Positions 1 through 64,000 of a stretch of 64,000 bases of DNA are shown one piece after another. The stretch lies in the NCBI RefSeq assembly GCF_024357955.1, contig NZ_JANEYT010000020.1:1-64000 (forward strand), in the 5' to 3' direction. The notes beneath the pieces are model-generated. The model was not told the origin of the DNA. It did not search any database and was given only the letters and a program-made list of their open reading frames with translations. Positions within the stretch are counted from its first letter, which is position 1. Every line of letters begins with the position of its first letter. Source of the stretch: Photobacterium pectinilyticum (GTDB taxonomy: Bacteria; Pseudomonadota; Gammaproteobacteria; Enterobacterales; Vibrionaceae). A program made the translations under genes and the position numbers.

Positions 1-99
1 GGGGCTTTCTTGTATCTGACGCTCCCGAAAGTGCTGTGCACTTTGGTCGCGTCCGGAAGCCCGGCGCGTTGAGTCCCGCTGGTGCGCCAGCCCGACCGC

Positions 100-444
100 T
101 CAGTATCCCCGCTCAGCTAAGCCATAACTCGAACTTGACTGGCTATCTTGGCAATCATTCGGATAGCCAGGATTGATGACCGTGCCTACAGTTTTCTTAC
201 CTGCACAATAATCAAATCGCCCTTTCAGGTAGCCAGCACGGTATTCTTCATACTCAACATCAGAAAAGCCGCCGCGTTTGCCGAGATCTATTTCATTCAA
301 CTCACGATAGCCTTGCTCTCCATGATAGGTACCAAGCTCTTCCCACTGCTTGTTTTTCGCCAAGTCGATTTCATGCTGGCTTGAACAAGCACCTAGAAAA
401 GTGAGTGAAATGCCCAGTAAGCAAAGACCAAGTAACCTAGCCAT
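100..444 (-). CDS. small lipoprotein, DUF2799-like
   Basis: A 114-residue protein with a short hydrophobic signal sequence and a lipobox (LGAC, Cys20), so it is probably processed by signal peptidase II and anchored to a membrane. The mature part is hydrophilic and ends in a Ser-rich tail; the segment EEYRAGYLKGRFDYC (about residues 66-80) resembles the conserved Y-x-x-G-Y-x-x-G-x-x-x-Y-C region of DUF2799 lipoproteins, an assignment made from memory of the family. The start is supported by a GAGGAA ribosome site just upstream. It lies on the same strand as the exporter gene next to it but with only 37 bp between them; no function is known. Confidence 0.7.
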   Translation of the reverse strand: MARLLGLCLLGISLTFLGACSSQHEIDLAKNKQWEELGTYHGEQGYRELNEIDLGKRGGFSDVEYEEYRAGYLKGRFDYCAGKKTVGTVINPGYPNDCQDSQSSSSYGLAERGY

Positions 445-481
445 GGTTTTTCCTCAATTAACGAACTGAGTTAATTATGGT

Positions 482-1681
482 TTATCCATTGAGAGTTGCC
501 ACTGCCCGGCGGCCGCTTTCGCTCATTGTCCCCAGCATTGCTAATAATAGCCCCATACCAGCTCCTATCACCATCAATCCTCCCAAGTGCCAAGCTTGGC
601 TGATCCCCAGTTTTAACAGGCCATTGCTTAGCAGTGACGCAAACACCATTTGGCAGGCCCCGGAGAGGGCTGAGACCGTACCCGCTTTGTTGCCATAAGG
701 GACGAGCAGCAGCGATTGGGCACAAGGAAAAGCGATACCGTTGGCCATCGCCATCAGGAAGTGACCAGTGACCATCCAGATCGGTGACAGGGGGGCTGCA
801 ATTAATACTGAGCCGGCCACTAAGTGTAGCAACGGAGAAAGCATAAGCATTCTCTGTGTTCCTAGGCGAGGGCGAAGCCTTTGGCAGATTAAACCACCAC
901 ATAGCAAGCCGAATGCAGGCCCCATTGCCCAAAGAGCGTAACGCTCGGAAGTCATCCCGATCTGTATCTGCATGATAAACGGCATCATCGAGATAGACAG
1001 GACAACCAGCGAGAAGTTAACCCAGCCGATACCGGCGAAGGAAAGGAAGTGCCGATCTTGGATTAATGACTGATAGGATCTGGCCAATTGGTTGACAGAC
1101 TGGGGGCGTTGAGTTGTTGATAGGGTTTCAGAAAAGCACAGTAGCAACAGTATCCAGACAATAGCGATATAGCCCAGCAGCACGACAAACACCGTTAGCC
1201 AACCAAAATGGTGGTTCACAATTCCGCCAACGACGGGGGCCATGATCGGGGTAAATGCGGCTACAATTGCTAACCAAGTCATGGCTTTGACCAAATCTTG
1301 GCGTTGGTAGCTATCTCGAATAGTGGCCCGTGCTAATACTGCCACACTGCCTGCGCCCATCCCCTGGATAATCCGGCCTAGCAGTAACCAATGGAAGGTG
1401 TCTGCTTGCAAGACAGCGACCGCCAACCCTAATGCAGCAATTAATAAGCCGCTTAACAATACGGGCCTACGTCCAAGGACATCGGATAATGGGCCATAGA
1501 CAAGCTGTGAGGCACCGAAGCTGAACAAGTACCCTGAAACTAATAACTGGGCTTGTTCAGTAGAGAGTTGAAGGGAGACAGCAATGGCAGGTAGTGCTGG
1601 AAAGACCAGTCCTAAACTTAATTGTCCGATGCTGACAATTAAGCATGCAAGCAATAGTGGTTTCCAGTTAAATCCGGCCAT
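482..1681 (-). CDS. Bcr/CflA-family multidrug efflux MFS transporter (EmrD-like)
   Basis: A 399-residue, very hydrophobic protein with about 12 predicted membrane helices, the size of a drug:proton antiporter of the major facilitator superfamily. Helix 2-3 carries the MFS motif A (YGPLSDVLGRRPV, about residues 62-74), and the segment GRIIQGMGAGSVAVLARATIRD is typical of the Bcr/CflA subfamily and close to EmrD. It should export hydrophobic or amphipathic compounds across the inner membrane in exchange for protons; the substrate cannot be read from sequence. An AGGAGA ribosome site lies 5 bp before the ATG. It appears monocistronic, with a 360-bp upstream region. Confidence 0.85.
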   Translation of the reverse strand: MAGFNWKPLLLACLIVSIGQLSLGLVFPALPAIAVSLQLSTEQAQLLVSGYLFSFGASQLVYGPLSDVLGRRPVLLSGLLIAALGLAVAVLQADTFHWLLLGRIIQGMGAGSVAVLARATIRDSYQRQDLVKAMTWLAIVAAFTPIMAPVVGGIVNHHFGWLTVFVVLLGYIAIVWILLLLCFSETLSTTQRPQSVNQLARSYQSLIQDRHFLSFAGIGWVNFSLVVLSISMMPFIMQIQIGMTSERYALWAMGPAFGLLCGGLICQRLRPRLGTQRMLMLSPLLHLVAGSVLIAAPLSPIWMVTGHFLMAMANGIAFPCAQSLLLVPYGNKAGTVSALSGACQMVFASLLSNGLLKLGISQAWHLGGLMVIGAGMGLLLAMLGTMSESGRRAVATLNG

Positions 1682-2041
1682 TTTATCTCCTGTTGTGTGG
1701 ATTATCCCTAAGTAACCTTAAGTTGCTGGATTCAGAACTTAATCAATGTGCTCAGTTCAAGGGAAATAACCGAATGGAATAGTTAGCCTATTGCTAAGTT
1801 ATTTGACGCTGAAGTAGGGGAATTGATTTGTACCCGAAGGGCGAGGTTGCTCAGGACTATGCTGTGTTAGCGACTTTAGAGACTCGGTTGGTCAATTGCC
1901 GCCGACCCTTAACTTCCAGCCAATTCTTGCTGAACCAAGCATACTTAGGTGGCTTGGGTGTAAATATTATGCACGCTTAGAAGGGGAAGGATAAGCAGCG
2001 CAGGCTCAATGGATTATTTCCCAGTGGGAACGAGTATTAAC
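1682..2041. other. intergenic stretch without recognisable gene
   Basis: These 360 bases lie upstream of the exporter gene and downstream of the small membrane protein gene. Apart from the exporter's ribosome site (AGGAGA on the minus strand) I see no ORF with a credible start, no strong hairpin and no repeat. Confidence 0.5.
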
Positions 2042-2341
2042 TTACTTACTGATCGTGTAGGTAAAGGGGCTTGAGAAGGAAAATTTGCTGCCAGTGGTTT
2101 GTACCTTGCCTTGCTTCATCGCAACCAGTACTTCTTTTTGCACTTTGACCAAGGAGAAGAAGCGGATCACCATAAAGATGATGAACATGGGCATGATGAT
2201 TTGAGTCACCGGCATGCTGTGTAATACCAGTTCGTTTATCAGCCATACTGCCAGCATTAGCAACATCACATACAATGAATGGGGTTTAAGGATGATTTTG
2301 ATCTCGCTATCAGTTTCTTCCCGTTCACAGAAAAACGTCAT
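2042..2341 (-). CDS. small membrane protein of unknown function
   Basis: A 99-residue protein, not recognised. A charged N-terminus (residues 1-20) is followed by two hydrophobic stretches, about 24-42 and 46-64, that look like a pair of transmembrane helices with a short loop, then a basic and polar C-terminal tail. The start is well supported by AAGGAG six bases upstream of the ATG. It sits directly downstream of dapD on the same strand, but the strong dapD terminator separates them, so it is probably transcribed on its own. No motif suggests a function. Confidence 0.65.
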   Translation of the reverse strand: MTFFCEREETDSEIKIILKPHSLYVMLLMLAVWLINELVLHSMPVTQIIMPMFIIFMVIRFFSLVKVQKEVLVAMKQGKVQTTGSKFSFSSPFTYTISK

Positions 2342-2392
2342 TACTTACTCCTTATCTTTGTTTGCTGCTACCTTCTCATCAACGTCAGAAAG

Positions 2393-2418
2393 AAAAAACG
2401 CCTCTGATGAGGCGTTTT
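2393..2418 (-). terminator. rho-independent terminator of dapD
   Basis: A perfect 10-bp stem (2395-2404 with 2409-2418) and TGAT loop, followed on the minus strand by a run of T from the A-tract at 2393-2398. It lies 12 bp beyond the dapD stop codon. Confidence 0.9.
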
Positions 2419-2429
2419 GTTACAGGCGA

Positions 2430-3461
2430 TTAATTGTTGCTGTGTAACTCGCTGTTCAGCTCTACCGCTGATTTGTTTGCCAGACACTCGATCTGACCTG
2501 TCACTGAGTTGCGACGGAACAGTAGGTCTGAAACACCTGCAAGATCGCGTGCTTTCACCATTTCGACTTCCTGGCCGCTCTTATCTAGCATGCGGACTTT
2601 TGAACCCGCCGTCACATATAGACCAGACTCGATAGTACAACGGTCACCCATTGGGAAACCTAGACCGGCATTGGCACCCAGTAAGCTATTTTCACCAATT
2701 GATACAACGACTTTACCGCCGCCAGACAATGTACCCATGATAGAAGCACCACCACCGATGTCAGAGCCGTTACCTACAACAACACCTGCAGAGATACGGC
2801 CTTCAACCATGCTCACACCGGTTGTACCCGCGTTGAAGTTGATGAAGCCTTCGTGCATAACGGTTGTGCCTTCACCCACGTGGGCACCTAAGCGAACACG
2901 TGACGTGTCAGCAATACGCACGCCAGTCGGTACTACGTAGTCGACCATTTTCGGGAACTTGTCGACACAGTCGACAGTGATAGTTTCGCCATTCAGGCGA
3001 GCTTCCATTTGGCGATCAGCCAGCTCAGGCAGATCGATAGGACCTTGGTTGGTCCAAGCGATGTTGTGAAGCAGACCGAAAATACCGTCTAGTACCACGC
3101 CGTGAGGCTTAACGAGGCGATGAGAGATAAGCTGTAGCTTCAGGAAGCCTTCAGACACTGAAGTTGGCGCTTCGTCAGTAGCAAGGATCACAACAACAAG
3201 CGGTTGCTCTGAGGTCGCAGCCTTAGTTGCGAAGCTTGCGCTGGCTTCTTCACCTGCAGCGCTGAAAGCGGCTGCAAGGTCGGCGCTCTGGGCTGCCGTG
3301 ATTTCGATAGCCTGATTACCTTCCTTGTAATCGACGATAGCGGCAATGGCGTCAACTAGCGCGTCAGCTGGATTTAGGATCGGGGTTGGAAAAAACGCTT
3401 CGATGATTTTGTTATCGCGGTTTTTGGTTGCAGTTCCAAGGGCTAGTGAAAAGCTGGCCAT
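2430..3461 (-). CDS. dapD: 2,3,4,5-tetrahydropyridine-2,6-dicarboxylate N-succinyltransferase
   Basis: DapD transfers the succinyl group of succinyl-CoA to tetrahydrodipicolinate in the succinylase branch of lysine and meso-diaminopimelate synthesis, and so feeds both protein and peptidoglycan. The 343-residue length fits the longer DapD type of vibrios and pseudomonads rather than the 274-residue E. coli type. The central part shows left-handed beta-helix hexapeptide character with many Gly/Val steps (for example GISMVEGRISAGVVVGNGSDIGG-like spacing, about residues 215-245). It has its own terminator. In E. coli dapD is beside glnD and map; here those genes lie about 38 kb away. Confidence 0.95.
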   Translation of the reverse strand: MASFSLALGTATKNRDNKIIEAFFPTPILNPADALVDAIAAIVDYKEGNQAIEITAAQSADLAAAFSAAGEEASASFATKAATSEQPLVVVILATDEAPTSVSEGFLKLQLISHRLVKPHGVVLDGIFGLLHNIAWTNQGPIDLPELADRQMEARLNGETITVDCVDKFPKMVDYVVPTGVRIADTSRVRLGAHVGEGTTVMHEGFINFNAGTTGVSMVEGRISAGVVVGNGSDIGGGASIMGTLSGGGKVVVSIGENSLLGANAGLGFPMGDRCTIESGLYVTAGSKVRMLDKSGQEVEMVKARDLAGVSDLLFRRNSVTGQIECLANKSAVELNSELHSNN

Positions 3462-3652
3462 TACTGTTGGTTCTCCATGTCAAAGTAATTCATGCCGGAC
3501 TATAGGTCGGCAAAGTGTGATGAACCCATCATAAAGACACTTGCGCCGATATTGAAGGGGGGAGGGAGGAATCGGTGAAAAATGATGAAATTATGACAAT
3601 GAGAAACGGCTATCGCTATTGATAATTTTAGCGTCGGAACATACGGCTGCCG

Positions 3653-3684
3653 AAAACAAAAAAACCTCCCAGAAAAGGAGGTTT
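3653..3684 (-). terminator. rho-independent terminator of yebG
   Basis: An 8-bp stem AAACCTCC/GGAGGTTT (3662-3669 with 3677-3684) with a 7-nt loop; on the minus strand it is followed by a T-rich run from the A-tract at 3653-3664. It lies 30 bp past the yebG stop. Confidence 0.85.
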
Positions 3685-3713
3685 ATCATGAAGGATATTA
3701 GTCGGTTTAGTTA

Positions 3714-4010
3714 TTAAGCCGCATCATCTTGTTGCTCGGCAACAACTTCAGGCTTAACCGCTTTTTTCTTCGGAGCGGCTTTCTTCTTCGCTCCTAGTGC
3801 AATTAGCACGTCTTCACGTTTTTGTGCCAAGAATAGCGAAAGCTCTTCTTGTTTGGCTTCATCCTCGAAAAGTTCACTTTCGCTTAGCAAAGTAAACATC
3901 TCGTCAGCCATATCTAGCATTTTGTCGTATGCGTCGGCTTCGGACTTAGAGGTGAAAGTCATCTTTTCTTCTCCGTTGCGCTCAACTACATATTTGACGA
4001 TAACAGCCAT
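3714..4010 (-). CDS. yebG: SOS-inducible YebG family protein
   Basis: A 98-residue protein whose first part (MAVIVKYVVERNGEEKMTF, then TSKSEADAYDKMLDMAD) matches E. coli YebG nearly residue for residue. The C-terminal tail is rich in Lys and Ala (KKKAAPKKKAV) and then acidic, different from E. coli. YebG is a small LexA-controlled protein of the DNA damage response with no settled biochemical role. I choose the ATG at 4010, preceded by GGGAGAGG, rather than an upstream in-frame ATG at 4058, because family members start here and the upstream codons would run through the LexA box at 4035-4054. Confidence 0.92.
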   Translation of the reverse strand: MAVIVKYVVERNGEEKMTFTSKSEADAYDKMLDMADEMFTLLSESELFEDEAKQEELSLFLAQKREDVLIALGAKKKAAPKKKAVKPEVVAEQQDDAA

Positions 4011-4034
4011 GGTCACCCTCTCCCGAAATTGATT

Positions 4035-4054
4035 TACTGGCTGTTTATACAGTA
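4035..4054. promoter_or_regulatory. LexA (SOS) box between yebG and the Tag-like gene
   Basis: The 20-mer TACTGGCTGTTTATACAGTA has the CTG-N10-CAG core and 5'-TA/TA-3' ends of the gammaproteobacterial LexA operator. It lies 24 bp before the yebG start and 12 bp before the start of the divergent glycosylase-like gene, so a single repressor dimer could control both. Confidence 0.9.
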
Positions 4055-4066
4055 GCATTAAGGGCT

Positions 4067-4780
4067 ATGTCCAGTGATAAGCGTGTTAATGTGATGGCAA
4101 GAGAAAAATTTTCGCAAATATATGCCCGAGCCGCAGAGCGCAAGGGTGGAGTGGGTGTGCTAGAAAGCATGTTGGCGACGCCATTGTCAGCTGAACAGCT
4201 AAAACAGATAGGTGATGATCGCTGGTTGGCAGCATTTACCCAGAAAGTTTTTCAATCTGGGATCAGCTGGCAGGTTGTACGTAACAAATGGCCCAATTTC
4301 GAAGAGGTATTCTTCGGCTTTGATATTGAAAAGATGTTGTTGATGCCGTCCGAAATGTGGGAGCGAAAAGCGACTGAGCCAGCGATCATCCGTCACTTGG
4401 GCAAGGTGATGACTATTCCTGATAATGCTCAGATGATCCACGAAGCTGCGCTTGAACATGGATCTTTTGCCGCTATGGTCGCTGACTGGCCGCAGGACGA
4501 CATTACAGGCCTCTGGCGCTATTTAAAAAAGCACGGCAAGCGCTTAGGAGGCAATACTGGCCCTTACACATTACGTATTATGGGCAAAGATACCTTTATT
4601 CTGAGCCGGGATGTTGAAGCCTATTTGCGTCAGACCGGAATTATTGATGATGGGAGAGATACGCAAAAATCATTGAAGGCTGCGCAAACAGCCTTTAGTG
4701 ATTGGCAGCAGGAGTCTGGCCGAGCGATGTGTCAAATCAGCCAGATCATTGCGTTCAGTAGTGGTGATAACCGGGTGTGA
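4067..4780 (+). CDS. Tag-like DNA-3-methyladenine glycosylase I family protein
   Basis: A 237-residue protein resembling DNA-3-methyladenine glycosylase I. Two blocks line up by eye with E. coli Tag: QSGISWQVVRNKWPNFEEVFFGFD (about residues 66-89) and IIRHLGKVMTIPDNA (about 107-121). It departs from classical Tag in lacking the N- and C-terminal Cys/His zinc ligands, and at the position of Tag Glu38, eight residues before the conserved Trp, it appears to carry Lys. The base-excision role is thus plausible but not assured. The start is the ATG at 4067 with a close TAAGGG; an in-frame ATG at 4094 is an alternative. The overlapping LexA control region suggests induction by DNA damage together with yebG. 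Confidence 0.75.
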   Translation: MSSDKRVNVMAREKFSQIYARAAERKGGVGVLESMLATPLSAEQLKQIGDDRWLAAFTQKVFQSGISWQVVRNKWPNFEEVFFGFDIEKMLLMPSEMWERKATEPAIIRHLGKVMTIPDNAQMIHEAALEHGSFAAMVADWPQDDITGLWRYLKKHGKRLGGNTGPYTLRIMGKDTFILSRDVEAYLRQTGIIDDGRDTQKSLKAAQTAFSDWQQESGRAMCQISQIIAFSSGDNRV

Positions 4781-4782
4781 TT

Positions 4783-5667
4783 TTATAGGCGCCACTGCTG
4801 ACAAAAGGTGATGAATAGCTTCAGCAATGGGCTTTGGTATTTCTCTTTGTGGTAGAGCAACCAGTACTGACGTTGCATATCGAGCGGTAACGGCAGAATG
4901 GTAAGGCGGTTGTCTTTGACTGCATGCTCGACGGCGCGGCGGGAGAGGCAGGTAATACCAAGGCCTGCAGCAGTACAGTTGATAATGGCCTCAGTGTTGT
5001 TGAGCTCAAAAGCCTGATGCCAATTTTCCAGTCGCGGGGCCAGACGGCCAAAGAAATATTCGCGGGTCCCGGAGCCCGGTTCGCGCAGTATCCATTCGCT
5101 GTGTTCAAGATCGCTCAGGCCAAGCTGCTCAACCTGTGCCAGTGGGTGGGCGGGGTGGCAGGCCACCACCATTTCGTCACCCAGCCAAGGGATCACGGCC
5201 AGGTTGTCGGCTTGTACCTTACCTTCGACAAGGCCGATATCTAACTCGAACTCACTGAGCATATGGCAGATTTGGGCGGTATTGGCGATAAACAGGCTCT
5301 GATCACAATGGCCAGAGTTTTGGCGGAAGTCCCGCAGCAGGAACGGGGTCACTTGGTTGCCGACAGTATCGCTTGAGCCGATCTTAAGCTTTCCGGTTAC
5401 TGGGCCTTCTTGGCAAAACAGTTGCTCGATATCCTGGCTGCGCGCCAGTAGCTCATCGGCCAATGGCAGTAAACGTTTCCCCTGTTCGTTGATCAGTAGG
5501 CGGTTATTGTTGCGGTCAAACAGCTTGTGCCCAAGTTGTTTTTCTAGCTCGGAGAGTGCCATGCTGACAGCGGGTTTGGAGAGATATAGCTTCTCGGCCG
5601 CCGCGGTAATGGTTAGCTCTTGGGCGACAGTGACAAACACTTTTAATTGGCGTAGAGCGATATTCAT
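4783..5667 (-). CDS. LysR-family transcriptional regulator, YeiE-like
   Basis: A 294-residue LysR-type regulator with an N-terminal winged helix-turn-helix (about residues 4-62, containing TAAAEKLYLSKPAVSMALSE) and a periplasmic-binding-like effector domain. Its closest match from memory is E. coli YeiE: shared blocks include LRQLKVF, EWILREPGSGTRE (about 195-207) and GLGITCLSRRAVE (about 241-253). YeiE has been linked to sulfite sensing. It is divergent from the TDT exporter gene starting at 5821, the usual layout for a LysR regulator and its target. The stop lies only 2 bp from the end of the convergent glycosylase-like gene. Confidence 0.85.
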   Translation of the reverse strand: MNIALRQLKVFVTVAQELTITAAAEKLYLSKPAVSMALSELEKQLGHKLFDRNNNRLLINEQGKRLLPLADELLARSQDIEQLFCQEGPVTGKLKIGSSDTVGNQVTPFLLRDFRQNSGHCDQSLFIANTAQICHMLSEFELDIGLVEGKVQADNLAVIPWLGDEMVVACHPAHPLAQVEQLGLSDLEHSEWILREPGSGTREYFFGRLAPRLENWHQAFELNNTEAIINCTAAGLGITCLSRRAVEHAVKDNRLTILPLPLDMQRQYWLLYHKEKYQSPLLKLFITFCQQWRL

Positions 5668-5820
5668 CAGGTTGTCTCTTGTTTTGTCTATTTATTTTGC
5701 CTTTGGTTTCGTTTTTCTTAACGATGCATTAATTTAATTCAAATATCCTAAACGATTAAGTGCCAATAAACTAGCTGGGTATTAAATAGTAGTGACATGC
5801 TGTCGTTGGGGAGCAAAGAA

Positions 5821-6801
5821 ATGATTACCGTAACAAAGCAAAAAGTACTCGGTGCTCCGACACCAATGGCTGGCTTGGCTTTAGGCATTGCTAGCCTTGG
5901 TTGGTGTTGGGAAAATGCCGCGGATCTTGGAGGTCAAGGACAACGGGTCGGGGCTGGGATAGCGAGTATCTTGTTGGTGGTGTTGCTGGTTAAGTTTCTT
6001 ATTCACCCCAAAGCCCTGTGGCAAGATCTCAGCCATCCGGTTGTGGGCAGTGTCGTACCGACGTTTGCCATGGGGGCCATGGTCGTGTCTAAGGCCTTGG
6101 GGGGCGACTATCCGATTGCAGGCCAGGCTTTGTGGCTAGCAGCCGTTGTACTGCACCTGATCTTTTTGGCACTGTTTACTTACCACCGCGTAAAAGATTT
6201 TGAGCTGCACCACATGGTTCCAAGCTGGTTTGTCCCACCTATTGGTATTATCGTCGCTGATGTGGCTTTTCCTGGCGGTGCGTTGCGCCCATTGGCGGAA
6301 GGTCTGCAACTGTTTGGTATGGGGATTTATGCTGTGATGCTACCTCTGATGATTTACCGCCTGATGTTCCGTCATGAAATTCCCGATGCCGCCAAACCAA
6401 CGATTGCGATTATGGCTGCGCCCGCAAGTCTATCTCTGGCTGGTTATCTCACTGTCACCCCGCAACCATCACCGGTCATTATTGCCTTGCTTGGCGGGAT
6501 TGCAGTACTGATGACATTTGTCATCTACTTGGCATTATTCCGCCTGCTACGTTTAACGTTCAGCCCAGGCTATGCCGCATTCACTTTCCCGTTAGTGATC
6601 AGTGCGACAGCGATGTTTAAAGCGACTGCTTGGATGACCACTGAGGGATATGATGTGGAATATATCCAGCAGGTGTCGGCCTTAGCTCACTTTGAACTTT
6701 ATGCTGCGACGGCGGTAGTGAGTTATGTTGCCCTTCGTTATGCGGCATTCTACCGTCCAGTTTCTCAGTTGCTGCACTGCCTGACACCTCGCCGTGCGTG
6801 A
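5821..6801 (+). CDS. TDT-family transporter (TehA / sulfite exporter type)
   Basis: A 326-residue protein with about ten hydrophobic helices that fits the tellurite-resistance/dicarboxylate (TDT) family, the group of TehA, SLAC1 anion channels and the Ssu1 sulfite pumps. Family-like segments are SWFVPPIGIIVADVAFPG (about residues 134-151) and FALLRL-like helices near the C-terminus. I place the start at the ATG 5821, which has GGGGAG seven bases upstream, rather than the ATG at 5797 which has none. Divergent from a YeiE-like regulator gene; because YeiE responds to sulfite in other bacteria, sulfite export is a reasonable guess, but the substrate is not proven. Confidence 0.82.
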   Translation: MITVTKQKVLGAPTPMAGLALGIASLGWCWENAADLGGQGQRVGAGIASILLVVLLVKFLIHPKALWQDLSHPVVGSVVPTFAMGAMVVSKALGGDYPIAGQALWLAAVVLHLIFLALFTYHRVKDFELHHMVPSWFVPPIGIIVADVAFPGGALRPLAEGLQLFGMGIYAVMLPLMIYRLMFRHEIPDAAKPTIAIMAAPASLSLAGYLTVTPQPSPVIIALLGGIAVLMTFVIYLALFRLLRLTFSPGYAAFTFPLVISATAMFKATAWMTTEGYDVEYIQQVSALAHFELYAATAVVSYVALRYAAFYRPVSQLLHCLTPRRA

Positions 6802-6845
6802 TATGTGGCATGGAAGCTCGGTGCTTGAGATGTCATCTGACTAAT

Positions 6846-6868
6846 AGCCCAGCAATGCAGGGCTTTTT
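6846..6868 (+). terminator. rho-independent terminator after the TDT transporter gene
   Basis: AGCCC (6846-6850) pairs with GGGCT (6860-6864), the inner GC/GC adds two pairs, and TTTT follows. It lies about 45 bp past the stop. Confidence 0.75.
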
Positions 6869-6943
6869 AATGATTTGAATTTGCAGCTAATCCATTGATG
6901 ATAGACAATCAAAGGTAATTTCCTCTACCGGTGAGTCACTCGC

Positions 6944-9900
6944 GTGTTTACTGTTTATCACTCTAATCAACTGGATCTTCTTAAGTCCCTGCTTGTTGAG
7001 CTTATCCGTTTGGATCCATTGGCCAATCCGTTCGAGCAAGAACAGATCTTGGTCCAAAGTCCTGGTATGTCACAGTGGCTGAAATTGGAACTGGCGAAGT
7101 CTCAGGGGATTGCCGCCAATATCGAATTTCCGCTTCCGGCAACGTTTATTTGGAACATGTTCACCCAAGTGTTGAGTGATGTGCCAGAGCGTAGTGCCTT
7201 CAACAAAGAGGCCATGACCTGGAAATTGTTGCAGGTGCTACCAGGGCAGTTATCGCGTCCAGAGTTCGTGCCGCTGGCTAACTACCTGTGTGACGATCCC
7301 AATCTCGTCAAAAGTTACCAGCTGGCTGAAAAAATCGCCGATATCTTTGACCAATATTTGGTGTATCGGCCGGAGTGGATCCAGTCTTGGGAGTCTGATG
7401 TGATAGATCCTGAGCTGGTGGAAGATCACCCGTGGCAGCCCTTGCTGTGGCAGTCGCTTTATGATCACACCTTGGCTCTGGGCCAGTCGCCGTATCACCG
7501 TGCCAATCTGTATGACCATTTTATCGAGACCCTTGAAGGTTATTTGCAAAGTGGCTCGCCATTACCCAAAGGGCTGCCTAAGCGGTTGTTCGTATTTGGT
7601 ATTTCAGCATTGCCGCCGCGTTATCTCGATGCGCTAGCGGCGCTGGGTAAACATATCGATGTCCACCTGATGTTTACCAACCCTTGCCGGCATTACTGGG
7701 GTGATGTACGCGATCGCAAATTCCTTGCCCGATTGGCCGCCAAGCAACGCCAGCAGTTGCAGTGGTGTGCTGATCACAGTGAACACGGTGCGGTGATCTC
7801 GCCGCTCAAAGGGGATATTGAAGCCAATGTGGTGGATGAAACCCATGAGGGAGCCGTCGGCAATACTTTGCTGGCGTCACTTGGCAAGCTGGGCCGGGAT
7901 AACTTGTATCTGCTATCGGATATGGAAGCCCATGAAGTTGAGGCGTTTGTCGATATCGAGCCAGATTCACTGCTCCATGCCGTCCAGGCCGATATCCTCA
8001 ATTTGGACGATCGAATCAATGATGAAATCACCGAGTCCAGTCACCATAAACTGGCCATTGCCGCCGATGACAACTCGCTGAGTGTCCATGCCTGCCACTC
8101 GCCGATGCGCGAGGTCGAAGTACTGCACGATAATCTATTGGCGATGCTGGCGGAGAGTCCTGATTTATCACCCCGTGATATCGTGGTGATGGTGGCCGAC
8201 ATCAACAGCTACAGCCCATACATCCAGGCGGTATTTGGCAATGCGCCGGGTGATCGCTATATACCGTTTTCTATTTCGGATCGCAGTGCCGATCAGGAAA
8301 ATCCCGCGTTACTCGCTTTCTTGCGTCTGTTGGCATTGCCGGAAAGCCGCTGCCAGGCATCGGAGCTTTTGGAGCTGCTTGAAGTCCCGGCGGTCATGGC
8401 GCGGTTTGGCTTTGATAGCGACAAGTTCGAACGGGTCAAGCTGTGGATTGAAGAAGTGGGGATCCGCTGGGGGCTGGATGATGACACCGCCGAGGAGTTC
8501 GCCTTACCACGCCAGCAGCAGAATACTTGGCTGTTCGGTTTACAGCGTATGCTGCTAGGTTATGCCATGCCACAAGAGGCCGGGTTGTACCAAGGCGTGC
8601 TGGCCTATGAAGAAGTGCAAGGGATGGATGCCGAGATGGCAGGCCAGCTTGGTCTGTTCATCGAAACCTTGATGCATTATCGCCAGCAGTTGGCACAACC
8701 GCAGCCGATTGCGAGCTGGATAGCGGTGCTCAACCAGATGCTGGATGACTGCTTTGCGGTGGATATTGATGGCGAGATGGTACTCCGGATGATCCGCGAC
8801 AAGATCCAGCAGCTTGAGCAGCAGTTGGCGGATGCCGGTTACCAGGCCGATATTACCCCTGCGGTGATGCGCGATTACCTCAATGGCAAGTTATCGGGTG
8901 AACGGATCAGCCAGCGCTTTTTGGCTGGCCAGGTGAACTTCTGTACCTTGATGCCGATGCGCTCTATCCCGTTCAAGATCGTGTGTTTGCTGGGAATGAA
9001 TGATGGTGTCTATCCTCGCTCGATCCCGCCCGAAGGGTTTGATCTCATGGCGGGCCAAACCCGTCACGGTGACCGCTCGCGCCGGGATGATGACCGCTAT
9101 TTGTTCCTCGAGGCTATTCAGTCTGCCCAGCAAGCCTTGTATATCAGTTATGTGGGGCGTTCTATTCAGGACAACAGCGAGAAAGTCCCGTCGGTACTGG
9201 TGAGCGAATTGCTTGAATATTGCCAGCAGGGATATTGTCTTGACGGTGATGAAGCCTTACCCGTTGACGAGTCGGCACATAAGTTGGTGACCAACCTAAC
9301 CAATATCCATCCATTGGTGCCTTTCAGTCCGCAGTCTTTTAGCGGTGGTAACAATAGTTATGCCGCAGAATGGCTTCCGGTCGCTAATCAGGCTTTCATC
9401 GAGCCTGAAATATTCCAGTCTGTGCCGCTAGATCCGGATTTGAGTGACGACAGGGCTGAGGGCGTTTTGGAGCTGGCGGAACTGAGTAGATTCTGGCGTT
9501 TGCCGGTGCAGTATTTCTTCAACCGCCGCTTGAAAGTGTTCTTTGATAGTCACCAGGGTGGGCCGGAAGATGATGAGCCCTTTGCCCTCGATGGCCTGGG
9601 ACGCTACCAATTACGTGAAGCCTTGCTGACGACTTTCCTCGACTGTCAAAGGCAGCCTTCACAAGGCAAGCCAATAAACCGAGACCAAGTGTTCGAGCAG
9701 TTTGCTCGTTACCAGCAGGCGGCTGGAGGCTTACCAGTGGCACAATTTGGTGAGCTGGAATTGTTGGAAGAGCGTGTTCAGATAGAGCAATTGGCCGACA
9801 GCGTGGCCCAGTTTATGGCTCAACCGTTACCGGATGTTGAAGTGGACTGCGTGGTGATGGTTGCAGGGCGTGGGATCCGCCTGCAGGGATGGCTCAAGCA

Positions 9901-10402
9901 TGTCACTCAGCAAGGTTTGGTCCGTTACCGACCAGGGAAAATCCGGGCGCAGGATATTTTGGCCTGTTGGCTGGATCATTTGTGTTTTGCTGTCATGAAG
10001 CCAAGTCAACCGACCTATCTTGTTGGGGTTGATGGCTGCTGGCAGCTCGAACCAGTATCGGCAGAGTATGCGGTGGAACAATTGGCGGTACTTATAGAAG
10101 GCTATGACCGCGGGCTAACCCACCCGTTGCCCTATTTCCCCCGAACTGCCCATGCAGGGATCCAGGCTTGTATCGATAAAAAGGGACAATGGTGTGACGA
10201 TCCTACGACCTTGACGAAAGCCGACGGCAAGAGGGCTGAGGCGTTTAACGGCGGTTATATGTTCGACGGTGAAGGCAATAACAGTTATATCCACCGGGTG
10301 TGGCCGCTATGGGATGACGAACTTGCTGCGCAGTTGTTGCAGTGGGAAACCCATATTCTAAGGCCTGCTGTGATGCAGTTGCGAGAGGTTGAGCAGGACT
10401 AA
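6944..10402 (+). CDS. recC: exodeoxyribonuclease V (RecBCD) subunit gamma
   Basis: RecC is the non-catalytic scaffold of the RecBCD helicase-nuclease, which processes double-strand ends, recognises Chi and loads RecA. At 1152 residues it is close to E. coli RecC (1122). The N-terminus (VYHSNQLDLLKSLL, then QSPGMSQWLKLELA and GIAANIEFPLPATFIWNMF) is typical of the dead helicase fold of this subunit. The start is a GTG; no strong ribosome site is visible in front of it. It is followed after 293 bp by recB; the ptrA gene that separates recC and recB in enteric bacteria is absent. Confidence 0.97.
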   Translation: MFTVYHSNQLDLLKSLLVELIRLDPLANPFEQEQILVQSPGMSQWLKLELAKSQGIAANIEFPLPATFIWNMFTQVLSDVPERSAFNKEAMTWKLLQVLPGQLSRPEFVPLANYLCDDPNLVKSYQLAEKIADIFDQYLVYRPEWIQSWESDVIDPELVEDHPWQPLLWQSLYDHTLALGQSPYHRANLYDHFIETLEGYLQSGSPLPKGLPKRLFVFGISALPPRYLDALAALGKHIDVHLMFTNPCRHYWGDVRDRKFLARLAAKQRQQLQWCADHSEHGAVISPLKGDIEANVVDETHEGAVGNTLLASLGKLGRDNLYLLSDMEAHEVEAFVDIEPDSLLHAVQADILNLDDRINDEITESSHHKLAIAADDNSLSVHACHSPMREVEVLHDNLLAMLAESPDLSPRDIVVMVADINSYSPYIQAVFGNAPGDRYIPFSISDRSADQENPALLAFLRLLALPESRCQASELLELLEVPAVMARFGFDSDKFERVKLWIEEVGIRWGLDDDTAEEFALPRQQQNTWLFGLQRMLLGYAMPQEAGLYQGVLAYEEVQGMDAEMAGQLGLFIETLMHYRQQLAQPQPIASWIAVLNQMLDDCFAVDIDGEMVLRMIRDKIQQLEQQLADAGYQADITPAVMRDYLNGKLSGERISQRFLAGQVNFCTLMPMRSIPFKIVCLLGMNDGVYPRSIPPEGFDLMAGQTRHGDRSRRDDDRYLFLEAIQSAQQALYISYVGRSIQDNSEKVPSVLVSELLEYCQQGYCLDGDEALPVDESAHKLVTNLTNIHPLVPFSPQSFSGGNNSYAAEWLPVANQAFIEPEIFQSVPLDPDLSDDRAEGVLELAELSRFWRLPVQYFFNRRLKVFFDSHQGGPEDDEPFALDGLGRYQLREALLTTFLDCQRQPSQGKPINRDQVFEQFARYQQAAGGLPVAQFGELELLEERVQIEQLADSVAQFMAQPLPDVEVDCVVMVAGRGIRLQGWLKHVTQQGLVRYRPGKIRAQDILACWLDHLCFAVMKPSQPTYLVGVDGCWQLEPVSAEYAVEQLAVLIEGYDRGLTHPLPYFPRTAHAGIQACIDKKGQWCDDPTTLTKADGKRAEAFNGGYMFDGEGNNSYIHRVWPLWDDELAAQLLQWETHILRPAVMQLREVEQD

Positions 10403-10695
10403 TTGTACTTGTGGGTAAGGCAGGGAGGTGTAGTGTGGCCGCCAGCAAATCATTTTTGATTGTAGGGTGTTCGCTGTACGGCCACCGGTCCAGAGGTGAC
10501 CAAGTTTCGTGGTTCAGATACTAGCGGAGCCACTGGGTGGAAACCGTGAAATGTCTCTCATATTAATAGATGAGTTAGCGCTTAATTTCGATATATTTAT
10601 TTGAATTAGTGCTAGATCACAAAAAATAATTTTGTACGGGCGGGGTTTTCTGATGAAAACGTGGCCCAGTTCACTGATAGGAATCGGCGTATTCT
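10403..10695. other. recC-recB intergenic region with an imperfect hairpin
   Basis: No ORF is credible here. The main structure is an interrupted inverted repeat: GTGGCCG (10435-10441) with CGGCCAC (10479-10485), inner CAGC/GCTG pairing, and AATCA/TGATT closing a TTTT loop (10448-10461). No T-run follows it, so it does not look like a simple terminator. A second small inverted repeat, CTCAT/ATGAG, is at 10557-10574. Confidence 0.45.
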
Positions 10696-13600
10696 ATGAC
10701 TCAACAATCTCTTCTCATTACTCCTGAGCCGCTGGAGCCGATGTGTTTCCCGCTCCACGGCAATCGCTTGATAGAAGCGTCGGCCGGTACCGGGAAAACC
10801 TTCACCATTGCCAGTTTGTATTTGCGCTTGCTGCTTGGTCATGGTGACGATCAAACTCGGTTCCCCCGTGAGTTGACCGTTGATCAGATTTTGGTGGTGA
10901 CTTTTACTGAAGCGGCGACCGCTGAACTGCGTGATCGTATTCGTCGCCGGATCCATGATGCCCGTTTGGCGTTTAGCCGGGGCAGCAGTAATGATCCGGT
11001 GATTAAGCCGCTACTGGCTGATATTTCCGATCACAAGGCGGCTGCCGCGATCTTGCTTCAGGCCGAACGGCAGATGGATGAGGCCGCGATTTTTACTATC
11101 CATGGTTTCTGCCAGCGGATGTTGACCCAGAATGCTTTTGAGTCGGGCAGTTTGTTCAACAATGAATTTGTTACCGAAGAAAGCCACCTGCGGGCGCAGG
11201 TCGTGGCCGATTTCTGGCGCCGTAATTTTTACCCGCTGCCGCGAAGCCTGGCGGCCGAAGTTCGGAAAATCTGGGCTGCCCCGGGCGCATTGCTAAAAGA
11301 GATCAACCGCTTTTTGTCTGGTGCTGAAATCACCGTTCGTGCCCCAGAGCTGAGCGGCAGTCTTGAGCAAGTGCATGAAGATAATTTGCAGCGCATCAAT
11401 CACGTCAAACGACTGTGGCGAGACAGTGCCGATGATTTGCATGACATTATTGCCAGCTCTGGGGTGAACAAGCGCAGCTATACCAAAACCAGTTTGCCCA
11501 AAGCGCTGACTGAAGTCGGCGAATGGGCCGAGCGGGATAATACCGGTTACCGATTGCCAAAATCGCTGGATAAATTTGACCAGCACGTGTTATTTGAGAA
11601 AACCAGCAAAGGCCAGCCACCGGAGCATCCAGTGTTTGTGGCTATCGGTGAGCTGTTAGCGGACAAGCCCAATGTGCGTGATCCCTTGCTGGCCCATGCG
11701 ATAAAAGAGTGTCGCCAGCTGTTGATTGATGCCAAGCAGCGCAAGGGTTGGCTCTCTTTTGATGATCTGCTAACCCAGCTTTCGGCTGCATTGAGCCAAG
11801 ATGAAAGCGGGTTGCTGGCGAGCCGGATCCGCCACTTGTTCCCGGTGGCGATGATCGATGAATTCCAAGATACCGATCCGCTGCAGTACAGTATTTTCAG
11901 CACCATTTATGGTGAGGGCCGCTATGGTGAAGACCACCTTGAAAGTGAGCAGCCAGAAGATACGAGATCCCTTTGCGGCCTGTTTATGATTGGTGATCCC
12001 AAGCAGGCGATTTATGCTTTTCGTGGTGCTGATATTTTCACCTATATTCAGGCACGACGTCAGGTTACCGCTCACTATACATTGGGCACCAACTGGCGCT
12101 CGACCGCGGAAATGGTGGGTGCCGTCAACCGGATATTCCAGCACCCAGACCGACCGTTTATCTACGATGAAGACATTACCTTCTTGCCGGTTGATCACAG
12201 CCCGAGGGCCCAAGGGCGCGGTTGGCAACTTGATGGCGTGAAGCAGCCTGCCATGTGTTTTTGGCACCAACAGGCCGAAGAGCCGGTGAAGAAAGGCGAT
12301 TACCTGCAGGTAATGGCCGAAGCAACGACCGCCGAAATTCAGAAAATCCTCACCCAATCGCAGCAGAACAAAGCCGTATTGGTAGACGGTGAGCAAACCC
12401 GGCCAATTCATGCCAGTGATATTTCGGTGCTGGTGCGTACCGGTAGCGAAGCGGCCTTGATCCGCCGTACCTTGGCCGATCAAGGCATTGCCAGTGTTTA
12501 TCTTTCTAACCGCGACAGCGTATTTGCCTGTACCGAAGCGGTGGATGTATTGCGTTTCTTACAGGCGGTACTGACCCCGGAAGATGACCGTAATATGCGC
12601 GCCGCATTAGCTTCAAGTTTGTTTGCCCTGACAGCACATTCGCTTGATGCGATGAACACCAGTGAAACCGTCTGGGAGCAATATGTCTCGGAATTTCGTG
12701 GTTACCGCAAGTTATGGCAAAGCCGCGGGGTGCTGCCGATGCTGCGCCACATGCTGGCCCAGCGTAAGATCCCGGAAACCTTACTGAGCCAAAACGGTGG
12801 TGAAAGGCGGGTAACCGATATCCTGCATATTGGTGAGCTGCTACAACAGGCGAGCCAAACCCTCGACAGTGATCATGGCCTGTTGCGCTGGCTGGCCGAG
12901 CATATTGAAGAGCCCAACGGCAATGCCGATGAGCAGCAGTTGCGCTTGGAGTCAGACCGTAACTTGGTTCAGATTGTTACGATCCACAAGTCCAAAGGGC
13001 TTGAATATGACATCGTCTTCCTGCCATTTGTCTGTAGTTATCGTGAAGCCAATACTGCGCTGTTTCATGATGAGCTGAGCCAGCAGTCGGTGCTGGATAT
13101 CGCCGCCAGCGAAGAAAGTATGGAGCTGGCCGAGAAAGAGCGGTTAGCGGAAGATCTACGCTTGTTGTATGTGGCACTGACTCGTGCCGTGTATGGTTGT
13201 TATATCGGGATGTCACCGATCCGCAACGGTTTGAGCCGCAAGGAGCCAACAGGCTTGCACCGCTCGGCGATTGGCTGGTTGGTACAAAACGCCCAAGAGG
13301 GCGGCTTGACCGAGTTGGCAAATGCGCTGGACGCACTGGCTGTGCAATCTGAAGCGGTAACGGTACTGCCACCGCCGCCCTTGCCTGATAGCCCGTGGCT
13401 ACCGGTTGAGGAAGAGAAGCCGCAGTTGTCGGCATCCGTGTTTGATAAACACATTGACCGTAGCTGGTGGATCACCAGTTATTCGGGGCTGATAAAACAA
13501 GGCCATAGCCATCATGATGCCTCTTTCGAGTTACCGGGTTTTGATACCGATTCATCGGGTGATGAAGCCTTGGGTGATGAAGAGATTGAACCGGCCCGCT

Positions 13601-14325
13601 CGATTTACACCTTCCCGAAAGGGGCAAGGCCGGGGACCTTCCTGCATACCTTGTTTGAGGAAATTGAGTTTACTGCGCCGGTCGACAGTCCGGCAACCAC
13701 AGAGAAGATCCTGGAGTTGCTACGGCTGGAAAATTATGACGAGGAATGGCTGCCGGTATTGCAGACCATGATCCGCGATGTACTGGCGTGTCCGCTCGAT
13801 GGTGATGCGATGCGGTTAGGTGAGATGGCGCCAGCCCAACGCCTGACCGAAATGGAGTTTATGCTACCGATCAATTTGTTGTCGGCACCATTACTCAACA
13901 AGGTGATTGCCCGTCACGACAAGCTGTCAGCCAAAGCTGGTGAGCTGGGTTTCGCCACCGTCAGTGGCATGCTTAAGGGCTTTATTGACTTGGTGTTCGA
14001 GCACGATGGCCGTTATTACGTGTTGGACTGGAAGTCAAACTGGCTGGGTGACGATCCAAACGTGTATCGAGGGGACATGCTGGATCATGCAATGGTCGAT
14101 CATCGTTACGATCTCCAGTACCAGCTTTATGCGCTGGCCTTGCACCGCTTCCTGAAAAGCCGTAAGGCTGACTATAACTACGATGACCACTTCGGTGGTG
14201 TCTATTACTTGTTCTTGCGGGGAGTTAAGGCAGGCAGCGATAGCGGTATATTTCGTGCCAAGCCTTCTTTGGCTTTGCTGACCGAGCTGGAGACTTTGAT
14301 TGATGGAGAATCACCCGATGCTTAA
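10696..14325 (+). CDS. recB: exodeoxyribonuclease V (RecBCD) subunit beta
   Basis: RecB is the 3'-5' helicase and the single nuclease of RecBCD. The 1209-residue protein begins with the superfamily 1 Walker A motif (EASAGTGKTFT, residues 27-37) and shows later helicase motifs (VTFTEAATAELRDRIRRR; MIDEFQDTDPLQY, Walker B; IGDPKQAIYAFRGAD; VQIVTIHKSKGLEYDIVFLPF). The C-terminal nuclease domain holds GFIDLVFEHDGRYYVLDWKSNWLG in pieces around residues 1095-1117, with the catalytic Asp and Lys of the D-x-K motif. Its stop overlaps the recD start by 8 bp, so recB and recD are translationally coupled. Confidence 0.97.
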   Translation: MTQQSLLITPEPLEPMCFPLHGNRLIEASAGTGKTFTIASLYLRLLLGHGDDQTRFPRELTVDQILVVTFTEAATAELRDRIRRRIHDARLAFSRGSSNDPVIKPLLADISDHKAAAAILLQAERQMDEAAIFTIHGFCQRMLTQNAFESGSLFNNEFVTEESHLRAQVVADFWRRNFYPLPRSLAAEVRKIWAAPGALLKEINRFLSGAEITVRAPELSGSLEQVHEDNLQRINHVKRLWRDSADDLHDIIASSGVNKRSYTKTSLPKALTEVGEWAERDNTGYRLPKSLDKFDQHVLFEKTSKGQPPEHPVFVAIGELLADKPNVRDPLLAHAIKECRQLLIDAKQRKGWLSFDDLLTQLSAALSQDESGLLASRIRHLFPVAMIDEFQDTDPLQYSIFSTIYGEGRYGEDHLESEQPEDTRSLCGLFMIGDPKQAIYAFRGADIFTYIQARRQVTAHYTLGTNWRSTAEMVGAVNRIFQHPDRPFIYDEDITFLPVDHSPRAQGRGWQLDGVKQPAMCFWHQQAEEPVKKGDYLQVMAEATTAEIQKILTQSQQNKAVLVDGEQTRPIHASDISVLVRTGSEAALIRRTLADQGIASVYLSNRDSVFACTEAVDVLRFLQAVLTPEDDRNMRAALASSLFALTAHSLDAMNTSETVWEQYVSEFRGYRKLWQSRGVLPMLRHMLAQRKIPETLLSQNGGERRVTDILHIGELLQQASQTLDSDHGLLRWLAEHIEEPNGNADEQQLRLESDRNLVQIVTIHKSKGLEYDIVFLPFVCSYREANTALFHDELSQQSVLDIAASEESMELAEKERLAEDLRLLYVALTRAVYGCYIGMSPIRNGLSRKEPTGLHRSAIGWLVQNAQEGGLTELANALDALAVQSEAVTVLPPPPLPDSPWLPVEEEKPQLSASVFDKHIDRSWWITSYSGLIKQGHSHHDASFELPGFDTDSSGDEALGDEEIEPARSIYTFPKGARPGTFLHTLFEEIEFTAPVDSPATTEKILELLRLENYDEEWLPVLQTMIRDVLACPLDGDAMRLGEMAPAQRLTEMEFMLPINLLSAPLLNKVIARHDKLSAKAGELGFATVSGMLKGFIDLVFEHDGRYYVLDWKSNWLGDDPNVYRGDMLDHAMVDHRYDLQYQLYALALHRFLKSRKADYNYDDHFGGVYYLFLRGVKAGSDSGIFRAKPSLALLTELETLIDGESPDA

Positions 14326-16459
14326 CCACCTTGAGACCCTTGCTAACCTAGAGACTCTTGTCCGCCAGGGAAGTCTGCGTCCGCTGGATCACCAGTTTGC
14401 CAAATTTGTTGCACTAAGCAGTAGTCAGCCGGTTGTTGGAAGCCAGGCTGAAGCGGCAGTAACGATTGATCCGCAGGTGAGCCGTTTAGTCACGTTAGTT
14501 GCGGCGCTGGCAAGCTATGAGCTGGGGCAGGGACATGTTTGCCTGCTATTGTCGCAGATTGATACCGCACGGCTGTTTGGCCTGCCAAGCAAGCTCAGTC
14601 TACCTTTGCTCGATGACTTGCCAGAGCCCCACTTATGGCAAGCCTTGCTGGCACAGTCAGGGGCAGTCTCGGACGGTAGCCGCGCAACACCACTGGTGAT
14701 GGATGGCGAAAGGGTTTACCTCAACCGCTATTGGCAGTTCGAGCAACTGGTCGCTTCCCAGCTTCGCCTGCGGGCGCAAGGAGGAGGAAATGATCTTCAG
14801 CCTGAATTGATGGCCTCCAAACTCGATGAATTGTTTGCCCGTGATTACCGTTACTTGTTTGCCGCCTTGCAACAGCTTGAGCAACAAGGGGGCACCGCGC
14901 AGGATCGTCAGCGGGAAGTCTGTGACAAGCTGGATGTTGTCACCTCATCCGCTTTGGATTGGACGGCAATAGACGCCGCTCTTGTCGTTGCCGACAGTGT
15001 CGAGGCGCTGTCGGTATTGGATACCTTGGTACCGGCCGAGAGCTGCCTTAACTGGCAGAAAGTCGCGGCAGCTGTTGCCCTGACTCGTCAGTTTGCGGTG
15101 ATCTCTGGTGGTCCAGGTACCGGCAAAACGACCACGGTCGCCAAATTGCTGGCGGCCTTGGTGACCCAGGCTCTCCAGCGTAATGTGCGGGACGAGCAGG
15201 GAGCGTTGTTATTACCTGATATAAAGCTGGTGGCACCTACGGGTAAAGCGGCAGCAAGGTTGACCGAGTCGATTGGTTCGGCGGTGGATTCTCTTGCGGT
15301 TGACGACGTTGTGAAAAGCAATATCCCGACCCAGTCCAGTACCATTCACCGTTTGCTGGGTGCTATCCCCAACCGGGTGGCTTTTCGTCATAACCACGAA
15401 AACCCGCTGCATTTGGATGTCTTGGTGGTGGATGAAGCCTCGATGGTGGACTTGCCGATGATGGCGCGATTGCTCGATGCATTACCTGCCCATGCCAAGC
15501 TGATCTTGCTGGGTGATAGGGATCAGCTGGCTTCGGTAGAAGCCGGTGCGGTACTGGGGGATATTTGTGGCTTTGCCGAACAAGGCTACACGACTGAGCA
15601 AAGTCAGTTACTTGGCCAATTGACGGGTTTTCGCTTCCAACAAGCACAGGCTGCTCCGTCTGCGGTGGCCGATAGCTTGTGTATGTTGCAAAAGAGCTAT
15701 CGCTTTCATGCCCAGTCGGGGATCGGCCAGTTGGCCAAGGCGATAAATAGTGGTAAGCCTTATCTGGTTGAGCTGGTTTGGCAAAAGGGCTTTCGCGACA
15801 TTCAGTTTTATCCGCTGGGCAGCGAAAGTTACCAGACGATGATCACCAATGTGGTGACCTTCTATAGCGATTATCTCGATGCTATTGCCGAAGGCAAAGT
15901 GCCGGGGGATGTACTCAAAGCCTTTGCCCAAGTGCGCCTGCTGTGTGCGGTACGTGAGGGTGACTTTGGCGTTACAGGCTTGAATCAACGAATTGAACGG
16001 GCTTTAACCCGCAAGGGCAAGATAGCGCCGGGTGACGAGACTTGGTATGTCGGCCGGCCGGTGATGATCAGTCAAAATGATCATGGACTGGGGCTCTATA
16101 ACGGTGATATTGGGATTGCGATGTATGACAGCGAGGTTGATCCGCAAACGGGTAATCGCAAACTCAGGGTGTACTTCGAGATGCCGGACGGCACTATTCG
16201 TGGTGTGCTACCAAGCCGCTTACCCGAGCACGATACGGTGTATGCCATGACGATCCACAAGTCGCAGGGCTCTGAGTTTGCCGATACCCTGATGGTACTG
16301 CCACCTGATTTTAGCCCGATCCTGACCCGTGAGTTGGTGTACACCGGGGTGACGAGGGCGAAATCCAAGCTCTATATGTTTGCCACCCATGAGGTACTCA
16401 AGCGCTCGGTGACCATGCGTACCGAGCGGGCGAGTGGTTTGGCTAGCTTGTTATCCTAA
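14318..16459 (+). CDS. recD: exodeoxyribonuclease V (RecBCD) subunit alpha
   Basis: RecD is the fast 5'-3' helicase of RecBCD. The 713-residue protein has the Walker A motif SGGPGTGKTTTVAKLL near residue 265, Walker B VLVVDEASMVD, and the C-terminal motif TIHKSQGSEF with a VYTGVTRAK motif VI region. I choose the ATG at 14318, which has GGAGA eight bases upstream and overlaps the recB stop (ATGCTTAA); upstream in-frame TTG 14300 and ATG 14303 lack such a site. It is somewhat longer than E. coli RecD (608), largely through an insertion between helicase motifs (around residues 425-455). A short palindrome with TTTT at 16473-16486 may end the operon. Confidence 0.96.
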   Translation: MLNHLETLANLETLVRQGSLRPLDHQFAKFVALSSSQPVVGSQAEAAVTIDPQVSRLVTLVAALASYELGQGHVCLLLSQIDTARLFGLPSKLSLPLLDDLPEPHLWQALLAQSGAVSDGSRATPLVMDGERVYLNRYWQFEQLVASQLRLRAQGGGNDLQPELMASKLDELFARDYRYLFAALQQLEQQGGTAQDRQREVCDKLDVVTSSALDWTAIDAALVVADSVEALSVLDTLVPAESCLNWQKVAAAVALTRQFAVISGGPGTGKTTTVAKLLAALVTQALQRNVRDEQGALLLPDIKLVAPTGKAAARLTESIGSAVDSLAVDDVVKSNIPTQSSTIHRLLGAIPNRVAFRHNHENPLHLDVLVVDEASMVDLPMMARLLDALPAHAKLILLGDRDQLASVEAGAVLGDICGFAEQGYTTEQSQLLGQLTGFRFQQAQAAPSAVADSLCMLQKSYRFHAQSGIGQLAKAINSGKPYLVELVWQKGFRDIQFYPLGSESYQTMITNVVTFYSDYLDAIAEGKVPGDVLKAFAQVRLLCAVREGDFGVTGLNQRIERALTRKGKIAPGDETWYVGRPVMISQNDHGLGLYNGDIGIAMYDSEVDPQTGNRKLRVYFEMPDGTIRGVLPSRLPEHDTVYAMTIHKSQGSEFADTLMVLPPDFSPILTRELVYTGVTRAKSKLYMFATHEVLKRSVTMRTERASGLASLLS

Positions 16460-16522
16460 GCTGAATTACATTCTGCTAGCAGTTTTGTTCTGTTCTTGAG
16501 GTTGGTAGGAAGCGGTTACCAT

Positions 16523-17848
16523 CTATAGATCGAGGATCAATATCTTCGAACGGCGCTGGAAGTTATACAGCGCCTTTTTGGCAACCGGTAGGCTTTCGAC
16601 GCTGGACTCACTGAAGCCTTGCTCCCGGAACCAGTGCAGGCTGCGGGTGGTGAGGACAAATAAGTGGAGTAAGCCCATCCTCTTGGCTTGCAGTTTGAGT
16701 TGGTTGAGTAGCAGGGCACCGCGGTCTCCATCGCGAAAATCACGGTGGACGGCGACGCAGGCCATCTCAGCCATTCCCTCGTCAGGAAATGGATATAGGG
16801 CGGCACATCCGATGATCAGCCCGTCACGTTCGATTATGGTGAACTGTTCGACTTCCTGCTCAAGTTGCTCGCGTGAGCGACGGACTAATATGCCGTCTTG
16901 CTCCAATGGGCGGATCAGCTCGAGGATCCCCCCGATATCATTGATCGTGGCTTGCCTTACCTTCTCGGCGCTTTCCATCACGATTTGGGTACCGATCCCG
17001 TCGAGAGAAAACAGTTCCTGGATCAAAGCGCCATCTTCTTTGTAGCTGATCAAATGGCTACGAGGGACACCTGCCCGACATGCCGTGATCGCGCCGCGCA
17101 GGAAGCGACCGGTGCCACGCTCTTCTTGTTGCTGTTCGACCAGCCGCTGCAGAGCGTGCTCAGCCTCGATAGGCAGCATTTCGGAAACCACATCTCCTTC
17201 GCTATCTAATACCCCTTGCTCAGAGCAAAAGCCGATCAGTTTGTCGGCTTTGAGCCTGATAGCTAACTGGGTGGCGATTTCTTCCGAAGTCAGGTTGAAA
17301 CATTCACCGGTGACTGAACTGGCTATCGGGCCAAGCAACACAATGGCACGTTGGTCGAGTTGGCGGTGGATGGCTTCGGTATCTATCCGGCGGATCCGTC
17401 CGCTGTGGGCGTAATCGACCCCGTCATCAATTCCTAGCGGTTGGGCGATAACAAAATTGCCGCTGACAATGTTGATTTGCGAACCGGCCATCGGGGTATT
17501 GTTGAGCCCCATTGAGAACCTTGCCGTAATGTCTAGCTGGAGGTGTCCTGCTGCCTGTTTGGCGATTTCCAGTGCTCGCTCGTCTGTTACCCGAACCCCT
17601 TTGTGGTATGGGGTTGTATAGTGCATTTGTTCGGCGAGGCTGGAAATTTGCGGCCTGGCACCATACACCATCACGATACGCAGACCTAGGCTGTTGAGCA
17701 GGGCGATATCATTAACGATGTGAGCAAAGTTTTCATGGGCGATGGCTTCCCCGCCAACCATGATGACAATGGTTTTGCCGATATGGGCATTGAGGTAAGG
17801 GGCTGATTGGCGGAACCCTTTGACCAAGGCGGTACTTCTGAACTTCAC
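16523..17848 (-). CDS. argA: amino-acid N-acetyltransferase (N-acetylglutamate synthase)
   Basis: ArgA makes N-acetylglutamate from glutamate and acetyl-CoA, the first step of arginine synthesis, and is the arginine-inhibited step. The N-terminal amino-acid-kinase-like regulatory domain ([42 protein letters not shown]) is followed by a GNAT domain (about residues 285-441; [35 protein letters not shown]). I prefer the GTG at 17848 with AAGGAAAG upstream, because homologues begin with the following [11 protein letters not shown] segment; an in-frame ATG at 17887 would add 13 residues. Tandem ARG boxes lie just upstream. Confidence 0.95.
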
Positions 17849-17920
17849 AGCTGGCTTTCCTTGTAGCAGTGTTGTCGACGTGGGCAATGATCGTGCTTAA
17901 CGACGAGGTAATAGAGATGT

Positions 17921-17959
17921 TATTAATGATTATGCGATTTATGTCAATAAAAATTCATT
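17921..17959 (-). promoter_or_regulatory. tandem ARG boxes (ArgR operator) of argA
   Basis: Two 18-bp sites separated by exactly 3 bp: TATTAATGATTATGCGAT (17921-17938) matches the ARG-box consensus AATGAATAATTATTCATT at 12 of 18 positions by my count, and TGTCAATAAAAATTCATT (17942-17959) at 14 of 18. The 3-bp spacing is the classical arrangement bound by one ArgR hexamer. The site lies 72 bp before the chosen argA start. Confidence 0.75.
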
Positions 17960-18100
17960 GGGTGTGGCTGTTTGATGGATGTAATACCCCCGGCAAACTT
18001 TGGGAGAAGATCTCGTTATTTGTCTTGGTTGGCAGATAACTACTGAAAAGCAGGAGCTTTGGGGTATATTGACAGGGAAGAGCGCTATGTTTTAAGAGTT

Positions 18101-18496
18101 ATGATCACAAAGCAAAATCTCCCTTTATTAACACACCGATTGATCCGCTTTGCCGTGGCTGCTGCCGCGACCGTTGTATTGGCATTGCTATTGGCTATCC
18201 TGCTAGATGGCAGTAAAGCGTATTCCAACAATCTACCTGATATCAACGGGATGTGGCTAGAGCAGGACGTCGCCCCCTATGCGGCTGACAGTTTTGAAAT
18301 TCGCCCGGAGGGGGTGTTTGTCGGTGGCCGCCAAGTCAATACCCAATATCAATGGGATGGCAGCACACTTGAATATCTAAAAGGGGGAACCCTTTATTCT
18401 TATTCTTTCTTGTCCGGTCGGTTTATCCGCCAGCGTCCTGCGCATTATATCTCGTCTTTTTCTCGCCAGAATATCGCACAGCACCAACCCCATTAG
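18101..18496 (+). CDS. DUF2850-like single-pass membrane protein
   Basis: A 131-residue protein divergent from argA. After a short N-terminus there is one strong membrane segment (FAVAAAATVVLALLLAILL, about residues 17-35), then a soluble domain with INGMWLEQDVAPYAADSFEI and GGRQVNTQYQWDG that I associate with DUF2850, a family of Vibrionaceae without known function. The domain probably faces the periplasm. The start is uncertain: the ATG at 18101 has only a close AAGAG, while an in-frame TTG at 18059 follows AGGAG at a short distance. Confidence 0.65.
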   Translation: MITKQNLPLLTHRLIRFAVAAAATVVLALLLAILLDGSKAYSNNLPDINGMWLEQDVAPYAADSFEIRPEGVFVGGRQVNTQYQWDGSTLEYLKGGTLYSYSFLSGRFIRQRPAHYISSFSRQNIAQHQPH

Positions 18497-18746
18497 TTCA
18501 TCGGTACCACTCGTTTATTGGTGCTTTGGGTAATTCGCGCAGTAGTTGGTTGACTGGGATCTGCTTGAGTGCCACTTTTCTCATAATATCAGCGTGGAAT
18601 ATGAAGTAATTCAGACAAATTGCTGACAATGGAAAGAGGAAGATAGGGAAAAATACCCTTTCATAAGTAACCGTCTGTAGGCGAGCGTGCCGCAGTTGGT
18701 TACACTGGTGACAATTGGATTCCAACCAAACGACATAGGATTCACG

Positions 18747-19835
18747 GTGTTTAGAAAAGCAACGATTGCTCTTTTTATTATGGGATTGGTGGGGTGTGCC
18801 AAGCCAACTGATCGTGGTCAGCAATACTTGGATGGTGAGTTTGATCAGGTACTCAATCAGGTTGAGGTTGTCGAGTCAGACAAGCTGAAAGATTTTAGTC
18901 ACTTTTCGGCACAGATGGAGAAGGTGATTGAGCGCTCTCCATCGATGGCGGCGACTTATCAGGCGCTGTACCGGCAGGTAGATAACTGGGTTGCCCAAGG
19001 TGGCGATTTATCAGAGCTCGATAATTTCGGTATCGAGGTCGCCCAGATGGGCGGTGGTGACGGATACGGTAATGTCATGTTCACGGGTTACTTTTCACCG
19101 GTGATTGAACTGCGTCATCAACCCGATGATGTATATCGCTACCCGGTTTATGGCATGCCAGAATGTGACGGCCAGTGCCCGAGCCGGGCAGAGATCTATG
19201 ATGGTGCATTGGAAGGTCAGGGGTTGGAACTGGGCTACAGTGCCTCGATGCTTGATGTGTTTATGATGGAAGTGCAGGGCAGTGGTTTTGTGCATTTCGA
19301 TGATAATGACGAGCTTCAGTACTTTGCTTATCGTGGCAAGAATGGCCATCGTTATGTCAGTATCGGTCGCATCCTTATCGAGCGAGGCGAAGTCCCGCGT
19401 GAGAAAATGTCGCTCAAGGCGATTGATGAGTGGGTCAGCCAGCAAGATGAGGAAACAGCTCGTGAGCTGCTGGAGCAGAACCCGTCTTATGTGTTTTTCA
19501 AACCACAGGATAACCTCGATGTGATGGGAACCGCTGGGATCCCGCTGCAGGCTTTTGCCTCGGTCGCTGCTGATCGAGACTATTTGCCGATGGGGAGTGT
19601 GTTGTTGGCCGAAGTGCCGCAGCTTGACGAAGCCGGAAACTGGAACGGGCAGCATGTGCTTAAATTATTAATGGCACTCGATACTGGCGGTGCGGTGAAG
19701 AAAAATCACCTCGACTTGTACCATGGTATGGGCACCCAAGCTGGCATCGATGCTGGTCATTACAAGCATTTTGGCCGGGTCTGGAAACTAGGGTTGCAGG
19801 GCACGAAAACCGAGCAGCCTTGGGTGGCACCGTAG
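18747..19835 (+). CDS. mltA: membrane-bound lytic murein transglycosylase A
   Basis: MltA cleaves the glycan strands of peptidoglycan with formation of 1,6-anhydro ends and sits as a lipoprotein on the inner face of the outer membrane. The sequence shows a signal with lipobox LVGC (Cys17), the MltA domain (FTGYFSPVIELR; DVFMMEVQGSGFVHF) and the C-terminal 3D region LLMALDTGGAVKKNHLDLYHG with the catalytic Asp. I choose the GTG at 18747, with AGGA six bases upstream, because it begins a proper lipoprotein signal; the in-frame ATG at 18687 would put 20 unlikely residues before it. Length 362 is close to E. coli MltA (365). Confidence 0.94.
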   Translation: MFRKATIALFIMGLVGCAKPTDRGQQYLDGEFDQVLNQVEVVESDKLKDFSHFSAQMEKVIERSPSMAATYQALYRQVDNWVAQGGDLSELDNFGIEVAQMGGGDGYGNVMFTGYFSPVIELRHQPDDVYRYPVYGMPECDGQCPSRAEIYDGALEGQGLELGYSASMLDVFMMEVQGSGFVHFDDNDELQYFAYRGKNGHRYVSIGRILIERGEVPREKMSLKAIDEWVSQQDEETARELLEQNPSYVFFKPQDNLDVMGTAGIPLQAFASVAADRDYLPMGSVLLAEVPQLDEAGNWNGQHVLKLLMALDTGGAVKKNHLDLYHGMGTQAGIDAGHYKHFGRVWKLGLQGTKTEQPWVAP

Positions 19836-19865
19836 TTTAGCTTGCTGCTGACTGGACAATTTCTA

Positions 19866-19896
19866 AAAGAGTGCGTATAAATCGCACTCTTTCTTT
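19866..19896 (+). terminator. rho-independent terminator of mltA
   Basis: A 10-bp stem, AAAGAGTGCG (19866-19875) with CGCACTCTTT (19883-19892), 7-nt loop and a short T-rich tail, 30 bp past the mltA stop and just before tcdA. Confidence 0.85.
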
Positions 19897-19925
19897 ATGA
19901 ATGTGTGAATCAGCGCGGAACAGCC

Positions 19926-20738
19926 ATGCGAGAACTAGATACCCCAGCATCAGACAATTATAACCAACGCTTCGGCGGGACCCGCCGTTTGTATGGTAAC
20001 AGCGAAGTGGAAATTTTCCGTGCCGCGCATGTGTGCGTAATTGGTATTGGCGGTGTCGGCTCGTGGGCGGCAGAAGCGCTGGCGCGTTCAGGGATCGGGG
20101 AGTTGACCCTGATTGATATGGATGATGTTTGTGTCACTAATATCAACCGCCAGATCCATGCGATGTCAGGCACGGTGGGGCAAAGCAAAATTGAGGTGAT
20201 GGCCGAGCGCATCAAGTTGATCAACCCTGAGTGTAAGATCAACCTGATTGATGACTTTATCACCCCAGAGAATCAGTCTGAATACATCGACGGACGCTAT
20301 GACTATGTCCTGGATGCGATTGATAGCATGAAGCCGAAAGCAGCACTGCTGGCTTACTGCAAGAGTAATAAGTACAAGGTGATCACTACCGGCGGTGCGG
20401 GTGGTCAAATTGACCCGACCCAGATCCAAATCGCGGATCTGACCAAAACGATTCAGGATCCGTTGGCGAAAAAGCTACGTGATACCCTGCGTCGCCACCA
20501 TAATTTCCCGAAGAACCCAAAGCGCAAGTTTGGTATTGATTGTGTCTTCTCTACTGAACAATTGAAGTACCCACAGGCTGATGGTTCGGTATGTGGTGTG
20601 AAGTCGACGGCTGAAGGGCCGAAGCGAATGGATTGTGCCAGCGGTTTCGGTGCGGCCACCATGGTGACGGCGACTTTTGGCTTTGTGGCGGTATCTCGTA
20701 TTTTGCAGAAGCTGGTGGATAAGCATCTGATAAAATAG
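19926..20738 (+). CDS. tcdA: tRNA cyclic N6-threonylcarbamoyladenosine(37) synthase
   Basis: TcdA (CsdL) is an E1-like ATP-dependent dehydratase that converts t6A37 of tRNAs reading ANN codons into its cyclic form, with help of the CsdA-CsdE sulfur relay. The nucleotide site is seen in VIGIGGVGSWAAEALARSGIG (in pieces, residues 34-54) with LIDMDDVCVTNINRQ next to it, and a Cys at FGIDCVFSTE. The ATG at 19926 has GGA six bases upstream and gives 270 residues, near the E. coli length of 268; a GTG at 19905 is the alternative. csdE and csdA lie convergently just downstream, matching the functional link. Confidence 0.95.
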   Translation: MRELDTPASDNYNQRFGGTRRLYGNSEVEIFRAAHVCVIGIGGVGSWAAEALARSGIGELTLIDMDDVCVTNINRQIHAMSGTVGQSKIEVMAERIKLINPECKINLIDDFITPENQSEYIDGRYDYVLDAIDSMKPKAALLAYCKSNKYKVITTGGAGGQIDPTQIQIADLTKTIQDPLAKKLRDTLRRHHNFPKNPKRKFGIDCVFSTEQLKYPQADGSVCGVKSTAEGPKRMDCASGFGAATMVTATFGFVAVSRILQKLVDKHLIK

Positions 20739-20766
20739 CGTGTTGGGATACGCGATTGAATAAAAG

Positions 20767-20799
20767 AAAAGCGAGGATTTATCCTCGCTTTTTTGTTTT
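20767..20799 (+). terminator. rho-independent terminator of tcdA, possibly bidirectional
   Basis: An 11-bp stem (20767-20777 with 20782-20792), TTTA loop and T-run on the plus strand. The A-rich flank before the stem could make it work on the minus strand as well, for csdA-csdE. Confidence 0.9.
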
Positions 20800-20883
20800 G
20801 CCCGATGGTTACACCAACCTACATAAATATTTGATCAACTACTTATCCAGATTGGTATTATTGGCGAGCGGCGCTTAGTGACA

Positions 20884-21315
20884 TTAATCTTCAGCCAGCG
20901 TCTTGATTTGTTCGACAATCGCCTTGAGACCGTTGCCACGGGAAGGGCTGAGATGAGCGATCAGGTTGAGTTGCTCAAAATAGCCGTCGATATCGAACGC
21001 TTGGATTTGATCGGCGCTTTTGCCTTCAAAAGCCGCCAGTACCAGAGTGATCAGGCCGCGCACAATACGTGCATCGGAATCGGCGGCAAAATGAAAAGTT
21101 CCGTCTTCCCGTTGCTGGTGGGTGAGCCAAACCTGGCTTTCGCAGCCACTGACCTTGAGTTGATCCTGTTTGAGCTCCTCCGGCATGGCTGGCAATTTCT
21201 TTCCCAACTGGATCACGTTGCGATAGCGATCTTCCCAGCCATTGGCCGTCGCCATTTGTGCAATGATTGCCTCGCAGGTAATTTCGGTACCGAAAGGATG
21301 GCTTGGCAGTGTCAT
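20884..21315 (-). CDS. csdE: cysteine desulfurase sulfur acceptor subunit CsdE
   Basis: CsdE is the SufE-like partner of CsdA: it takes the persulfide sulfur from the desulfurase and passes it on, in enteric bacteria to or through TcdA. The 143-residue protein has the SufE fold signature with the acceptor cysteine in VSGCESQVWL (Cys58) and the block WEDRYRNVIQLGKKLPAMPEELK (in pieces, residues 27-49). It begins 8 bp after the csdA stop, so the two form an operon. Convergent with tcdA. Confidence 0.94.
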   Translation of the reverse strand: MTLPSHPFGTEITCEAIIAQMATANGWEDRYRNVIQLGKKLPAMPEELKQDQLKVSGCESQVWLTHQQREDGTFHFAADSDARIVRGLITLVLAAFEGKSADQIQAFDIDGYFEQLNLIAHLSPSRGNGLKAIVEQIKTLAED

Positions 21316-21323
21316 AAAATCTC

Positions 21324-22544
21324 CTAAAGCAGGCTGCAGGCTTTGTGCAGAGCCGCAATAAATTGGTCTATATCTTGTTGGGTATTATACAGCGCAATGG
21401 ACACTCTGAGTGTACCGCTGACCTTGAGTGCATCCATCATCGGGTGGGCACAGTGGTGCCCGGCACGCAGGGCAATGCCTTGCTGATCGAGCAAGGTGGC
21501 GATGTCCTGATGGTGGACACCGTCGACCACAAAGGAAAACAGGCTCGCGTCCGGCTGCAGGCCGATGATCCGCAAGTCTTCTATATCTTGGATCCCTTCA
21601 ATGGCCCGCTGGCGCAATGTTTGGATATGGTGCTCGGCCCCTTGGTGGTCGATGCTTTCCAGCCAGTTGACTGCTGCCGCCATCGCCAAACTGCCGGCGA
21701 CATTGGGGGTGCCGGCTTCGAATTTGCCTGGAAGGGCTGAGAAGGTGGTACCTTCAAAGCTGACTTTTTCGACCATCTTACCGCCGCCGTGCCATGGTGG
21801 CATGGCTTCAAGCAGGGCTTTTTTACCATAAAGTGCGCCGATCCCTGCCGGGGCAAAAATTTTATGGCCGGAGAACACATAGAAATCGGCATCCAGAGCC
21901 TGCACATCGACGTGCTCGTGGGCAACGGCTTGGGCGCCGTCAATCACGGTAATCGCGCCGATATCGTGGGCGGCTTGGATGATGGCCTCTATCGGGTTAC
22001 GGGTGCCCGTCACATTGGTGACATGGGCAACAGCGACTATCTTGGTATTGGCTGTCAAGCGTTGGGTGAAGGCATCCATATTTAGCGTGCAATCACTGTG
22101 CATCGGGATCTTCACGACCTTGGCACCGGTTTGTTCGGCGACGATTTGCCACGGCACGATGTTGGCGTGGTGTTCAAGTTCGCTGACCAAAATCTCATCC
22201 CCGGCCTTGAGGGTGTTGCGGGCATAGGTCTGGGCGATCAGGTTAAGGGCTTCGGTCGCCCCACGGGTCCAGATAATTTCCTTACTGTCGGCGGCGTTGA
22301 TGAAGTGCTGCACCGTCTCTCTTGCTTGCTCGAACTGCGCCGTGGCTGTAGCCGTCAGGGTATGGCTACCACGGTGGACATTGGCATTGTGGCCACTATA
22401 GTACTGCCGGATGGTTTCAATGACTTCCAGCGGCTTTTGGGTCGTGGCTGCACTGTCGAGGTAGACCAGTGGCTGGCCGTTGCATTCTTGGGCCAGGGCT
22501 GGAAATTGCTGGCGAATACGTTGGATATCAAATTGGGCAGTCAT
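21324..22544 (-). CDS. csdA: cysteine desulfurase CsdA
   Basis: A 406-residue class II (SufS/CsdA type) pyridoxal-phosphate cysteine desulfurase that releases alanine from cysteine and holds the sulfur as a persulfide. Visible are the PLP lysine in FSGHKIFAPAG, the aromatic/His motif SELEHHANIVPWQ, and the catalytic cysteine in RAGHHCAHP (about residue 365). The adjacent CsdE and tcdA genes identify it as CsdA rather than SufS, since no suf genes are near. The promoter must lie in 22545-22660, before the gcvB terminator. Confidence 0.94.
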   Translation of the reverse strand: MTAQFDIQRIRQQFPALAQECNGQPLVYLDSAATTQKPLEVIETIRQYYSGHNANVHRGSHTLTATATAQFEQARETVQHFINAADSKEIIWTRGATEALNLIAQTYARNTLKAGDEILVSELEHHANIVPWQIVAEQTGAKVVKIPMHSDCTLNMDAFTQRLTANTKIVAVAHVTNVTGTRNPIEAIIQAAHDIGAITVIDGAQAVAHEHVDVQALDADFYVFSGHKIFAPAGIGALYGKKALLEAMPPWHGGGKMVEKVSFEGTTFSALPGKFEAGTPNVAGSLAMAAAVNWLESIDHQGAEHHIQTLRQRAIEGIQDIEDLRIIGLQPDASLFSFVVDGVHHQDIATLLDQQGIALRAGHHCAHPMMDALKVSGTLRVSIALYNTQQDIDQFIAALHKACSLL

Positions 22545-22662
22545 GGTGTGTCACATAGCAAAAAAGACAAGAGGGAGATCATGCGGTGAAAAAAACAATA
22601 GGGCAAGTTTTTCTCCGGCTGCTTCAATTATACCAAACAGCAAAGGTGAGTGGGTGACAGGC

Positions 22663-22693
22663 AAAAAAAAAGCACTGCGTTGGGGCGCAGTGC
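22663..22693 (-). terminator. rho-independent terminator of gcvB
   Basis: Stem GCACTGCG/CGCAGTGC (22672-22679 with 22686-22693), 6-nt loop, followed on the minus strand by nine T from the A-run at 22663-22671. Confidence 0.92.
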
Positions 22694-22852
22694 CAAGAAT
22701 TTTTTTGACAGACAGGTCAAAAATACAGGAAGTAAAATTGGTAGATTGACTACCGAACCGGAATAACCCGGACAATATGCAAACACAACATCGCAACGGC
22801 GTGGTCGGTCAAATGCCTGAGGGCTAAAAACTTGGCCTTGCTCACCGTTGCG
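22663..22852 (-). ncRNA. gcvB: GcvB small regulatory RNA
   Basis: GcvB is an Hfq-dependent sRNA that represses many amino acid and peptide transporter mRNAs. The minus strand upstream of gcvA carries its hallmarks in the right order: the G/U-rich target-binding stretch GCGATGTTGTGTTTGCA, then ACTTCCTGTATTTTTGACC followed by TGTCTGTC, both near-identical to E. coli GcvB, and an 8-bp GC-rich terminator stem with nine T. Position divergent from gcvA is also as in enteric bacteria. The length is about 190 nt; the 5' end is set from the promoter and may be a few bases off. Confidence 0.93.
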
Positions 22853-22858
22853 GGGCAA

Positions 22859-22887
22859 ATCATAGGGTTTATGTCGCACTTGAACAA
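22859..22887 (-). promoter_or_regulatory. gcvB promoter
   Basis: On the minus strand TTGTTC (22882-22887) and TATGAT (22859-22864) are spaced by 17 bp, a good sigma70 arrangement, about 7 bp before the inferred gcvB start. A CTAAT motif of the kind bound by GcvA is at 22920-22924, next to the gcvA start. Confidence 0.75.
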
Positions 22888-22935
22888 TGGACAATTTATA
22901 ATGTTTCCCATAAAAAAAACTAATGCAGGAAAAGT

Positions 22936-23874
22936 ATGTCCAGACGTCTCCCTCCACTCAATTCACTAAAAGTCTTTGAAGCGGCAGCCCGTAACCTCAG
23001 CTTTACCCGTGCTGCGGAAGAGTTATTTGTCACACAAGCGGCTGTAAGCCACCAAATTAAAGCGCTTGAGGAATTTTTGGGGCTGAAATTATTTCGCCGT
23101 CGTAATCGTTCTTTATTGCTAACTGAAGAGGGGCAGAGCTATTTTCTCGATATAAAAGACATATTTTCTGCAATCTCTGATGCCACTGATAAGGTCTTGG
23201 AGCGCGGCGCGAAAGGGGCATTAACCATTAGTTTACCTCCTAGTTTTGCCATCCAGTGGTTGGTGCCTCGTTTAGCGGATTTTAATGAGCAGCACCCGGA
23301 TATCGATGTGCGGATTAAAGCGGTGGACTTGGATGAGGGCTCGTTGACCGAAGATGTCGATGTCGCTATTTACTACGGCCGGGGTAACTGGCCGGGACTG
23401 CGGGCCGATAAGCTGTATCAGGAGTTCTTGCTGCCGGTCTGCTCACCGATGCTGCTTGGTGGCGCTAAGCCGCTGCGTACGCTGGATGATCTGAAACTCC
23501 ACACCTTACTGCATGACACCTCACGCAAGGAGTGGAAAAACTATGTTCGCCATCACGGCATAGAAGGGACTAACGTCAATCAGGGGCCGATTTTCAGTCA
23601 CTCGACCATGGTACTGCAGGCGGCTGCGCACGGTCAGGGAATAGCTCTTGGCAACAATGTACTGGCTCAGCCAGAGTTGGAGGCGGGCCGCTTAGTATGC
23701 CCATTTGATGAAGTATTGATGAGCAAGAATGCATTCTTCCTCGTGTGCCAAGAGCGTCAGGCCGAAACCGGCCGTATTCAGGCCTTCCGTGATTGGGTGC
23801 TGGCCAAGGCTGCCCGTGAGCAGGAAGCTATGCCGGATGTCGATAATATGCCAGATGTGGAAGATGGTCTGTAG
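22936..23874 (+). CDS. gcvA: glycine cleavage system transcriptional regulator GcvA
   Basis: A LysR-type regulator of 312 residues that controls the glycine cleavage operon and activates gcvB. The winged helix-turn-helix is in residues 6-65 (LPPLNSLKVFEAAARNLSF; AAVSHQIKALEEFLG), followed by the effector domain (LTISLPPSFAIQWLVPRL; DVAIYYGRGNWPGL). Identification rests on this sequence and on gcvB opposite it. Start ATG has GCAGGAAAAG upstream. The alpha/beta hydrolase gene follows after 14 bp, so they may be co-transcribed. Confidence 0.93.
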   Translation: MSRRLPPLNSLKVFEAAARNLSFTRAAEELFVTQAAVSHQIKALEEFLGLKLFRRRNRSLLLTEEGQSYFLDIKDIFSAISDATDKVLERGAKGALTISLPPSFAIQWLVPRLADFNEQHPDIDVRIKAVDLDEGSLTEDVDVAIYYGRGNWPGLRADKLYQEFLLPVCSPMLLGGAKPLRTLDDLKLHTLLHDTSRKEWKNYVRHHGIEGTNVNQGPIFSHSTMVLQAAAHGQGIALGNNVLAQPELEAGRLVCPFDEVLMSKNAFFLVCQERQAETGRIQAFRDWVLAKAAREQEAMPDVDNMPDVEDGL

Positions 23875-23888
23875 GGTGAACAGGGATT

Positions 23889-24569
23889 ATGTTGGAGACG
23901 AGTGTGACCGAGTGCATGATTGATATGCCGCCAAGTGGCGAATATAGCGCGACCTTCCTGTTTGCCCATGGTGCCGGGGCAGGAATGGAGCATGAATTTA
24001 TGGCCGATATCGCCAAAGGCCTTGCCCTTAAGGGGATCCGAGTGGTGCGGTTTGAGTTTCCCTATATGGTCAAGCGCCGTGAAGATGGCAAGAAGCGTCC
24101 GCCAGACAGACAGCCTAAGCTGTTATTGGATTTCCAGCACCACATAGAGGCGTTTTCCCAAGAAGGCAACTTAGTGATTGGCGGAAAATCAATGGGGGGA
24201 CGGATGGCCAGCCTGATGGTGACCGATATTGCTAATGAGTCGCCGGATGTGATGAACTGCCAAGATAAAGTCAAAGGCGTTGCTTGCTTGGGCTTTCCGT
24301 TCCATCCGCCGGGCAAGCCTGAGAATTTTCGCGGTGATCATTTGCAAGCCATCACACTGCCAACCTTGATCCTGCAAGGGGAGCGCGATACGTTCGGTAC
24401 CCGCAGCGAAGTAGAAGGCTGGCAATATGCTCCGAGCGTTGAGGTTGGCTTTCTACCCGATGGTGACCACAGTTTCAAGCCGCGCAAGGCATCGGGCCAT
24501 ACCGAGCTGGGCAATCGCCAGTTGACCGTAAAGTTACTGGCGAAGTTCATCACTGAATGTACGGCCTAG
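23889..24569 (+). CDS. alpha/beta-fold hydrolase, KANL3/Tex30-like
   Basis: A 226-residue predicted serine hydrolase. The oxyanion region FLFAHGAGAGMEHEF (about residues 23-37), the nucleophile elbow GGKSMGGRMAS (Ser near 101) and the C-terminal GDHSFKPRK with the likely catalytic His are all present, as is the acid region LILQGERDTFG. This pattern is that of small KANL3/Tex30-like hydrolases common in proteobacteria. The substrate is unknown. It lies between gcvA and ygdD, which are neighbours in E. coli, and the next gene starts 9 bp later. Confidence 0.8.
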   Translation: MLETSVTECMIDMPPSGEYSATFLFAHGAGAGMEHEFMADIAKGLALKGIRVVRFEFPYMVKRREDGKKRPPDRQPKLLLDFQHHIEAFSQEGNLVIGGKSMGGRMASLMVTDIANESPDVMNCQDKVKGVACLGFPFHPPGKPENFRGDHLQAITLPTLILQGERDTFGTRSEVEGWQYAPSVEVGFLPDGDHSFKPRKASGHTELGNRQLTVKLLAKFITECTA

Positions 24570-24578
24570 GGGGGAGGT

Positions 24579-24962
24579 ATGATGGATAAATCAAGCCGTT
24601 GGCTGTTGGTGTTTGCTGCTATGAGCGGCGCAGTTACCGTGGCTCTGGGCGCATTTGCAGCTCATGGCCTAAAGTCACAATTGCCGCCGTATCTGCTCGG
24701 AGTCTTTGAAACTGGCGTCCAGTATCAGGCCTGGCATTCCCTGGCGATCTTTGGCTGTGCAATATTGGCACGCATTCTTCCGTCAAAAGGGGTATTATAC
24801 GCAGCCCTGTTTTTTGTGGCAGGGATCATACTCTTTAGTGGCAGCTTGTATGCGCTGGCATTGACGGGTATCAAGTGGTTTGGCCCCATCACCCCGATGG
24901 GAGGCGTCTGTTTTATCATAGGCTGGGTAGCGCTTGCAGTGGCTGCCTGGCGTTCAGCTTGA
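24579..24962 (+). CDS. ygdD: DUF423 inner membrane protein YgdD
   Basis: A 127-residue membrane protein with four hydrophobic helices and the DUF423 signature GAFAAHGLKSQLPP (about residues 24-37) and FETGVQYQAWHSLA (about 43-56), as in E. coli YgdD. No function is established for the family. GGGAGG lies directly before two consecutive ATG codons, either of which could start it. It is followed 9 bp later by rlmM, the same order as in enteric bacteria. Confidence 0.88.
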   Translation: MMDKSSRWLLVFAAMSGAVTVALGAFAAHGLKSQLPPYLLGVFETGVQYQAWHSLAIFGCAILARILPSKGVLYAALFFVAGIILFSGSLYALALTGIKWFGPITPMGGVCFIIGWVALAVAAWRSA

Positions 24963-24971
24963 GGGTTGAGA

Positions 24972-26054
24972 GTGAATCAAGTTCTGTTGTACTGCCGTCC
25001 CGGCTTCGAGAAAGAATGTGCCGGTGAAGTTCAAGACAAAGCAAATGCACTGGAGTTGTATGGCTTTCCTCGCGCAAAAAACAATAGCGGTTATGTGTTG
25101 TTTGAGTTCTACCAGGCGGGTGATGCGGATAAGTTTATCCAACAACAACCGTTTTCCGAGCTGATCTTTGCCCGCCAGATGGTCGCAGTGATGCCTATGC
25201 TGGAACATCTACCGCAAGAAGACCGTATTTCACCAATCATGGAAACGGTAGCGGATTTCCCTCGCTGTGGCGATCTGCGTGTTGAAACACCAGATACCAA
25301 CGAAGCCAAAGAGCTGCTGAAGTTCTGCCGCAAGTTTACTGTGCCGCTTCGTCAGGCATTGCGTAAGTCTGGGGCTTTGTACAATAAGGACAACCTGAAA
25401 AAGCCGGTTATGCACCTGTGCTTCATTGCGCCGGGCTGCTGTTTTGTGGGTTACTCTTACACATTTAACAATTCCTCGTTCTTTATGGGGATCCCACGCC
25501 TTAAGTTCCCGTCGGATTCGCCAAGCCGCTCGACCCTGAAGCTGGAAGAAGCATTTCACGTCTTTATTCCACGTGAAGAGTGGGATGAGCGTCTGGCTCC
25601 CGGCATGTGGGGCGTTGATTTGGGTGCCTGCCCGGGTGGCTGGACTTATCAGTTGGTTAAGCGTTCGATGTTTGTCCACGCGATTGATAACGGCCAGATG
25701 GCACAGAGCCTGATGGATACCGGTCAGGTTAAGCACCACGCGGTCGATGGTTTCAAGTTTGAGCCACCACGTAAGAACGTGACGTGGATTGTTTGTGACA
25801 TGATCGAAAAGCCAGCCCGAGTAGCGCACCTGATGGGTGATTGGCTGATCAAGGCCTGGGCGAAAGAAGCCATCTTCAACCTTAAGCTGCCGATGAAAGG
25901 TCGTTACGATGAGGTACTGCAGGACATCGAGAACCTGAAAGTGTACCTGATCCAGAATGGGGTGAAGTTCAAGCTACAGGCCAAGCACCTGTACCACGAC
26001 CGTGAAGAAATCACGGTACATATCCAGCGCCTGGATAACCGTTCGCCGCACTAA
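24972..26054 (+). CDS. rlmM: 23S rRNA (cytidine(2498)-2'-O)-methyltransferase
   Basis: RlmM methylates the 2'-hydroxyl of C2498 in the peptidyl transferase centre of 23S rRNA, using S-adenosylmethionine. The N-terminal THUMP-like region ([16 protein letters not shown], residues 4-19) is followed by the Rossmann-like methyltransferase domain ([18 protein letters not shown], about 216-233) with further blocks [11 protein letters not shown] and [13 protein letters not shown] select GTG 24972 with GAGGG six bases before it; TTG 24966 is in frame but is inferior. The 360-residue length fits the family. Confidence 0.96.
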
Positions 26055-26066
26055 TCGGTCATATTG

Positions 26067-26095
26067 AAAAAACGCCACCTTAGGGTGGCGTTCTT
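26067..26095. terminator. bidirectional terminator between rlmM and xni
   Basis: Stem AACGCCACC/GGTGGCGTT (26071-26079 with 26084-26092) with a 4-nt loop. The A-run on the left gives T on the minus strand for xni; the plus side is followed by TTCTTGT. Placed between two convergent genes. Confidence 0.85.
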
Positions 26096-26099
26096 GTAT

Positions 26100-26876
26100 C
26101 TAGTTTCCCGCTTCGAAACGAATATCCTGCAGGTTGAAGCCGAGTACCAGATCGGTTTTCAATGAGGCAACTTGCTTGGAGGCGACGGCTTCCTCACGGC
26201 AGGCGTCGATTTTCTTTTGCCACTTGGCGGGTAGGTCGTCGGCAGCCAGAATCGCCTCGAGGTTAGGGTAGAGGCCTAGCAGTTCGACGGCGGCTTTGGG
26301 GCCGATCCCGGTCACGCCTGGGATTTTACTCGAGCTGATCCCAGCCAGTCCCCAGTAGTCCGGCAGTTGTTCGGGTTTGACGCCAAATTCCTTTTCGACA
26401 AAGGGACTATCGAGCCAGCGTTGCTGGAAGTAATCACGGATCCGTAATGTCGGCTGGAGCAGTTGGCAGTAGCCCTTGTCGGTTGAGATGATCGTGACCT
26501 GTTGGCCACGCGAAGCGACTTTCAGTGCCAGTGTCGCGACCAAATCATCGGCTTCATCACCGTCCGACAGCAATGAGTCGATCCCCATATCCATGAAGGC
26601 ATCTTGGATCACGTCCATTCCGGTCATCAGCTCTTCGGGCATTGGTTTTCGCCCTTCTTTGTAGTGCGGGAGCAACTCGGCTCGCCAGCCCCTGTCTTCA
26701 CCATGGTGATCAAAGACCGCGACGATATGGGTCGGCTGGCTGCTTTTAATTATTTTCCCCAGAGCCTGACAGCAGACCTTGGCAGTGTTTGGGATATCGG
26801 GCTCACCATGCTGGGCGGCATGGACGCGGCGGATCAGGTTGAGGGCATCAATGATGACAAGGTGGATAGACGACAT
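26100..26876 (-). CDS. xni: flap endonuclease Xni (exonuclease IX)
   Basis: A 258-residue FEN-family nuclease related to the 5' nuclease domain of DNA polymerase I. Metal-binding acidic residues are seen in [47 protein letters not shown] (about 105-117) and [10 protein letters not shown], and there is a helix-hairpin-helix [15 protein letters not shown] (about 190-204). As in E. coli Xni some acidic ligands of the second metal site seem reduced relative to Pol I. ppnN is upstream on the same strand with a 100-bp gap. Confidence 0.93.
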
Positions 26877-26976
26877 AGCGTAAACCGTTTAGCTGTAAAG
26901 AAAAAAGGGTCAACAGACCCTTCATTGTACGCATTGTTGTATCGAATGTGCACCGCCATCTAGTATGCGGGAGTGA

Positions 26977-28353
26977 TTATTTCGCAATCGGTGGGGCAGC
27001 GGTGATGATTTCGTAGCAGGGCTCGTAGTGGCTACCGGGGAGTTTCATCCGTTGTTGAGCGACAAATTGTGTTAGCAGTTTGTCCATCCGCTTCATCAGG
27101 GCGATATCACCATTGATTTTAAAACGCCCTTTTCGCTCGATTTCGCGGATCCCTTCCTCCTTGACGTTACCGGCAACAATACCCGAGAAGGCCCGGCGCA
27201 AGTTGGCGGCAAGGTGCTCTGGTCGCTGGTTCAAGTGCAAATCCAGGCTGGCCATTGATTCATGGGTGGGTTCGAACGGCAGCTGGAATTCCGGCGGAAT
27301 TGCCAGTGACCAGTTATAGCTGTATGCGTCACCAGTTGCCAAGCGCTGTTCTTTGATAAGCGGCATGGCTGATTTCATGACCCGTGCCACTTGGGCAGGA
27401 TCATCAATGATGATCTGGTAATGCTTGGCTGCGGCGTCACCTAAGGTATCGCGAATAAAACTGTCGAGGGTACGGAAATAAGGCTCGGATTCTTTTGGTC
27501 CGGTGAGTACGACCGGCATTGGCTGATCGGCATTTTGCGGTTCCATCAAGATACCGAGGATATAAAGCAGCTCCTCGGCGGTACCAGCCCCGCCTGGGAA
27601 GATAATGATGCCGTGGCCGACTCGGACAAATGCTTCCAGGCGTTTTTCGATATCCGGCAAGATCACCAGCTCGTTCACGATCGGGTTTGGGGGCTCGGCG
27701 GCAATAATTGACGGTTCGGTCAGGCCAATAAAGCGGCTGTTGTGATATCGCTGTTTGGCATGGCCAATAGCTGCGCCTTTCATCGGCCCCTCCATTGCTC
27801 CGGGGCCACAGCCGGTACAGATATTAAGTTCGCGCAGTCCCAATTCGTTGCCGACTTCGCGGGTGTATTGGTACTCGACAGGGTTGATGGAGTGACCGCC
27901 CCAGCATACGACAATATTGGGGTCTTGCCCTGAACGGACAGTTTTGGCATTGCGCAGCACACTGAAGACAAAATTGGTAATGTGTGGCGCACTGGTCAGG
28001 TTGATGTCTTTGCGCTGCTGGACATGCATGTTGACGTAAACAATATCGCGCAGAACGGCAAACATATGCTCCTGGATACCCCGGATGATCCGACCGTCGA
28101 CAAAGGCGTGCTCAGGGGGGTTCATTAATTCGAGTTTTATCCCGCGTTCACGTCGCATGACGTTCACATCGAAGCTTTTGTGTTTTTCGAGTAGTTCTTT
28201 CGAGTTGTCGGTGTGGCTGCCAGAATTGAGTACCGCCAATGAGCAGTTACGGTACAGACGATAGATGTCACTGGAGGCCGTTGCTTTGAGCAAGTCGACT
28301 TCGTGCTGAGAAAGTAGGTCCATAGAACCTACCGGACTGATATGAGTGATCAT
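26977..28353 (-). CDS. ppnN: pyrimidine/purine nucleotide 5'-monophosphate nucleosidase
   Basis: PpnN (YgdH) hydrolyses nucleoside monophosphates to base and ribose 5-phosphate and is stimulated by (p)ppGpp in E. coli. The LOG-like Rossmann domain shows [37 protein letters not shown] and the PGGxGTxxE signature ([16 protein letters not shown]). I take the ATG at 28353, with GGAGG at good distance and the E. coli-like start [16 protein letters not shown]; 17 codons of in-frame sequence upstream (to 28404) lack support. The length of 458 residues is like E. coli (454). Confidence 0.95.
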
Positions 28354-28584
28354 GATTACCTCCCTGATCATGACAAGACGGCGGTATCCACTGGGTGTAT
28401 TCATTGTAGGAAGAATCGGTGAATACTGTCGGATGAAGCAGAAAGTAAACCGGTTGGGCGTACACTCTGTTTCCTGAAGATCAGCCTATGAGAAAAGTAT
28501 TAGATACAAGTGGCTGATATATTTACCATACACAGAGATGCCGTTTTTTACCAGCCATTGACAGGGTGATGATTTATGGTGTGG

Positions 28585-30141
28585 TCAGAAAATCCATAAA
28601 ATTCGATTGTTGCCAGCGCTGCGTGCGCCAGTAAGGGCTTTGTCGGTTCGCTCAATGATGTCTGGCGGGGTATCGTTGCTCTCGAACAAGGTGGCCCCCA
28701 TCGATACCGTGATGGTGATGTTATTGTCGCGAAAGCGGAATGGCAGCTGCGCAATGGCTTGGCGAATAGCAGTAAGGCGCAGGTTGCGCTGCTCTTCGCT
28801 AACATCCGGTAAGATCAACATGAAAGCATCGTCGCCGAAGCGGCCGATAAAATCGGTAGGCTCTAGCTGCTTGCGAATAGTCCGGGCGATAATTTTTAAA
28901 ATTTTATCACCGGCCTGGTGGCCATAATGCTGATTCACCGTGCTGAAGTTGTCGATGTCGACCAAGGCCACGCATAGTGGGTGCTGGTAACGCAACCATC
29001 GCCGGTACTCGTGTTCGAGACGGTCATTGAGTGCACTGCGGTTGTACACCTTGGTCAGGTTGTCGAGGAAGATACGCTGCTCTTGGTCAGTAAGCCGCTG
29101 GCGGTAATTCATCGTTTGATCGTAAAGGTGTTCGATCTTCGATGTGTTGTAGCTTAGCTGTTCCAGTAAGGCTTTTTCCCGTTTTTCGAGTGCTTTATTA
29201 CGCTCGGCAAGCACCAGTAGTTCTTTGGTCAGGTGCGTGAGTTCGGGCCGCCAGCTATCAAGCTGCTTATGGGTTTGCAGGCCAGATTTAATTGATTGGG
29301 CCAGCCCGGCCAGCTCGTCGGTCATCTCACCACGGTGTTCGTATATGGTGTGGCTTTGTTCGGCACTTTGCTGGGTCGTTTTGCACAGCGTACCCAGTTC
29401 ACCGTTCACATTATCAAGAAACTGTTGTGAGGCTTGGCGTTCTTGGTGGGTGCCCGTAAGCACCAGACGCAAGACTTCGAGAGCGATTGTCAGTAGCTCT
29501 GATGGCAGTACGCCTTTGAGTAATTGATTCCTGATGGTGAGCAGTTTGTCTCCGGCTTCCCCATCGAAGTCGAGCTCGGTGATCAAGTTTTGCAACTCGG
29601 CGGTCAGCTTCATCAGCAAGTCTTGCTGGATAGCTGCCGGGTTATTCTGCAACCCTTTGGTGGCGACTAGCTTCAAGGCTCGCTCATACAGCGACATTAA
29701 ACCAAGAACATGCTGAAGTGATCCTGACAGTGTTGTGGTTGGCTGGGAGAGTAACTGGTGAAGGTCGCGTTTGAGCTGGGCAGGGAGGCCGGGAAAACGG
29801 CGCAGGATTTCGCTGTTGCGCTGGAATTGCTTATCCAGCAGCTCCCGTTCTTTGGGGTGGGCATCTCCCATCCGGTTGGCCAATCGTTCAACCACCGCAA
29901 TGCGCGGGATGAGTAGGCTGATATCTTTCTGCTGCTCCAGATCCTGACGCAGCATGCCAATTTTCTCATCCAACTCTGAATCTAATCCGCGACAAGCCAC
30001 AGAAAGCCGGCTGATAAGACGTTTTAGGATCGCAATTTCCCGCCGAGACTTCAGAGAGGCATCACGGTGGGTAAGTTGAGCTTGGTCCAAACGCAACTTC
30101 AGCTGACTCAATTGGGAAGCTACGGCATTTATGTCTGTCAC
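28585..30141 (-). CDS. coiled-coil protein with degenerate GGDEF domain
   Basis: A 518-residue protein without signal or membrane segments. Residues 1-350 are helical and rich in Leu, Gln and charged residues with coiled-coil character (residues 300-350 strongly so). The C-terminus (about 360-518) is a GGDEF domain: LDNLTKVYNRSALNDRLE, ALVDIDNFSTVNQHYGHQAGD and, instead of GG(D/E)EF, the motif FGDDAF near residue 436. The inhibitory RxxD site is also missing (EPTD). The changed active-site residues make diguanylate cyclase activity doubtful; it may be a c-di-GMP or GTP sensor or scaffold. It lies next to another degenerate GGDEF gene on the same strand. Confidence 0.85.
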   Translation of the reverse strand: MTDINAVASQLSQLKLRLDQAQLTHRDASLKSRREIAILKRLISRLSVACRGLDSELDEKIGMLRQDLEQQKDISLLIPRIAVVERLANRMGDAHPKERELLDKQFQRNSEILRRFPGLPAQLKRDLHQLLSQPTTTLSGSLQHVLGLMSLYERALKLVATKGLQNNPAAIQQDLLMKLTAELQNLITELDFDGEAGDKLLTIRNQLLKGVLPSELLTIALEVLRLVLTGTHQERQASQQFLDNVNGELGTLCKTTQQSAEQSHTIYEHRGEMTDELAGLAQSIKSGLQTHKQLDSWRPELTHLTKELLVLAERNKALEKREKALLEQLSYNTSKIEHLYDQTMNYRQRLTDQEQRIFLDNLTKVYNRSALNDRLEHEYRRWLRYQHPLCVALVDIDNFSTVNQHYGHQAGDKILKIIARTIRKQLEPTDFIGRFGDDAFMLILPDVSEEQRNLRLTAIRQAIAQLPFRFRDNNITITVSMGATLFESNDTPPDIIERTDKALTGARSAGNNRILWIF

Positions 30142-30275
30142 AGGAGTTTAATGCGATCCATGGTGGTAAACTTGTTTCTTATCAGCTGGTTAAAATATTG
30201 ACAAGGGAATTAATGCTAACAAAAAAGCCCTTTTGATTCATCGTTATCGGCCATGAAGCGGATAAATCCATCAGA

Positions 30276-32555
30276 TTAACTGATATTTTTGTCAGAAACG
30301 TGATCGTTGTTCCAGCTAATGTCGCAACTACCTGACGTTTGTATTTTTACCAACCCATTTTGGATGCCTTGGATGCATGAACGGCGGATATTATCGCTGG
30401 CAAAACTGGCGGCAGGAGCTGCATCGATTGCACTGAGGTGAACCCATTGGCTGCCGGACTCCTGTTTGCTGACCTCCCGGGCGGCATTGGTCGCCATCAG
30501 CAAGATATCGAGCAGCTCGTGGTCATTAATCGCGGTGTAGGCCCGAGGGAGGAAGGGGTATTCTGCCATACCAATCCTGATCCGGTTGTCGATGTGCTTG
30601 TTTTCGAGGAAGCGGTCAACCAGCTGCTGGAGGGAGCCCGCCAGTTGATCTGGTGCCGAATCTAGCCGTGAGTTTGGTTCGATATACAAGAACATCGCAT
30701 CGGAGAAGTGGTACAGCCTAGCCGGTTCACAAATTTGTTCGGTGAGGTATTCACCAAATTGTCGTTCGAGTTCTAACCCTTGCTGGTAGCCATGCTTGAG
30801 GTAAATATGCTTTAGGAACGGCACTTCGAACAAGGCGAAACGCAAGCGATCACTCAGTGGCTCGTTGATGATCTCGCCAAGGTGCCATTGCTCGAAGTTG
30901 GCGCTGCTCTGCTGCAAGGAACTAGGCAGTTTTGCGGTCAGCATCCGTAGGTTTCGCAGGCCGCTGCGCGGGTGGGTATAGAAGTCATTACGCAGACGTA
31001 GCAAGCGTGCTTGCAGTTGCTTGGCGGTCTTGTGGCGGCGCATTAGCAGGATAAAGATGACACCGGTTAGGCAGAAAAGGAAAAGGGTGACATTTTTTTG
31101 TTTGTATAAGGCCTTGCTGCTCTCAAATTGCTGGCGCTCCAGATCTTCGAGATGCAACGAGCGCTCAAGCATACGCTGTTGCTGCTTGAAAACTTCGACG
31201 TTATTTTTTACCTGAGCTTGCTGTTTGGTACTGAACAGTTGCTCGTAACGGCGCTGGCTCAGCAAGGCATTGTAGAAATCGCTCTGTTGTTCGAATGCTT
31301 TTGATAGCAAGCTTTCTCCTGTTAGTTGGAGATCACTGTTGCCGATACGGCTGGCAGCAATCAATCCGGCTTGCAGGTTGGAAATAGCCTCCTCGATATT
31401 GCCTTCGGCCAGATCCAGTTTGCCCTGGAGAATTTGAGCATCGGCCAGAATAGCCTCGTTGCCAGTTTGGGTAGCAAGCAAGCGGGTATGATGCAGGTAC
31501 TGCTCTGATTTCGGGTAATTGTATAGCTGGAGGTAAACTCGGGCAATATTGAGCCTTAACCTCGCCGAGCGAATTTCGCTGTTAAGTTGGTTTTCCTGAT
31601 CCAGCGCGTTGAAGTAATGGACAAGGGCTAGGTTGTAGCGGCCTTGCTGTTCATAAATGGAAGCGATCAGTTCCAGTGTCTTGGCGAGTGGCCGGCTGCG
31701 ATCGTAATGTTCGAAAAATTCACCGGCTTGGGTGGCGTGTTCTAGTGCCTTGTCAAAGACCTTACGCTGTTCGAATAGAACCGCGAGTTCGTAATTGGCA
31801 ATTGCGGTTTGTGCTTGATCATCATGTTCGACGGCCAGCCAGTAACCACTGAGCAAGCGGTCCAGTGCGGTATCGTAGTGACCATGCTTGAAATAATGCC
31901 GGCCGACGACCAGTTGGTAATGGATTAATTCACCGGGATCATCGAGGTTTATCAGGTAGCGTTTGGCCTTGAGGAAGCCTTTTTCAGCCAGGCTTTCCTG
32001 ATCGGTCGCCGACTCGATGATCGAGCGTTGCATCAGTAACTGGTATTGCAGGCGCTTGATCTGGCTGTCGAGCATCAGGTTGGTGCTGGAGGTTATGTCA
32101 GCGTCAATATTATCCAGCATTTTCAGCGAACGGGCGTTGTTTTTTAGGTTGCCCCAGTGAATATCAGCACGGATCAGTTGGCTTTCGAGCCGGCTGAATG
32201 TGAGGTTTTCCTCTGCGGAGATATCACTTGCTTGTTTGATGGCGGCCAATGCCTTGTCAGGCTGATTGAGCAGATAATGAGCCTTGGCGAGGATCTGTAA
32301 TGCATTGACGGTGCTCAGCGGGGTTCGGACAGAATGATCCGTTTCGTCATTGATATGAACGCGGGAGGTTTCTTTGGGGGCACTTAGCCGACGCTGGTCG
32401 AGATAGCGGGCGGTGATAACCAGAGATTGCTCTGGGTTGGTTTGGAGCAGCTCATTAGCTTCTGCCAGAATAGGCGTGGTAAAAATTTTAGCTTGTGTGC
32501 TGAACGAGATCATGCCAATGAACAGCAAACGGAACAGCCAACGGCTAGCAGACAT
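30276..32555 (-). CDS. TPR sensor-like membrane protein with a vestigial GGDEF domain
   Basis: A 759-residue protein with an N-terminal signal sequence (RWLFRLLFIGMISFSTQA), a long periplasmic part full of tetratricopeptide-like repeats (about residues 70-450; NIARVYLQLYNYPKSEQYL is one), one membrane helix (about 489-508, LFLFCLTGVIFILLM) and a cytoplasmic domain. The last 200 residues keep a GGDEF outline, with HPRSGLRNLR for DxLTGLxNR and HFSDAMFLYI for the GGDEF strand, but no catalytic acidic residues. It is thus probably enzymatically dead. I prefer the ATG at 32555, which begins the signal sequence; an in-frame ATG 11 codons upstream exists. Confidence 0.8.
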   Translation of the reverse strand: MSASRWLFRLLFIGMISFSTQAKIFTTPILAEANELLQTNPEQSLVITARYLDQRRLSAPKETSRVHINDETDHSVRTPLSTVNALQILAKAHYLLNQPDKALAAIKQASDISAEENLTFSRLESQLIRADIHWGNLKNNARSLKMLDNIDADITSSTNLMLDSQIKRLQYQLLMQRSIIESATDQESLAEKGFLKAKRYLINLDDPGELIHYQLVVGRHYFKHGHYDTALDRLLSGYWLAVEHDDQAQTAIANYELAVLFEQRKVFDKALEHATQAGEFFEHYDRSRPLAKTLELIASIYEQQGRYNLALVHYFNALDQENQLNSEIRSARLRLNIARVYLQLYNYPKSEQYLHHTRLLATQTGNEAILADAQILQGKLDLAEGNIEEAISNLQAGLIAASRIGNSDLQLTGESLLSKAFEQQSDFYNALLSQRRYEQLFSTKQQAQVKNNVEVFKQQQRMLERSLHLEDLERQQFESSKALYKQKNVTLFLFCLTGVIFILLMRRHKTAKQLQARLLRLRNDFYTHPRSGLRNLRMLTAKLPSSLQQSSANFEQWHLGEIINEPLSDRLRFALFEVPFLKHIYLKHGYQQGLELERQFGEYLTEQICEPARLYHFSDAMFLYIEPNSRLDSAPDQLAGSLQQLVDRFLENKHIDNRIRIGMAEYPFLPRAYTAINDHELLDILLMATNAAREVSKQESGSQWVHLSAIDAAPAASFASDNIRRSCIQGIQNGLVKIQTSGSCDISWNNDHVSDKNIS

Positions 32556-32708
32556 ACTTTCAAGAACCCAAAAAAACAGTACCACCAATATTAATGGGTT
32601 AGCTTATCAAGTCCAGCAAAGTCTTCGAATTTGCTGGACTTAAGGCAAACTGAGTAACATTTGCCCATTTCTGTGCATTAATCAGCTAGGCATTATCGCA
32701 ACGTTGTA

Positions 32709-33554
32709 TTACTGCCTTGCCAAACGGAAGTTATCGCTTGGGGTTTTGCCCATGTTGGTGCGGTATGGGTTGATGTCTAAACCCCCACGGCGGGTGTAGC
32801 GGGCGTAAACAGTCAATAGCTCCGGCTTGCAGTATTTCATTATGTCGGTGAAAATACGCTCGACACATTGTTCGTGGAACTCATTATGGTTACGGAATGA
32901 AATTAAGTAACGTAGGAGCTTTTCACGATCAATTTTCTTACCGGTGTAAGAGATGCGTACGCTTCCCCAGTCTGGCTGGCTGGTGATAAGGCAGTTAGAC
33001 TTAAGCAGGTGGCTGTGTAAGATCTCAGTGACATCTTCCTCTGATGCTGCCCCTTCAAGGTAGGATGCATCAAATTCATAGTCAGTGATTTCGATATCTT
33101 GATCATCAATACACTCGCCAAAGAAGTTAGCGATAGGTTGGTCGTCAAAGTCAGATATCGGCTGAATGGTGACATCAACATCTTCACCAGCACATTGGGT
33201 TAGATCTTTCTGCAGAATATCGGCGACTTCCTGCCAGCTCGCAAACTTAGTTTGGTTAAAGCTGTTTAGGTATAGCTTGAATGATTTTGACTCAATCAAG
33301 TTCGGGCTTGTCGCCGGTAGGCGAACCTCACCAATAGCAACTTGTGGCAAGCCTTTGCTGTTAAGCCAAGAAAGCTCATAGAGTGTCCAGATATCATAGC
33401 CCGTGAATGGCAATGTTTCGCCAAGTGCGAGATCGTCTCGGTTCAGGCTACGAGGCACTGGTTGAAGAAGGGAGGCATCGTATTGATCTTTGTACTCGGT
33501 ACCCTGACCTAAGGTCAAACCGGCTAATTCTTTCGCGTCTTGATATTTGCTCAT
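32709..33554 (-). CDS. queF: NADPH-dependent 7-cyano-7-deazaguanine reductase
   Basis: QueF reduces the nitrile of preQ0 to the amine preQ1 in queuosine synthesis for tRNA. The 281-residue form is the two-domain type of gammaproteobacteria. The catalytic Cys188 and Asp195 stand in [14 protein letters not shown], the NADPH-binding signature [11 protein letters not shown] is at residues 88-98, and the substrate-binding [11 protein letters not shown] follows near 222. It is divergent from syd, the same pairing as in E. coli (queF/syd). Confidence 0.96.
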
Positions 33555-33617
33555 ACTGTCCTGGACACACTTGGATTAGAATAGGCAAAGTTTACTTAAT
33601 CTTTTGAGAGGTTGCGA

Positions 33618-34184
33618 ATGAATCATCCCGTTGCAACGGCGTTATCTGAATTTTCTTCCCGTTTTTTGCAAGCATGGTGTGATGCTGGTCAAGGTTTTCC
33701 CCGCAGTGATGACTTAATTGGCCTACCATCGCCTTGCGTAAAGGCCGATGACGGTTACGAAGTAAGCTGGCAGCCGGTTGTCCGCTCACCAATGGGGGAT
33801 CTTGCCGGCGTGGAAAAAGGGATAGAGCTGCGCCTTCATGAAGATATCGTTGCATTCTACGGCGCCCAGTTCAGCGGCGATATGGCCGCGAGGTTCCAGG
33901 CGGTGACGGGGACTATCGAGTTTGATTTGCTGCAGGCTTTCAATGAAGCTGATGTACAGCGATTGCAGGAAAATATTCTTGGCCATCTGGTGACCCAGCG
34001 TCGCTTGAAGCTCAAGCCAACAGTGTTTATCGGTGCGATGGACTCCGAAAGTGAAGTGGTGTCGGTATGCAACCTGACCGGTGAGGTGATCCTAGAGACA
34101 TTGGGCAAGGACAAGCGAGAAGTATTATCCTCAAGCCTTGAGCAATTTTTGGCAGCTCTGCAGCCAGTGGTAAAGGCCGAATAA
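33618..34184 (+). CDS. syd: SecY-interacting protein Syd
   Basis: Syd is a small, acidic, peripheral inner-membrane protein that binds the cytosolic face of SecY and may check SecYEG assembly. The 188-residue sequence shows family blocks FLQAWCDAGQGFPRSDDL (about residues 18-35), EKGIELRLHEDIVAFYGAQFSGDM (split near 67-90) and VSVCNLTGEVILETLG. The start ATG 33618 has GAGAGG seven bases before it; TTG 33612 is in frame but inferior. The next gene begins 3 bp after its stop. Confidence 0.94.
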   Translation: MNHPVATALSEFSSRFLQAWCDAGQGFPRSDDLIGLPSPCVKADDGYEVSWQPVVRSPMGDLAGVEKGIELRLHEDIVAFYGAQFSGDMAARFQAVTGTIEFDLLQAFNEADVQRLQENILGHLVTQRRLKLKPTVFIGAMDSESEVVSVCNLTGEVILETLGKDKREVLSSSLEQFLAALQPVVKAE

Positions 34185-34187
34185 GTT

Positions 34188-34964
34188 ATGTATGTCGTCG
34201 AATTGCAATTTGAATGTTTTGATAACACCACCATTGCCGCAGTAGATACCGCCATCAACGGTTTGATGGATGCCCTGCGTTATAATGGCCAGGTACTGGG
34301 ACGCGAATTTCCTATCGTGATGGATGAGGCCATCTTTAAAGTAAGGGCGGTGTGTCCTGAAGAAGACAGCTTGCACGCCCGCTTCAACAGTCCGCAAGTG
34401 AAAGCTTGTATGAACCGCCTGAGCCATGCCAGCTTGCTGAGCCCCAAGGTGAAGCTGTTGGGACGGGATCTTAATTCAGAAGCGGCGGCCGAAGATTTCT
34501 CTCCTAGCTGGCAAGTGATGTATACCACGTATGTTCATACCTGCTCGCCGCTGCGTTGCGGGGATACCTTGATGCCTATACCGCTCTACCGCCTGCCGGA
34601 GCCGACGTTGAACGGCGATCATAAAGCGGTTGTTAAGTGGCAGACTGAGTGGCAAGCCTGTGATGAGTTACAAATGGCAGGGGCGTGCCAAGCTGAGCAT
34701 GCGGCACTGCATGAAATTCGTGATGCCGACAGTGATATCTTCCGCCGAGGCTGGGACTTACGTGGACGAATTGAGTTTATTACCAAGATCCCGACTTACT
34801 ACTACCAGTATCGAGTTGGCGGAGAAAGCCTTGAAAGCGAACGGAACCGCCCTTGTCCTAAATGCGGTGGTCAGTGGCTATTGGATGAACCTTTGCACGG
34901 TATTTTCCATTACAAGTGCGACAAGTGCCGCATTGTTTCCAATCTATCTTGGGACTTCCAATAG
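34188..34964 (+). CDS. DUF2310 zinc-ribbon protein
   Basis: A 258-residue protein of the DUF2310 family, described as zinc-ribbon-containing and possibly nucleic-acid-binding. The C-terminal zinc ribbon is clear: CPKCGGQW near residue 224 and CDKC near 243, spaced as two knuckles. The rest is a mixed alpha/beta domain with no recognised motif. It starts 3 bp after syd, so the two are co-transcribed and probably translationally coupled. No experimental function is known to me. Confidence 0.8.
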   Translation: MYVVELQFECFDNTTIAAVDTAINGLMDALRYNGQVLGREFPIVMDEAIFKVRAVCPEEDSLHARFNSPQVKACMNRLSHASLLSPKVKLLGRDLNSEAAAEDFSPSWQVMYTTYVHTCSPLRCGDTLMPIPLYRLPEPTLNGDHKAVVKWQTEWQACDELQMAGACQAEHAALHEIRDADSDIFRRGWDLRGRIEFITKIPTYYYQYRVGGESLESERNRPCPKCGGQWLLDEPLHGIFHYKCDKCRIVSNLSWDFQ

Positions 34965-34985
34965 GCGGTATACCCAATTGGGTGA

Positions 34986-35020
34986 CGAGCGAGGCGCAGG
35001 GTTAACCTGCGCCTCGCTCG
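34986..35020 (+). terminator. long perfect hairpin after the syd operon
   Basis: A 15-bp perfect stem (34986-35000 with 35006-35020) and 5-nt GTTAA loop, followed by TTATATT rather than a pure T-run. It lies 21 bp past the DUF2310 stop, between convergent genes, and most likely ends transcription of syd-DUF2310. Confidence 0.7.
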
Positions 35021-35038
35021 TTATATTACTACGGTAAA

Positions 35039-35317
35039 CTAAGCCTGTTGGCTTTCCAATTGCTCCAGCCGTGCAGTCAGTGCCGCGACTTGCTGCTCCA
35101 GGGCAGCAATGCGGACTTCGGCGCTAGGCTGCGAGTCGACTTTTTCTATTTTGGGCACCCGTGCGCTCGACTTCCAACTCTGCAATGCTTTGATGATCAG
35201 CGGCATTGGTAGGGGATCAACTAACCTCGATTTAATTAAGGCCACCGAGGGCTCTTTGCCTTCTGCAACCAAGGCGTCGATAGCGTTGGTAAGGGCTTGG
35301 GTGATATCTGAGGACAT
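35039..35317 (-). CDS. small protein with C-terminal coiled coil
   Basis: A 92-residue protein that I cannot place in a family with certainty. The first half (SSDITQALTNAIDALVAEG, SVALIKSRLVDPLPMPLIIKALQSWK) looks like a helical, possibly DNA-binding unit similar in style to the N-terminal domain of KfrA-type proteins. The C-terminal third is a short leucine-heptad coiled coil (IAALEQQVAALTARLEQLE, about residues 70-88), which suggests dimerisation. It may share an operon with the DUF2789 gene upstream (29 bp gap). Confidence 0.65.
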   Translation of the reverse strand: MSSDITQALTNAIDALVAEGKEPSVALIKSRLVDPLPMPLIIKALQSWKSSARVPKIEKVDSQPSAEVRIAALEQQVAALTARLEQLESQQA

Positions 35318-35346
35318 GCGGTTTCCTTGTTGCTGTCGAATAACGG

Positions 35347-35577
35347 CTATTTTCTCAGTAACGCATCAAGTTGGTCAATGACCTCGCACCAGTCGGCATC
35401 CTGCTCTTGTGATTCTTTGAGGAAACGCTTTTGTGAAGGTTGCCAAAAATTGGCTTCAGATAACAGTTCATGCTGGGCGAGGCGGTGCTCAGCCAGAAAG
35501 GTTTCGATAAACTCTTTGGAATTGTTCAGTCCTAACTGGCTGAATAGAGAGGCAAGGTTGTGGTTGAAGGTTTCCAT
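35347..35577 (-). CDS. DUF2789 family protein
   Basis: A 76-residue protein with the DUF2789 pattern METFNHNLASLFSQLGLNNS, then HELLSEANFWQPSQKRFLKES and DADWCEVIDQLDALL. Such proteins are common in Vibrio, Shewanella and Pseudomonas and have no known function. I take the ATG at 35577 with AAGGAG five bases before it, in place of the GTG two codons upstream. It is divergent from the first csrB gene. Confidence 0.82.
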   Translation of the reverse strand: METFNHNLASLFSQLGLNNSKEFIETFLAEHRLAQHELLSEANFWQPSQKRFLKESQEQDADWCEVIDQLDALLRK

Positions 35578-35681
35578 GGGCACTCCTTGGCTAGCGCAAT
35601 TGATAAGGGTAATTATAGAGAAATATTTCAGGCAGCTAGCTTTGAATCATTAATCATAAACATCCATTCATCTTGTTGCTG

Positions 35682-35699
35682 TGTGAGAGATCTCTTACA
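35682..35699. promoter_or_regulatory. VarA/GacA/UvrY-type upstream activating sequence of csrB1
   Basis: The 18-bp palindrome TGTGAGAGATCTCTTACA matches the GacA-family site TGTAAG-N6-CTTACA with one mismatch. It lies about 145 bp upstream of the inferred csrB1 start, a usual distance for this activator. Confidence 0.85.
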
Positions 35700-35834
35700 A
35701 GGATGTGGGATATTTAGGAGAGGGGTTTGGTGGATAAGCTGCTTTTTAGCGCCTATCCTGTTGTTTATTATGGTTTTTGTTTTGGTTGTTTGTTTGGCGC
35801 TTATCTCTAAACTAAAAAGACTATCTTCAAGGAG

Positions 35835-36261
35835 GCTGTTTTGTCAGGGAGGAAATCCGTAATATTAACCCTGTCGGAAGGAACTGACGGAACGGAACAG
35901 GAAATAAACCAAGGATTTGGTTAGTCTCAGGATGAGACCGGTGTACTAGGATGGTATGTCGAACAAGGACTGTGAAGGGATAGCCGAGGAACGGCAAAAT
36001 GGTAAGCAGGACGTTTACCAGTCAGGATGACAAAAGGACCACTTCAGGACGAAGTTAGGGACACCTCCAGGATGGATGTTGAGAGTCAGGACAGGATGGA
36101 CTGGCGGGTCAGGAAGGCCACAGGATCACTTCAGGACGAAGTAAAAAGGACAATGCTGAAGGAATACAGCTGTCAACGGAATGATGCAGGGAGCACCATA
36201 GTAGCGGGATTGCTGCAAGTAAGACCTAAGGGCGCAACGCAAGTTGCGCCCGCTCTTTTTT
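35835..36261 (+). ncRNA. csrB1: CsrB-family sRNA, first copy
   Basis: CsrB RNAs sequester the translational regulator CsrA through many GGA-containing hairpin loops. This roughly 425-nt region has about 30 GGA motifs by my count, many as CAGGA or AGGAT in small hairpin loops (CTTCAGGACGAAG, CTCCAGGATGGAG type). Short blocks are identical to E. coli csrB (GGACACCTCCAGGATGGA; GGTCAGGAAGGCCA), and the 3' part GCAGGGAGCA...AGTAGC is also shared. It ends in a strong terminator and is near syd, as in E. coli. The 5' end is approximate: a poor -10 (TATCTT, 35822-35827) fits an activator-dependent promoter. Confidence 0.93.
36230..36261 (+). terminator. rho-independent terminator of csrB1
   Basis: Perfect 9-bp stem GGGCGCAAC/GTTGCGCCC (36230-36238 with 36243-36251), GCAA tetraloop, then CGCTC and six T. 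Confidence 0.92.
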
Positions 36262-36517
36262 CTGCTTCCCACGATCGTTCCAGATACCCGATCGTTTACT
36301 CTTCGTTTATTCACTTTTCTTTGAAAATACCTCATCGACTGTTGATGTTCGGCGCCAGGTGAGTGAAATACTTTGTCTAGCCTCTATATCACTAAACAAC
36401 CCATGACCTGCCGATCATATTGCTAAACTCGTAATAATTTTTACTATTCTCTGTAATGAAATTGAAATACGGTATTTTACGCTTGCGCAACTTGGTGCAG
36501 ATATGGCCTTGCCTTCT
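36262..36517. other. spacer between csrB1 and the second upstream activating site
   Basis: These 256 bases are AT-rich in the second half and hold no credible gene. An open frame at 36027-36362 only exists because it runs through csrB1. I see no further repeat or hairpin of note. Confidence 0.5.
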
Positions 36518-36535
36518 TGTAAGAGATCGCTTACA
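36518..36535. promoter_or_regulatory. VarA/GacA/UvrY-type upstream activating sequence of csrB2
   Basis: TGTAAGAGATCGCTTACA is a perfect TGTAAG-N6-CTTACA site. It lies about 180 bp before the csrB2 start. An additional half-site TGTAAG follows at 36540-36545. Confidence 0.88.
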
Positions 36536-36670
36536 AAGCTGTAAGAATTGCAAAGATCATCTTTAGATAAAAGAGAAGGGTTTCCTTATTTTATCTATCT
36601 TAATTAAAGACTTAATTGTTTCATTTTTATGGTGAATGATCTATCAAGAGGCATGCTGGAAGATAGTCAA

Positions 36671-36698
36671 TTGTATGAGTGAGCGAAAGGCGTAATAT
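36671..36698 (+). promoter_or_regulatory. csrB2 core promoter
   Basis: TTGTAT (36671-36676) and TAATAT (36693-36698) are spaced by 16 bp; the RNA would start at or near the G of GTCGACAGG (36706), the same first bases as E. coli CsrB. Confidence 0.7.
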
Positions 36699-36705
36699 GG
36701 CCCTT

Positions 36706-37171
36706 GTCGACAGGATAGCGGCGCAGGAACGGGAACGCAGAAGGATTCTGCAAGCCTAGGAAGGGCTGTGCTAACAGGGTTGTTAGCTGACAAGATGTCA
36801 CGGACACGGAATGGATACCGTCGGGGATCAGGAAGATTACCGTCAGGATGAGTAGGACAGCTTTTGGAAAAGCCGGAACACCTCAGGGATTGGGGCTTTA
36901 AGGATAGTGCTCTAGGACAGGGCAAGAGGACAACTTAAGGATAAGTGTCAGGACCCCTTCAGGATGAAGGCATGGACACCGCCAGGAAGGATGAGAGAGT
37001 CGCACAAGGACAACGCGACAGGTAAAGGAGCTACCAAGGACAACCCGGGGATGGGGTTTAGGGATTACCGCTAAGGATTTAGACCAACAAGGATAGTGCA
37101 GGGAGCACCATAGTAGCGGGACTGCTGCATGTAAGACCTAAGGGCGCAACGAAAGTTGCGCCCATTTTTTT
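36706..37171 (+). ncRNA. csrB2: CsrB-family sRNA, second copy
   Basis: A second CsrB-type RNA of about 466 nt with some 33 GGA motifs by my count, again mostly AGGA or GGGA in short hairpins (CTTCAGGATGAAG, CGCACAAGGACAACGCG). Its body differs from csrB1, but its last 65 or so bases, from GCAGGGAGCACC through the terminator, are almost identical to it. The start GTCGACAGG matches E. coli CsrB. Its terminator T-run touches the stop codon of the convergent DUF3301 gene. Confidence 0.93.
37142..37171 (+). terminator. rho-independent terminator of csrB2
   Basis: Stem GGGCGCAAC/GTTGCGCCC (37142-37150 with 37155-37163), GAAA tetraloop and seven T at 37165-37171. Same stem as csrB1 with a different tetraloop. 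Confidence 0.93.
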
Positions 37172-37477
37172 CTACTCCCCTGGCATCCTGTGGGGGGGGA
37201 TATGGATAGTCAGAAGGTGGAATCCTTTCATTACAATATGCCCTTGGTAGGCATCTTGCCCACTGGCGGAAAATTCAAACAGATAAGTGGTATGCCACCC
37301 CCAACGACCGTTGCGATCACGCAGGCGGTGCTCTCCCCGTGCAGTATTAAGCAGTTGTAGCCCTAAATGCTCACAGCGTTGGTTGATAAAATAATTGGCA
37401 CGCTCAGTCTGCCGCCGCTGCTGCCAAAACAGATAGCCAATAATTGCCAGCAGTAAAATACCTAATAGGTTACCCAT
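37172..37477 (-). CDS. DUF3301 family membrane-anchored protein
   Basis: A 101-residue protein with an N-terminal membrane anchor (LLGILLLAIIGYLFW, residues 4-18) followed by the DUF3301 pattern QQRRQTERANYFINQRCEHLGLQLL and RNGRWGWHTTYLFEFSASGQDAYQGHIVMKG (split around residues 55-85). Function is unknown. It lies downstream of the DUF3549 gene on the same strand with a 53-bp gap, a pair typical for vibrios, and ends exactly where the csrB2 terminator ends. Confidence 0.82.
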   Translation of the reverse strand: MGNLLGILLLAIIGYLFWQQRRQTERANYFINQRCEHLGLQLLNTARGEHRLRDRNGRWGWHTTYLFEFSASGQDAYQGHIVMKGFHLLTIHIPPHRMPGE

Positions 37478-37530
37478 TTCTTATCATGACTCCATTACAT
37501 CCTTGTGTCCCCGGTTTTTCGGCCGAGATA

Positions 37531-38577
37531 CTATTGTTGTGGGCTTCGGGCATGCTGCTGAAGCTTGGTAATCGCCTCAACCAGTGCTGGATCAGCTTGT
37601 CCGTGTAGTACCTGCAGCATAATGCCACGCAGCATTGGCAGCATCACCAAATCGGCAAATAGCTGGTTGAATAAGGCTTGCTCACCCGTTTCAGCGAGGC
37701 GTAATAGGAAGATACTCGCTATTTTGGGATCGGCCAGACCATTCCAGCAACGTCCGGCAATCGCAACCAGGACCTCAGGGTGGCAAAGCTTTGGTTGAGC
37801 TAGCAAGCGCTCAAGCTGCTGGCGAAGCTGGGCGGTTTCAGCGCCGGAGAGGGCGCGGATCAAAGCAGCGACGAGGAACAAATCAGGTGTGTCGACTGCT
37901 GTTTCTTCATCAATTTTCTCGGCAAGACGAGTAGCCAGTGGTTCCGGTAGCTGGCAATGTTCCAAGCAGCCGAGCAAAGCATAAAGCGGGGTCAGAGGTA
38001 GGTTGCTGGCGGCTTTGCGTAGCAACGTGGCATTGTTTTCCTGCTTGATACGGGCGCAGACATCGGCTAAGCCTTGCAGGCCAACACCCTGCCATTTATC
38101 CCAGCCTTGTTCACCGGTGAGGTAATGTTGGGCATGCTCGTAGTACTGGCTGGCAGACAAAGAAAGTTGGCTGCGCAACTGAGCATGGAAGATCGCCATT
38201 TTGTCATCGCTTGGTTTGAAGGTATACGGATTGGCCGCTAGCTTTGCCTGCTCTTCTTCCGTCGGGGTGCTATTGAGCGTTGCTCCCATGGCTTCGATAA
38301 CGTATTTGATGAAATCACCGACGGCTGCTTGTTTTAACAGGCCGCGTTCATCGAGCGGTAAGCGCAGAAACCAGATCCACGGTGGGTTGCCAGCTTGCCA
38401 GAATGAGATAGACAGGTGGGCATGCTGCTGCAAGGGCCATGGATATGGCTGGCGGTTGTCCTCTACGGCCTTGAATTGCGCTACGTCGATCTCACTGACC
38501 CGACGGCCAAGGTCGAAAATCTTGTATTGGCATCCGGCATTGTCTAAGAGTTGGGTAAGGGTATGAAAATTATCCAT
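37531..38577 (-). CDS. DUF3549 family protein
   Basis: A 348-residue soluble, helical protein without signal or catalytic motif. The N-terminal part (LTQLLDNAGCQYKIFDLGRRV; QPYPWPLQQHAHLSISFWQ) and HEAT-like Ala/Leu-rich C-terminal half (about residues 165-340) match what I remember of DUF3549, a family of marine gammaproteobacteria. Its role is unknown. It is divergent from yqcC-truC and precedes the DUF3301 gene on its strand. Confidence 0.78.
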   Translation of the reverse strand: MDNFHTLTQLLDNAGCQYKIFDLGRRVSEIDVAQFKAVEDNRQPYPWPLQQHAHLSISFWQAGNPPWIWFLRLPLDERGLLKQAAVGDFIKYVIEAMGATLNSTPTEEEQAKLAANPYTFKPSDDKMAIFHAQLRSQLSLSASQYYEHAQHYLTGEQGWDKWQGVGLQGLADVCARIKQENNATLLRKAASNLPLTPLYALLGCLEHCQLPEPLATRLAEKIDEETAVDTPDLFLVAALIRALSGAETAQLRQQLERLLAQPKLCHPEVLVAIAGRCWNGLADPKIASIFLLRLAETGEQALFNQLFADLVMLPMLRGIMLQVLHGQADPALVEAITKLQQHARSPQQ

Positions 38578-38688
38578 GGGCAGTCTCAGCGCTCCTCAAT
38601 CAAGGAGAACGAGTATATACCCAAACTTCATGGAGGTGGTATCCTTCGCCCCTTATCAAAATAACATTCATCATTTAGAGGTTCCGTG

Positions 38689-39009
38689 ATGGATAAACCC
38701 CGTCATTGCCAGCTGTTGCTGGATAGGCTAACCACGGTATTGCAAACGCATGAACACTGGGACGTTGAACGGCCACCGGTTGAGGCGCTGAACAGTAATC
38801 AGCCGTTTGCCATTGACACCCTGCGCTGCGAGCAATGGTTGCAGTGGATATTTATCCCCAAGTTGAATCACATGCTTGCCATGAAGATGGCGTTGCCAGC
38901 GGCATTTGAAATTTCCCCTTATGTTGAGGAAGCGATGAAGGAAGCCAAGGGCTACCGGGCTATCTTGGCTGTGACTCGTGAGCTTGACCAATTATTTAAG
39001 AGTGAATAA
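38689..39009 (+). CDS. yqcC: YqcC family protein
   Basis: A 106-residue soluble protein with the YqcC core WERPPVEAL-like start (VERPPVEALNSNQPFAIDTL, residues 26-45) and FEQWLQWIFIPK-like WLQWIFIPKLNHML. The family has no proven function but is conserved beside truC; the two are separated here by only 2 bp, suggesting coupling. ATG 38689 has GAGG seven bases upstream. Confidence 0.88.
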   Translation: MDKPRHCQLLLDRLTTVLQTHEHWDVERPPVEALNSNQPFAIDTLRCEQWLQWIFIPKLNHMLAMKMALPAAFEISPYVEEAMKEAKGYRAILAVTRELDQLFKSE

Positions 39010-39011
39010 CG

Positions 39012-39764
39012 ATGGAACTCGAAATCCTTTACCGCGATGAATACCTGGTCGCCGTGAATAAACCAGCCGGTATGCTGGTACATCGTTCTTGGCTTGACCG
39101 CCATGAAACGGTATTTGTCATGCAGACCCTGCGCGACCAAATCGGCCAGCATGTGTTCCCGTTGCATCGTTTGGATAGACCAACATCCGGCGTATTGCTG
39201 TTTGCCCTTTCGAGTGAAACCGCATCATTGATGATGCCACTGTTCGCCGGACGGGATGTGAAGAAGACCTACCATGCTGTGGTGCGTGGCTGGGTGAAGG
39301 AAGCGGCGGTATTGGATTACCCACTCAAGGAAGAGCTGGATAAGATTGCCGATAAAAATGCCGATAAAGACAAAGAAGCCCAGTCGGCGATCACCGCGTA
39401 TGCGCCTCTAGCAAATGTGGAAACCCAGATCCCGGTTGGCCGCTATGCGACCAGTCGTTACTGTTTGGTCGAAATGAAACCTGAGACAGGCCGTAAGCAT
39501 CAGCTGCGTCGTCATATGCACCACCTGAGCCACCATATTATTGGCGATGTTAACCACGGTGACGGCCGCCATAACCGGATGTTCCGTGAAAACTATGACT
39601 GTCGCCGATTGATGCTTCATGCCTCACGGTTGCAGCTTCAGCATCCCCTAACGGGCGAACAGCTGGATATCCGCGCAGGCGTCGATGAGTCATGGATGCG
39701 GGTCATGGATGCCTTCGGCTGGCAGGCTGCTTTGATGGCGCCAGCCTCTAGTAACTTCAAATAG
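39012..39764 (+). CDS. truC: tRNA pseudouridine(65) synthase
   Basis: TruC forms pseudouridine at position 65 in the T-stem of certain tRNAs. The 250-residue RluA-family protein carries the catalytic Asp55 in HRLDRPTSGVLLF, an N-terminal YLVAVNKPAGMLVHRSW block and the C-terminal ETGRKHQLRRHMHHLSHHIIGD block (around residues 157-178). It follows yqcC by 2 bp and precedes the flavodoxin gene, the same order as E. coli yqcC-truC-yqcA. Confidence 0.95.
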   Translation: MELEILYRDEYLVAVNKPAGMLVHRSWLDRHETVFVMQTLRDQIGQHVFPLHRLDRPTSGVLLFALSSETASLMMPLFAGRDVKKTYHAVVRGWVKEAAVLDYPLKEELDKIADKNADKDKEAQSAITAYAPLANVETQIPVGRYATSRYCLVEMKPETGRKHQLRRHMHHLSHHIIGDVNHGDGRHNRMFRENYDCRRLMLHASRLQLQHPLTGEQLDIRAGVDESWMRVMDAFGWQAALMAPASSNFK

Positions 39765-39836
39765 TCAATAAACTTGCATCTAACCGCTTAAAAGACCACA
39801 TTTAATGGGTAACTAGAACACAAAGGATGGTGTTGG

Positions 39837-40301
39837 ATGATGGCTAAAATAGGTGTATTTGTCGGCTCGGTATTCGGCGGAGCGGAAGAGGTTGCAGAAG
39901 AGGTGGTGCGCTACCTGGTTAAGGCTGGCCACAAGGTTGAATTGTTTTTGGAGCCGACACTGGATGAGTTCCTCGGTTACCAACAAGAGCTGGCATTAGT
40001 GGTGTCTTCGACCACGGGGCAAGGGGAGATCCCCGATAATTTGCTACCGCTCTACCAATCGCTCAATGACTCCTTTCCGCTGATGCCCCAGCTTCGCTAC
40101 GGCGTAATTGCACTGGGTGATTCGAGCTACGGTGAAGATCGTTTTTGTGGGGGCGGGCGCCAGTTTGATGAGCTGTTGGTTCAGTTGCAGGCCAAGCCAT
40201 TGACGGAGCGGTTGGATGTAGATGCTTGTGTTAACTTTGACGCGCTGGAAGTTGCTATGCCTTGGCTTGAGGGCTGGGCCAAGCAAGTTGATGCGACTTA
40301 A
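39837..40301 (+). CDS. yqcA: flavodoxin YqcA
   Basis: A 154-residue short-chain flavodoxin that should bind FMN and carry electrons, like E. coli YqcA/MioC. FMN-binding loops are visible: GSVFGGAEEVAEEV for the phosphate loop (about residues 11-24), SSTTGQGEIPDN (57-68) and LGDSSYGEDRFCGGGRQFDELL (about 91-112). Two adjacent ATG codons (39837 and 39840) could start it. In enteric bacteria YqcA acts next to TruC in the same operon, but the partner enzyme is not settled. Confidence 0.92.
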   Translation: MMAKIGVFVGSVFGGAEEVAEEVVRYLVKAGHKVELFLEPTLDEFLGYQQELALVVSSTTGQGEIPDNLLPLYQSLNDSFPLMPQLRYGVIALGDSSYGEDRFCGGGRQFDELLVQLQAKPLTERLDVDACVNFDALEVAMPWLEGWAKQVDAT

Positions 40302-40374
40302 TTTACATTCGAGTTAACATGCTTGTCGAGATTGGAGCCCTTAATTGGACTCCATGTATATCAGTAGAAAGGGA

Positions 40375-40755
40375 TCACTTAAGCTTTTCTAGATCAGCCT
40401 CGATCTCGGCGATCTTGTGACTGACCACTTGCTCTAGGTGGCGCAGGTCACCAAGGATCTTCTTCTTAATATCAACTTCACTGTGCTTTTTGTTGGTGAT
40501 GCGATCAAGCTCATCGATGATAAACGTCAGAGTGCGGTTGATCTCCGTTACTTCTTTGTACTCCCGGCTTCCGCTGTTTACCATGACGGTTTTACGTTGA
40601 CGGGGAAATTTGAACTTCACGCTTTTGGCAAATAGCCCGCCTTTTTGCTTAGCAAAGTAGATTTTTAATATGTCATTGGCGGCTTCCTGCCGCAGGCTGT
40701 AGCGTTCAATCGTTTCCGGCTTTTCAATGCCGATGGCTGTGAGGTTGGGGTACAT
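40375..40755 (-). CDS. yaeH: UPF0325/DUF3461 family protein YaeH
   Basis: A 126-residue soluble protein that agrees with E. coli YaeH along its full length: [40 protein letters not shown] and the C-terminal [25 protein letters not shown]. The C-terminal helix is likely a coiled coil. The function is unknown. It lies downstream of glnD on the same strand. Confidence 0.93.
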
Positions 40756-40812
40756 ACTGGCCTCGTGCTTCTGTTGTTATTGGTGTTGTTGCTGCTCTTG
40801 TTGTTGGCTTGG

Positions 40813-40845
40813 CAACGGGAGTAACTGCAGCTAGTTCTCCCGTTG
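40813..40845. repeat. inverted repeat between glnD and yaeH
   Basis: CAACGGGAG (40813-40821) pairs with CTCCCGTTG (40837-40845), with an inner AACT/AGTT. No T-run follows on the glnD strand, so termination is uncertain. Confidence 0.4.
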
Positions 40846-40852
40846 TCTTTTG

Positions 40853-43471
40853 CTATTGTTTTTCTAGCCGCTCTATCAGCGCATCCCTCAGCTGTACTTG
40901 TTGCTCTTCGCTAAGTTGTTCGCCGTCTTTATTGGTGACGATGAAAAAATCTTCTGCTCGTTCACCGATGGTGGTGATTTTGGCGGCTTGCAAGCTGATA
41001 TGCTGACGGGCAAACACCGAGCCGACTCGGGCCAATAACCCCGGCATATCCAGTGCGACTAGCTCTATCATGGTTTTCTTGCCTGATTTTGTTGGCAGGA
41101 AGTCGACCTTGGTTTTGACGTTGAAGTGCTGCAATTTGTAGGGCGGACGTTTCTTCTTACGATCTGATTTCATGTGCGTGAGGGCGTTGATCAGTGCCCG
41201 ACGCACCGTTTGGTGGCGGCTTTCACTCAGGGCCTTACCGGTAGGATCAAGTACCATGAAGGTATCGAGGGCAAAGCCATCCTTGCTGGTCATGACCTGG
41301 GCATCGTGAACACTGAGATTTTTCTTGTCCAGCTCGGAGACAACGATAGCAAATAGTTTTGTTTTGTCGCGACAGTAAACAAAGACTTCAGTACCGCCAC
41401 GGGTCGGCTTTTGGCTGATCAAGATCAGAGGCTTGCTGTGATCCTCATGCTTGAGAATAGCCTCGGCATGCCAGGCGATTTGCTTGTGGGTATGACGCAG
41501 AAAATAGTCAGCCTTGAAGCGCTGCCATAACACTTCGATATCGCGAGGCGCAAACCCCTCGCTCCGCAGCAGGGCTGAAGCCATCTGTTGGTTGTGGCGG
41601 ATCCGCTCACGAATATCGGGCGGGTTTTCCAGCCCGCGGCGCAGGGCTTTCTGGGTCGAGTAATACAGTTCGGCCAGTAGGGTGCGCTTCCAGCTGTTCC
41701 ACAATTCCTGATTGGTAGCGCAGATATCTGCCACAGTGAGGCAGACCAGGTGATCGAGCCGTTCTTCGTCACGGACTTCCTTGGCAAACTCGGTGATCAC
41801 TTCCGGGTCGTAGATATCACGACGCTGGGCGGTGACCGACATCAGCAAGTGCTGGTTGACCAGCCATTTGACCAGATTGGCCTCGGGTTTGGACAAGCCG
41901 TGCTGAAGGCAGAAATCGTAGGCATCAACGCCACCGAGCTCAGAGTGATCGCCGCCGCGTCCTTTGGCTATGTCATGGAATATGGCTGCGAGTAGGAGGA
42001 TCTCTTTCTTGGCAACCCGAGGATACACTTCGCAGCATATCGGGTGTCGATCCTGGTTAATCGGATCGTTGAATTTGTTGAGGTTCTTGAGCAGCCTGAC
42101 GGTATGCTCATCGACGGTATAGACATGGAACAGGTCAAACTGCATTTGACCGACAATCTGGCTCCACTGTGGCAGGTAGGCTGATAGCACACCATGGCGA
42201 TGCATCAGGCGGAAGGCCTTTTGCAGGCAGTTTGGTTGACGAACCAGCTCCATGAATTTATCCCGCGCAGCTGGGATTTCAATCAGAAAACGGTTAAGTC
42301 GGCGGCGGGCGGTACGCAGTTGTCGCAGGGTCGGGGCGGCAATCCCTTCAATCTGTGAGTTACGGGCAACATGCAGGAACATATCGAGGATGGTTTCCGG
42401 CCTCGCTTGGAATAGCGCCGGTTTTGTTGCCTCGATAAGGTGGCCACGTAGCTGGAAATCGTCATCAAGTGCGATTGCATCGGGGGCTGTGCCCTTATTC
42501 AGAATTGCCTGATCAAACAGCTGCAGTAACATCTTGTTGAGCTCGGCAACACGGCGCAGGGTACGGTAGAAATCTTTCATCATCATTTCGACCCCGCGGT
42601 TGCCCTCACCTTGGTAGCCCAGCAACTCTGCCACCGAGGCTTGGTGGCCGAAGGTCAGGCGGTTGTCATAGCGACGTAATTCGCTGTGGAGGGCAAAGCG
42701 GATCCGCCACAACGAGTCTTGGCATTCGACCAGCTCACGGTATTCGGCATCGGTCAGAAAGCCAAAGCGACTCATTTCGAGCAGGCTAGTGGCCCCGAAA
42801 TGGCGGCGTGCTACCCAGCTCAAGGTATGGATGTCGCGCAGGCCTCCCGGACTCGATTTGATGTCAGGTTCAAGGTTATAGGTGGTGTCGTGATAGCGGG
42901 CATGGCGGGTTTTCTGTTCGTCCAGCTTGGCTTGGTAGAATTGCTCGCTGGGCCAGAAATTACCATCATTAAGCCGCTCTTCCAGCTGCTGGTAGGTATC
43001 TTGATTGCCACAAAGCCAGCGTGACTCTTGCAGATTGGTTGCCACTGTCAGATCATCAAGGCCAATCGTTATGCACTCATCAATTGTACGAACGCTGTGG
43101 CCGACATCGAGCTTGAGATCCCACAGCAGGGTGAGGAAAGCGCTGACCGTGCTACCGGTGTCATCGTCAATTGGTGCTTGGCTGAGGATAAGGATGTCGA
43201 CATCCGACAGGGGATGTAATTCGCCACGCCCATAACCACCGACGGCAATTAGGGATAGCGTCGGGTGATCGGCTAGGCCAAAGTGCTGCCATAATCGGTC
43301 GAGTAGGTGGTCGGTATAGCGTGATCGGGCTTCGACCAAATTCGTTACCGGGGTATGGGCCAGAAACTGGGCCTTTTGGCTGGCGGTAAACTGCTCCAGC
43401 TCTTGGCGGAGCTGCTCTGGCGCCATTGGGTCAACCTGCTCGGTTGTTGGGTGAGAAATAGGATCTGTCAT
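40853..43471 (-). CDS. glnD: bifunctional uridylyltransferase/uridylyl-removing enzyme GlnD
   Basis: GlnD senses glutamine and uridylylates or deuridylylates the PII proteins, the first step of nitrogen control. The 872-residue protein has the nucleotidyltransferase signature GGYGRGELHPLSDVDIL (residues 78-94), a central HD domain with FHDIAKGRGGDHS (around 505-517), and two C-terminal ACT domains (TEVFVYCRDKTKLFAIV; IELVALDMPGLLARVGSVFA). The complete domain set and length match the family. map lies upstream on the same strand but behind its own terminator. Confidence 0.96.
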   Translation of the reverse strand: MTDPISHPTTEQVDPMAPEQLRQELEQFTASQKAQFLAHTPVTNLVEARSRYTDHLLDRLWQHFGLADHPTLSLIAVGGYGRGELHPLSDVDILILSQAPIDDDTGSTVSAFLTLLWDLKLDVGHSVRTIDECITIGLDDLTVATNLQESRWLCGNQDTYQQLEERLNDGNFWPSEQFYQAKLDEQKTRHARYHDTTYNLEPDIKSSPGGLRDIHTLSWVARRHFGATSLLEMSRFGFLTDAEYRELVECQDSLWRIRFALHSELRRYDNRLTFGHQASVAELLGYQGEGNRGVEMMMKDFYRTLRRVAELNKMLLQLFDQAILNKGTAPDAIALDDDFQLRGHLIEATKPALFQARPETILDMFLHVARNSQIEGIAAPTLRQLRTARRRLNRFLIEIPAARDKFMELVRQPNCLQKAFRLMHRHGVLSAYLPQWSQIVGQMQFDLFHVYTVDEHTVRLLKNLNKFNDPINQDRHPICCEVYPRVAKKEILLLAAIFHDIAKGRGGDHSELGGVDAYDFCLQHGLSKPEANLVKWLVNQHLLMSVTAQRRDIYDPEVITEFAKEVRDEERLDHLVCLTVADICATNQELWNSWKRTLLAELYYSTQKALRRGLENPPDIRERIRHNQQMASALLRSEGFAPRDIEVLWQRFKADYFLRHTHKQIAWHAEAILKHEDHSKPLILISQKPTRGGTEVFVYCRDKTKLFAIVVSELDKKNLSVHDAQVMTSKDGFALDTFMVLDPTGKALSESRHQTVRRALINALTHMKSDRKKKRPPYKLQHFNVKTKVDFLPTKSGKKTMIELVALDMPGLLARVGSVFARQHISLQAAKITTIGERAEDFFIVTNKDGEQLSEEQQVQLRDALIERLEKQ

Positions 43472-43532
43472 TGCCGTCCATGCATAGTCAATACTCTTGA
43501 TATAACCCTATCACGGTCGGGACTGATAGCAA

Positions 43533-43558
43533 TAAAAAAGCCGACCCAAAGGCCGGCT
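43533..43558 (-). terminator. rho-independent terminator of map
   Basis: An 8-bp stem with one G-U pair (43539-43546 with 43551-43558), 4-nt loop, and T-run on the minus strand from the A-tract 43534-43539. It lies between map and glnD. Confidence 0.85.
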
Positions 43559-43589
43559 CAGAGGATCTTCAGTCATGCTAAAGCGTGAC

Positions 43590-44465
43590 TTAGTTATTCA
43601 TCAGACGCGGAATAGTGTCATCGCTACGCAGAGTCAGCACTTCACAGCCCGTTTCGGTCACTACGATAGTGTGTTCGTATTGTGCTGATTTTTTGCCATC
43701 GCCAGTGTAGACCGTCCAGTCATCGGCGGCATCAACCGTACAACCGAATTTACCGGCATTGATCATCGGCTCGATAGTGAAACACATACCAGCCTTGAGC
43801 ACCGAGCGGTCGCTATTGCGGTAGTGTACAACCTGAGGCTCTTCGTGGAATTCACTGCCAATACCGTGGCCGCAGAAATCTTTAACAATTGAATATTTGT
43901 TTAAAGGATTCTTTTTGTTGTTGTCTTTGATGAACTTCTCGATCGCGGTACCGATATCACCTACGCGGGCGCCTGGCTTGACCTTGCGCATACCCACGTA
44001 CAATGCTTCCTGAGTGACGCGACATAGACGCTTGTCCGCAGGCGTTACATCGCCGACGAGGAACATTTTTGACGTATCGCCATGGTAGCCCGCTGGACGT
44101 ACGCTTAAATCGGCACTTTCGTCATTCGGTACAATGACCGTGATATCGACATTGATGATATCGCCGCTCTTGAGCACGGCTGGCTTCATCTGACCGTTGC
44201 TACCCATCTCATCCTGGCTGGCAGGAATGCCGTGGCAAACGATGTGGTTAATTGACGTACAGATAGATTTTGGAAAACCATGGTAATCAAGCGGAGCCGA
44301 GTAGGCGCCTTTTTCCAACGCATAATCATGACAGATTTGGTTTAGCTCGTCTGTCGTCACACCTTCTTTGATGTGAGGTTCGATCATTTCCAGCACTTCA
44401 GCGGCCAAACGGCCAGCGGCGCGCATTTTTTCGATCTCTTCAGCCGTTTTGATCTTGATGCTCAT
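43590..44465 (-). CDS. map: type I methionine aminopeptidase
   Basis: Removes the initiator methionine from nascent proteins at the ribosome. The 291-residue sequence has the metal-binding residues of the pita-bread fold: DYHGFPKSICTSINHIVCHGIP, VDITVIVPNDE, DFCGHGIGSEFHEEPQVVHY, CFTIEPMI and the final QYEHTIVVTETG. It is about 27 residues longer than E. coli Map (264), due mainly to an insert near residues 90-120 (SQDEMGSNGQMKPAVLKSG). It is divergent from rpsB, as in enteric bacteria, with a shared 334-bp intergenic region. Confidence 0.96.
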   Translation of the reverse strand: MSIKIKTAEEIEKMRAAGRLAAEVLEMIEPHIKEGVTTDELNQICHDYALEKGAYSAPLDYHGFPKSICTSINHIVCHGIPASQDEMGSNGQMKPAVLKSGDIINVDITVIVPNDESADLSVRPAGYHGDTSKMFLVGDVTPADKRLCRVTQEALYVGMRKVKPGARVGDIGTAIEKFIKDNNKKNPLNKYSIVKDFCGHGIGSEFHEEPQVVHYRNSDRSVLKAGMCFTIEPMINAGKFGCTVDAADDWTVYTGDGKKSAQYEHTIVVTETGCEVLTLRSDDTIPRLMNN

Positions 44466-44599
44466 TCAATCTTCTCTGCTTGTTTATTTGTTTGTTACCT
44501 CTTCATTACATGGTAACAGTGAGGGGGCAGGATGAAAACCAAGTTTAGACACAATCACTGAATTGAAAACATTGGGACTGGATTTTAGTTAGAGAAATA

Positions 44600-44608
44600 T
44601 GGTATAAA
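44600..44608 (+). promoter_or_regulatory. probable rpsB promoter (extended -10)
   Basis: TGGTATAAA is an extended -10 element followed at once by the GC-rich discriminator GCGCGCC, typical of ribosomal promoters under ppGpp/DksA control. No good -35 is seen at 17 bp. Confidence 0.6.
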
Positions 44609-44695
44609 GCGCGCCGTAATTGGATGATTGCGTTTCGACTCAATCATGCCGATTGCACTAAACTTTAATTAATCATTCACACATATCGGCACGTC

Positions 44696-44799
44696 TTCCG
44701 GGGTGCCCAGCAGCTTTTCGCGAAGCTGTAACGCCTTTGGCGTTGTCTGGGTCGGTAAGATGGGGTATGTGGACGCCTAACCCCATAGAGGATTATTCA
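44696..44799 (+). promoter_or_regulatory. structured rpsB leader, probable S2 autoregulatory site
   Basis: The leader holds three hairpins in series: CAGCTT/AAGCTG (44711-44728), AACGCC/GGCGTT (44730-44744) and ATGGGGT/ACCCCAT (44760-44786), the last directly before the ribosome site GAGGATT. A GGGGTGCCC stretch at 44699-44707 could pair further. In E. coli S2 represses its own operon through the rpsB leader; that role here is inferred. Confidence 0.6.
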
Positions 44800-45528
44800 A
44801 TGGCAACTGTATCAATGCGCGACATGCTTAAGGCTGGTGTACACTTCGGTCACCAAACTCGTTACTGGAACCCAAAGATGAAGCCATTCATCTTCGGTGC
44901 TCGTAACAAGGTACATATCATCAACCTTGAGAAAACTGTACCAATGTTCAACGACGCTCTAGCAGAAATCAACAAGATTGCTGCTCGCAAGGGTAAAGTT
45001 CTTTTTGTTGGTACTAAGCGTGCAGCCAGCGAATCTATCAAAGAAGCTGCAGTTAACTGTGACCAGTACTACGTAAACAACCGCTGGTTGGGTGGTATGC
45101 TGACTAACTGGAAAACTGTTCGTCAGTCAATCAAGCGTCTTAAAGATCTTGAATCTCAGTCTACAGACGGTACTTTCGACAAGCTAACCAAGAAAGAAGC
45201 GCTTATGCGTACTCGTGAAATGGAAAAGCTTGAGAAGTCTCTAGGCGGTATCAAGAACATGGGCGGCCTACCAGACGCAATGTTCGTAATCGATGCTGAT
45301 CACGAACACATCGCTATCAAAGAAGCGAACAACCTGGGTATCCCAGTATTTGCTGTTGTAGATACTAACTCTAACCCAGATGGCGTTGACTTCGTTGTTC
45401 CTGGTAACGATGATGCAATCCGTTCTATCCAGCTTTACACTGGTGCTGTTGCTCAAACTGTTACTGAAGCTCGCAACCAAGATATCGTTGTTCAAGCTGA
45501 ACAAGACGGTTTCGTAGAAGCTGAATAA
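44800..45528 (+). CDS. rpsB: 30S ribosomal protein S2
   Basis: S2 binds late at the head-body junction of the small subunit and helps recruit S1. The 242-residue sequence begins [20 protein letters not shown] and shows the S2 signatures [20 protein letters not shown] and [15 protein letters not shown]. The correct ATG is 44800 with GAGGATT in front; 21 in-frame codons upstream belong to the leader. Codon use is strongly biased, as in highly expressed genes. tsf follows after a terminator-like hairpin. Confidence 0.98.
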
Positions 45529-45581
45529 TAACCAGCTCTTTGAGCATCTTAAGTTACCTTGTGTAAACTAAGTATGGTTAC

Positions 45582-45611
45582 CAGGGGCCTATATTCGGCC
45601 CCTGATTTTTA
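45582..45611 (+). terminator. intercistronic terminator/attenuator between rpsB and tsf
   Basis: 8-bp stem CAGGGGCC/GGCCCCTG (45582-45589 with 45597-45604), 7-nt loop, A then five T. Because no tsf promoter is obvious, partial read-through from rpsB is likely, as in E. coli. Confidence 0.85.
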
Positions 45612-45640
45612 TATCAAGTATTTAAACTGAGGATATAACG

Positions 45641-46486
45641 ATGGCAACAGTTACAGCTGCCCTAGTTAAAGAACTGCGCGAACGTACTGGCGCAGGCATG
45701 ATGGAATGTAAAAAAGCGCTTGTTGAAGCGAACGCTGACATTGAACTAGCGATCGAAAACATGCGTAAGAGCGGTGCTGCTAAGGCTGCTAAAAAAGCAG
45801 GTAACGTTGCTGCTGAAGGTGCAATCCTAATCAAAGACGCTAACGGCGTTGCAGCACTTCTTGAAGTTAACTGCCAAACTGACTTCGTTGCTAAAGATGC
45901 AAACTTCCTAGCATTCGCTAACGAAGTTCTAGAAGTCGCTCTAACTGAGCGTCTAGACATCGCTGCACTTCAAGCTAAATTCGAAGACGCACGTATTGCT
46001 CTAGTAGCAAAAATCGGTGAGAACATCTCTATCCGTCGTGTTGAGTTCATCGAAGGTGCTAAAGTTGGTTCTTACCGTCACGGCGACCGTATCGGCGTTG
46101 TTGTTGCTGGTGAAGCTGACGAAGAAACTATCAAGCACGTTGCAATGCACATTGCTGCATCTAAGCCTGAGTTTGTTAACCCAGAAGACGTACCTGCAGA
46201 CGTAGTTGAGAAAGAGAAAGCAATCCAGGTTGCTATCGCTGTTGAATCTGGCAAGCCTCAAGAGATTGCAGAGAAAATGGTTGTTGGCCGTATGAAGAAA
46301 TTCACCGGTGAAGTTTCTCTAACTGGTCAAGCATTCATCATGGACCCATCTCAAACTGTTGGTCAAATGCTGAAAGCTAAAGGCGCTACAGTAACTAACT
46401 TCATCCGCCTAGAAGTTGGTGAAGGTATCGAAAAAGCTCAAGAAATGAGCTTCGCTGAAGAAGTAGCAGCAGTACAGAAGGGTTAA
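45641..46486 (+). CDS. tsf: translation elongation factor Ts
   Basis: EF-Ts exchanges GDP for GTP on EF-Tu. The 281-residue protein begins with the UBA-like N-domain ([27 protein letters not shown], in pieces, residues 8-34), has the core signature GNVAAEGAI and [14 protein letters not shown] (about 75-88), and a coiled-coil and C-terminal module ending in [11 protein letters not shown]. It has GAGGA before the ATG and the same strong codon bias as rpsB. Confidence 0.98.
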
Positions 46487-46506
46487 TCCTTCTTGCTAAG
46501 AACTCC

Positions 46507-46536
46507 AAAGACCGTAGCCTAGGCTGCGGTCTTTTT
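46507..46536 (+). terminator. rho-independent terminator of tsf
   Basis: Long stem AAAGACCGTAGCC (46507-46519) with the complementary 46522-46534 including one G-U pair, ending in a T-run. Confidence 0.87.
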
Positions 46537-46577
46537 ACAACTCCGTTTCTATATTTGTAAGCCTGGAAGGTAAACTA

Positions 46578-47306
46578 ATGACCACGAATCCTAAACCGAC
46601 TTATCAACGTATTCTACTCAAACTCAGTGGGGAAGCACTGCAGGGCGAGGAAGGTTTTGGTATTGATGCACAAGTTCTTGACCGTATGGCTCAGGAAATC
46701 AAAGAACTGATTGAACTAGGTGTACAGGTTGGCCTTGTTATTGGTGGTGGTAACCTGTTCCGTGGTGCAGGCCTAGCTGAAGCAGGTATGAACCGAGTTG
46801 TGGGCGATCACATGGGTATGCTAGCAACCGTGATGAACGGCTTGGCAATGCGTGATGCGCTACACCGTGCCTATGTGAACGCTCGAGTAATGTCAGCGAT
46901 TCCTCTAAACGGCGTTTGTGATAACTATAACTGGGCTGATGCGATTAGCCAGTTGCGCCAGGGCCGTGTGGTCATCTTCTCTGCTGGAACGGGTAACCCG
47001 TTCTTTACCACCGATTCTGCTGCGTGTTTGCGCGGTATCGAAATCGAAGCCGATGTTGTTTTGAAGGCAACAAAAGTTGATGGCGTGTTCACAGATGACC
47101 CAGTTAAGAACCCAGATGCTGTTCTTTGTGATAAGCTAAGCTTTCAAGATGTTCTTGAGAAAGAACTGAAAGTAATGGATTTGGCCGCATTTACGCTTGC
47201 TCGCGATCACGGCATGCCAATTCGCGTGTTCAACATGAACAAACCTGGTTCCCTACGCCGCGTGGTAATGGGCGAGCAGGAAGGTACGTTGATCTCTAAC
47301 GACTAA
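46578..47306 (+). CDS. pyrH: UMP kinase
   Basis: PyrH phosphorylates UMP to UDP, the start of UTP and CTP supply, and is allosterically set by GTP and UTP. The 242-residue amino-acid-kinase-fold protein shows [18 protein letters not shown] (about residues 13-30), the glycine-rich [20 protein letters not shown] and [16 protein letters not shown] (about 135-150). Between tsf and frr as in most gammaproteobacteria. Confidence 0.98.
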
Positions 47307-47339
47307 GTCTTGCGAGTAAGTGACGCCACTTATTCTTAT

Positions 47340-47364
47340 CGGGAGCGTCTAGGCTCCCGTCTTT
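47340..47364 (+). terminator. weak terminator-like hairpin between pyrH and frr
   Basis: CGGGAGC (47340-47346) pairs with GCTCCCG (47353-47359), followed by TCTTT. Short T-run, so partial termination at most. Confidence 0.6.
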
Positions 47365-47388
47365 ACCGAATCATTAAGGGTATTAATC

Positions 47389-47946
47389 GTGATTGATGCA
47401 ATCAAACAAGATGCGCAAGAGCGCATGGGTAAAAGCGTTGAAGCGCTGAAAAACCAGCTGGCTAAAGTACGTACAGGTCGTGCACACCCAAGCCTGCTAG
47501 ACACTATCTATGTTGAGTACTACGGTGCAAACACGCCGCTTAAGCAGCTTGCAAACGTTGTTGCTGAAGACTCTCGTACTTTGGCTATCACAGTATTCGA
47601 CAAAGAGCTGACGCAAAAAGTTGAAAAAGCGATCATGATGTCTGATCTGGGTCTTAACCCAATGTCTGCCGGCACCGTGATCCGCGTTCCATTGCCACCG
47701 CTAACAGAAGAGCGTCGTCGTGACCTAGTTAAGGTCGTTCGCGCTGAAGCGGAGCAGGGCCGTGTTGCTATTCGTAACATTCGCCGTGACGCTAACGCAG
47801 ACGTCAAATCGCTTCTGAAAGACAAAGAAATCTCTGAAGATGACGATCGTCGTACTCAGGACGATATCCAGAAGCTGACTGATGCAGCCGTTAAGGAAAT
47901 CGAAGTAATTCTTGAAGCCAAAGAAAAAGAGCTAATGGAAGTTTAA
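47389..47946 (+). CDS. frr: ribosome recycling factor
   Basis: RRF, with EF-G, splits post-termination ribosomes. The 185-residue protein matches E. coli Frr along its length ([81 protein letters not shown] seen as blocks), with the three-helix bundle and small beta domain. It starts with GTG at 47389. A strong terminator follows. Confidence 0.98.
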
Positions 47947-47983
47947 GGCCCAGCCTTAATTCGATTGCTTGATATAGTTTAGG

Positions 47984-48015
47984 GCGCTGTGCGTGCAGCA
48001 CAGCGCTTTTTTTTT
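47984..48015 (+). terminator. rho-independent terminator of frr
   Basis: Perfect 9-bp stem GCGCTGTGC/GCACAGCGC (47984-47992 with 47998-48006), GTGCA loop and nine T. Confidence 0.95.
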
Positions 48016-48026
48016 GAGGGATATGT

Positions 48027-48791
48027 ATGGCAGAGCATACAATCGATACTGCGCTTGGCACTGATAATTTGCCAAAGCACGTTGCCGTGATCATGGACGG
48101 TAACGGGCGCTGGGCAAAAGCCAAGGGCAAACCTCGAGTGTTTGGCCACAAGGCCGGCGTTGAAGCCGTACGTAAGACTGTCTCGACCGCGAGTCGCTTG
48201 GGGATTCAGGTTGTCACCCTGTTTGCATTTAGCAGTGAGAACTGGCGACGCCCCGAGGACGAAGTCTCCTTGCTGATGGAACTGTTCATGACTGTACTTG
48301 GTCGTGAAGTGAAGCGCCTGCACAAGAATAATATTCGCTTGCGTATTGTCGGTGATACCGACCGATTCAGCGAGCGCCTGCAGAAGAAAATCGCTGATGC
48401 AGAAGCCTTGACCGCCGACAATACCGGCTTGGTGCTGAACGTGGCAGCCAATTATGGTGGCCAATGGGACATTTTACAGGCGGCCAAGCGCCTTGTTCTG
48501 CAAGCTTCTGAGCAGGGATTAACAGAATCAGATATTACTGAAGAGATGTTGGCTTCAGGACTATCCACAGCTGGTTTACCCGATGTCGATCTCCTGATCC
48601 GTACTAGCGGGGAATGCCGAATTAGTAATTTTATGCTGTGGCAGGCGGCGTATGCCGAACTTTATTTCACCGATCAGCACTGGCCGGACTTTGATGAGCA
48701 AAGCTTTGTCGAGGCCGTTGCTTGGTTTGTTAACCGGGAGCGCCGCTTTGGTTGCACTGGCGAGCAAATTCACGCATTGATGGATAAGTAA
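48027..48791 (+). CDS. uppS: (2E,6E)-farnesyl-diphosphate-specific ditrans,polycis-undecaprenyl-diphosphate synthase
   Basis: UppS makes undecaprenyl diphosphate, the lipid carrier of peptidoglycan and O-antigen units, by adding eight isopentenyl units to farnesyl diphosphate. The catalytic Asp is in [20 protein letters not shown] (about residues 18-37); [11 protein letters not shown] and [19 protein letters not shown] complete the cis-prenyltransferase pattern. It has GAGGG before the ATG and starts right after the frr terminator, so it likely has its own promoter or depends on read-through. Confidence 0.97.
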
Positions 48792-48935
48792 TTCTTCGCT
48801 CGTCAGCGCTGACAGGATTATGTATTTTATAGGGCATCTGGCTATGGTCTTGATGCCTTTTTTACTGGTAACCGGATTGCCAAAACACCGTAGCCTAAGG
48901 GCACGGCCACAATAGAAAAATTGAGAGGACGCAGT

Positions 48936-49784
48936 TTGCTTAAGCAACGTATTATCACCGCAGTCATTCTCGCTCCCCTAGTTATAGCAGGAATTTTCCT
49001 TTTACCTTTTCCTGCCTTTGTTGCAGCCCTTGCGGCAATTACCCTACTGGGTTTCTGGGAGTGGACACAATTTGTAGACACAAAATCGCGCTTTGTTGCG
49101 ATGATCTTACCGGCAGCAGCCATGCTGATTTCGCTGGTTGTTATGCCAACCGATGTTGAAGCCTTGTCTGCACTGACATCATCCCATCAGGCTATGTTGT
49201 TGGTGGGCGGACTATGGTGGATTGTCGCCTCGGCATTGGCTATCAGCTACCCGGGTAGTGCCAAGTCTTGGTCAACCACCCCTCCTCTAAAGCACCTTTT
49301 TGGTTTGTTGACCCTGTTACCCTTCTTCTGGAGCGTGTTGATGCTCCGAGCCGTCAATTACCTTGACAACCCATATCATGGCGCCAAGCTGGTAATGTTG
49401 GTCTGTTTCTTGGTCTGGGCTGCTGATACCGGTGCATACTTTTCTGGTAAACGCTTTGGTAAGCACAAGATGGCTCCGGCTGTGAGCCCAAACAAGACGA
49501 TTGAAGGCTTGATCGGTGGTGCGGTATTGGCCGTTGCAGTCATCTGGGCAGGTGCGGCGCTGATGGATATTCCGTTTGCTAGCCTATACAGTTTGTTGTT
49601 GATTGCGATAGTAACGGTGATTGCCTCGGTGTTAGGTGATTTGGTCGAGAGCATGTTCAAGCGTGTTTCAGGCATTAAAGACAGTGGTAATATCTTGCCT
49701 GGTCATGGTGGCATTCTCGATAGAATTGATAGCTTGACCGCAGCCCTTCCTGTTTTTGCCCTACTGTATTTATGGTTGGTGTAG
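48936..49784 (+). CDS. cdsA: phosphatidate cytidylyltransferase
   Basis: CdsA makes CDP-diacylglycerol from phosphatidate and CTP, the branch point of phospholipid synthesis. The 282-residue integral membrane protein has about eight helices and the signature SVLGDLVESMFKRVSGIKDSG (in pieces) with GHGGILDRIDSL (about residues 252-263). The start is read as TTG 48936 with GAGAGGA six bases upstream, beginning MLKQRIITAV; a second in-frame TTG at 48921 lacks a site. Confidence 0.95.
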   Translation: MLKQRIITAVILAPLVIAGIFLLPFPAFVAALAAITLLGFWEWTQFVDTKSRFVAMILPAAAMLISLVVMPTDVEALSALTSSHQAMLLVGGLWWIVASALAISYPGSAKSWSTTPPLKHLFGLLTLLPFFWSVLMLRAVNYLDNPYHGAKLVMLVCFLVWAADTGAYFSGKRFGKHKMAPAVSPNKTIEGLIGGAVLAVAVIWAGAALMDIPFASLYSLLLIAIVTVIASVLGDLVESMFKRVSGIKDSGNILPGHGGILDRIDSLTAALPVFALLYLWLV

Positions 49785-49895
49785 GCTAACCTCCATTTCT
49801 GGCCGGCAGTGTGAGTGATTACTGACTTGTTTGCTGCCGGCTTGAGTGCCATGCTCAATTGGCCTGTCAATGATTGTTTGTTGTTAAGTGATAGT

Positions 49896-51092
49896 ATGCG
49901 TAAGTTAACGATTCTTGGTGCGACGGGATCTATAGGTAGCAGCACATTGGCTGTTGCTGCACAGAATCCCGAGTTGTTTGACGTTGTTGCATTGGCTGCG
50001 GGAAGCAATAGCCAGAAAATGTTTGAGTTGTGCCGACAGTGGCAGCCGAAGTTCGCGGCGATGGCCTCGGAGAGTGCGGCTGCAGAACTGCGTATGCTAC
50101 TTGAGCAGCAGGGACTGGCCACCGAGGTATTGGCAGGCGAGGTTGGTATGTGCCAGGTTGCCTCGCTTGATGAGATTGACACCGTGATGGCGGCGATTGT
50201 TGGGGCTGCGGGACTTCTGCCAACAATGGCTGGGGTCAAGGCTGGCAAGCGTATTTTGCTGGCCAACAAAGAAGCCCTGGTGATGTCTGGCCAAATGTTT
50301 ATCGACGCCTGCCGCGAGTACGGTGCCGAGCTACTGCCAGTAGACAGCGAACATAATGCGATTTTCCAAAGTCTGCCAGAGCAGGTGCAGCGCAACATGG
50401 GCCATTGTGATCTTGAAGCGGCAGGGGTAAGCAAAATTCTCCTGACCGGTTCTGGTGGCCCGTTCCGTTATACCGATATCAGCGAACTGGCTGATGTGAC
50501 GCCTGCAATGGCAATTGCCCACCCCAATTGGTCTATGGGGCCGAAAATATCGGTTGACTCGGCCACCATGATGAACAAAGGGTTGGAGTTTATCGAGGCT
50601 CGCTGGCTGTTCAATGCTTCGCGTGAGCAGATGGACGTGATCATCCACCCGCAGTCCGTGATCCACTCTATGGTGCAGTACAAGGACGGTTCAGTGCTGG
50701 CCCAGATGGGGTTACCGGATATGAGGACCCCCATTGCCTGTGCGATGTCCTATCCTGAAAGAGTAGATGCGGGTGTTGCCCCTCTTGATTTCAGTAAAGT
50801 CGGCGAATTTACCTTCCTTAAGCCGGACTTTTCCCGCTATCCTTGCCTGAAGTTGGCGATGGATGCTTGTTTTAGCGGGCAGGCTGCGACAACGACTCTT
50901 AATGCTGCCAATGAAGAAGCGGTGGCAGCATTCTTGGGGAACCGTTTGGGCTTTACCGATATCGCTAGGGTCAATTGTCAAGTCATGGAGTCTGCGTCAC
51001 TGATTGAACCCACCGATTTGGAAAGCGTAATTGAGCTCGATAGAATGGCCCGAATTTTGGCACAGGAAGTAATACGTAAGGTATCGTTATGA
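49896..51092 (+). CDS. dxr: 1-deoxy-D-xylulose-5-phosphate reductoisomerase
   Basis: Dxr (IspC) rearranges and reduces DXP to MEP, the first committed step of the methylerythritol phosphate isoprenoid route. NADPH-binding [11 protein letters not shown] is at residues 9-19, followed by NKEALV, the metal site [10 protein letters not shown] and SGSGGPFR- and [17 protein letters not shown]-type substrate loops. I take the ATG at 49896, which gives the normal 398 residues; 27 codons of open frame upstream are not part of the family. The stop overlaps the rseP start by 4 bp. Confidence 0.97.
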
Positions 51093-52441
51093 CAGGAATA
51101 TTATGGAACCTAGGCGCATTTCTGCTTGCTCTTGGTATACTCATTGCGGTTCATGAATATGGACACTTCTGGGTGGCACGCCGTTGCGGGGTCTATGTTG
51201 AGAAATTCTCTATTGGCTTTGGTAAGGCGTTGTGGCGTAAGGTTGGTAAAGACGGTACCGAATACACGTTGGCGATGATCCCGCTGGGTGGCTATGTCAA
51301 GATGCTCGATGAACGTGTCGAGCCGGTTGAATCTGATCGCCGTCATATGGCCTTCAACAACAAGACATTGTGGCAGCGTAGCGCTATTGTTGCGGCAGGA
51401 CCGCTGGCAAACTTTGTGTTTGCCATTTTTGCTTACTGGGTTGTGTATTTGATCGGCGTTCCAGCGGTGAAGCCGGTCATTGGTGAAATTGCTCCACAAT
51501 CGATTGCTGCTGAAGCAGGAATTGAAAGTGGAATGGAACTAAAAACCATTTCAGGAATCAAAACCGCAGAATGGGAATCCGTTAATATGGCGATGATTTC
51601 CCATATCGGCGACGATGAAATGGTGGTAACCGTAGCTGAGTCGGGAACCAGTTATGAAGTGGAGAAATACCTCGACTTGTCGAACTGGTCGTTTGATCCG
51701 GAAAGTGAGCGGGTGTTGACGACATTGGGGATCACCCCATATTCGCCGAAAATAACTCTGGTCATTTCACAACTTGTGGAAGACGGAGCAGCAATCTCCG
51801 CTGGTTTGCGCTTAAATGACGAAATTATTGCAATCGACGGAGAAAGCGTAACCGAGTGGCAGCAGGTCGTGGATGCGGTGCGTTCTCATCCTCAGCAAGT
51901 GCTGGCGATGGATGTGTTACGCGACGGTGAGTCTGTTACCTTGTCCCTGACCCCTGAGGCGAAGCCTGAGGGTGAGGAACTTGTTGGCTACGCTGGATTT
52001 GCACCAAAAGTTGACCCATGGCCTGAATCGTACCGCATAAACTTGCAGTATGGACCGATTGAGGCGGTGGGTAAGGCTGCAGAGAAAACATGGCAGCTGG
52101 TCACATTAACCTTTGATATGGTGACCAAGTTGGTGACCGGTGATGTGGCGATGAAAAACTTGAGTGGCCCGATTTCGATTGCCAAAGGGGCTGGGATGAC
52201 CGCCGATTACGGTGTGGTATATTTCCTCGGCTTTTTGGCTTTGATCAGTGTCAACCTGGGGATTGTCAATCTGTTGCCGCTGCCGGTATTAGATGGTGGA
52301 CACTTGATGTTTTTTGCCATCGAAGCGGTAACACGTCGTCCTGTTTCTGAACGTGTTCAGGATATAGGCTATAGAGTGGGCTCAGCCATTTTGGTTGCAT
52401 TAATGGCTGTTGCGCTATTCAATGATTTTACCCGCCTTTAA
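51089..52441 (+). CDS. rseP: site-2 protease RseP
   Basis: RseP is the inner-membrane zinc metalloprotease that makes the second cut in the anti-sigma factor RseA, releasing sigma-E in envelope stress. The 450-residue protein has [13 protein letters not shown] (His22, Glu23, His26 of the HExxH site), two PDZ domains in the periplasmic part (about 115-310), and the C-terminal [12 protein letters not shown] motif with the third metal ligand. The start overlaps dxr by ATGA. bamA, a sigma-E-regulated gene in E. coli, follows. Confidence 0.97.
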
Positions 52442-52476
52442 TAAGAGCGTTTTAGCAAGGAATAATCAGAACAGTA

Positions 52477-54882
52477 ATGGCGATGAAAAAACTGTTGGTC
52501 GCAACGCTACTTCTAAGCAGTAGTGTTGCGCAAAGTGCGGAACAATTTGTAGTAGACGATATCCGCTTTGAGGGCCTCCAGCGTGTTACGCTTGGTGCCG
52601 CATTGCTCCAAATGCCTGTCCGGGTTGGAGATAATGTTGATGACGGAGATATTTCCGAAATGATCCAAGCGCTGTTTGCGTCGGGGAATTTCGAGGATAT
52701 TCAAGTCTTCCGAGATGGTAATACCTTGTTGGTTCAGGTGCAGGAACGCCCGACGATTGCGAGTATTACCTTTTCCGGTAATAAGGCTATCAAGGAAGAG
52801 CAGCTGACAGAGAACCTGGATGCGTCTCGTGTCCGTATCGGTGAATCTCTCGATCGGACCACCCTGAGCAAAATTGAAAAAGGACTGGAAGACTTTTACT
52901 ACAGCGTGGGTAAATACAACGCGACAGTGCAAGCTGTGGTCACCCCGCTGCCGCGAAACCGTGCAGACTTGAAGTTTGTTTTCACCGAAGGCGTGTCGGC
53001 TGAAATCCAGCAGATCAACTTTGTTGGTAACGAAGTCTTCAGCGATGAAGATTTGCGCGACAAATTCAAGTTGCAGTCGGAAGTGTCGTGGTGGAACTTC
53101 TTTGCCGACAAAAAATACCAAAAGCAGGTCCTGGCTGGGGATCTTGAAACCCTACGCTCGATGTACCTCAACAACGGTTACCTAAAATACCGACTCGATT
53201 CGACCCAAGTCGCGATTTCACCTGACAAGAAAGGGGTGTATATCACCCTGAAAATCGATGAAGGTGAGCAGTATAAGGTCGATAACGTGCAGTTGCGTGG
53301 CGACTTACTAGGTAAGAGTGCCGAGCTGGAAGCCTTGGTCGCGATCAATAGTGGCGATGTCTACAGCGGTGCGGAAGTCACGGCTCTGGAAGAGGCGCTT
53401 AAGCGTAAGCTGGGTGAACTCGGTTATGCCTACCCGCAGGTCAATACCATCCCTGATTTCGATGATGATAACCAGCAAGTGACCTTGGTTATTAATGTCG
53501 AGCCGGGCAAACGTATCTATGTGCGTAATATAGCCTTTTCAGGCAACACCTCAACCAAAGATGAGGTATTGCGTCGTGAAATGCGTCAAATGGAAGGTAG
53601 CTGGCTGAATTCTCGCTCTGTAGAGCGTGGTAAGGAACGTTTGAGCCGTACTGGGTTCTTTGAAACGGTAGATGTCCAAACGGTCCGTGTTCCGGGGACC
53701 GATGATCAGGTCGACCTGCAATATGCTGTCAAGGAAGCCAACGCCGGTAACATCAACTTTGGTGTCGGTTACGGTACAGAATCAGGTATTAGTTTCCAGG
53801 CGGGTATCCAGCAGGATAACTTCTTAGGTACCGGTAACCGTTTCGGCATCAATGCGATGATGAACGATTACCAGAAGAACGTGAGCTTGGAGTACCGTGA
53901 TCCATACTTCACCCTTGATGGGATCAGCCTCGGTGGTAAGGTGTATTACAACGAGTTTGAAGCGTCAGACGCCAACATCTCTGATTATACCAACCAGAGC
54001 TACGGCGCTAGCTTGACTTGGGGTTTCCCGTTTGATGAACTCAACTTCTTCGAATTCGGTGTGGGTTACGATCACAACAAGATATCCAATACCCAGGAAT
54101 ACTACCAGATCGAGAAGTTCAAGCAGATCCACGGCTTTGACCAAGGCGATAATGTTATTGATCTTGATGACTTCAACTGGTCGGTTTCTTGGACCAGAAA
54201 TAATCTCAACCGAGGTTACTTCCCTACGGCTGGTAACCACCAGCGTGCCTCTTTCCGAATGACGATCCCGGGTTCTGATGCCCAGTACTTCAAGGCACAG
54301 TATGACGTGCGACAGTACTTCCCGTTGACCGAAGATCATGACTATAGCTTGTTATTACGTGGCCGGGTCGGTTACGGTAATGGTTATGGTACGACAGATA
54401 ATGGCAGTGACCAGTTGTTGCCATTCTATGAAAACTACTACGCGGGTGGCTTCTCGACCCTACGAGGCTTCCGTTCGAATACCGTTGGTCCGAAGGCTGT
54501 TTATTTGGATTACAGCGGCGGCGGTAACAACCCGGATCTGATTGGCTCGGATGATGCTGCCGGTGGTAATGCCGTGGCATTGGCCAGTATGGAGCTGATT
54601 GTCCCGACGCCGTTCGCGTCCGTGGAGGTCCGCAACCAGATTCGTACCAGTGTGTTTGTTGATGCCGGTACCGTGTGGGATACGGAATATGACCTACGTG
54701 ATTCGGATGGCTTGTACATCCATGATTATTCCGATCCTTCGTTGATTCGTGCATCTTATGGTGCAGCTCTACAGTGGATGTCGCCAATGGGACCGCTCGT
54801 GTTCTCGGTTGCTAAGCCAATCAAGAAATACGAGGGTGATGATGAAGAGTTCTTCACCTTCACAATTGGTCGAACATTCTAA
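52477..54882 (+). CDS. bamA: outer membrane protein assembly factor BamA
   Basis: BamA is the central beta-barrel of the machine that inserts outer membrane proteins. A signal peptide ([19 protein letters not shown]) is followed by five POTRA domains (about residues 23-420) and a C-terminal 16-strand barrel, ending in the typical aromatic residue (FTFTIGRTF). The barrel shows the conserved RGF motif in [13 protein letters not shown]. The 801 residues match the family. ATG 52477 or the ATG two codons later could start it. Confidence 0.97.
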
Positions 54883-54901
54883 ATATTTGAGGAGATACCC
54901 T

Positions 54902-55411
54902 TTGAAACAGTGGATGAAAGCGGCTGGCCTTAGCCTTGTTATTCTGTCGTCATCATTTTATGCCCAAGCCGCAGAAGCCGCACAGAAAGTGGGTTATGTA
55001 GCAACTAGTCAAGCGATGGCCCAATTGGCCCAGCGTTACAATGTGCCTGAGAAATTGCGTAATGAATTCAAGGACCGCATTGATGAGTTGCGTGGCATTG
55101 AAGGTCGCATGAAGACCAAAGTCGAGAAGATGAAGCGCGATGGTGAGCTGATGAGCTCAAGCGATAAAACTAAACTACAGCGTGAAATGCAAACTCTGGA
55201 ATCGAACTATAAGTTGAAGGCTCAGGCCCTGCAGGAAGATCAGCGCCGTCGCGGTGCTGAGGAAGAGCAGAAACTGGTTCAGAAAATCCGTCAAGCTATT
55301 CAAGATGTTGCCAAGCGCGAAGGCTACGATATCGTGGTTGATGCCAATGCGGTGCTTTACGCTAGCCCGAAAGACGATCTGTCGTCGAAAGTGATTTCTG
55401 CCGTTAAGTAA
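54902..55411 (+). CDS. skp: periplasmic chaperone Skp (OmpH)
   Basis: Skp is a trimeric, jellyfish-shaped chaperone that carries unfolded outer membrane proteins through the periplasm. The 169-residue precursor has a signal peptide (AGLSLVILSSSFYAQA), then a beta-strand VGYVATSQAM, a long charged coiled coil (about residues 60-135) and the C-terminal DIVVDANAVLYASP strands. I read the start as TTG 54902 with GAGGAG seven bases before it; an ATG at 54914 is possible too. It begins 19 bp after bamA. Confidence 0.94.
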   Translation: MKQWMKAAGLSLVILSSSFYAQAAEAAQKVGYVATSQAMAQLAQRYNVPEKLRNEFKDRIDELRGIEGRMKTKVEKMKRDGELMSSSDKTKLQREMQTLESNYKLKAQALQEDQRRRGAEEEQKLVQKIRQAIQDVAKREGYDIVVDANAVLYASPKDDLSSKVISAVK

Positions 55412-55692
55412 GCTTGCCTTAACGTCTCAGAAAATCTACGTATAAGTCGAAAGGATGGGGGATACTTTGGTAAACTTCATGCTTTCGGCTTGTTTTATTT
55501 TGGGCGGATAGCCCTATTGCATACTGGTCTTACCAAGTGGAATGATATTCTGCGTCAACATAGACACTTTGATTTAAGGTGTTCTGTTGTTGCGACGAGA
55601 TAGAATTACCGGTTGGTAGGCAATACCAAGCAGAAACTGTTCTGTTTATTATCAGGTATGCCAACAAAGAATGAGAAAATATAAGGTATCGA

Positions 55693-56721
55693 ATGGCTGG
55701 AATGACTCTTGCTGATATAGCAGCTAAGCTGGGTGCGGAACTTCGCGGTGATGGCACTGTAGTTATCGAATCTATTGCGGGAATGGCAACGGCCGCCAAA
55801 GGCCAGATCACTTTCCTGTCGAGCAGTAAATATCGTAAGCAGCTGGTAGAGTGCCAAGCGGCGGCGGTGATGCTCAAAGAGGCTGATGCCGAAGGGTTCG
55901 AAGGTAATGCACTGCTAATGGCTGATCCTTACCTGGGGTATGCCCAAGTAGCCCAACTGTTGGATACCACACCGGCGAGTGCGTCAGACATTGCGCCGTC
56001 AGCCTATGTCGATCCAACTGCACAGCTGGGTGAGAACGTCGCGATTGGTCACAATGTTGTGATCGAAGCTGGAGCTCGTATTGGCGACAATGCCCAAATA
56101 GGTGCTGGTTGCTTCATTGGTAAGAATGCCCAGATCGGCGCTGGCACCAAGCTATGGGCTAACGTAACGATTTACCACAATGTGGTATTGGGTGAGCAGT
56201 GTCTGGTGCAGTCGGGCACTGTTATTGGTGCGGATGGTTTTGGCTACGCGAATGATAAAGGCGAGTGGGTCAAAATCCCGCAGCTAGGCAGCGTACGTAT
56301 TGGCAACCGTGTAGAAATCGGTGCATGTACTACCATTGACCGTGGTGCGCTTGACGATACGGTTATCGAAGATAACGTGATCATCGATAACCAGATGCAA
56401 ATCGCCCACAATGTGCAGATCGGATATGGTACGGCAATGGCTGGTGGTACTATTGTTGCTGGCAGTACCAAAATCGGCAAATACTGTATTATTGGCGGTG
56501 CATCAGTGCTTAACGGCCATATTGAAATCGCCGACGGCGTCACCATTACCGGTATGGGTATGGTTATGCGCAGCATTGAAGAGAAGGGCATGTACTCTTC
56601 TGGTATTCCGCTTCAACCAAACAAAGAATGGCGTAAGACCGCAGCTCGTACGATGAAAATTGACGAGATGAACAAGCGTCTCAAAGCCGTTGAAAAGCAG
56701 CTGGCAGCAAAAGGCGAGTAA
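55693..56721 (+). CDS. lpxD: UDP-3-O-(3-hydroxymyristoyl)glucosamine N-acyltransferase
   Basis: LpxD adds the second 3-hydroxyacyl chain in lipid A synthesis. The 342-residue protein has the N-terminal uridine-binding domain ([18 protein letters not shown], residues 6-23), a left-handed beta-helix of hexapeptide repeats (about 105-310, e.g. [20 protein letters not shown]) with the catalytic His in [14 protein letters not shown], and a C-terminal helix. The 281-bp gap after skp has no gene but could hold a promoter. Confidence 0.97.
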
Positions 56722-56815
56722 ACGCCGGGACTGTGACACACTCAGCGGCCAAAGTTGGCCGCTTTGCTTTTCAATCCAACCGCATTTTTACTACTTTTTA
56801 AACAGGAATTCAGTT

Positions 56816-57268
56816 TTGACTAGCGAAAATAAAACGCTGAATATCACGGAAATTCAAGAGCTTTTACCACATCGTTACCCGTTTTTGATGATTGACCGCG
56901 TAACACATTACGAAGAAGGTAAAACCCTAACAGGCATCAAAAATGTGTCGGTTAACGAACCTCAGTTTACCGGCCACTTTCCGAAAATGCCGGTATTTCC
57001 GGGTGTGATGATCCTAGAGGCGATGGCACAAGCTACAGGCCTGTTGGCATTCAAAACCTTCGGTGCGCCGGCGGAAAATGAACTGTATTACTTTGCCAGC
57101 GTCGATAACGGTAAATTCCGTAAACCGGTTGTGCCTGGCGATCAGCTGGTTATCGAGGTTGAATTCCTGAAGGAGCGCCGCGGTATTGCTATGTTTAATG
57201 GTGTAGCGAAAGTTGATGGCGAAGTGGTATGTTCTGCTGAGCTTAAATGTGCAAGACGAGAGTTTTAA
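56816..57268 (+). CDS. fabZ: 3-hydroxyacyl-[acyl-carrier-protein] dehydratase FabZ
   Basis: FabZ dehydrates 3-hydroxyacyl-ACP in fatty acid elongation and competes with LpxA/LpxD for hydroxymyristoyl-ACP. The hot-dog fold protein of 150 residues shows [13 protein letters not shown] (about 17-29), the catalytic His in [12 protein letters not shown] and Glu in VMILEAMAQ. The start is TTG 56816 with AGGAA upstream, giving a family-size protein; a longer open frame from 56690 is not supported. Its stop overlaps the lpxA ATG by 1 bp. Confidence 0.96.
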
Positions 57269-58056
57269 TGATCCACGAAACTGCGCAGATTCACCCTTCA
57301 GCGGTGATCGAAGAAGGCGTTAAGATTGGCGCCAATGTTACGGTCGGTCCGTTTACCTATATCGGCAAAGATGTCGAAATAGGGGATGGCAACGAGATCA
57401 TGTCGCATGTCGTGATCAAGGGCCCAACCACGATCGGTAACGATAACCGTATCTTCCCGTATGCAATTGTCGGCGAAGAGTGCCAAGACAAGAAGTATAA
57501 CGGTGAACCGACCCGCCTTGAGATTGGTGACCGCAATGTGATCCGCGAAAGCGTTCAGATCCACCGTGGTACCATTCAGGATAAAGGCGTGACCATCGTA
57601 GGTAATGACAACCTGCTGTGTGTTAATGCCCATATTGCCCATGATGTTGTGGTTGGTAATCATACCCACATCGGTAATAACTCTATTCTTGGCGGGCACG
57701 TTACGGTGGCTGATCATGCCGGAGTGATGGCACTGTCGGCTATTCACCCTTTCTGTACTGTCGGTGCCTTCAGCTATGTTGGCGGTTGCTCGGCTGTGGT
57801 TCAGGACGTGCCTCCATACGTGTTGGCGCAAGGCAATCATGCGACCCCTTACGGCCTGAACTTGGTTGGCTTGCAGCGTAACGGCTTTGAGAAGAAAGAG
57901 CTGCATGCGCTACGTCGTGCCTACAAGGAAATCTACCGCTCGGGCAAGACTATGGAAGAAGTGAAGCCGGTTTTGGCTGAAATGGCCGAAGAATGGCCGT
58001 CAGTTGGCCTGCTGCTTGATGCGCTGAACAACACCGAACGCGGAATTATTCGTTAA
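57268..58056 (+). CDS. lpxA: acyl-[acyl-carrier-protein]-UDP-N-acetylglucosamine O-acyltransferase
   Basis: LpxA makes the first step of lipid A, transfer of 3-hydroxymyristate to UDP-GlcNAc. The 262-residue protein has hexapeptide repeats over residues 1-190 ([17 protein letters not shown]), the catalytic His region [16 protein letters not shown] (about 120-135) and a C-terminal helical domain. ATG 57268 begins in the fabZ stop (TAATG), so the two are coupled. lpxB follows after 1 bp. Confidence 0.97.
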
Positions 58057-58057
58057 T

Positions 58058-59197
58058 ATGACGAAGCCACTTCGAATAGGAATTGTCGCCGGGGAAATCT
58101 CCGGCGATATTTTAGGTGCCGGCTTTATGCAGGCGGTACGCGAGCAGTACCCGGATGCCGAGTTTGTCGGTATTGCCGGTCCGCGGATGCAGGCTGAAGG
58201 TTGTGAGACGCTGTTTGACATGGAAGAGTTGGCGGTAATGGGCATTGTCGAAGTGCTCGGTCGCCTGCCAAGGCTGTTCAAGGTCAAGGCTGAACTGGTC
58301 AAGTATTTCACTGATAATCCGCCGGATGTCTTTGTTGGCATTGATGCGCCGGATTTCAACCTTCGCTTGGAGCGGAGCCTGAAAGATGCCGGGATCAAAA
58401 CCGTGCATTATGTCAGTCCGTCAGTCTGGGCATGGCGTCAGAAGCGTATATTCAAAATTGAAGCCGCCACTAATTTGGTGCTGGCCTTCTTGCCGTTCGA
58501 GAAAGCCTTCTACGATAAATTCAATGTGCCGTGTGAGTTCATCGGTCACACCATGGCCGATGCTATTCCGATGCAAACTGACCAGGCCGCCGCTCGCGAG
58601 CTATTGGGGTTAGCGCTGGTTCAGCGGTGGTTGGCGGTACTGCCGGGCAGTCGCGGTGGCGAGATGGAGTTGCTGGCACCAACGTTTATCGAAACCTGTA
58701 AGCTGCTTAAGGCCCAGCATCCTGATCTTGGCTTTGTAGTCGCTTTGGTCAATCAGAAGCGCCGCGATCAGTTTGAACAGGCATGGCGTGAAACTGCACC
58801 TGAGCTTGATTTCGTGCTGGTGGATGATACCGCGCGCAACGTCATGATAGCCTCTGATGCGGTGTTGTTGGCGTCTGGGACAGTAGCGCTGGAGTGCATG
58901 CTGGTCAAACGGCCGATGGTGGTGGGCTACAAAGTCAAACCGCTGACGGCATGGCTTGCGAAGAAAATGCTCAAGACCAAGTATGTGTCGCTGGCCAATA
59001 TTTTGGCTGATCGCGAGTTGGTGCCAGAGCTGTTGCAAGATGACTGCACCCCAGAAAACTTGGCCTTGGAAGTGAACCGCTTCCTGAGTGCCGATAATAC
59101 CGAGCTGATGGCTGAATTTAGTCGTTTGCACCAGCTGATCCAGTGTAATGCGGATCAGAAGGCAGCAGCGGCAGTCCTGCAATTAATTGATAAGTAA
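58058..59197 (+). CDS. lpxB: lipid-A-disaccharide synthase
   Basis: LpxB joins UDP-diacylglucosamine and lipid X to the beta-1,6 disaccharide of lipid A at the inner membrane. The 379-residue GT-B-type protein begins [17 protein letters not shown], carries [18 protein letters not shown] and [16 protein letters not shown], and in the C-terminal half [21 protein letters not shown] (in pieces, about residues 268-288). Placed right after lpxA and just before rnhB. Confidence 0.97.
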
Positions 59198-59198
59198 C

Positions 59199-59804
59199 AT
59201 GAGCAAAGAACTAGAACCGTTTGAATATCCGTTGGCAACCTGTATTGCCGGTGTTGATGAGGTCGGCCGCGGCCCGTTGGTTGGCGCCGTGGTCACCGCT
59301 GCGGTGATTTTGGATCCGGCAAAGCCAATTGAAGGGCTGACGGACTCGAAAAAACTGTCCGAGAAGAAGCGTAACCTGCTGTTTGATGAAATCAAGGAGA
59401 AGGCGCTGGCTTGGTCTTTAGGCCGTTGTGAGCCAGAAGAAATTGATCAGCTCAATATCTTGCAGGCGACCATGGTTGCAATGCAGCGGGCAGTGGCTGG
59501 GCTTGCTGTGCAGCCTGACTTCGTGCTGGTGGATGGCAACCGCATTCCTGAACTACCAATGGCAGCGCAGGCAGTGGTGAAGGGCGATTTGCGGGTGGCT
59601 GAGATCAGTGCCGCCTCTATTCTGGCCAAAGTTACGCGAGATCGCGAGATGGAAGTGCTCGATGCCGAGTACCCGCAGTACGGTTTTGCTAAGCATAAAG
59701 GTTATCCGACCAAGGCGCATTTTGAAGCCTTGTCCGAACACGGGGCGATTGAGCAGCACCGTAAGAGCTTCAAGCCGGTCAAGCGGATTCTCGGGCTCGA
59801 CTGA
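59199..59804 (+). CDS. rnhB: ribonuclease HII
   Basis: RNase HII nicks RNA-DNA hybrids at single ribonucleotides. The 201-residue protein has the metal site [15 protein letters not shown] (about residues 18-32), the block [12 protein letters not shown], and the later acidic residues in [11 protein letters not shown] and [17 protein letters not shown] 59199, one base after the lpxB stop, is taken; an upstream in-frame ATG (59187) lies in lpxB. Confidence 0.96.
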
Positions 59805-59843
59805 GTCTGTCTATCCCCAAATAGCCACAAGCGACCTGCCTTT

Positions 59844-59966
59844 TTGGCTGCTTGATGTGACTGGGTATATAATTTTGTCAAATTGTGGGTTTTTGCATCC
59901 CTTTAAAACCTGCATTAGTAAAAGGTGGTGATTAGAGTCAACAGCCATGGTGCTTTGGGCTATAAT
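59844..59966 (+). promoter_or_regulatory. candidate dnaE promoters
   Basis: Two TATAAT boxes occur in the 201-bp gap before dnaE: at 59868-59873 with TTGGCT (59844-59849) 18 bp upstream, and at 59961-59966 with no good -35. Either or both could drive dnaE-accA in addition to read-through from the lpx genes. Confidence 0.35.
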
Positions 59967-60005
59967 CACCGTCTTGTTTTTTGAACAACTCTATTCTGGT
60001 TAGTC

Positions 60006-63000
60006 ATGGCTGAACCTCGTTTTATTCATCTTCGTGTCCACAGTGACTTCTCTATGGTTGATGGCCTGTCCAAAGTACCGCCGCTGGTGAAAACCGTGGC
60101 CGGGATGGGCATGCCTGCGATGGCGCTGACGGACTTTACCAACCTTTGTGGCTTGGTTAAATTCTACTTTGCGGCCCAAGGCGCCGGCATGAAGCCGATC
60201 ATCGGTGCGGACTTCAAGGTAATGTCCGAGGAGATGGGCGAGGAACTGTGTGACTTGACGGTACTGGCTGCCGACAATGACGGTTACCAGAACCTGACCA
60301 TGCTGATTTCCAAGGCTTACCAGCGTGGCCATGTCCAGCACCTGCCTGTGATGGATAAAGAGTGGTTGGTGGAGCACAAGAAAGGCCTGATCTTGCTGTC
60401 GGGCGGTAAAACAGGTGATGTGGGTAAAGCGCTGCTTAAAGGTAACCAGCAACTGGTCAGCAAATGCGTCGAGTTCTACCAAACGCACTTTGCGGATGCC
60501 TACTACCTCGAGTTGGTCCGTACCGGTCGTGCTGATGAAGAGGCTTATTTGCACTTTGCCATTGAACTTGCCGAGAACGTAGGTTTACCCGTTGTGGCAA
60601 CCAATGATGTGCGCTTTATCAACCCAGACCAATTCGATGCCCATGAAATCCGGGTAGCTATCCATGATGGTTACACCATGGTTGATCCCAATCGACCTAA
60701 GCTATACAGCGCCCAGCAATACCTGCGCAGCGAAGACGAAATGTGTGAGTTGTTCTCCGACATTCCGGAAGCGCTAGAAAACAGCGTAGAGATAGCTAAG
60801 CGATGTAACGTCACGGTTCGTCTCGGTGAGTACTTTTTGCCGAACTTCCCAACGGGCGATATGACCATCGAAGATTTCTTGGTTAAGGAATCGGAGAAAG
60901 GGTTGGAGCGCCGTTTGGCGTTTTTGTTCCCGGATGAAGAGGAGCGTGCCAAGCGCCGTCCGGAATATGACGAGCGTTTGGATATCGAGCTGAAGGTTAT
61001 TAACCAGATGGGGTTCCCGGGTTACTTCTTGATCGTCATGGAGTTTATCCAGTGGTCGAAGGATAACGGGGTACCGGTTGGTCCTGGTCGTGGTTCGGGT
61101 GCGGGCTCCCTTGTGGCCTATGCGCTCGACATTACCGACCTTGATCCGTTGGAATTTGACCTTCTATTCGAACGTTTCCTTAACCCGGAACGTGTATCGA
61201 TGCCCGATTTCGATATCGACTTCTGTATGGATAAGCGTGATCAGGTTATTGATCATGTGGCCGAGATGTATGGGCGGGATGCGGTATCTCAGATCATCAC
61301 CTTCGGTACCATGGCGGCAAAAGCGGTTATCCGTGATGTTGGTCGCGTACTGGGCCATCCGTACGGTTTTGTTGACCGGATCTCCAAACTGGTGCCAGCT
61401 GAGCCGGGGATGACCTTGGCCAAGGCATTCGAAGCCGAGCCGCAACTGCCGCAGGCGTATGAGGCTGATGAAGAAGTCAAAGATCTGATCGACATGTGTC
61501 GCATTCTCGAGGGTGTGACCCGAAATGCCGGTAAACACGCTGGTGGTGTTGTTATTTCACCGACCACGATCACTGACTTTGCCCCGTTGTATTGTGATGC
61601 GGAAGGTGCCAACCCGGTTACCCAGTTCGATAAGAATGACGTGGAAACCGCCGGTCTGGTCAAGTTCGACTTCTTGGGTCTGCGTACCCTGACGATCATC
61701 GACTGGGCGCTGGGGATGATCAACCCGCGCCTGGAGGAGCAAGGGAAAGAGCCGGTCAATATTGCCGCGATTCCGATGGACGATGCCAAATCGTTCGCGA
61801 TGTTGCAGCGCTCCGAGTCCACCGCGGTATTCCAGCTGGAATCTCGCGGGATGAAAGACTTGATCAAACGTCTACAACCCGACAGCTTCGAAGATATGAT
61901 CGCACTGGTTGCCCTGTTCCGTCCGGGCCCGCTGCAGTCGGGCATGGTAGATAACTTCATCGACCGTAAGCACGGCCGAGAAGAAGTCTCTTACCCGGAT
62001 GCGACTTGGCAGCACGAATCGTTGAAAGAGATACTGGAGCCGACCTACGGCATCATTCTCTATCAGGAACAGGTGATGCAGATCGCCCAGGTCTTGTCCG
62101 GCTATACCCTGGGGGGCGCAGATATGTTGCGTCGTGCAATGGGTAAGAAAAAGCCGGAAGAGATGGCCAAGCAGCGTGCCACCTTTGAAGAAGGGGCGGT
62201 GAAGAACGGCATTGACGGCGAGTTGGCGATGAAGATCTTCGACTTGGTAGAAAAATTTGCCGGTTATGGTTTTAACAAATCCCACTCCGCTGCCTACGCT
62301 CTTGTGTCGTACCAGACGCTTTGGCTGAAAGCCCACTACCCAGCCGAGTTCATGGCGGCGGTAATGACCGCCGATATGGATAATACCGATAAGATCGTCG
62401 GTTTGGTGGATGAGTGCCATCGAATGAAGATCACCTTGTTGCCACCGGATGTCAACAAGGGGCTGTACCGTTTCAATGTCGATGACAAGGGTGCCATCGT
62501 ATATGGTATCGGTGCGGTGAAAGGGGTGGGTGAAGGCCCGATCGAGAATATTATTGCGGCACGTGAGAAAGACGGCCACTTCAAGGATCTGTTTGATTTT
62601 TGTGCCCGAATTGACACCAAAAAAGTGAACAAGCGGGTACTTGAAAAATTGATCAAATCCGGTGCTATGGACCGCCTTGGTCCGAACCGTGCGGCAATGA
62701 TGGCGACACTTGATGATGCCATCCGGGCTGCTAGCCAGCACCATCAGGCTGAAGCGTTCGGTCAGGCCGATATGTTCGGGGTGCTGACGGCTGCACCGGA
62801 AGAAGTGGAACATGCGTATGCCAATATCCCTGAATGGCCAGATAAAGTGTGGCTGGAAGGTGAGCGCGAGACGCTGGGTCTATATCTGACGGGTCACCCG
62901 ATCAATGCCTATGTCTCTGAACTCAAGCACTATACGACTTGGCGCTTGAAAGATGCTCACCCGACAGGACGTGATAAAGTAGTAAGCGTCGCCGGTCTGG

Positions 63001-63485
63001 TGATTGGTGCTCGGGTGATGACGACCAAGCGCGGGAGCCGGATAGGTATCCTGACTCTTGATGATCGCAGTGGCCGAATGGAAGTGATGTTGTTCTCAGA
63101 AGCTTTGGAACGCCATTTAGATCTCATTGAAAAAGATAAAATTTTGGTTGTTTCCGGACAGGTCAGCTTTGATGATTTCAACGGCGGCCTTAAAATGTCG
63201 GCCCGGGAAGTGCTAGACATCGCAGATGCGAGAGAAAAGCACCTACGCGGCCTTGCCATCTCGTTAACAGAGAGGCAAATTGATGAACAGTTTTTTGAAC
63301 GTTTCAGCAAAGTGCTGGAACCGCACCGGGCAGGTACCGTACCTGTCAATGTGTATTATCAGCGCTCGAATGCTCGCGCCAAACTGACTCTGGGAACGGA
63401 GTGGCGTGTTACCCCGGCAGATCAATTAATTTCTGATCTTAAAATATTGCTGGGTGATAAGCAGGTTGAGCTTGAGTTTAATTAA
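60006..63485 (+). CDS. dnaE: DNA polymerase III subunit alpha
   Basis: The replicative polymerase catalytic subunit. At 1159 residues it has E. coli length (1160). The N-terminal PHP domain ([16 protein letters not shown], residues 6-21), the C-family polymerase palm with the catalytic acids in MPDFDIDF (Asp401 and Asp403), the [15 protein letters not shown] motif near 358-372, the beta-clamp-binding QADMFG-like sequence (about 920) and the OB-fold (about 995-1070) are all recognisable. It starts with an ATG without strong ribosome site. accA follows after 60 bp. Confidence 0.98.
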
Positions 63486-63545
63486 AATAGCCCATAGTTA
63501 TCAGTAATAGATACTGACAATTATGAGCAAAAGGACTGAATTGGT

Positions 63546-64000
63546 ATGAGCCTTAACTTCCTTGAGTTTGAACAACCGATTGCTGAACTAGAAGCAAAAA
63601 TTGAAGCACTGCGTGATGTTTCTCGCCGTGATGAGTCTGAATCGGTTGATTTGGACAAAGAAATTGAGCAGCTTGAAAAGAAGAGCCTAGAGTTGACCAA
63701 AAAGATCTTTGGCGATCTAGGTGCATGGCAAGTCGCTCAGCTGGCACGCCACCCACAGCGTCCATACACGTTTGACTATGTTGAGCACATGCTTACCGAG
63801 TTCGATGAATTGGCGGGTGACCGCGCGTTTGCGGATGACAAAGCCCTGGTCGGTGGTATCGCTCGTTTGGATGGCCGCCCAGTGATGGTGATTGGTCACC
63901 AGAAAGGCCGCGAGACTAAAGAGAAAGTGCTGCGCAATTTTGGTATGCCAAAGCCGGAAGGTTATCGCAAAGCCCTTCGCCTGATGAAAATGGCTGAGCG
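63546..64000 (+). CDS. accA: acetyl-CoA carboxylase carboxyltransferase subunit alpha (partial)
   Basis: The first 151 codons of accA, cut by the window edge. The start [23 protein letters not shown] and the following [20 protein letters not shown] and [16 protein letters not shown] match the alpha chain that, with AccD, transfers carboxyl from carboxybiotin to acetyl-CoA to make malonyl-CoA for fatty acid synthesis. AAGGA lies upstream of the ATG. dnaE-accA is the usual order. Confidence 0.96.

Follow-up and report, generated by a model that had tools for sequence, protein, structure and literature searches.

The interval between the DUF2789 and DUF3301 genes of Photobacterium pectinilyticum raises the question whether it holds one csrB gene or two, and, in the latter case, how old the pair is and whether each copy could be controlled on its own. 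To address this we analyzed a stretch of 64,000 nucleotides containing the interval (the window), the remaining genome, and the corresponding locus in other Photobacterium species and neighboring genera.

Tandem csrB genes and their signals

A search of the whole window against Rfam 15 gave two matches to the CsrB family (RF00018) on the forward strand, at 35905-36263 (138.1 bits, E 3.1e-37) and at 36861-37175 (107.5 bits, E 5.6e-28). Both span model positions 1-356, i.e. the full length, and both exceed the gathering score of 71 bits. Two CsrB-type genes in tandem had been claimed by a sequence-only reading of this DNA, and the two full-length matches above threshold bear this out. The copies, A and B, lie head to tail on the same strand with approximately 450 bases between them. 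Their features and flanking genes are:

35347..35583, minus strand: DUF2789 gene (PF10982), upstream flank
35682..35699, plus strand: putative VarA/UvrY (GacA)-type activator box of copy A, TGTGAGAGATCTCTTACA, 1 mismatch to TGTAAGN6CTTACA
35841..35871, plus strand: predicted core promoter of copy A, weak -35 TTGTCA, conserved CGTAATAT before the start
35872..36258, plus strand: csrB copy A (class A), about 387 nt, 29 GGA; Rfam match, start from the conserved 5' motif
36230..36258, plus strand: predicted intrinsic terminator of copy A, stem 36230-36251 with 9 pairs, 7 of them G-C, then a T-run
36518..36535, plus strand: putative VarA/UvrY-type activator box of copy B, TGTAAGAGATCGCTTACA, 0 mismatches
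36671..36704, plus strand: predicted core promoter of copy B, TTGTAT, conserved GCGTAATAT before the start
36705..37170, plus strand: csrB copy B (class B), about 466 nt, 33 GGA; Rfam match, start from the conserved 5' motif
37142..37170, plus strand: predicted intrinsic terminator of copy B, stem 37142-37163 with 9 pairs, 7 of them G-C, then a T-run
37172..37477, minus strand: DUF3301 gene (PF11743), downstream flank

The limits proposed earlier for the pair were right within a few tens of bases; the first of them, 35835, however, precedes the predicted start of copy A by 37 bases. The 5' end of copy B reads GTCGACAGG, and E. coli csrB begins likewise. Elsewhere in the window the Rfam search also placed a GcvB RNA (22664-22851, minus strand, 77.7 bits) and a t44 RNA (44658-44781, plus strand, 67.7 bits).

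About 30 and 33 GGA motifs had been noted, in agreement with the 29 and 33 counted in the predicted RNAs. Within the slightly wider intervals 35835-36263 and 36660-37175 there are 31 and 33 GGA, compared to means of 15.9 (maximum 24) and 19.1 (maximum 28) in 1000 dinucleotide shuffles of each. The densest 430-base stretch in the rest of the window, both strands considered, contains 14. In the predicted folds 15 of the 29 GGA of copy A and 9 of the 33 of copy B are located in hairpin loops. If the GGA were kept in place and the remaining bases shuffled 200 times, the mean was 3.2 (maximum 11) for copy A and 3.3 (maximum 7) for copy B, so that the loop signal is weaker for copy B than for copy A.

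The sequence-only reading had further assigned an activator site and a terminator to each copy, and a box, a 5' motif and a stem with T-run are indeed seen for both. The boxes are 18-bp palindromes with the conserved 5' motif approximately 180 bp downstream in both copies, and their consensus, TGTAAGN6CTTACA, is what we take to be the VarA/UvrY/GacA-type site. Of 163 segments of 380 bases taken elsewhere in the window, only 3 contain such a box with up to two mismatches. Termination at both stems is predicted from the sequence pattern, and the terminator of copy A belongs to a conserved 3' module. A plain sigma-70 scan called no promoter at either predicted start and found two sites in the region compared to a shuffle mean of 3.0, i.e. 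no excess; the predicted RNA starts are therefore placed by conservation alone.

The same plan is found in 46 Photobacterium arrays (the window, 17 named loci and 28 further stretches) with 120 usable copies. A box with up to two mismatches lies upstream of 117 of these copies and is missing from three. From the box centre to the 5' motif, 80 of 83 class A copies measure 176-182 bp; among the class B copies, 33 of 37 could be scored, and 31 of these fall within 175-180 bp. This bears on the idea that one long transcript from the first promoter runs over both copies and is cut into two. Their common strand and the short distance of about 450 bases would permit this, but a strong predicted terminator follows copy A, nearly every copy in the genus has its own box, and the 5' motif stands at a near-fixed distance in 111 of 116 scored copies, a plan common to the orders A-B-A, A-A-B and B-A. 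We regard a single transcript as very improbable. Between box and core promoter, copies A and B have spacers that are 64% identical, close to the shuffled baseline of about 63% obtained from pairs of A copies. A separate tuning of the two copies, as suggested before, is possible judging from these upstream regions.

The position of the pair had been likened to that of csrB near syd in enteric bacteria, and the gene order agrees with this. Upstream lie QueF, Syd, DUF2310, a 92-aa frame and DUF2789; then follow csrB A and csrB B; downstream lie DUF3301, DUF3549, YqcC (DUF446), and then a pseudouridine synthase and a flavodoxin, named TruC-type and YqcA-type from their positions. The 92-aa reading frame (35039-35317) beside DUF2789 had no Pfam match. 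In E. coli the order is queF-syd-csrB-yqcC-truC-yqcA, and the frame queF-syd-[csrB]-yqcC-truC-yqcA is common to both. On the basis of this gene order the pair occupies the ancestral csrB locus, which here contains additional genes. Copy B was also considered as a CsrC and this was rejected, as the CsrC locus is found between engB (yihA) and yihI and copy B at the csrB locus.

Two old classes in an array of the genus

The bodies of the two RNAs are 71% identical, the whole predicted RNAs 75% and the 3' modules 88%. Judged by DUF3549, P. lutimaris is the nearest named relative of the window (95%). Its copy 1 is 98% identical to window copy A over the RNA body, and its copy 2 is 94% identical to window copy B. 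Since copy A resembles copy 1 of P. lutimaris at 98% and its own neighbor at 71%, the pair represents an old duplication. In an IQ-TREE analysis of 94 rows a branch with an SH-aLRT of 96 separates the 26 class B rows from all others, in a tree in which 23 of 91 inner branches have a support under 80, long branches were flagged by the program, and three rows have an odd base make-up. When a FastTree tree of 157 rows was re-rooted on a Vibrio copy, class B came out as a clade of 38 rows, with a support of only 30. Class A is defined as all copies outside class B; class B, to which window copy 2 belongs, is the longer of the two.

The only hint towards a recent duplication in this species is the 88% identity of the 3' modules. 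Against it, P. lutimaris and other relatives contain a separate counterpart for each copy, and the AU test rejects a tree that unites the two window copies in one clade (p 1.6e-35). A recent origin has next to no probability and is rejected on the body identities, the AU test and the class B branch. As read from these comparisons, classes A and B predate the species and the copies are old paralogs.

The array itself is common. Of the 46 arrays, 43 are uncut by contig ends; 29 of these comprise three copies and 14 two. The orders over all 46 are A-B-A (15), A-A-B (13), A-A (8), A-B (4), B-A (4) and A-A-A (1); two of the four A-B arrays are cut by contig ends, and one further cut array was scored as B alone. 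The window has the order A-B, whereas P. lutimaris and two other relatives (L074, L090) have A-B-A. In P. profundum (G353) three tandem copies and one elsewhere lie above the cut-off. The window pair is thus one form of a widespread two- to three-gene array and not peculiar to this genome.

Class B accounts for 37 of the 120 copies, with a median of 32 and a maximum of 46 GGA among the 33 scored. The longest RNA among those scored, of about 645 nt and with 46 GGA, is the class B copy 1 of another Photobacterium locus (L083). A decay of copy B after duplication could explain its lower model score (107.5 compared to 138.1 bits) and its fewer GGA in predicted hairpin loops. On the other hand copy B keeps a perfect box, the promoter motif and a terminator, its body is 94% identical to its P. 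lutimaris counterpart, and its class recurs through the genus with a median GGA content of 32. We give decay very little weight.

Outside the genus, each of six Vibrio loci fetched has one csrB beside DUF3301. The stretches from neighboring genera were chosen from strong matches and do not form a survey; among them two copies occur in five of six g4 stretches and in the one g6 stretch, and one copy in those fetched from g8 and g9. A stretch of a further genus (L096, g10) contains four csrB copies in tandem, and neither flank gene (DUF2789, DUF3301) was found in it. In P. rosenbergii two tandem csrB lie beside a porin-like gene at a contig end (L110, C16:63216-64332), and could represent a second array or a misassembly.

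The missing third copy and the likeness of A copies

The window pair looks like a shortened form of this array. The 3' half of window copy B is 94.6% identical to P. lutimaris copy 2 over 224 bases; its 5' half and promoter reach only 78.8% over 472 bases. From the 3' half of copy B through the flank, the identity to P. lutimaris copy 3 (A') is 83.8% over 580 bases, and the sequence after the copy B terminator matches the flank of that third copy. In P. lutimaris the 3' ends of B and A' are near-identical. A 3' half like copy 2 followed by the flank of copy 3 is what a crossover in the 3' module deleting A' would leave behind, and judging from these alignments the window most likely lost A' by a crossover in this shared module.

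An assembly collapse of a true A-B-A' array would give the same picture. The assembly consists of 200 contigs, the near-identical 3' ends of B and A' in P. lutimaris could favor such a collapse, and in three relatives, P. rosenbergii, P. marinum and P. aquae, contigs break within the array or close to it. On the other hand the window contig continues across the site, a search of the genome turned up no leftover contig carrying another strong copy of this place, and two-copy arrays are also present in assemblies of two to three contigs (G053, G074, G077, G080, G087). A third copy lost in assembly is rather unlikely, while still deserving consideration beside the crossover.

That two genes are present follows from the covariance model, the motif content, the boxes, the terminators, the synteny, the conservation and the age taken together. 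We therefore propose, with a probability of about 0.92, that the locus comprises two independent tandem csrB genes at the ancestral csrB site, VarA-activated and CsrA-titrating, as the remnant of an A-B-A' array. Phosphorylated VarA (of the UvrY/GacA type) would bind approximately 180 bp upstream and switch on each csrB, and each RNA would end at its own terminator. With about 30 GGA, many of them in hairpin loops, each RNA could bind CsrA dimers, and this titration might free CsrA-repressed mRNAs. The pair would be what remains of an old A-B-A' array with its two paralog classes. Transcription, VarA activation and CsrA titration by the two copies are predictions from the nucleotide sequence.

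The A copies of one genome are often very similar to each other. Over 39 within-genome A-A pairs, identity in the RNA body averages 92.6% (median 96.2, range 74-100), and that in the spacer between box and core promoter 63.8%, compared to a shuffled baseline of 63.2%. In 13 of the 36 genomes with exactly two A copies, these resemble each other more closely than they resemble the copies of the nearest other genome; in 23 they do not. Comparison genomes at least 99% alike were skipped, which favors the 13. A strict concerted evolution of A copies is thus only partly borne out. Since 13 genomes speak for it and 23 do not, homogenization by gene conversion is likely in some lineages and not general. 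In four loci (L055-L058: P. salinisoli, P. arenosum, P. halotolerans, P. galatheae) the two copies are 74-78% identical; these are old and diverged. The low spacer identity of A-A pairs is no proof of conversion, because matching copies in different genomes also reach low values in their spacers (63-95% identical in 20 hand-picked pairs).

Tentatively, and with somewhat more doubt than confidence, one may read the array as a cassette for dosage: the A bodies would be kept alike by conversion behind unrelated spacers, B would be a separate sponge, and crossovers in the 3' part would change the copy number. One class A product would then answer to several promoters, and class B would represent a separate and longer CsrA sponge with up to 46 GGA.

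Other Csr RNAs and known systems

The tandem pair had been thought to double the CsrA-titrating capacity. This is too simple, as the genome holds two more csrB genes and a csrC-like RNA; the pair represents two of five Csr RNAs and the capacity is not doubled. The further csrB genes above the cut-off of the genome search are located at C111:173275-173634 and C126:28651-29013. The former (L108) is flanked by a porin-like gene on one side and, on the other, by two genes identified by eye as toxR and toxS. Its RNA shares 90.9% identity with window copy A, and the trees place it together with the third tandem copies (A') of P. lutimaris, L074 and L090. CsrA is encoded once in the genome, and there is one unbroken close relative of UvrY (75% identity).

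The csrC-like RNA (approximately C33:55556-56004, or L107:8557-9005) has 23 GGA over 449 nt. It reached 39.3 bits in the whole-genome search, below the RF00018 gathering score; a cmscan of the region with E up to 1 gave no CsrB or CsrC match, and no activator box with fewer than four mismatches was found within about 600 bp upstream. The gene order, with names given by eye, is polA, engB, cytochrome c, the RNA, methyltransferase, yihI, hemN, compared to polA-spf-yihA-csrC-yihI-hemN in E. coli. Its promoter letters GGCGTAAAGTA and its GCGACAG/CTGTCGC terminator match E. coli csrC. All 12 further Photobacterium loci and all 4 Vibrio loci examined show a GGA peak in the interval from the cytochrome c gene to YihI, and EngB farther out. 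These loci were chosen for having a weak match; among them the methyltransferase was unmatched in 3 and PolA in 1 of the 12, and HemN in 1 of the 4.

The Photobacterium array bears on the question why bacteria carry several CsrB-like RNAs. One locus combines often near-identical A and A' copies behind unrelated spacers with a diverged B, while copy number and order vary by species, so that a species comparison might separate dosage, promoter tuning and RNA divergence. The genome in addition shows a csrC-like copy under the Rfam threshold. Literature searches limited to open-licence papers showed no account of the csrB array across Photobacterium. PMC6262261 ascribes four putative csrB copies in P. 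profundum to Kulkarni et al. 2006. In RNA-seq of the same species, according to PMC3505737, the CsrB transcripts PBPRB1150a and b are higher at high pressure; these are chromosome-2 locus tags and are not tied to the DUF2789-DUF3301 array.

Tandem Csr/Rsm RNA genes as such are already in print. For Aliivibrio salmonicida PMC6262261 describes csrB2 and csrB3 as one csrB beside another, ascribed to duplication (one section prints 'Aeromonas salmonicida' once, the figure legend and other text Aliivibrio). According to this paper, that pair is a recent duplicate in one species, whereas the Photobacterium classes are old, genus-wide and found in arrays of two to three. The tandem rsmX of Pseudomonas resemble the window pair as tandem RNA sponges of the CsrA/RsmA kind; in PMC7911923 such pairs are listed as 75-87% identical, and P. 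brassicacearum rsmX-2 has its own UAS and is GacA-dependent. The rsmX RNAs differ from the window RNAs of about 387 and 466 nt in their length of about 110 nt, their few GGA and their genus. E. coli csrB shares family, locus and the 5' and 3' modules with the window, its box is identical to that of copy A in 18 of 18 letters, and the distance from box to start is about 182 bp. E. coli K-12, however, has one csrB at this locus, and the window has two, of diverged classes.
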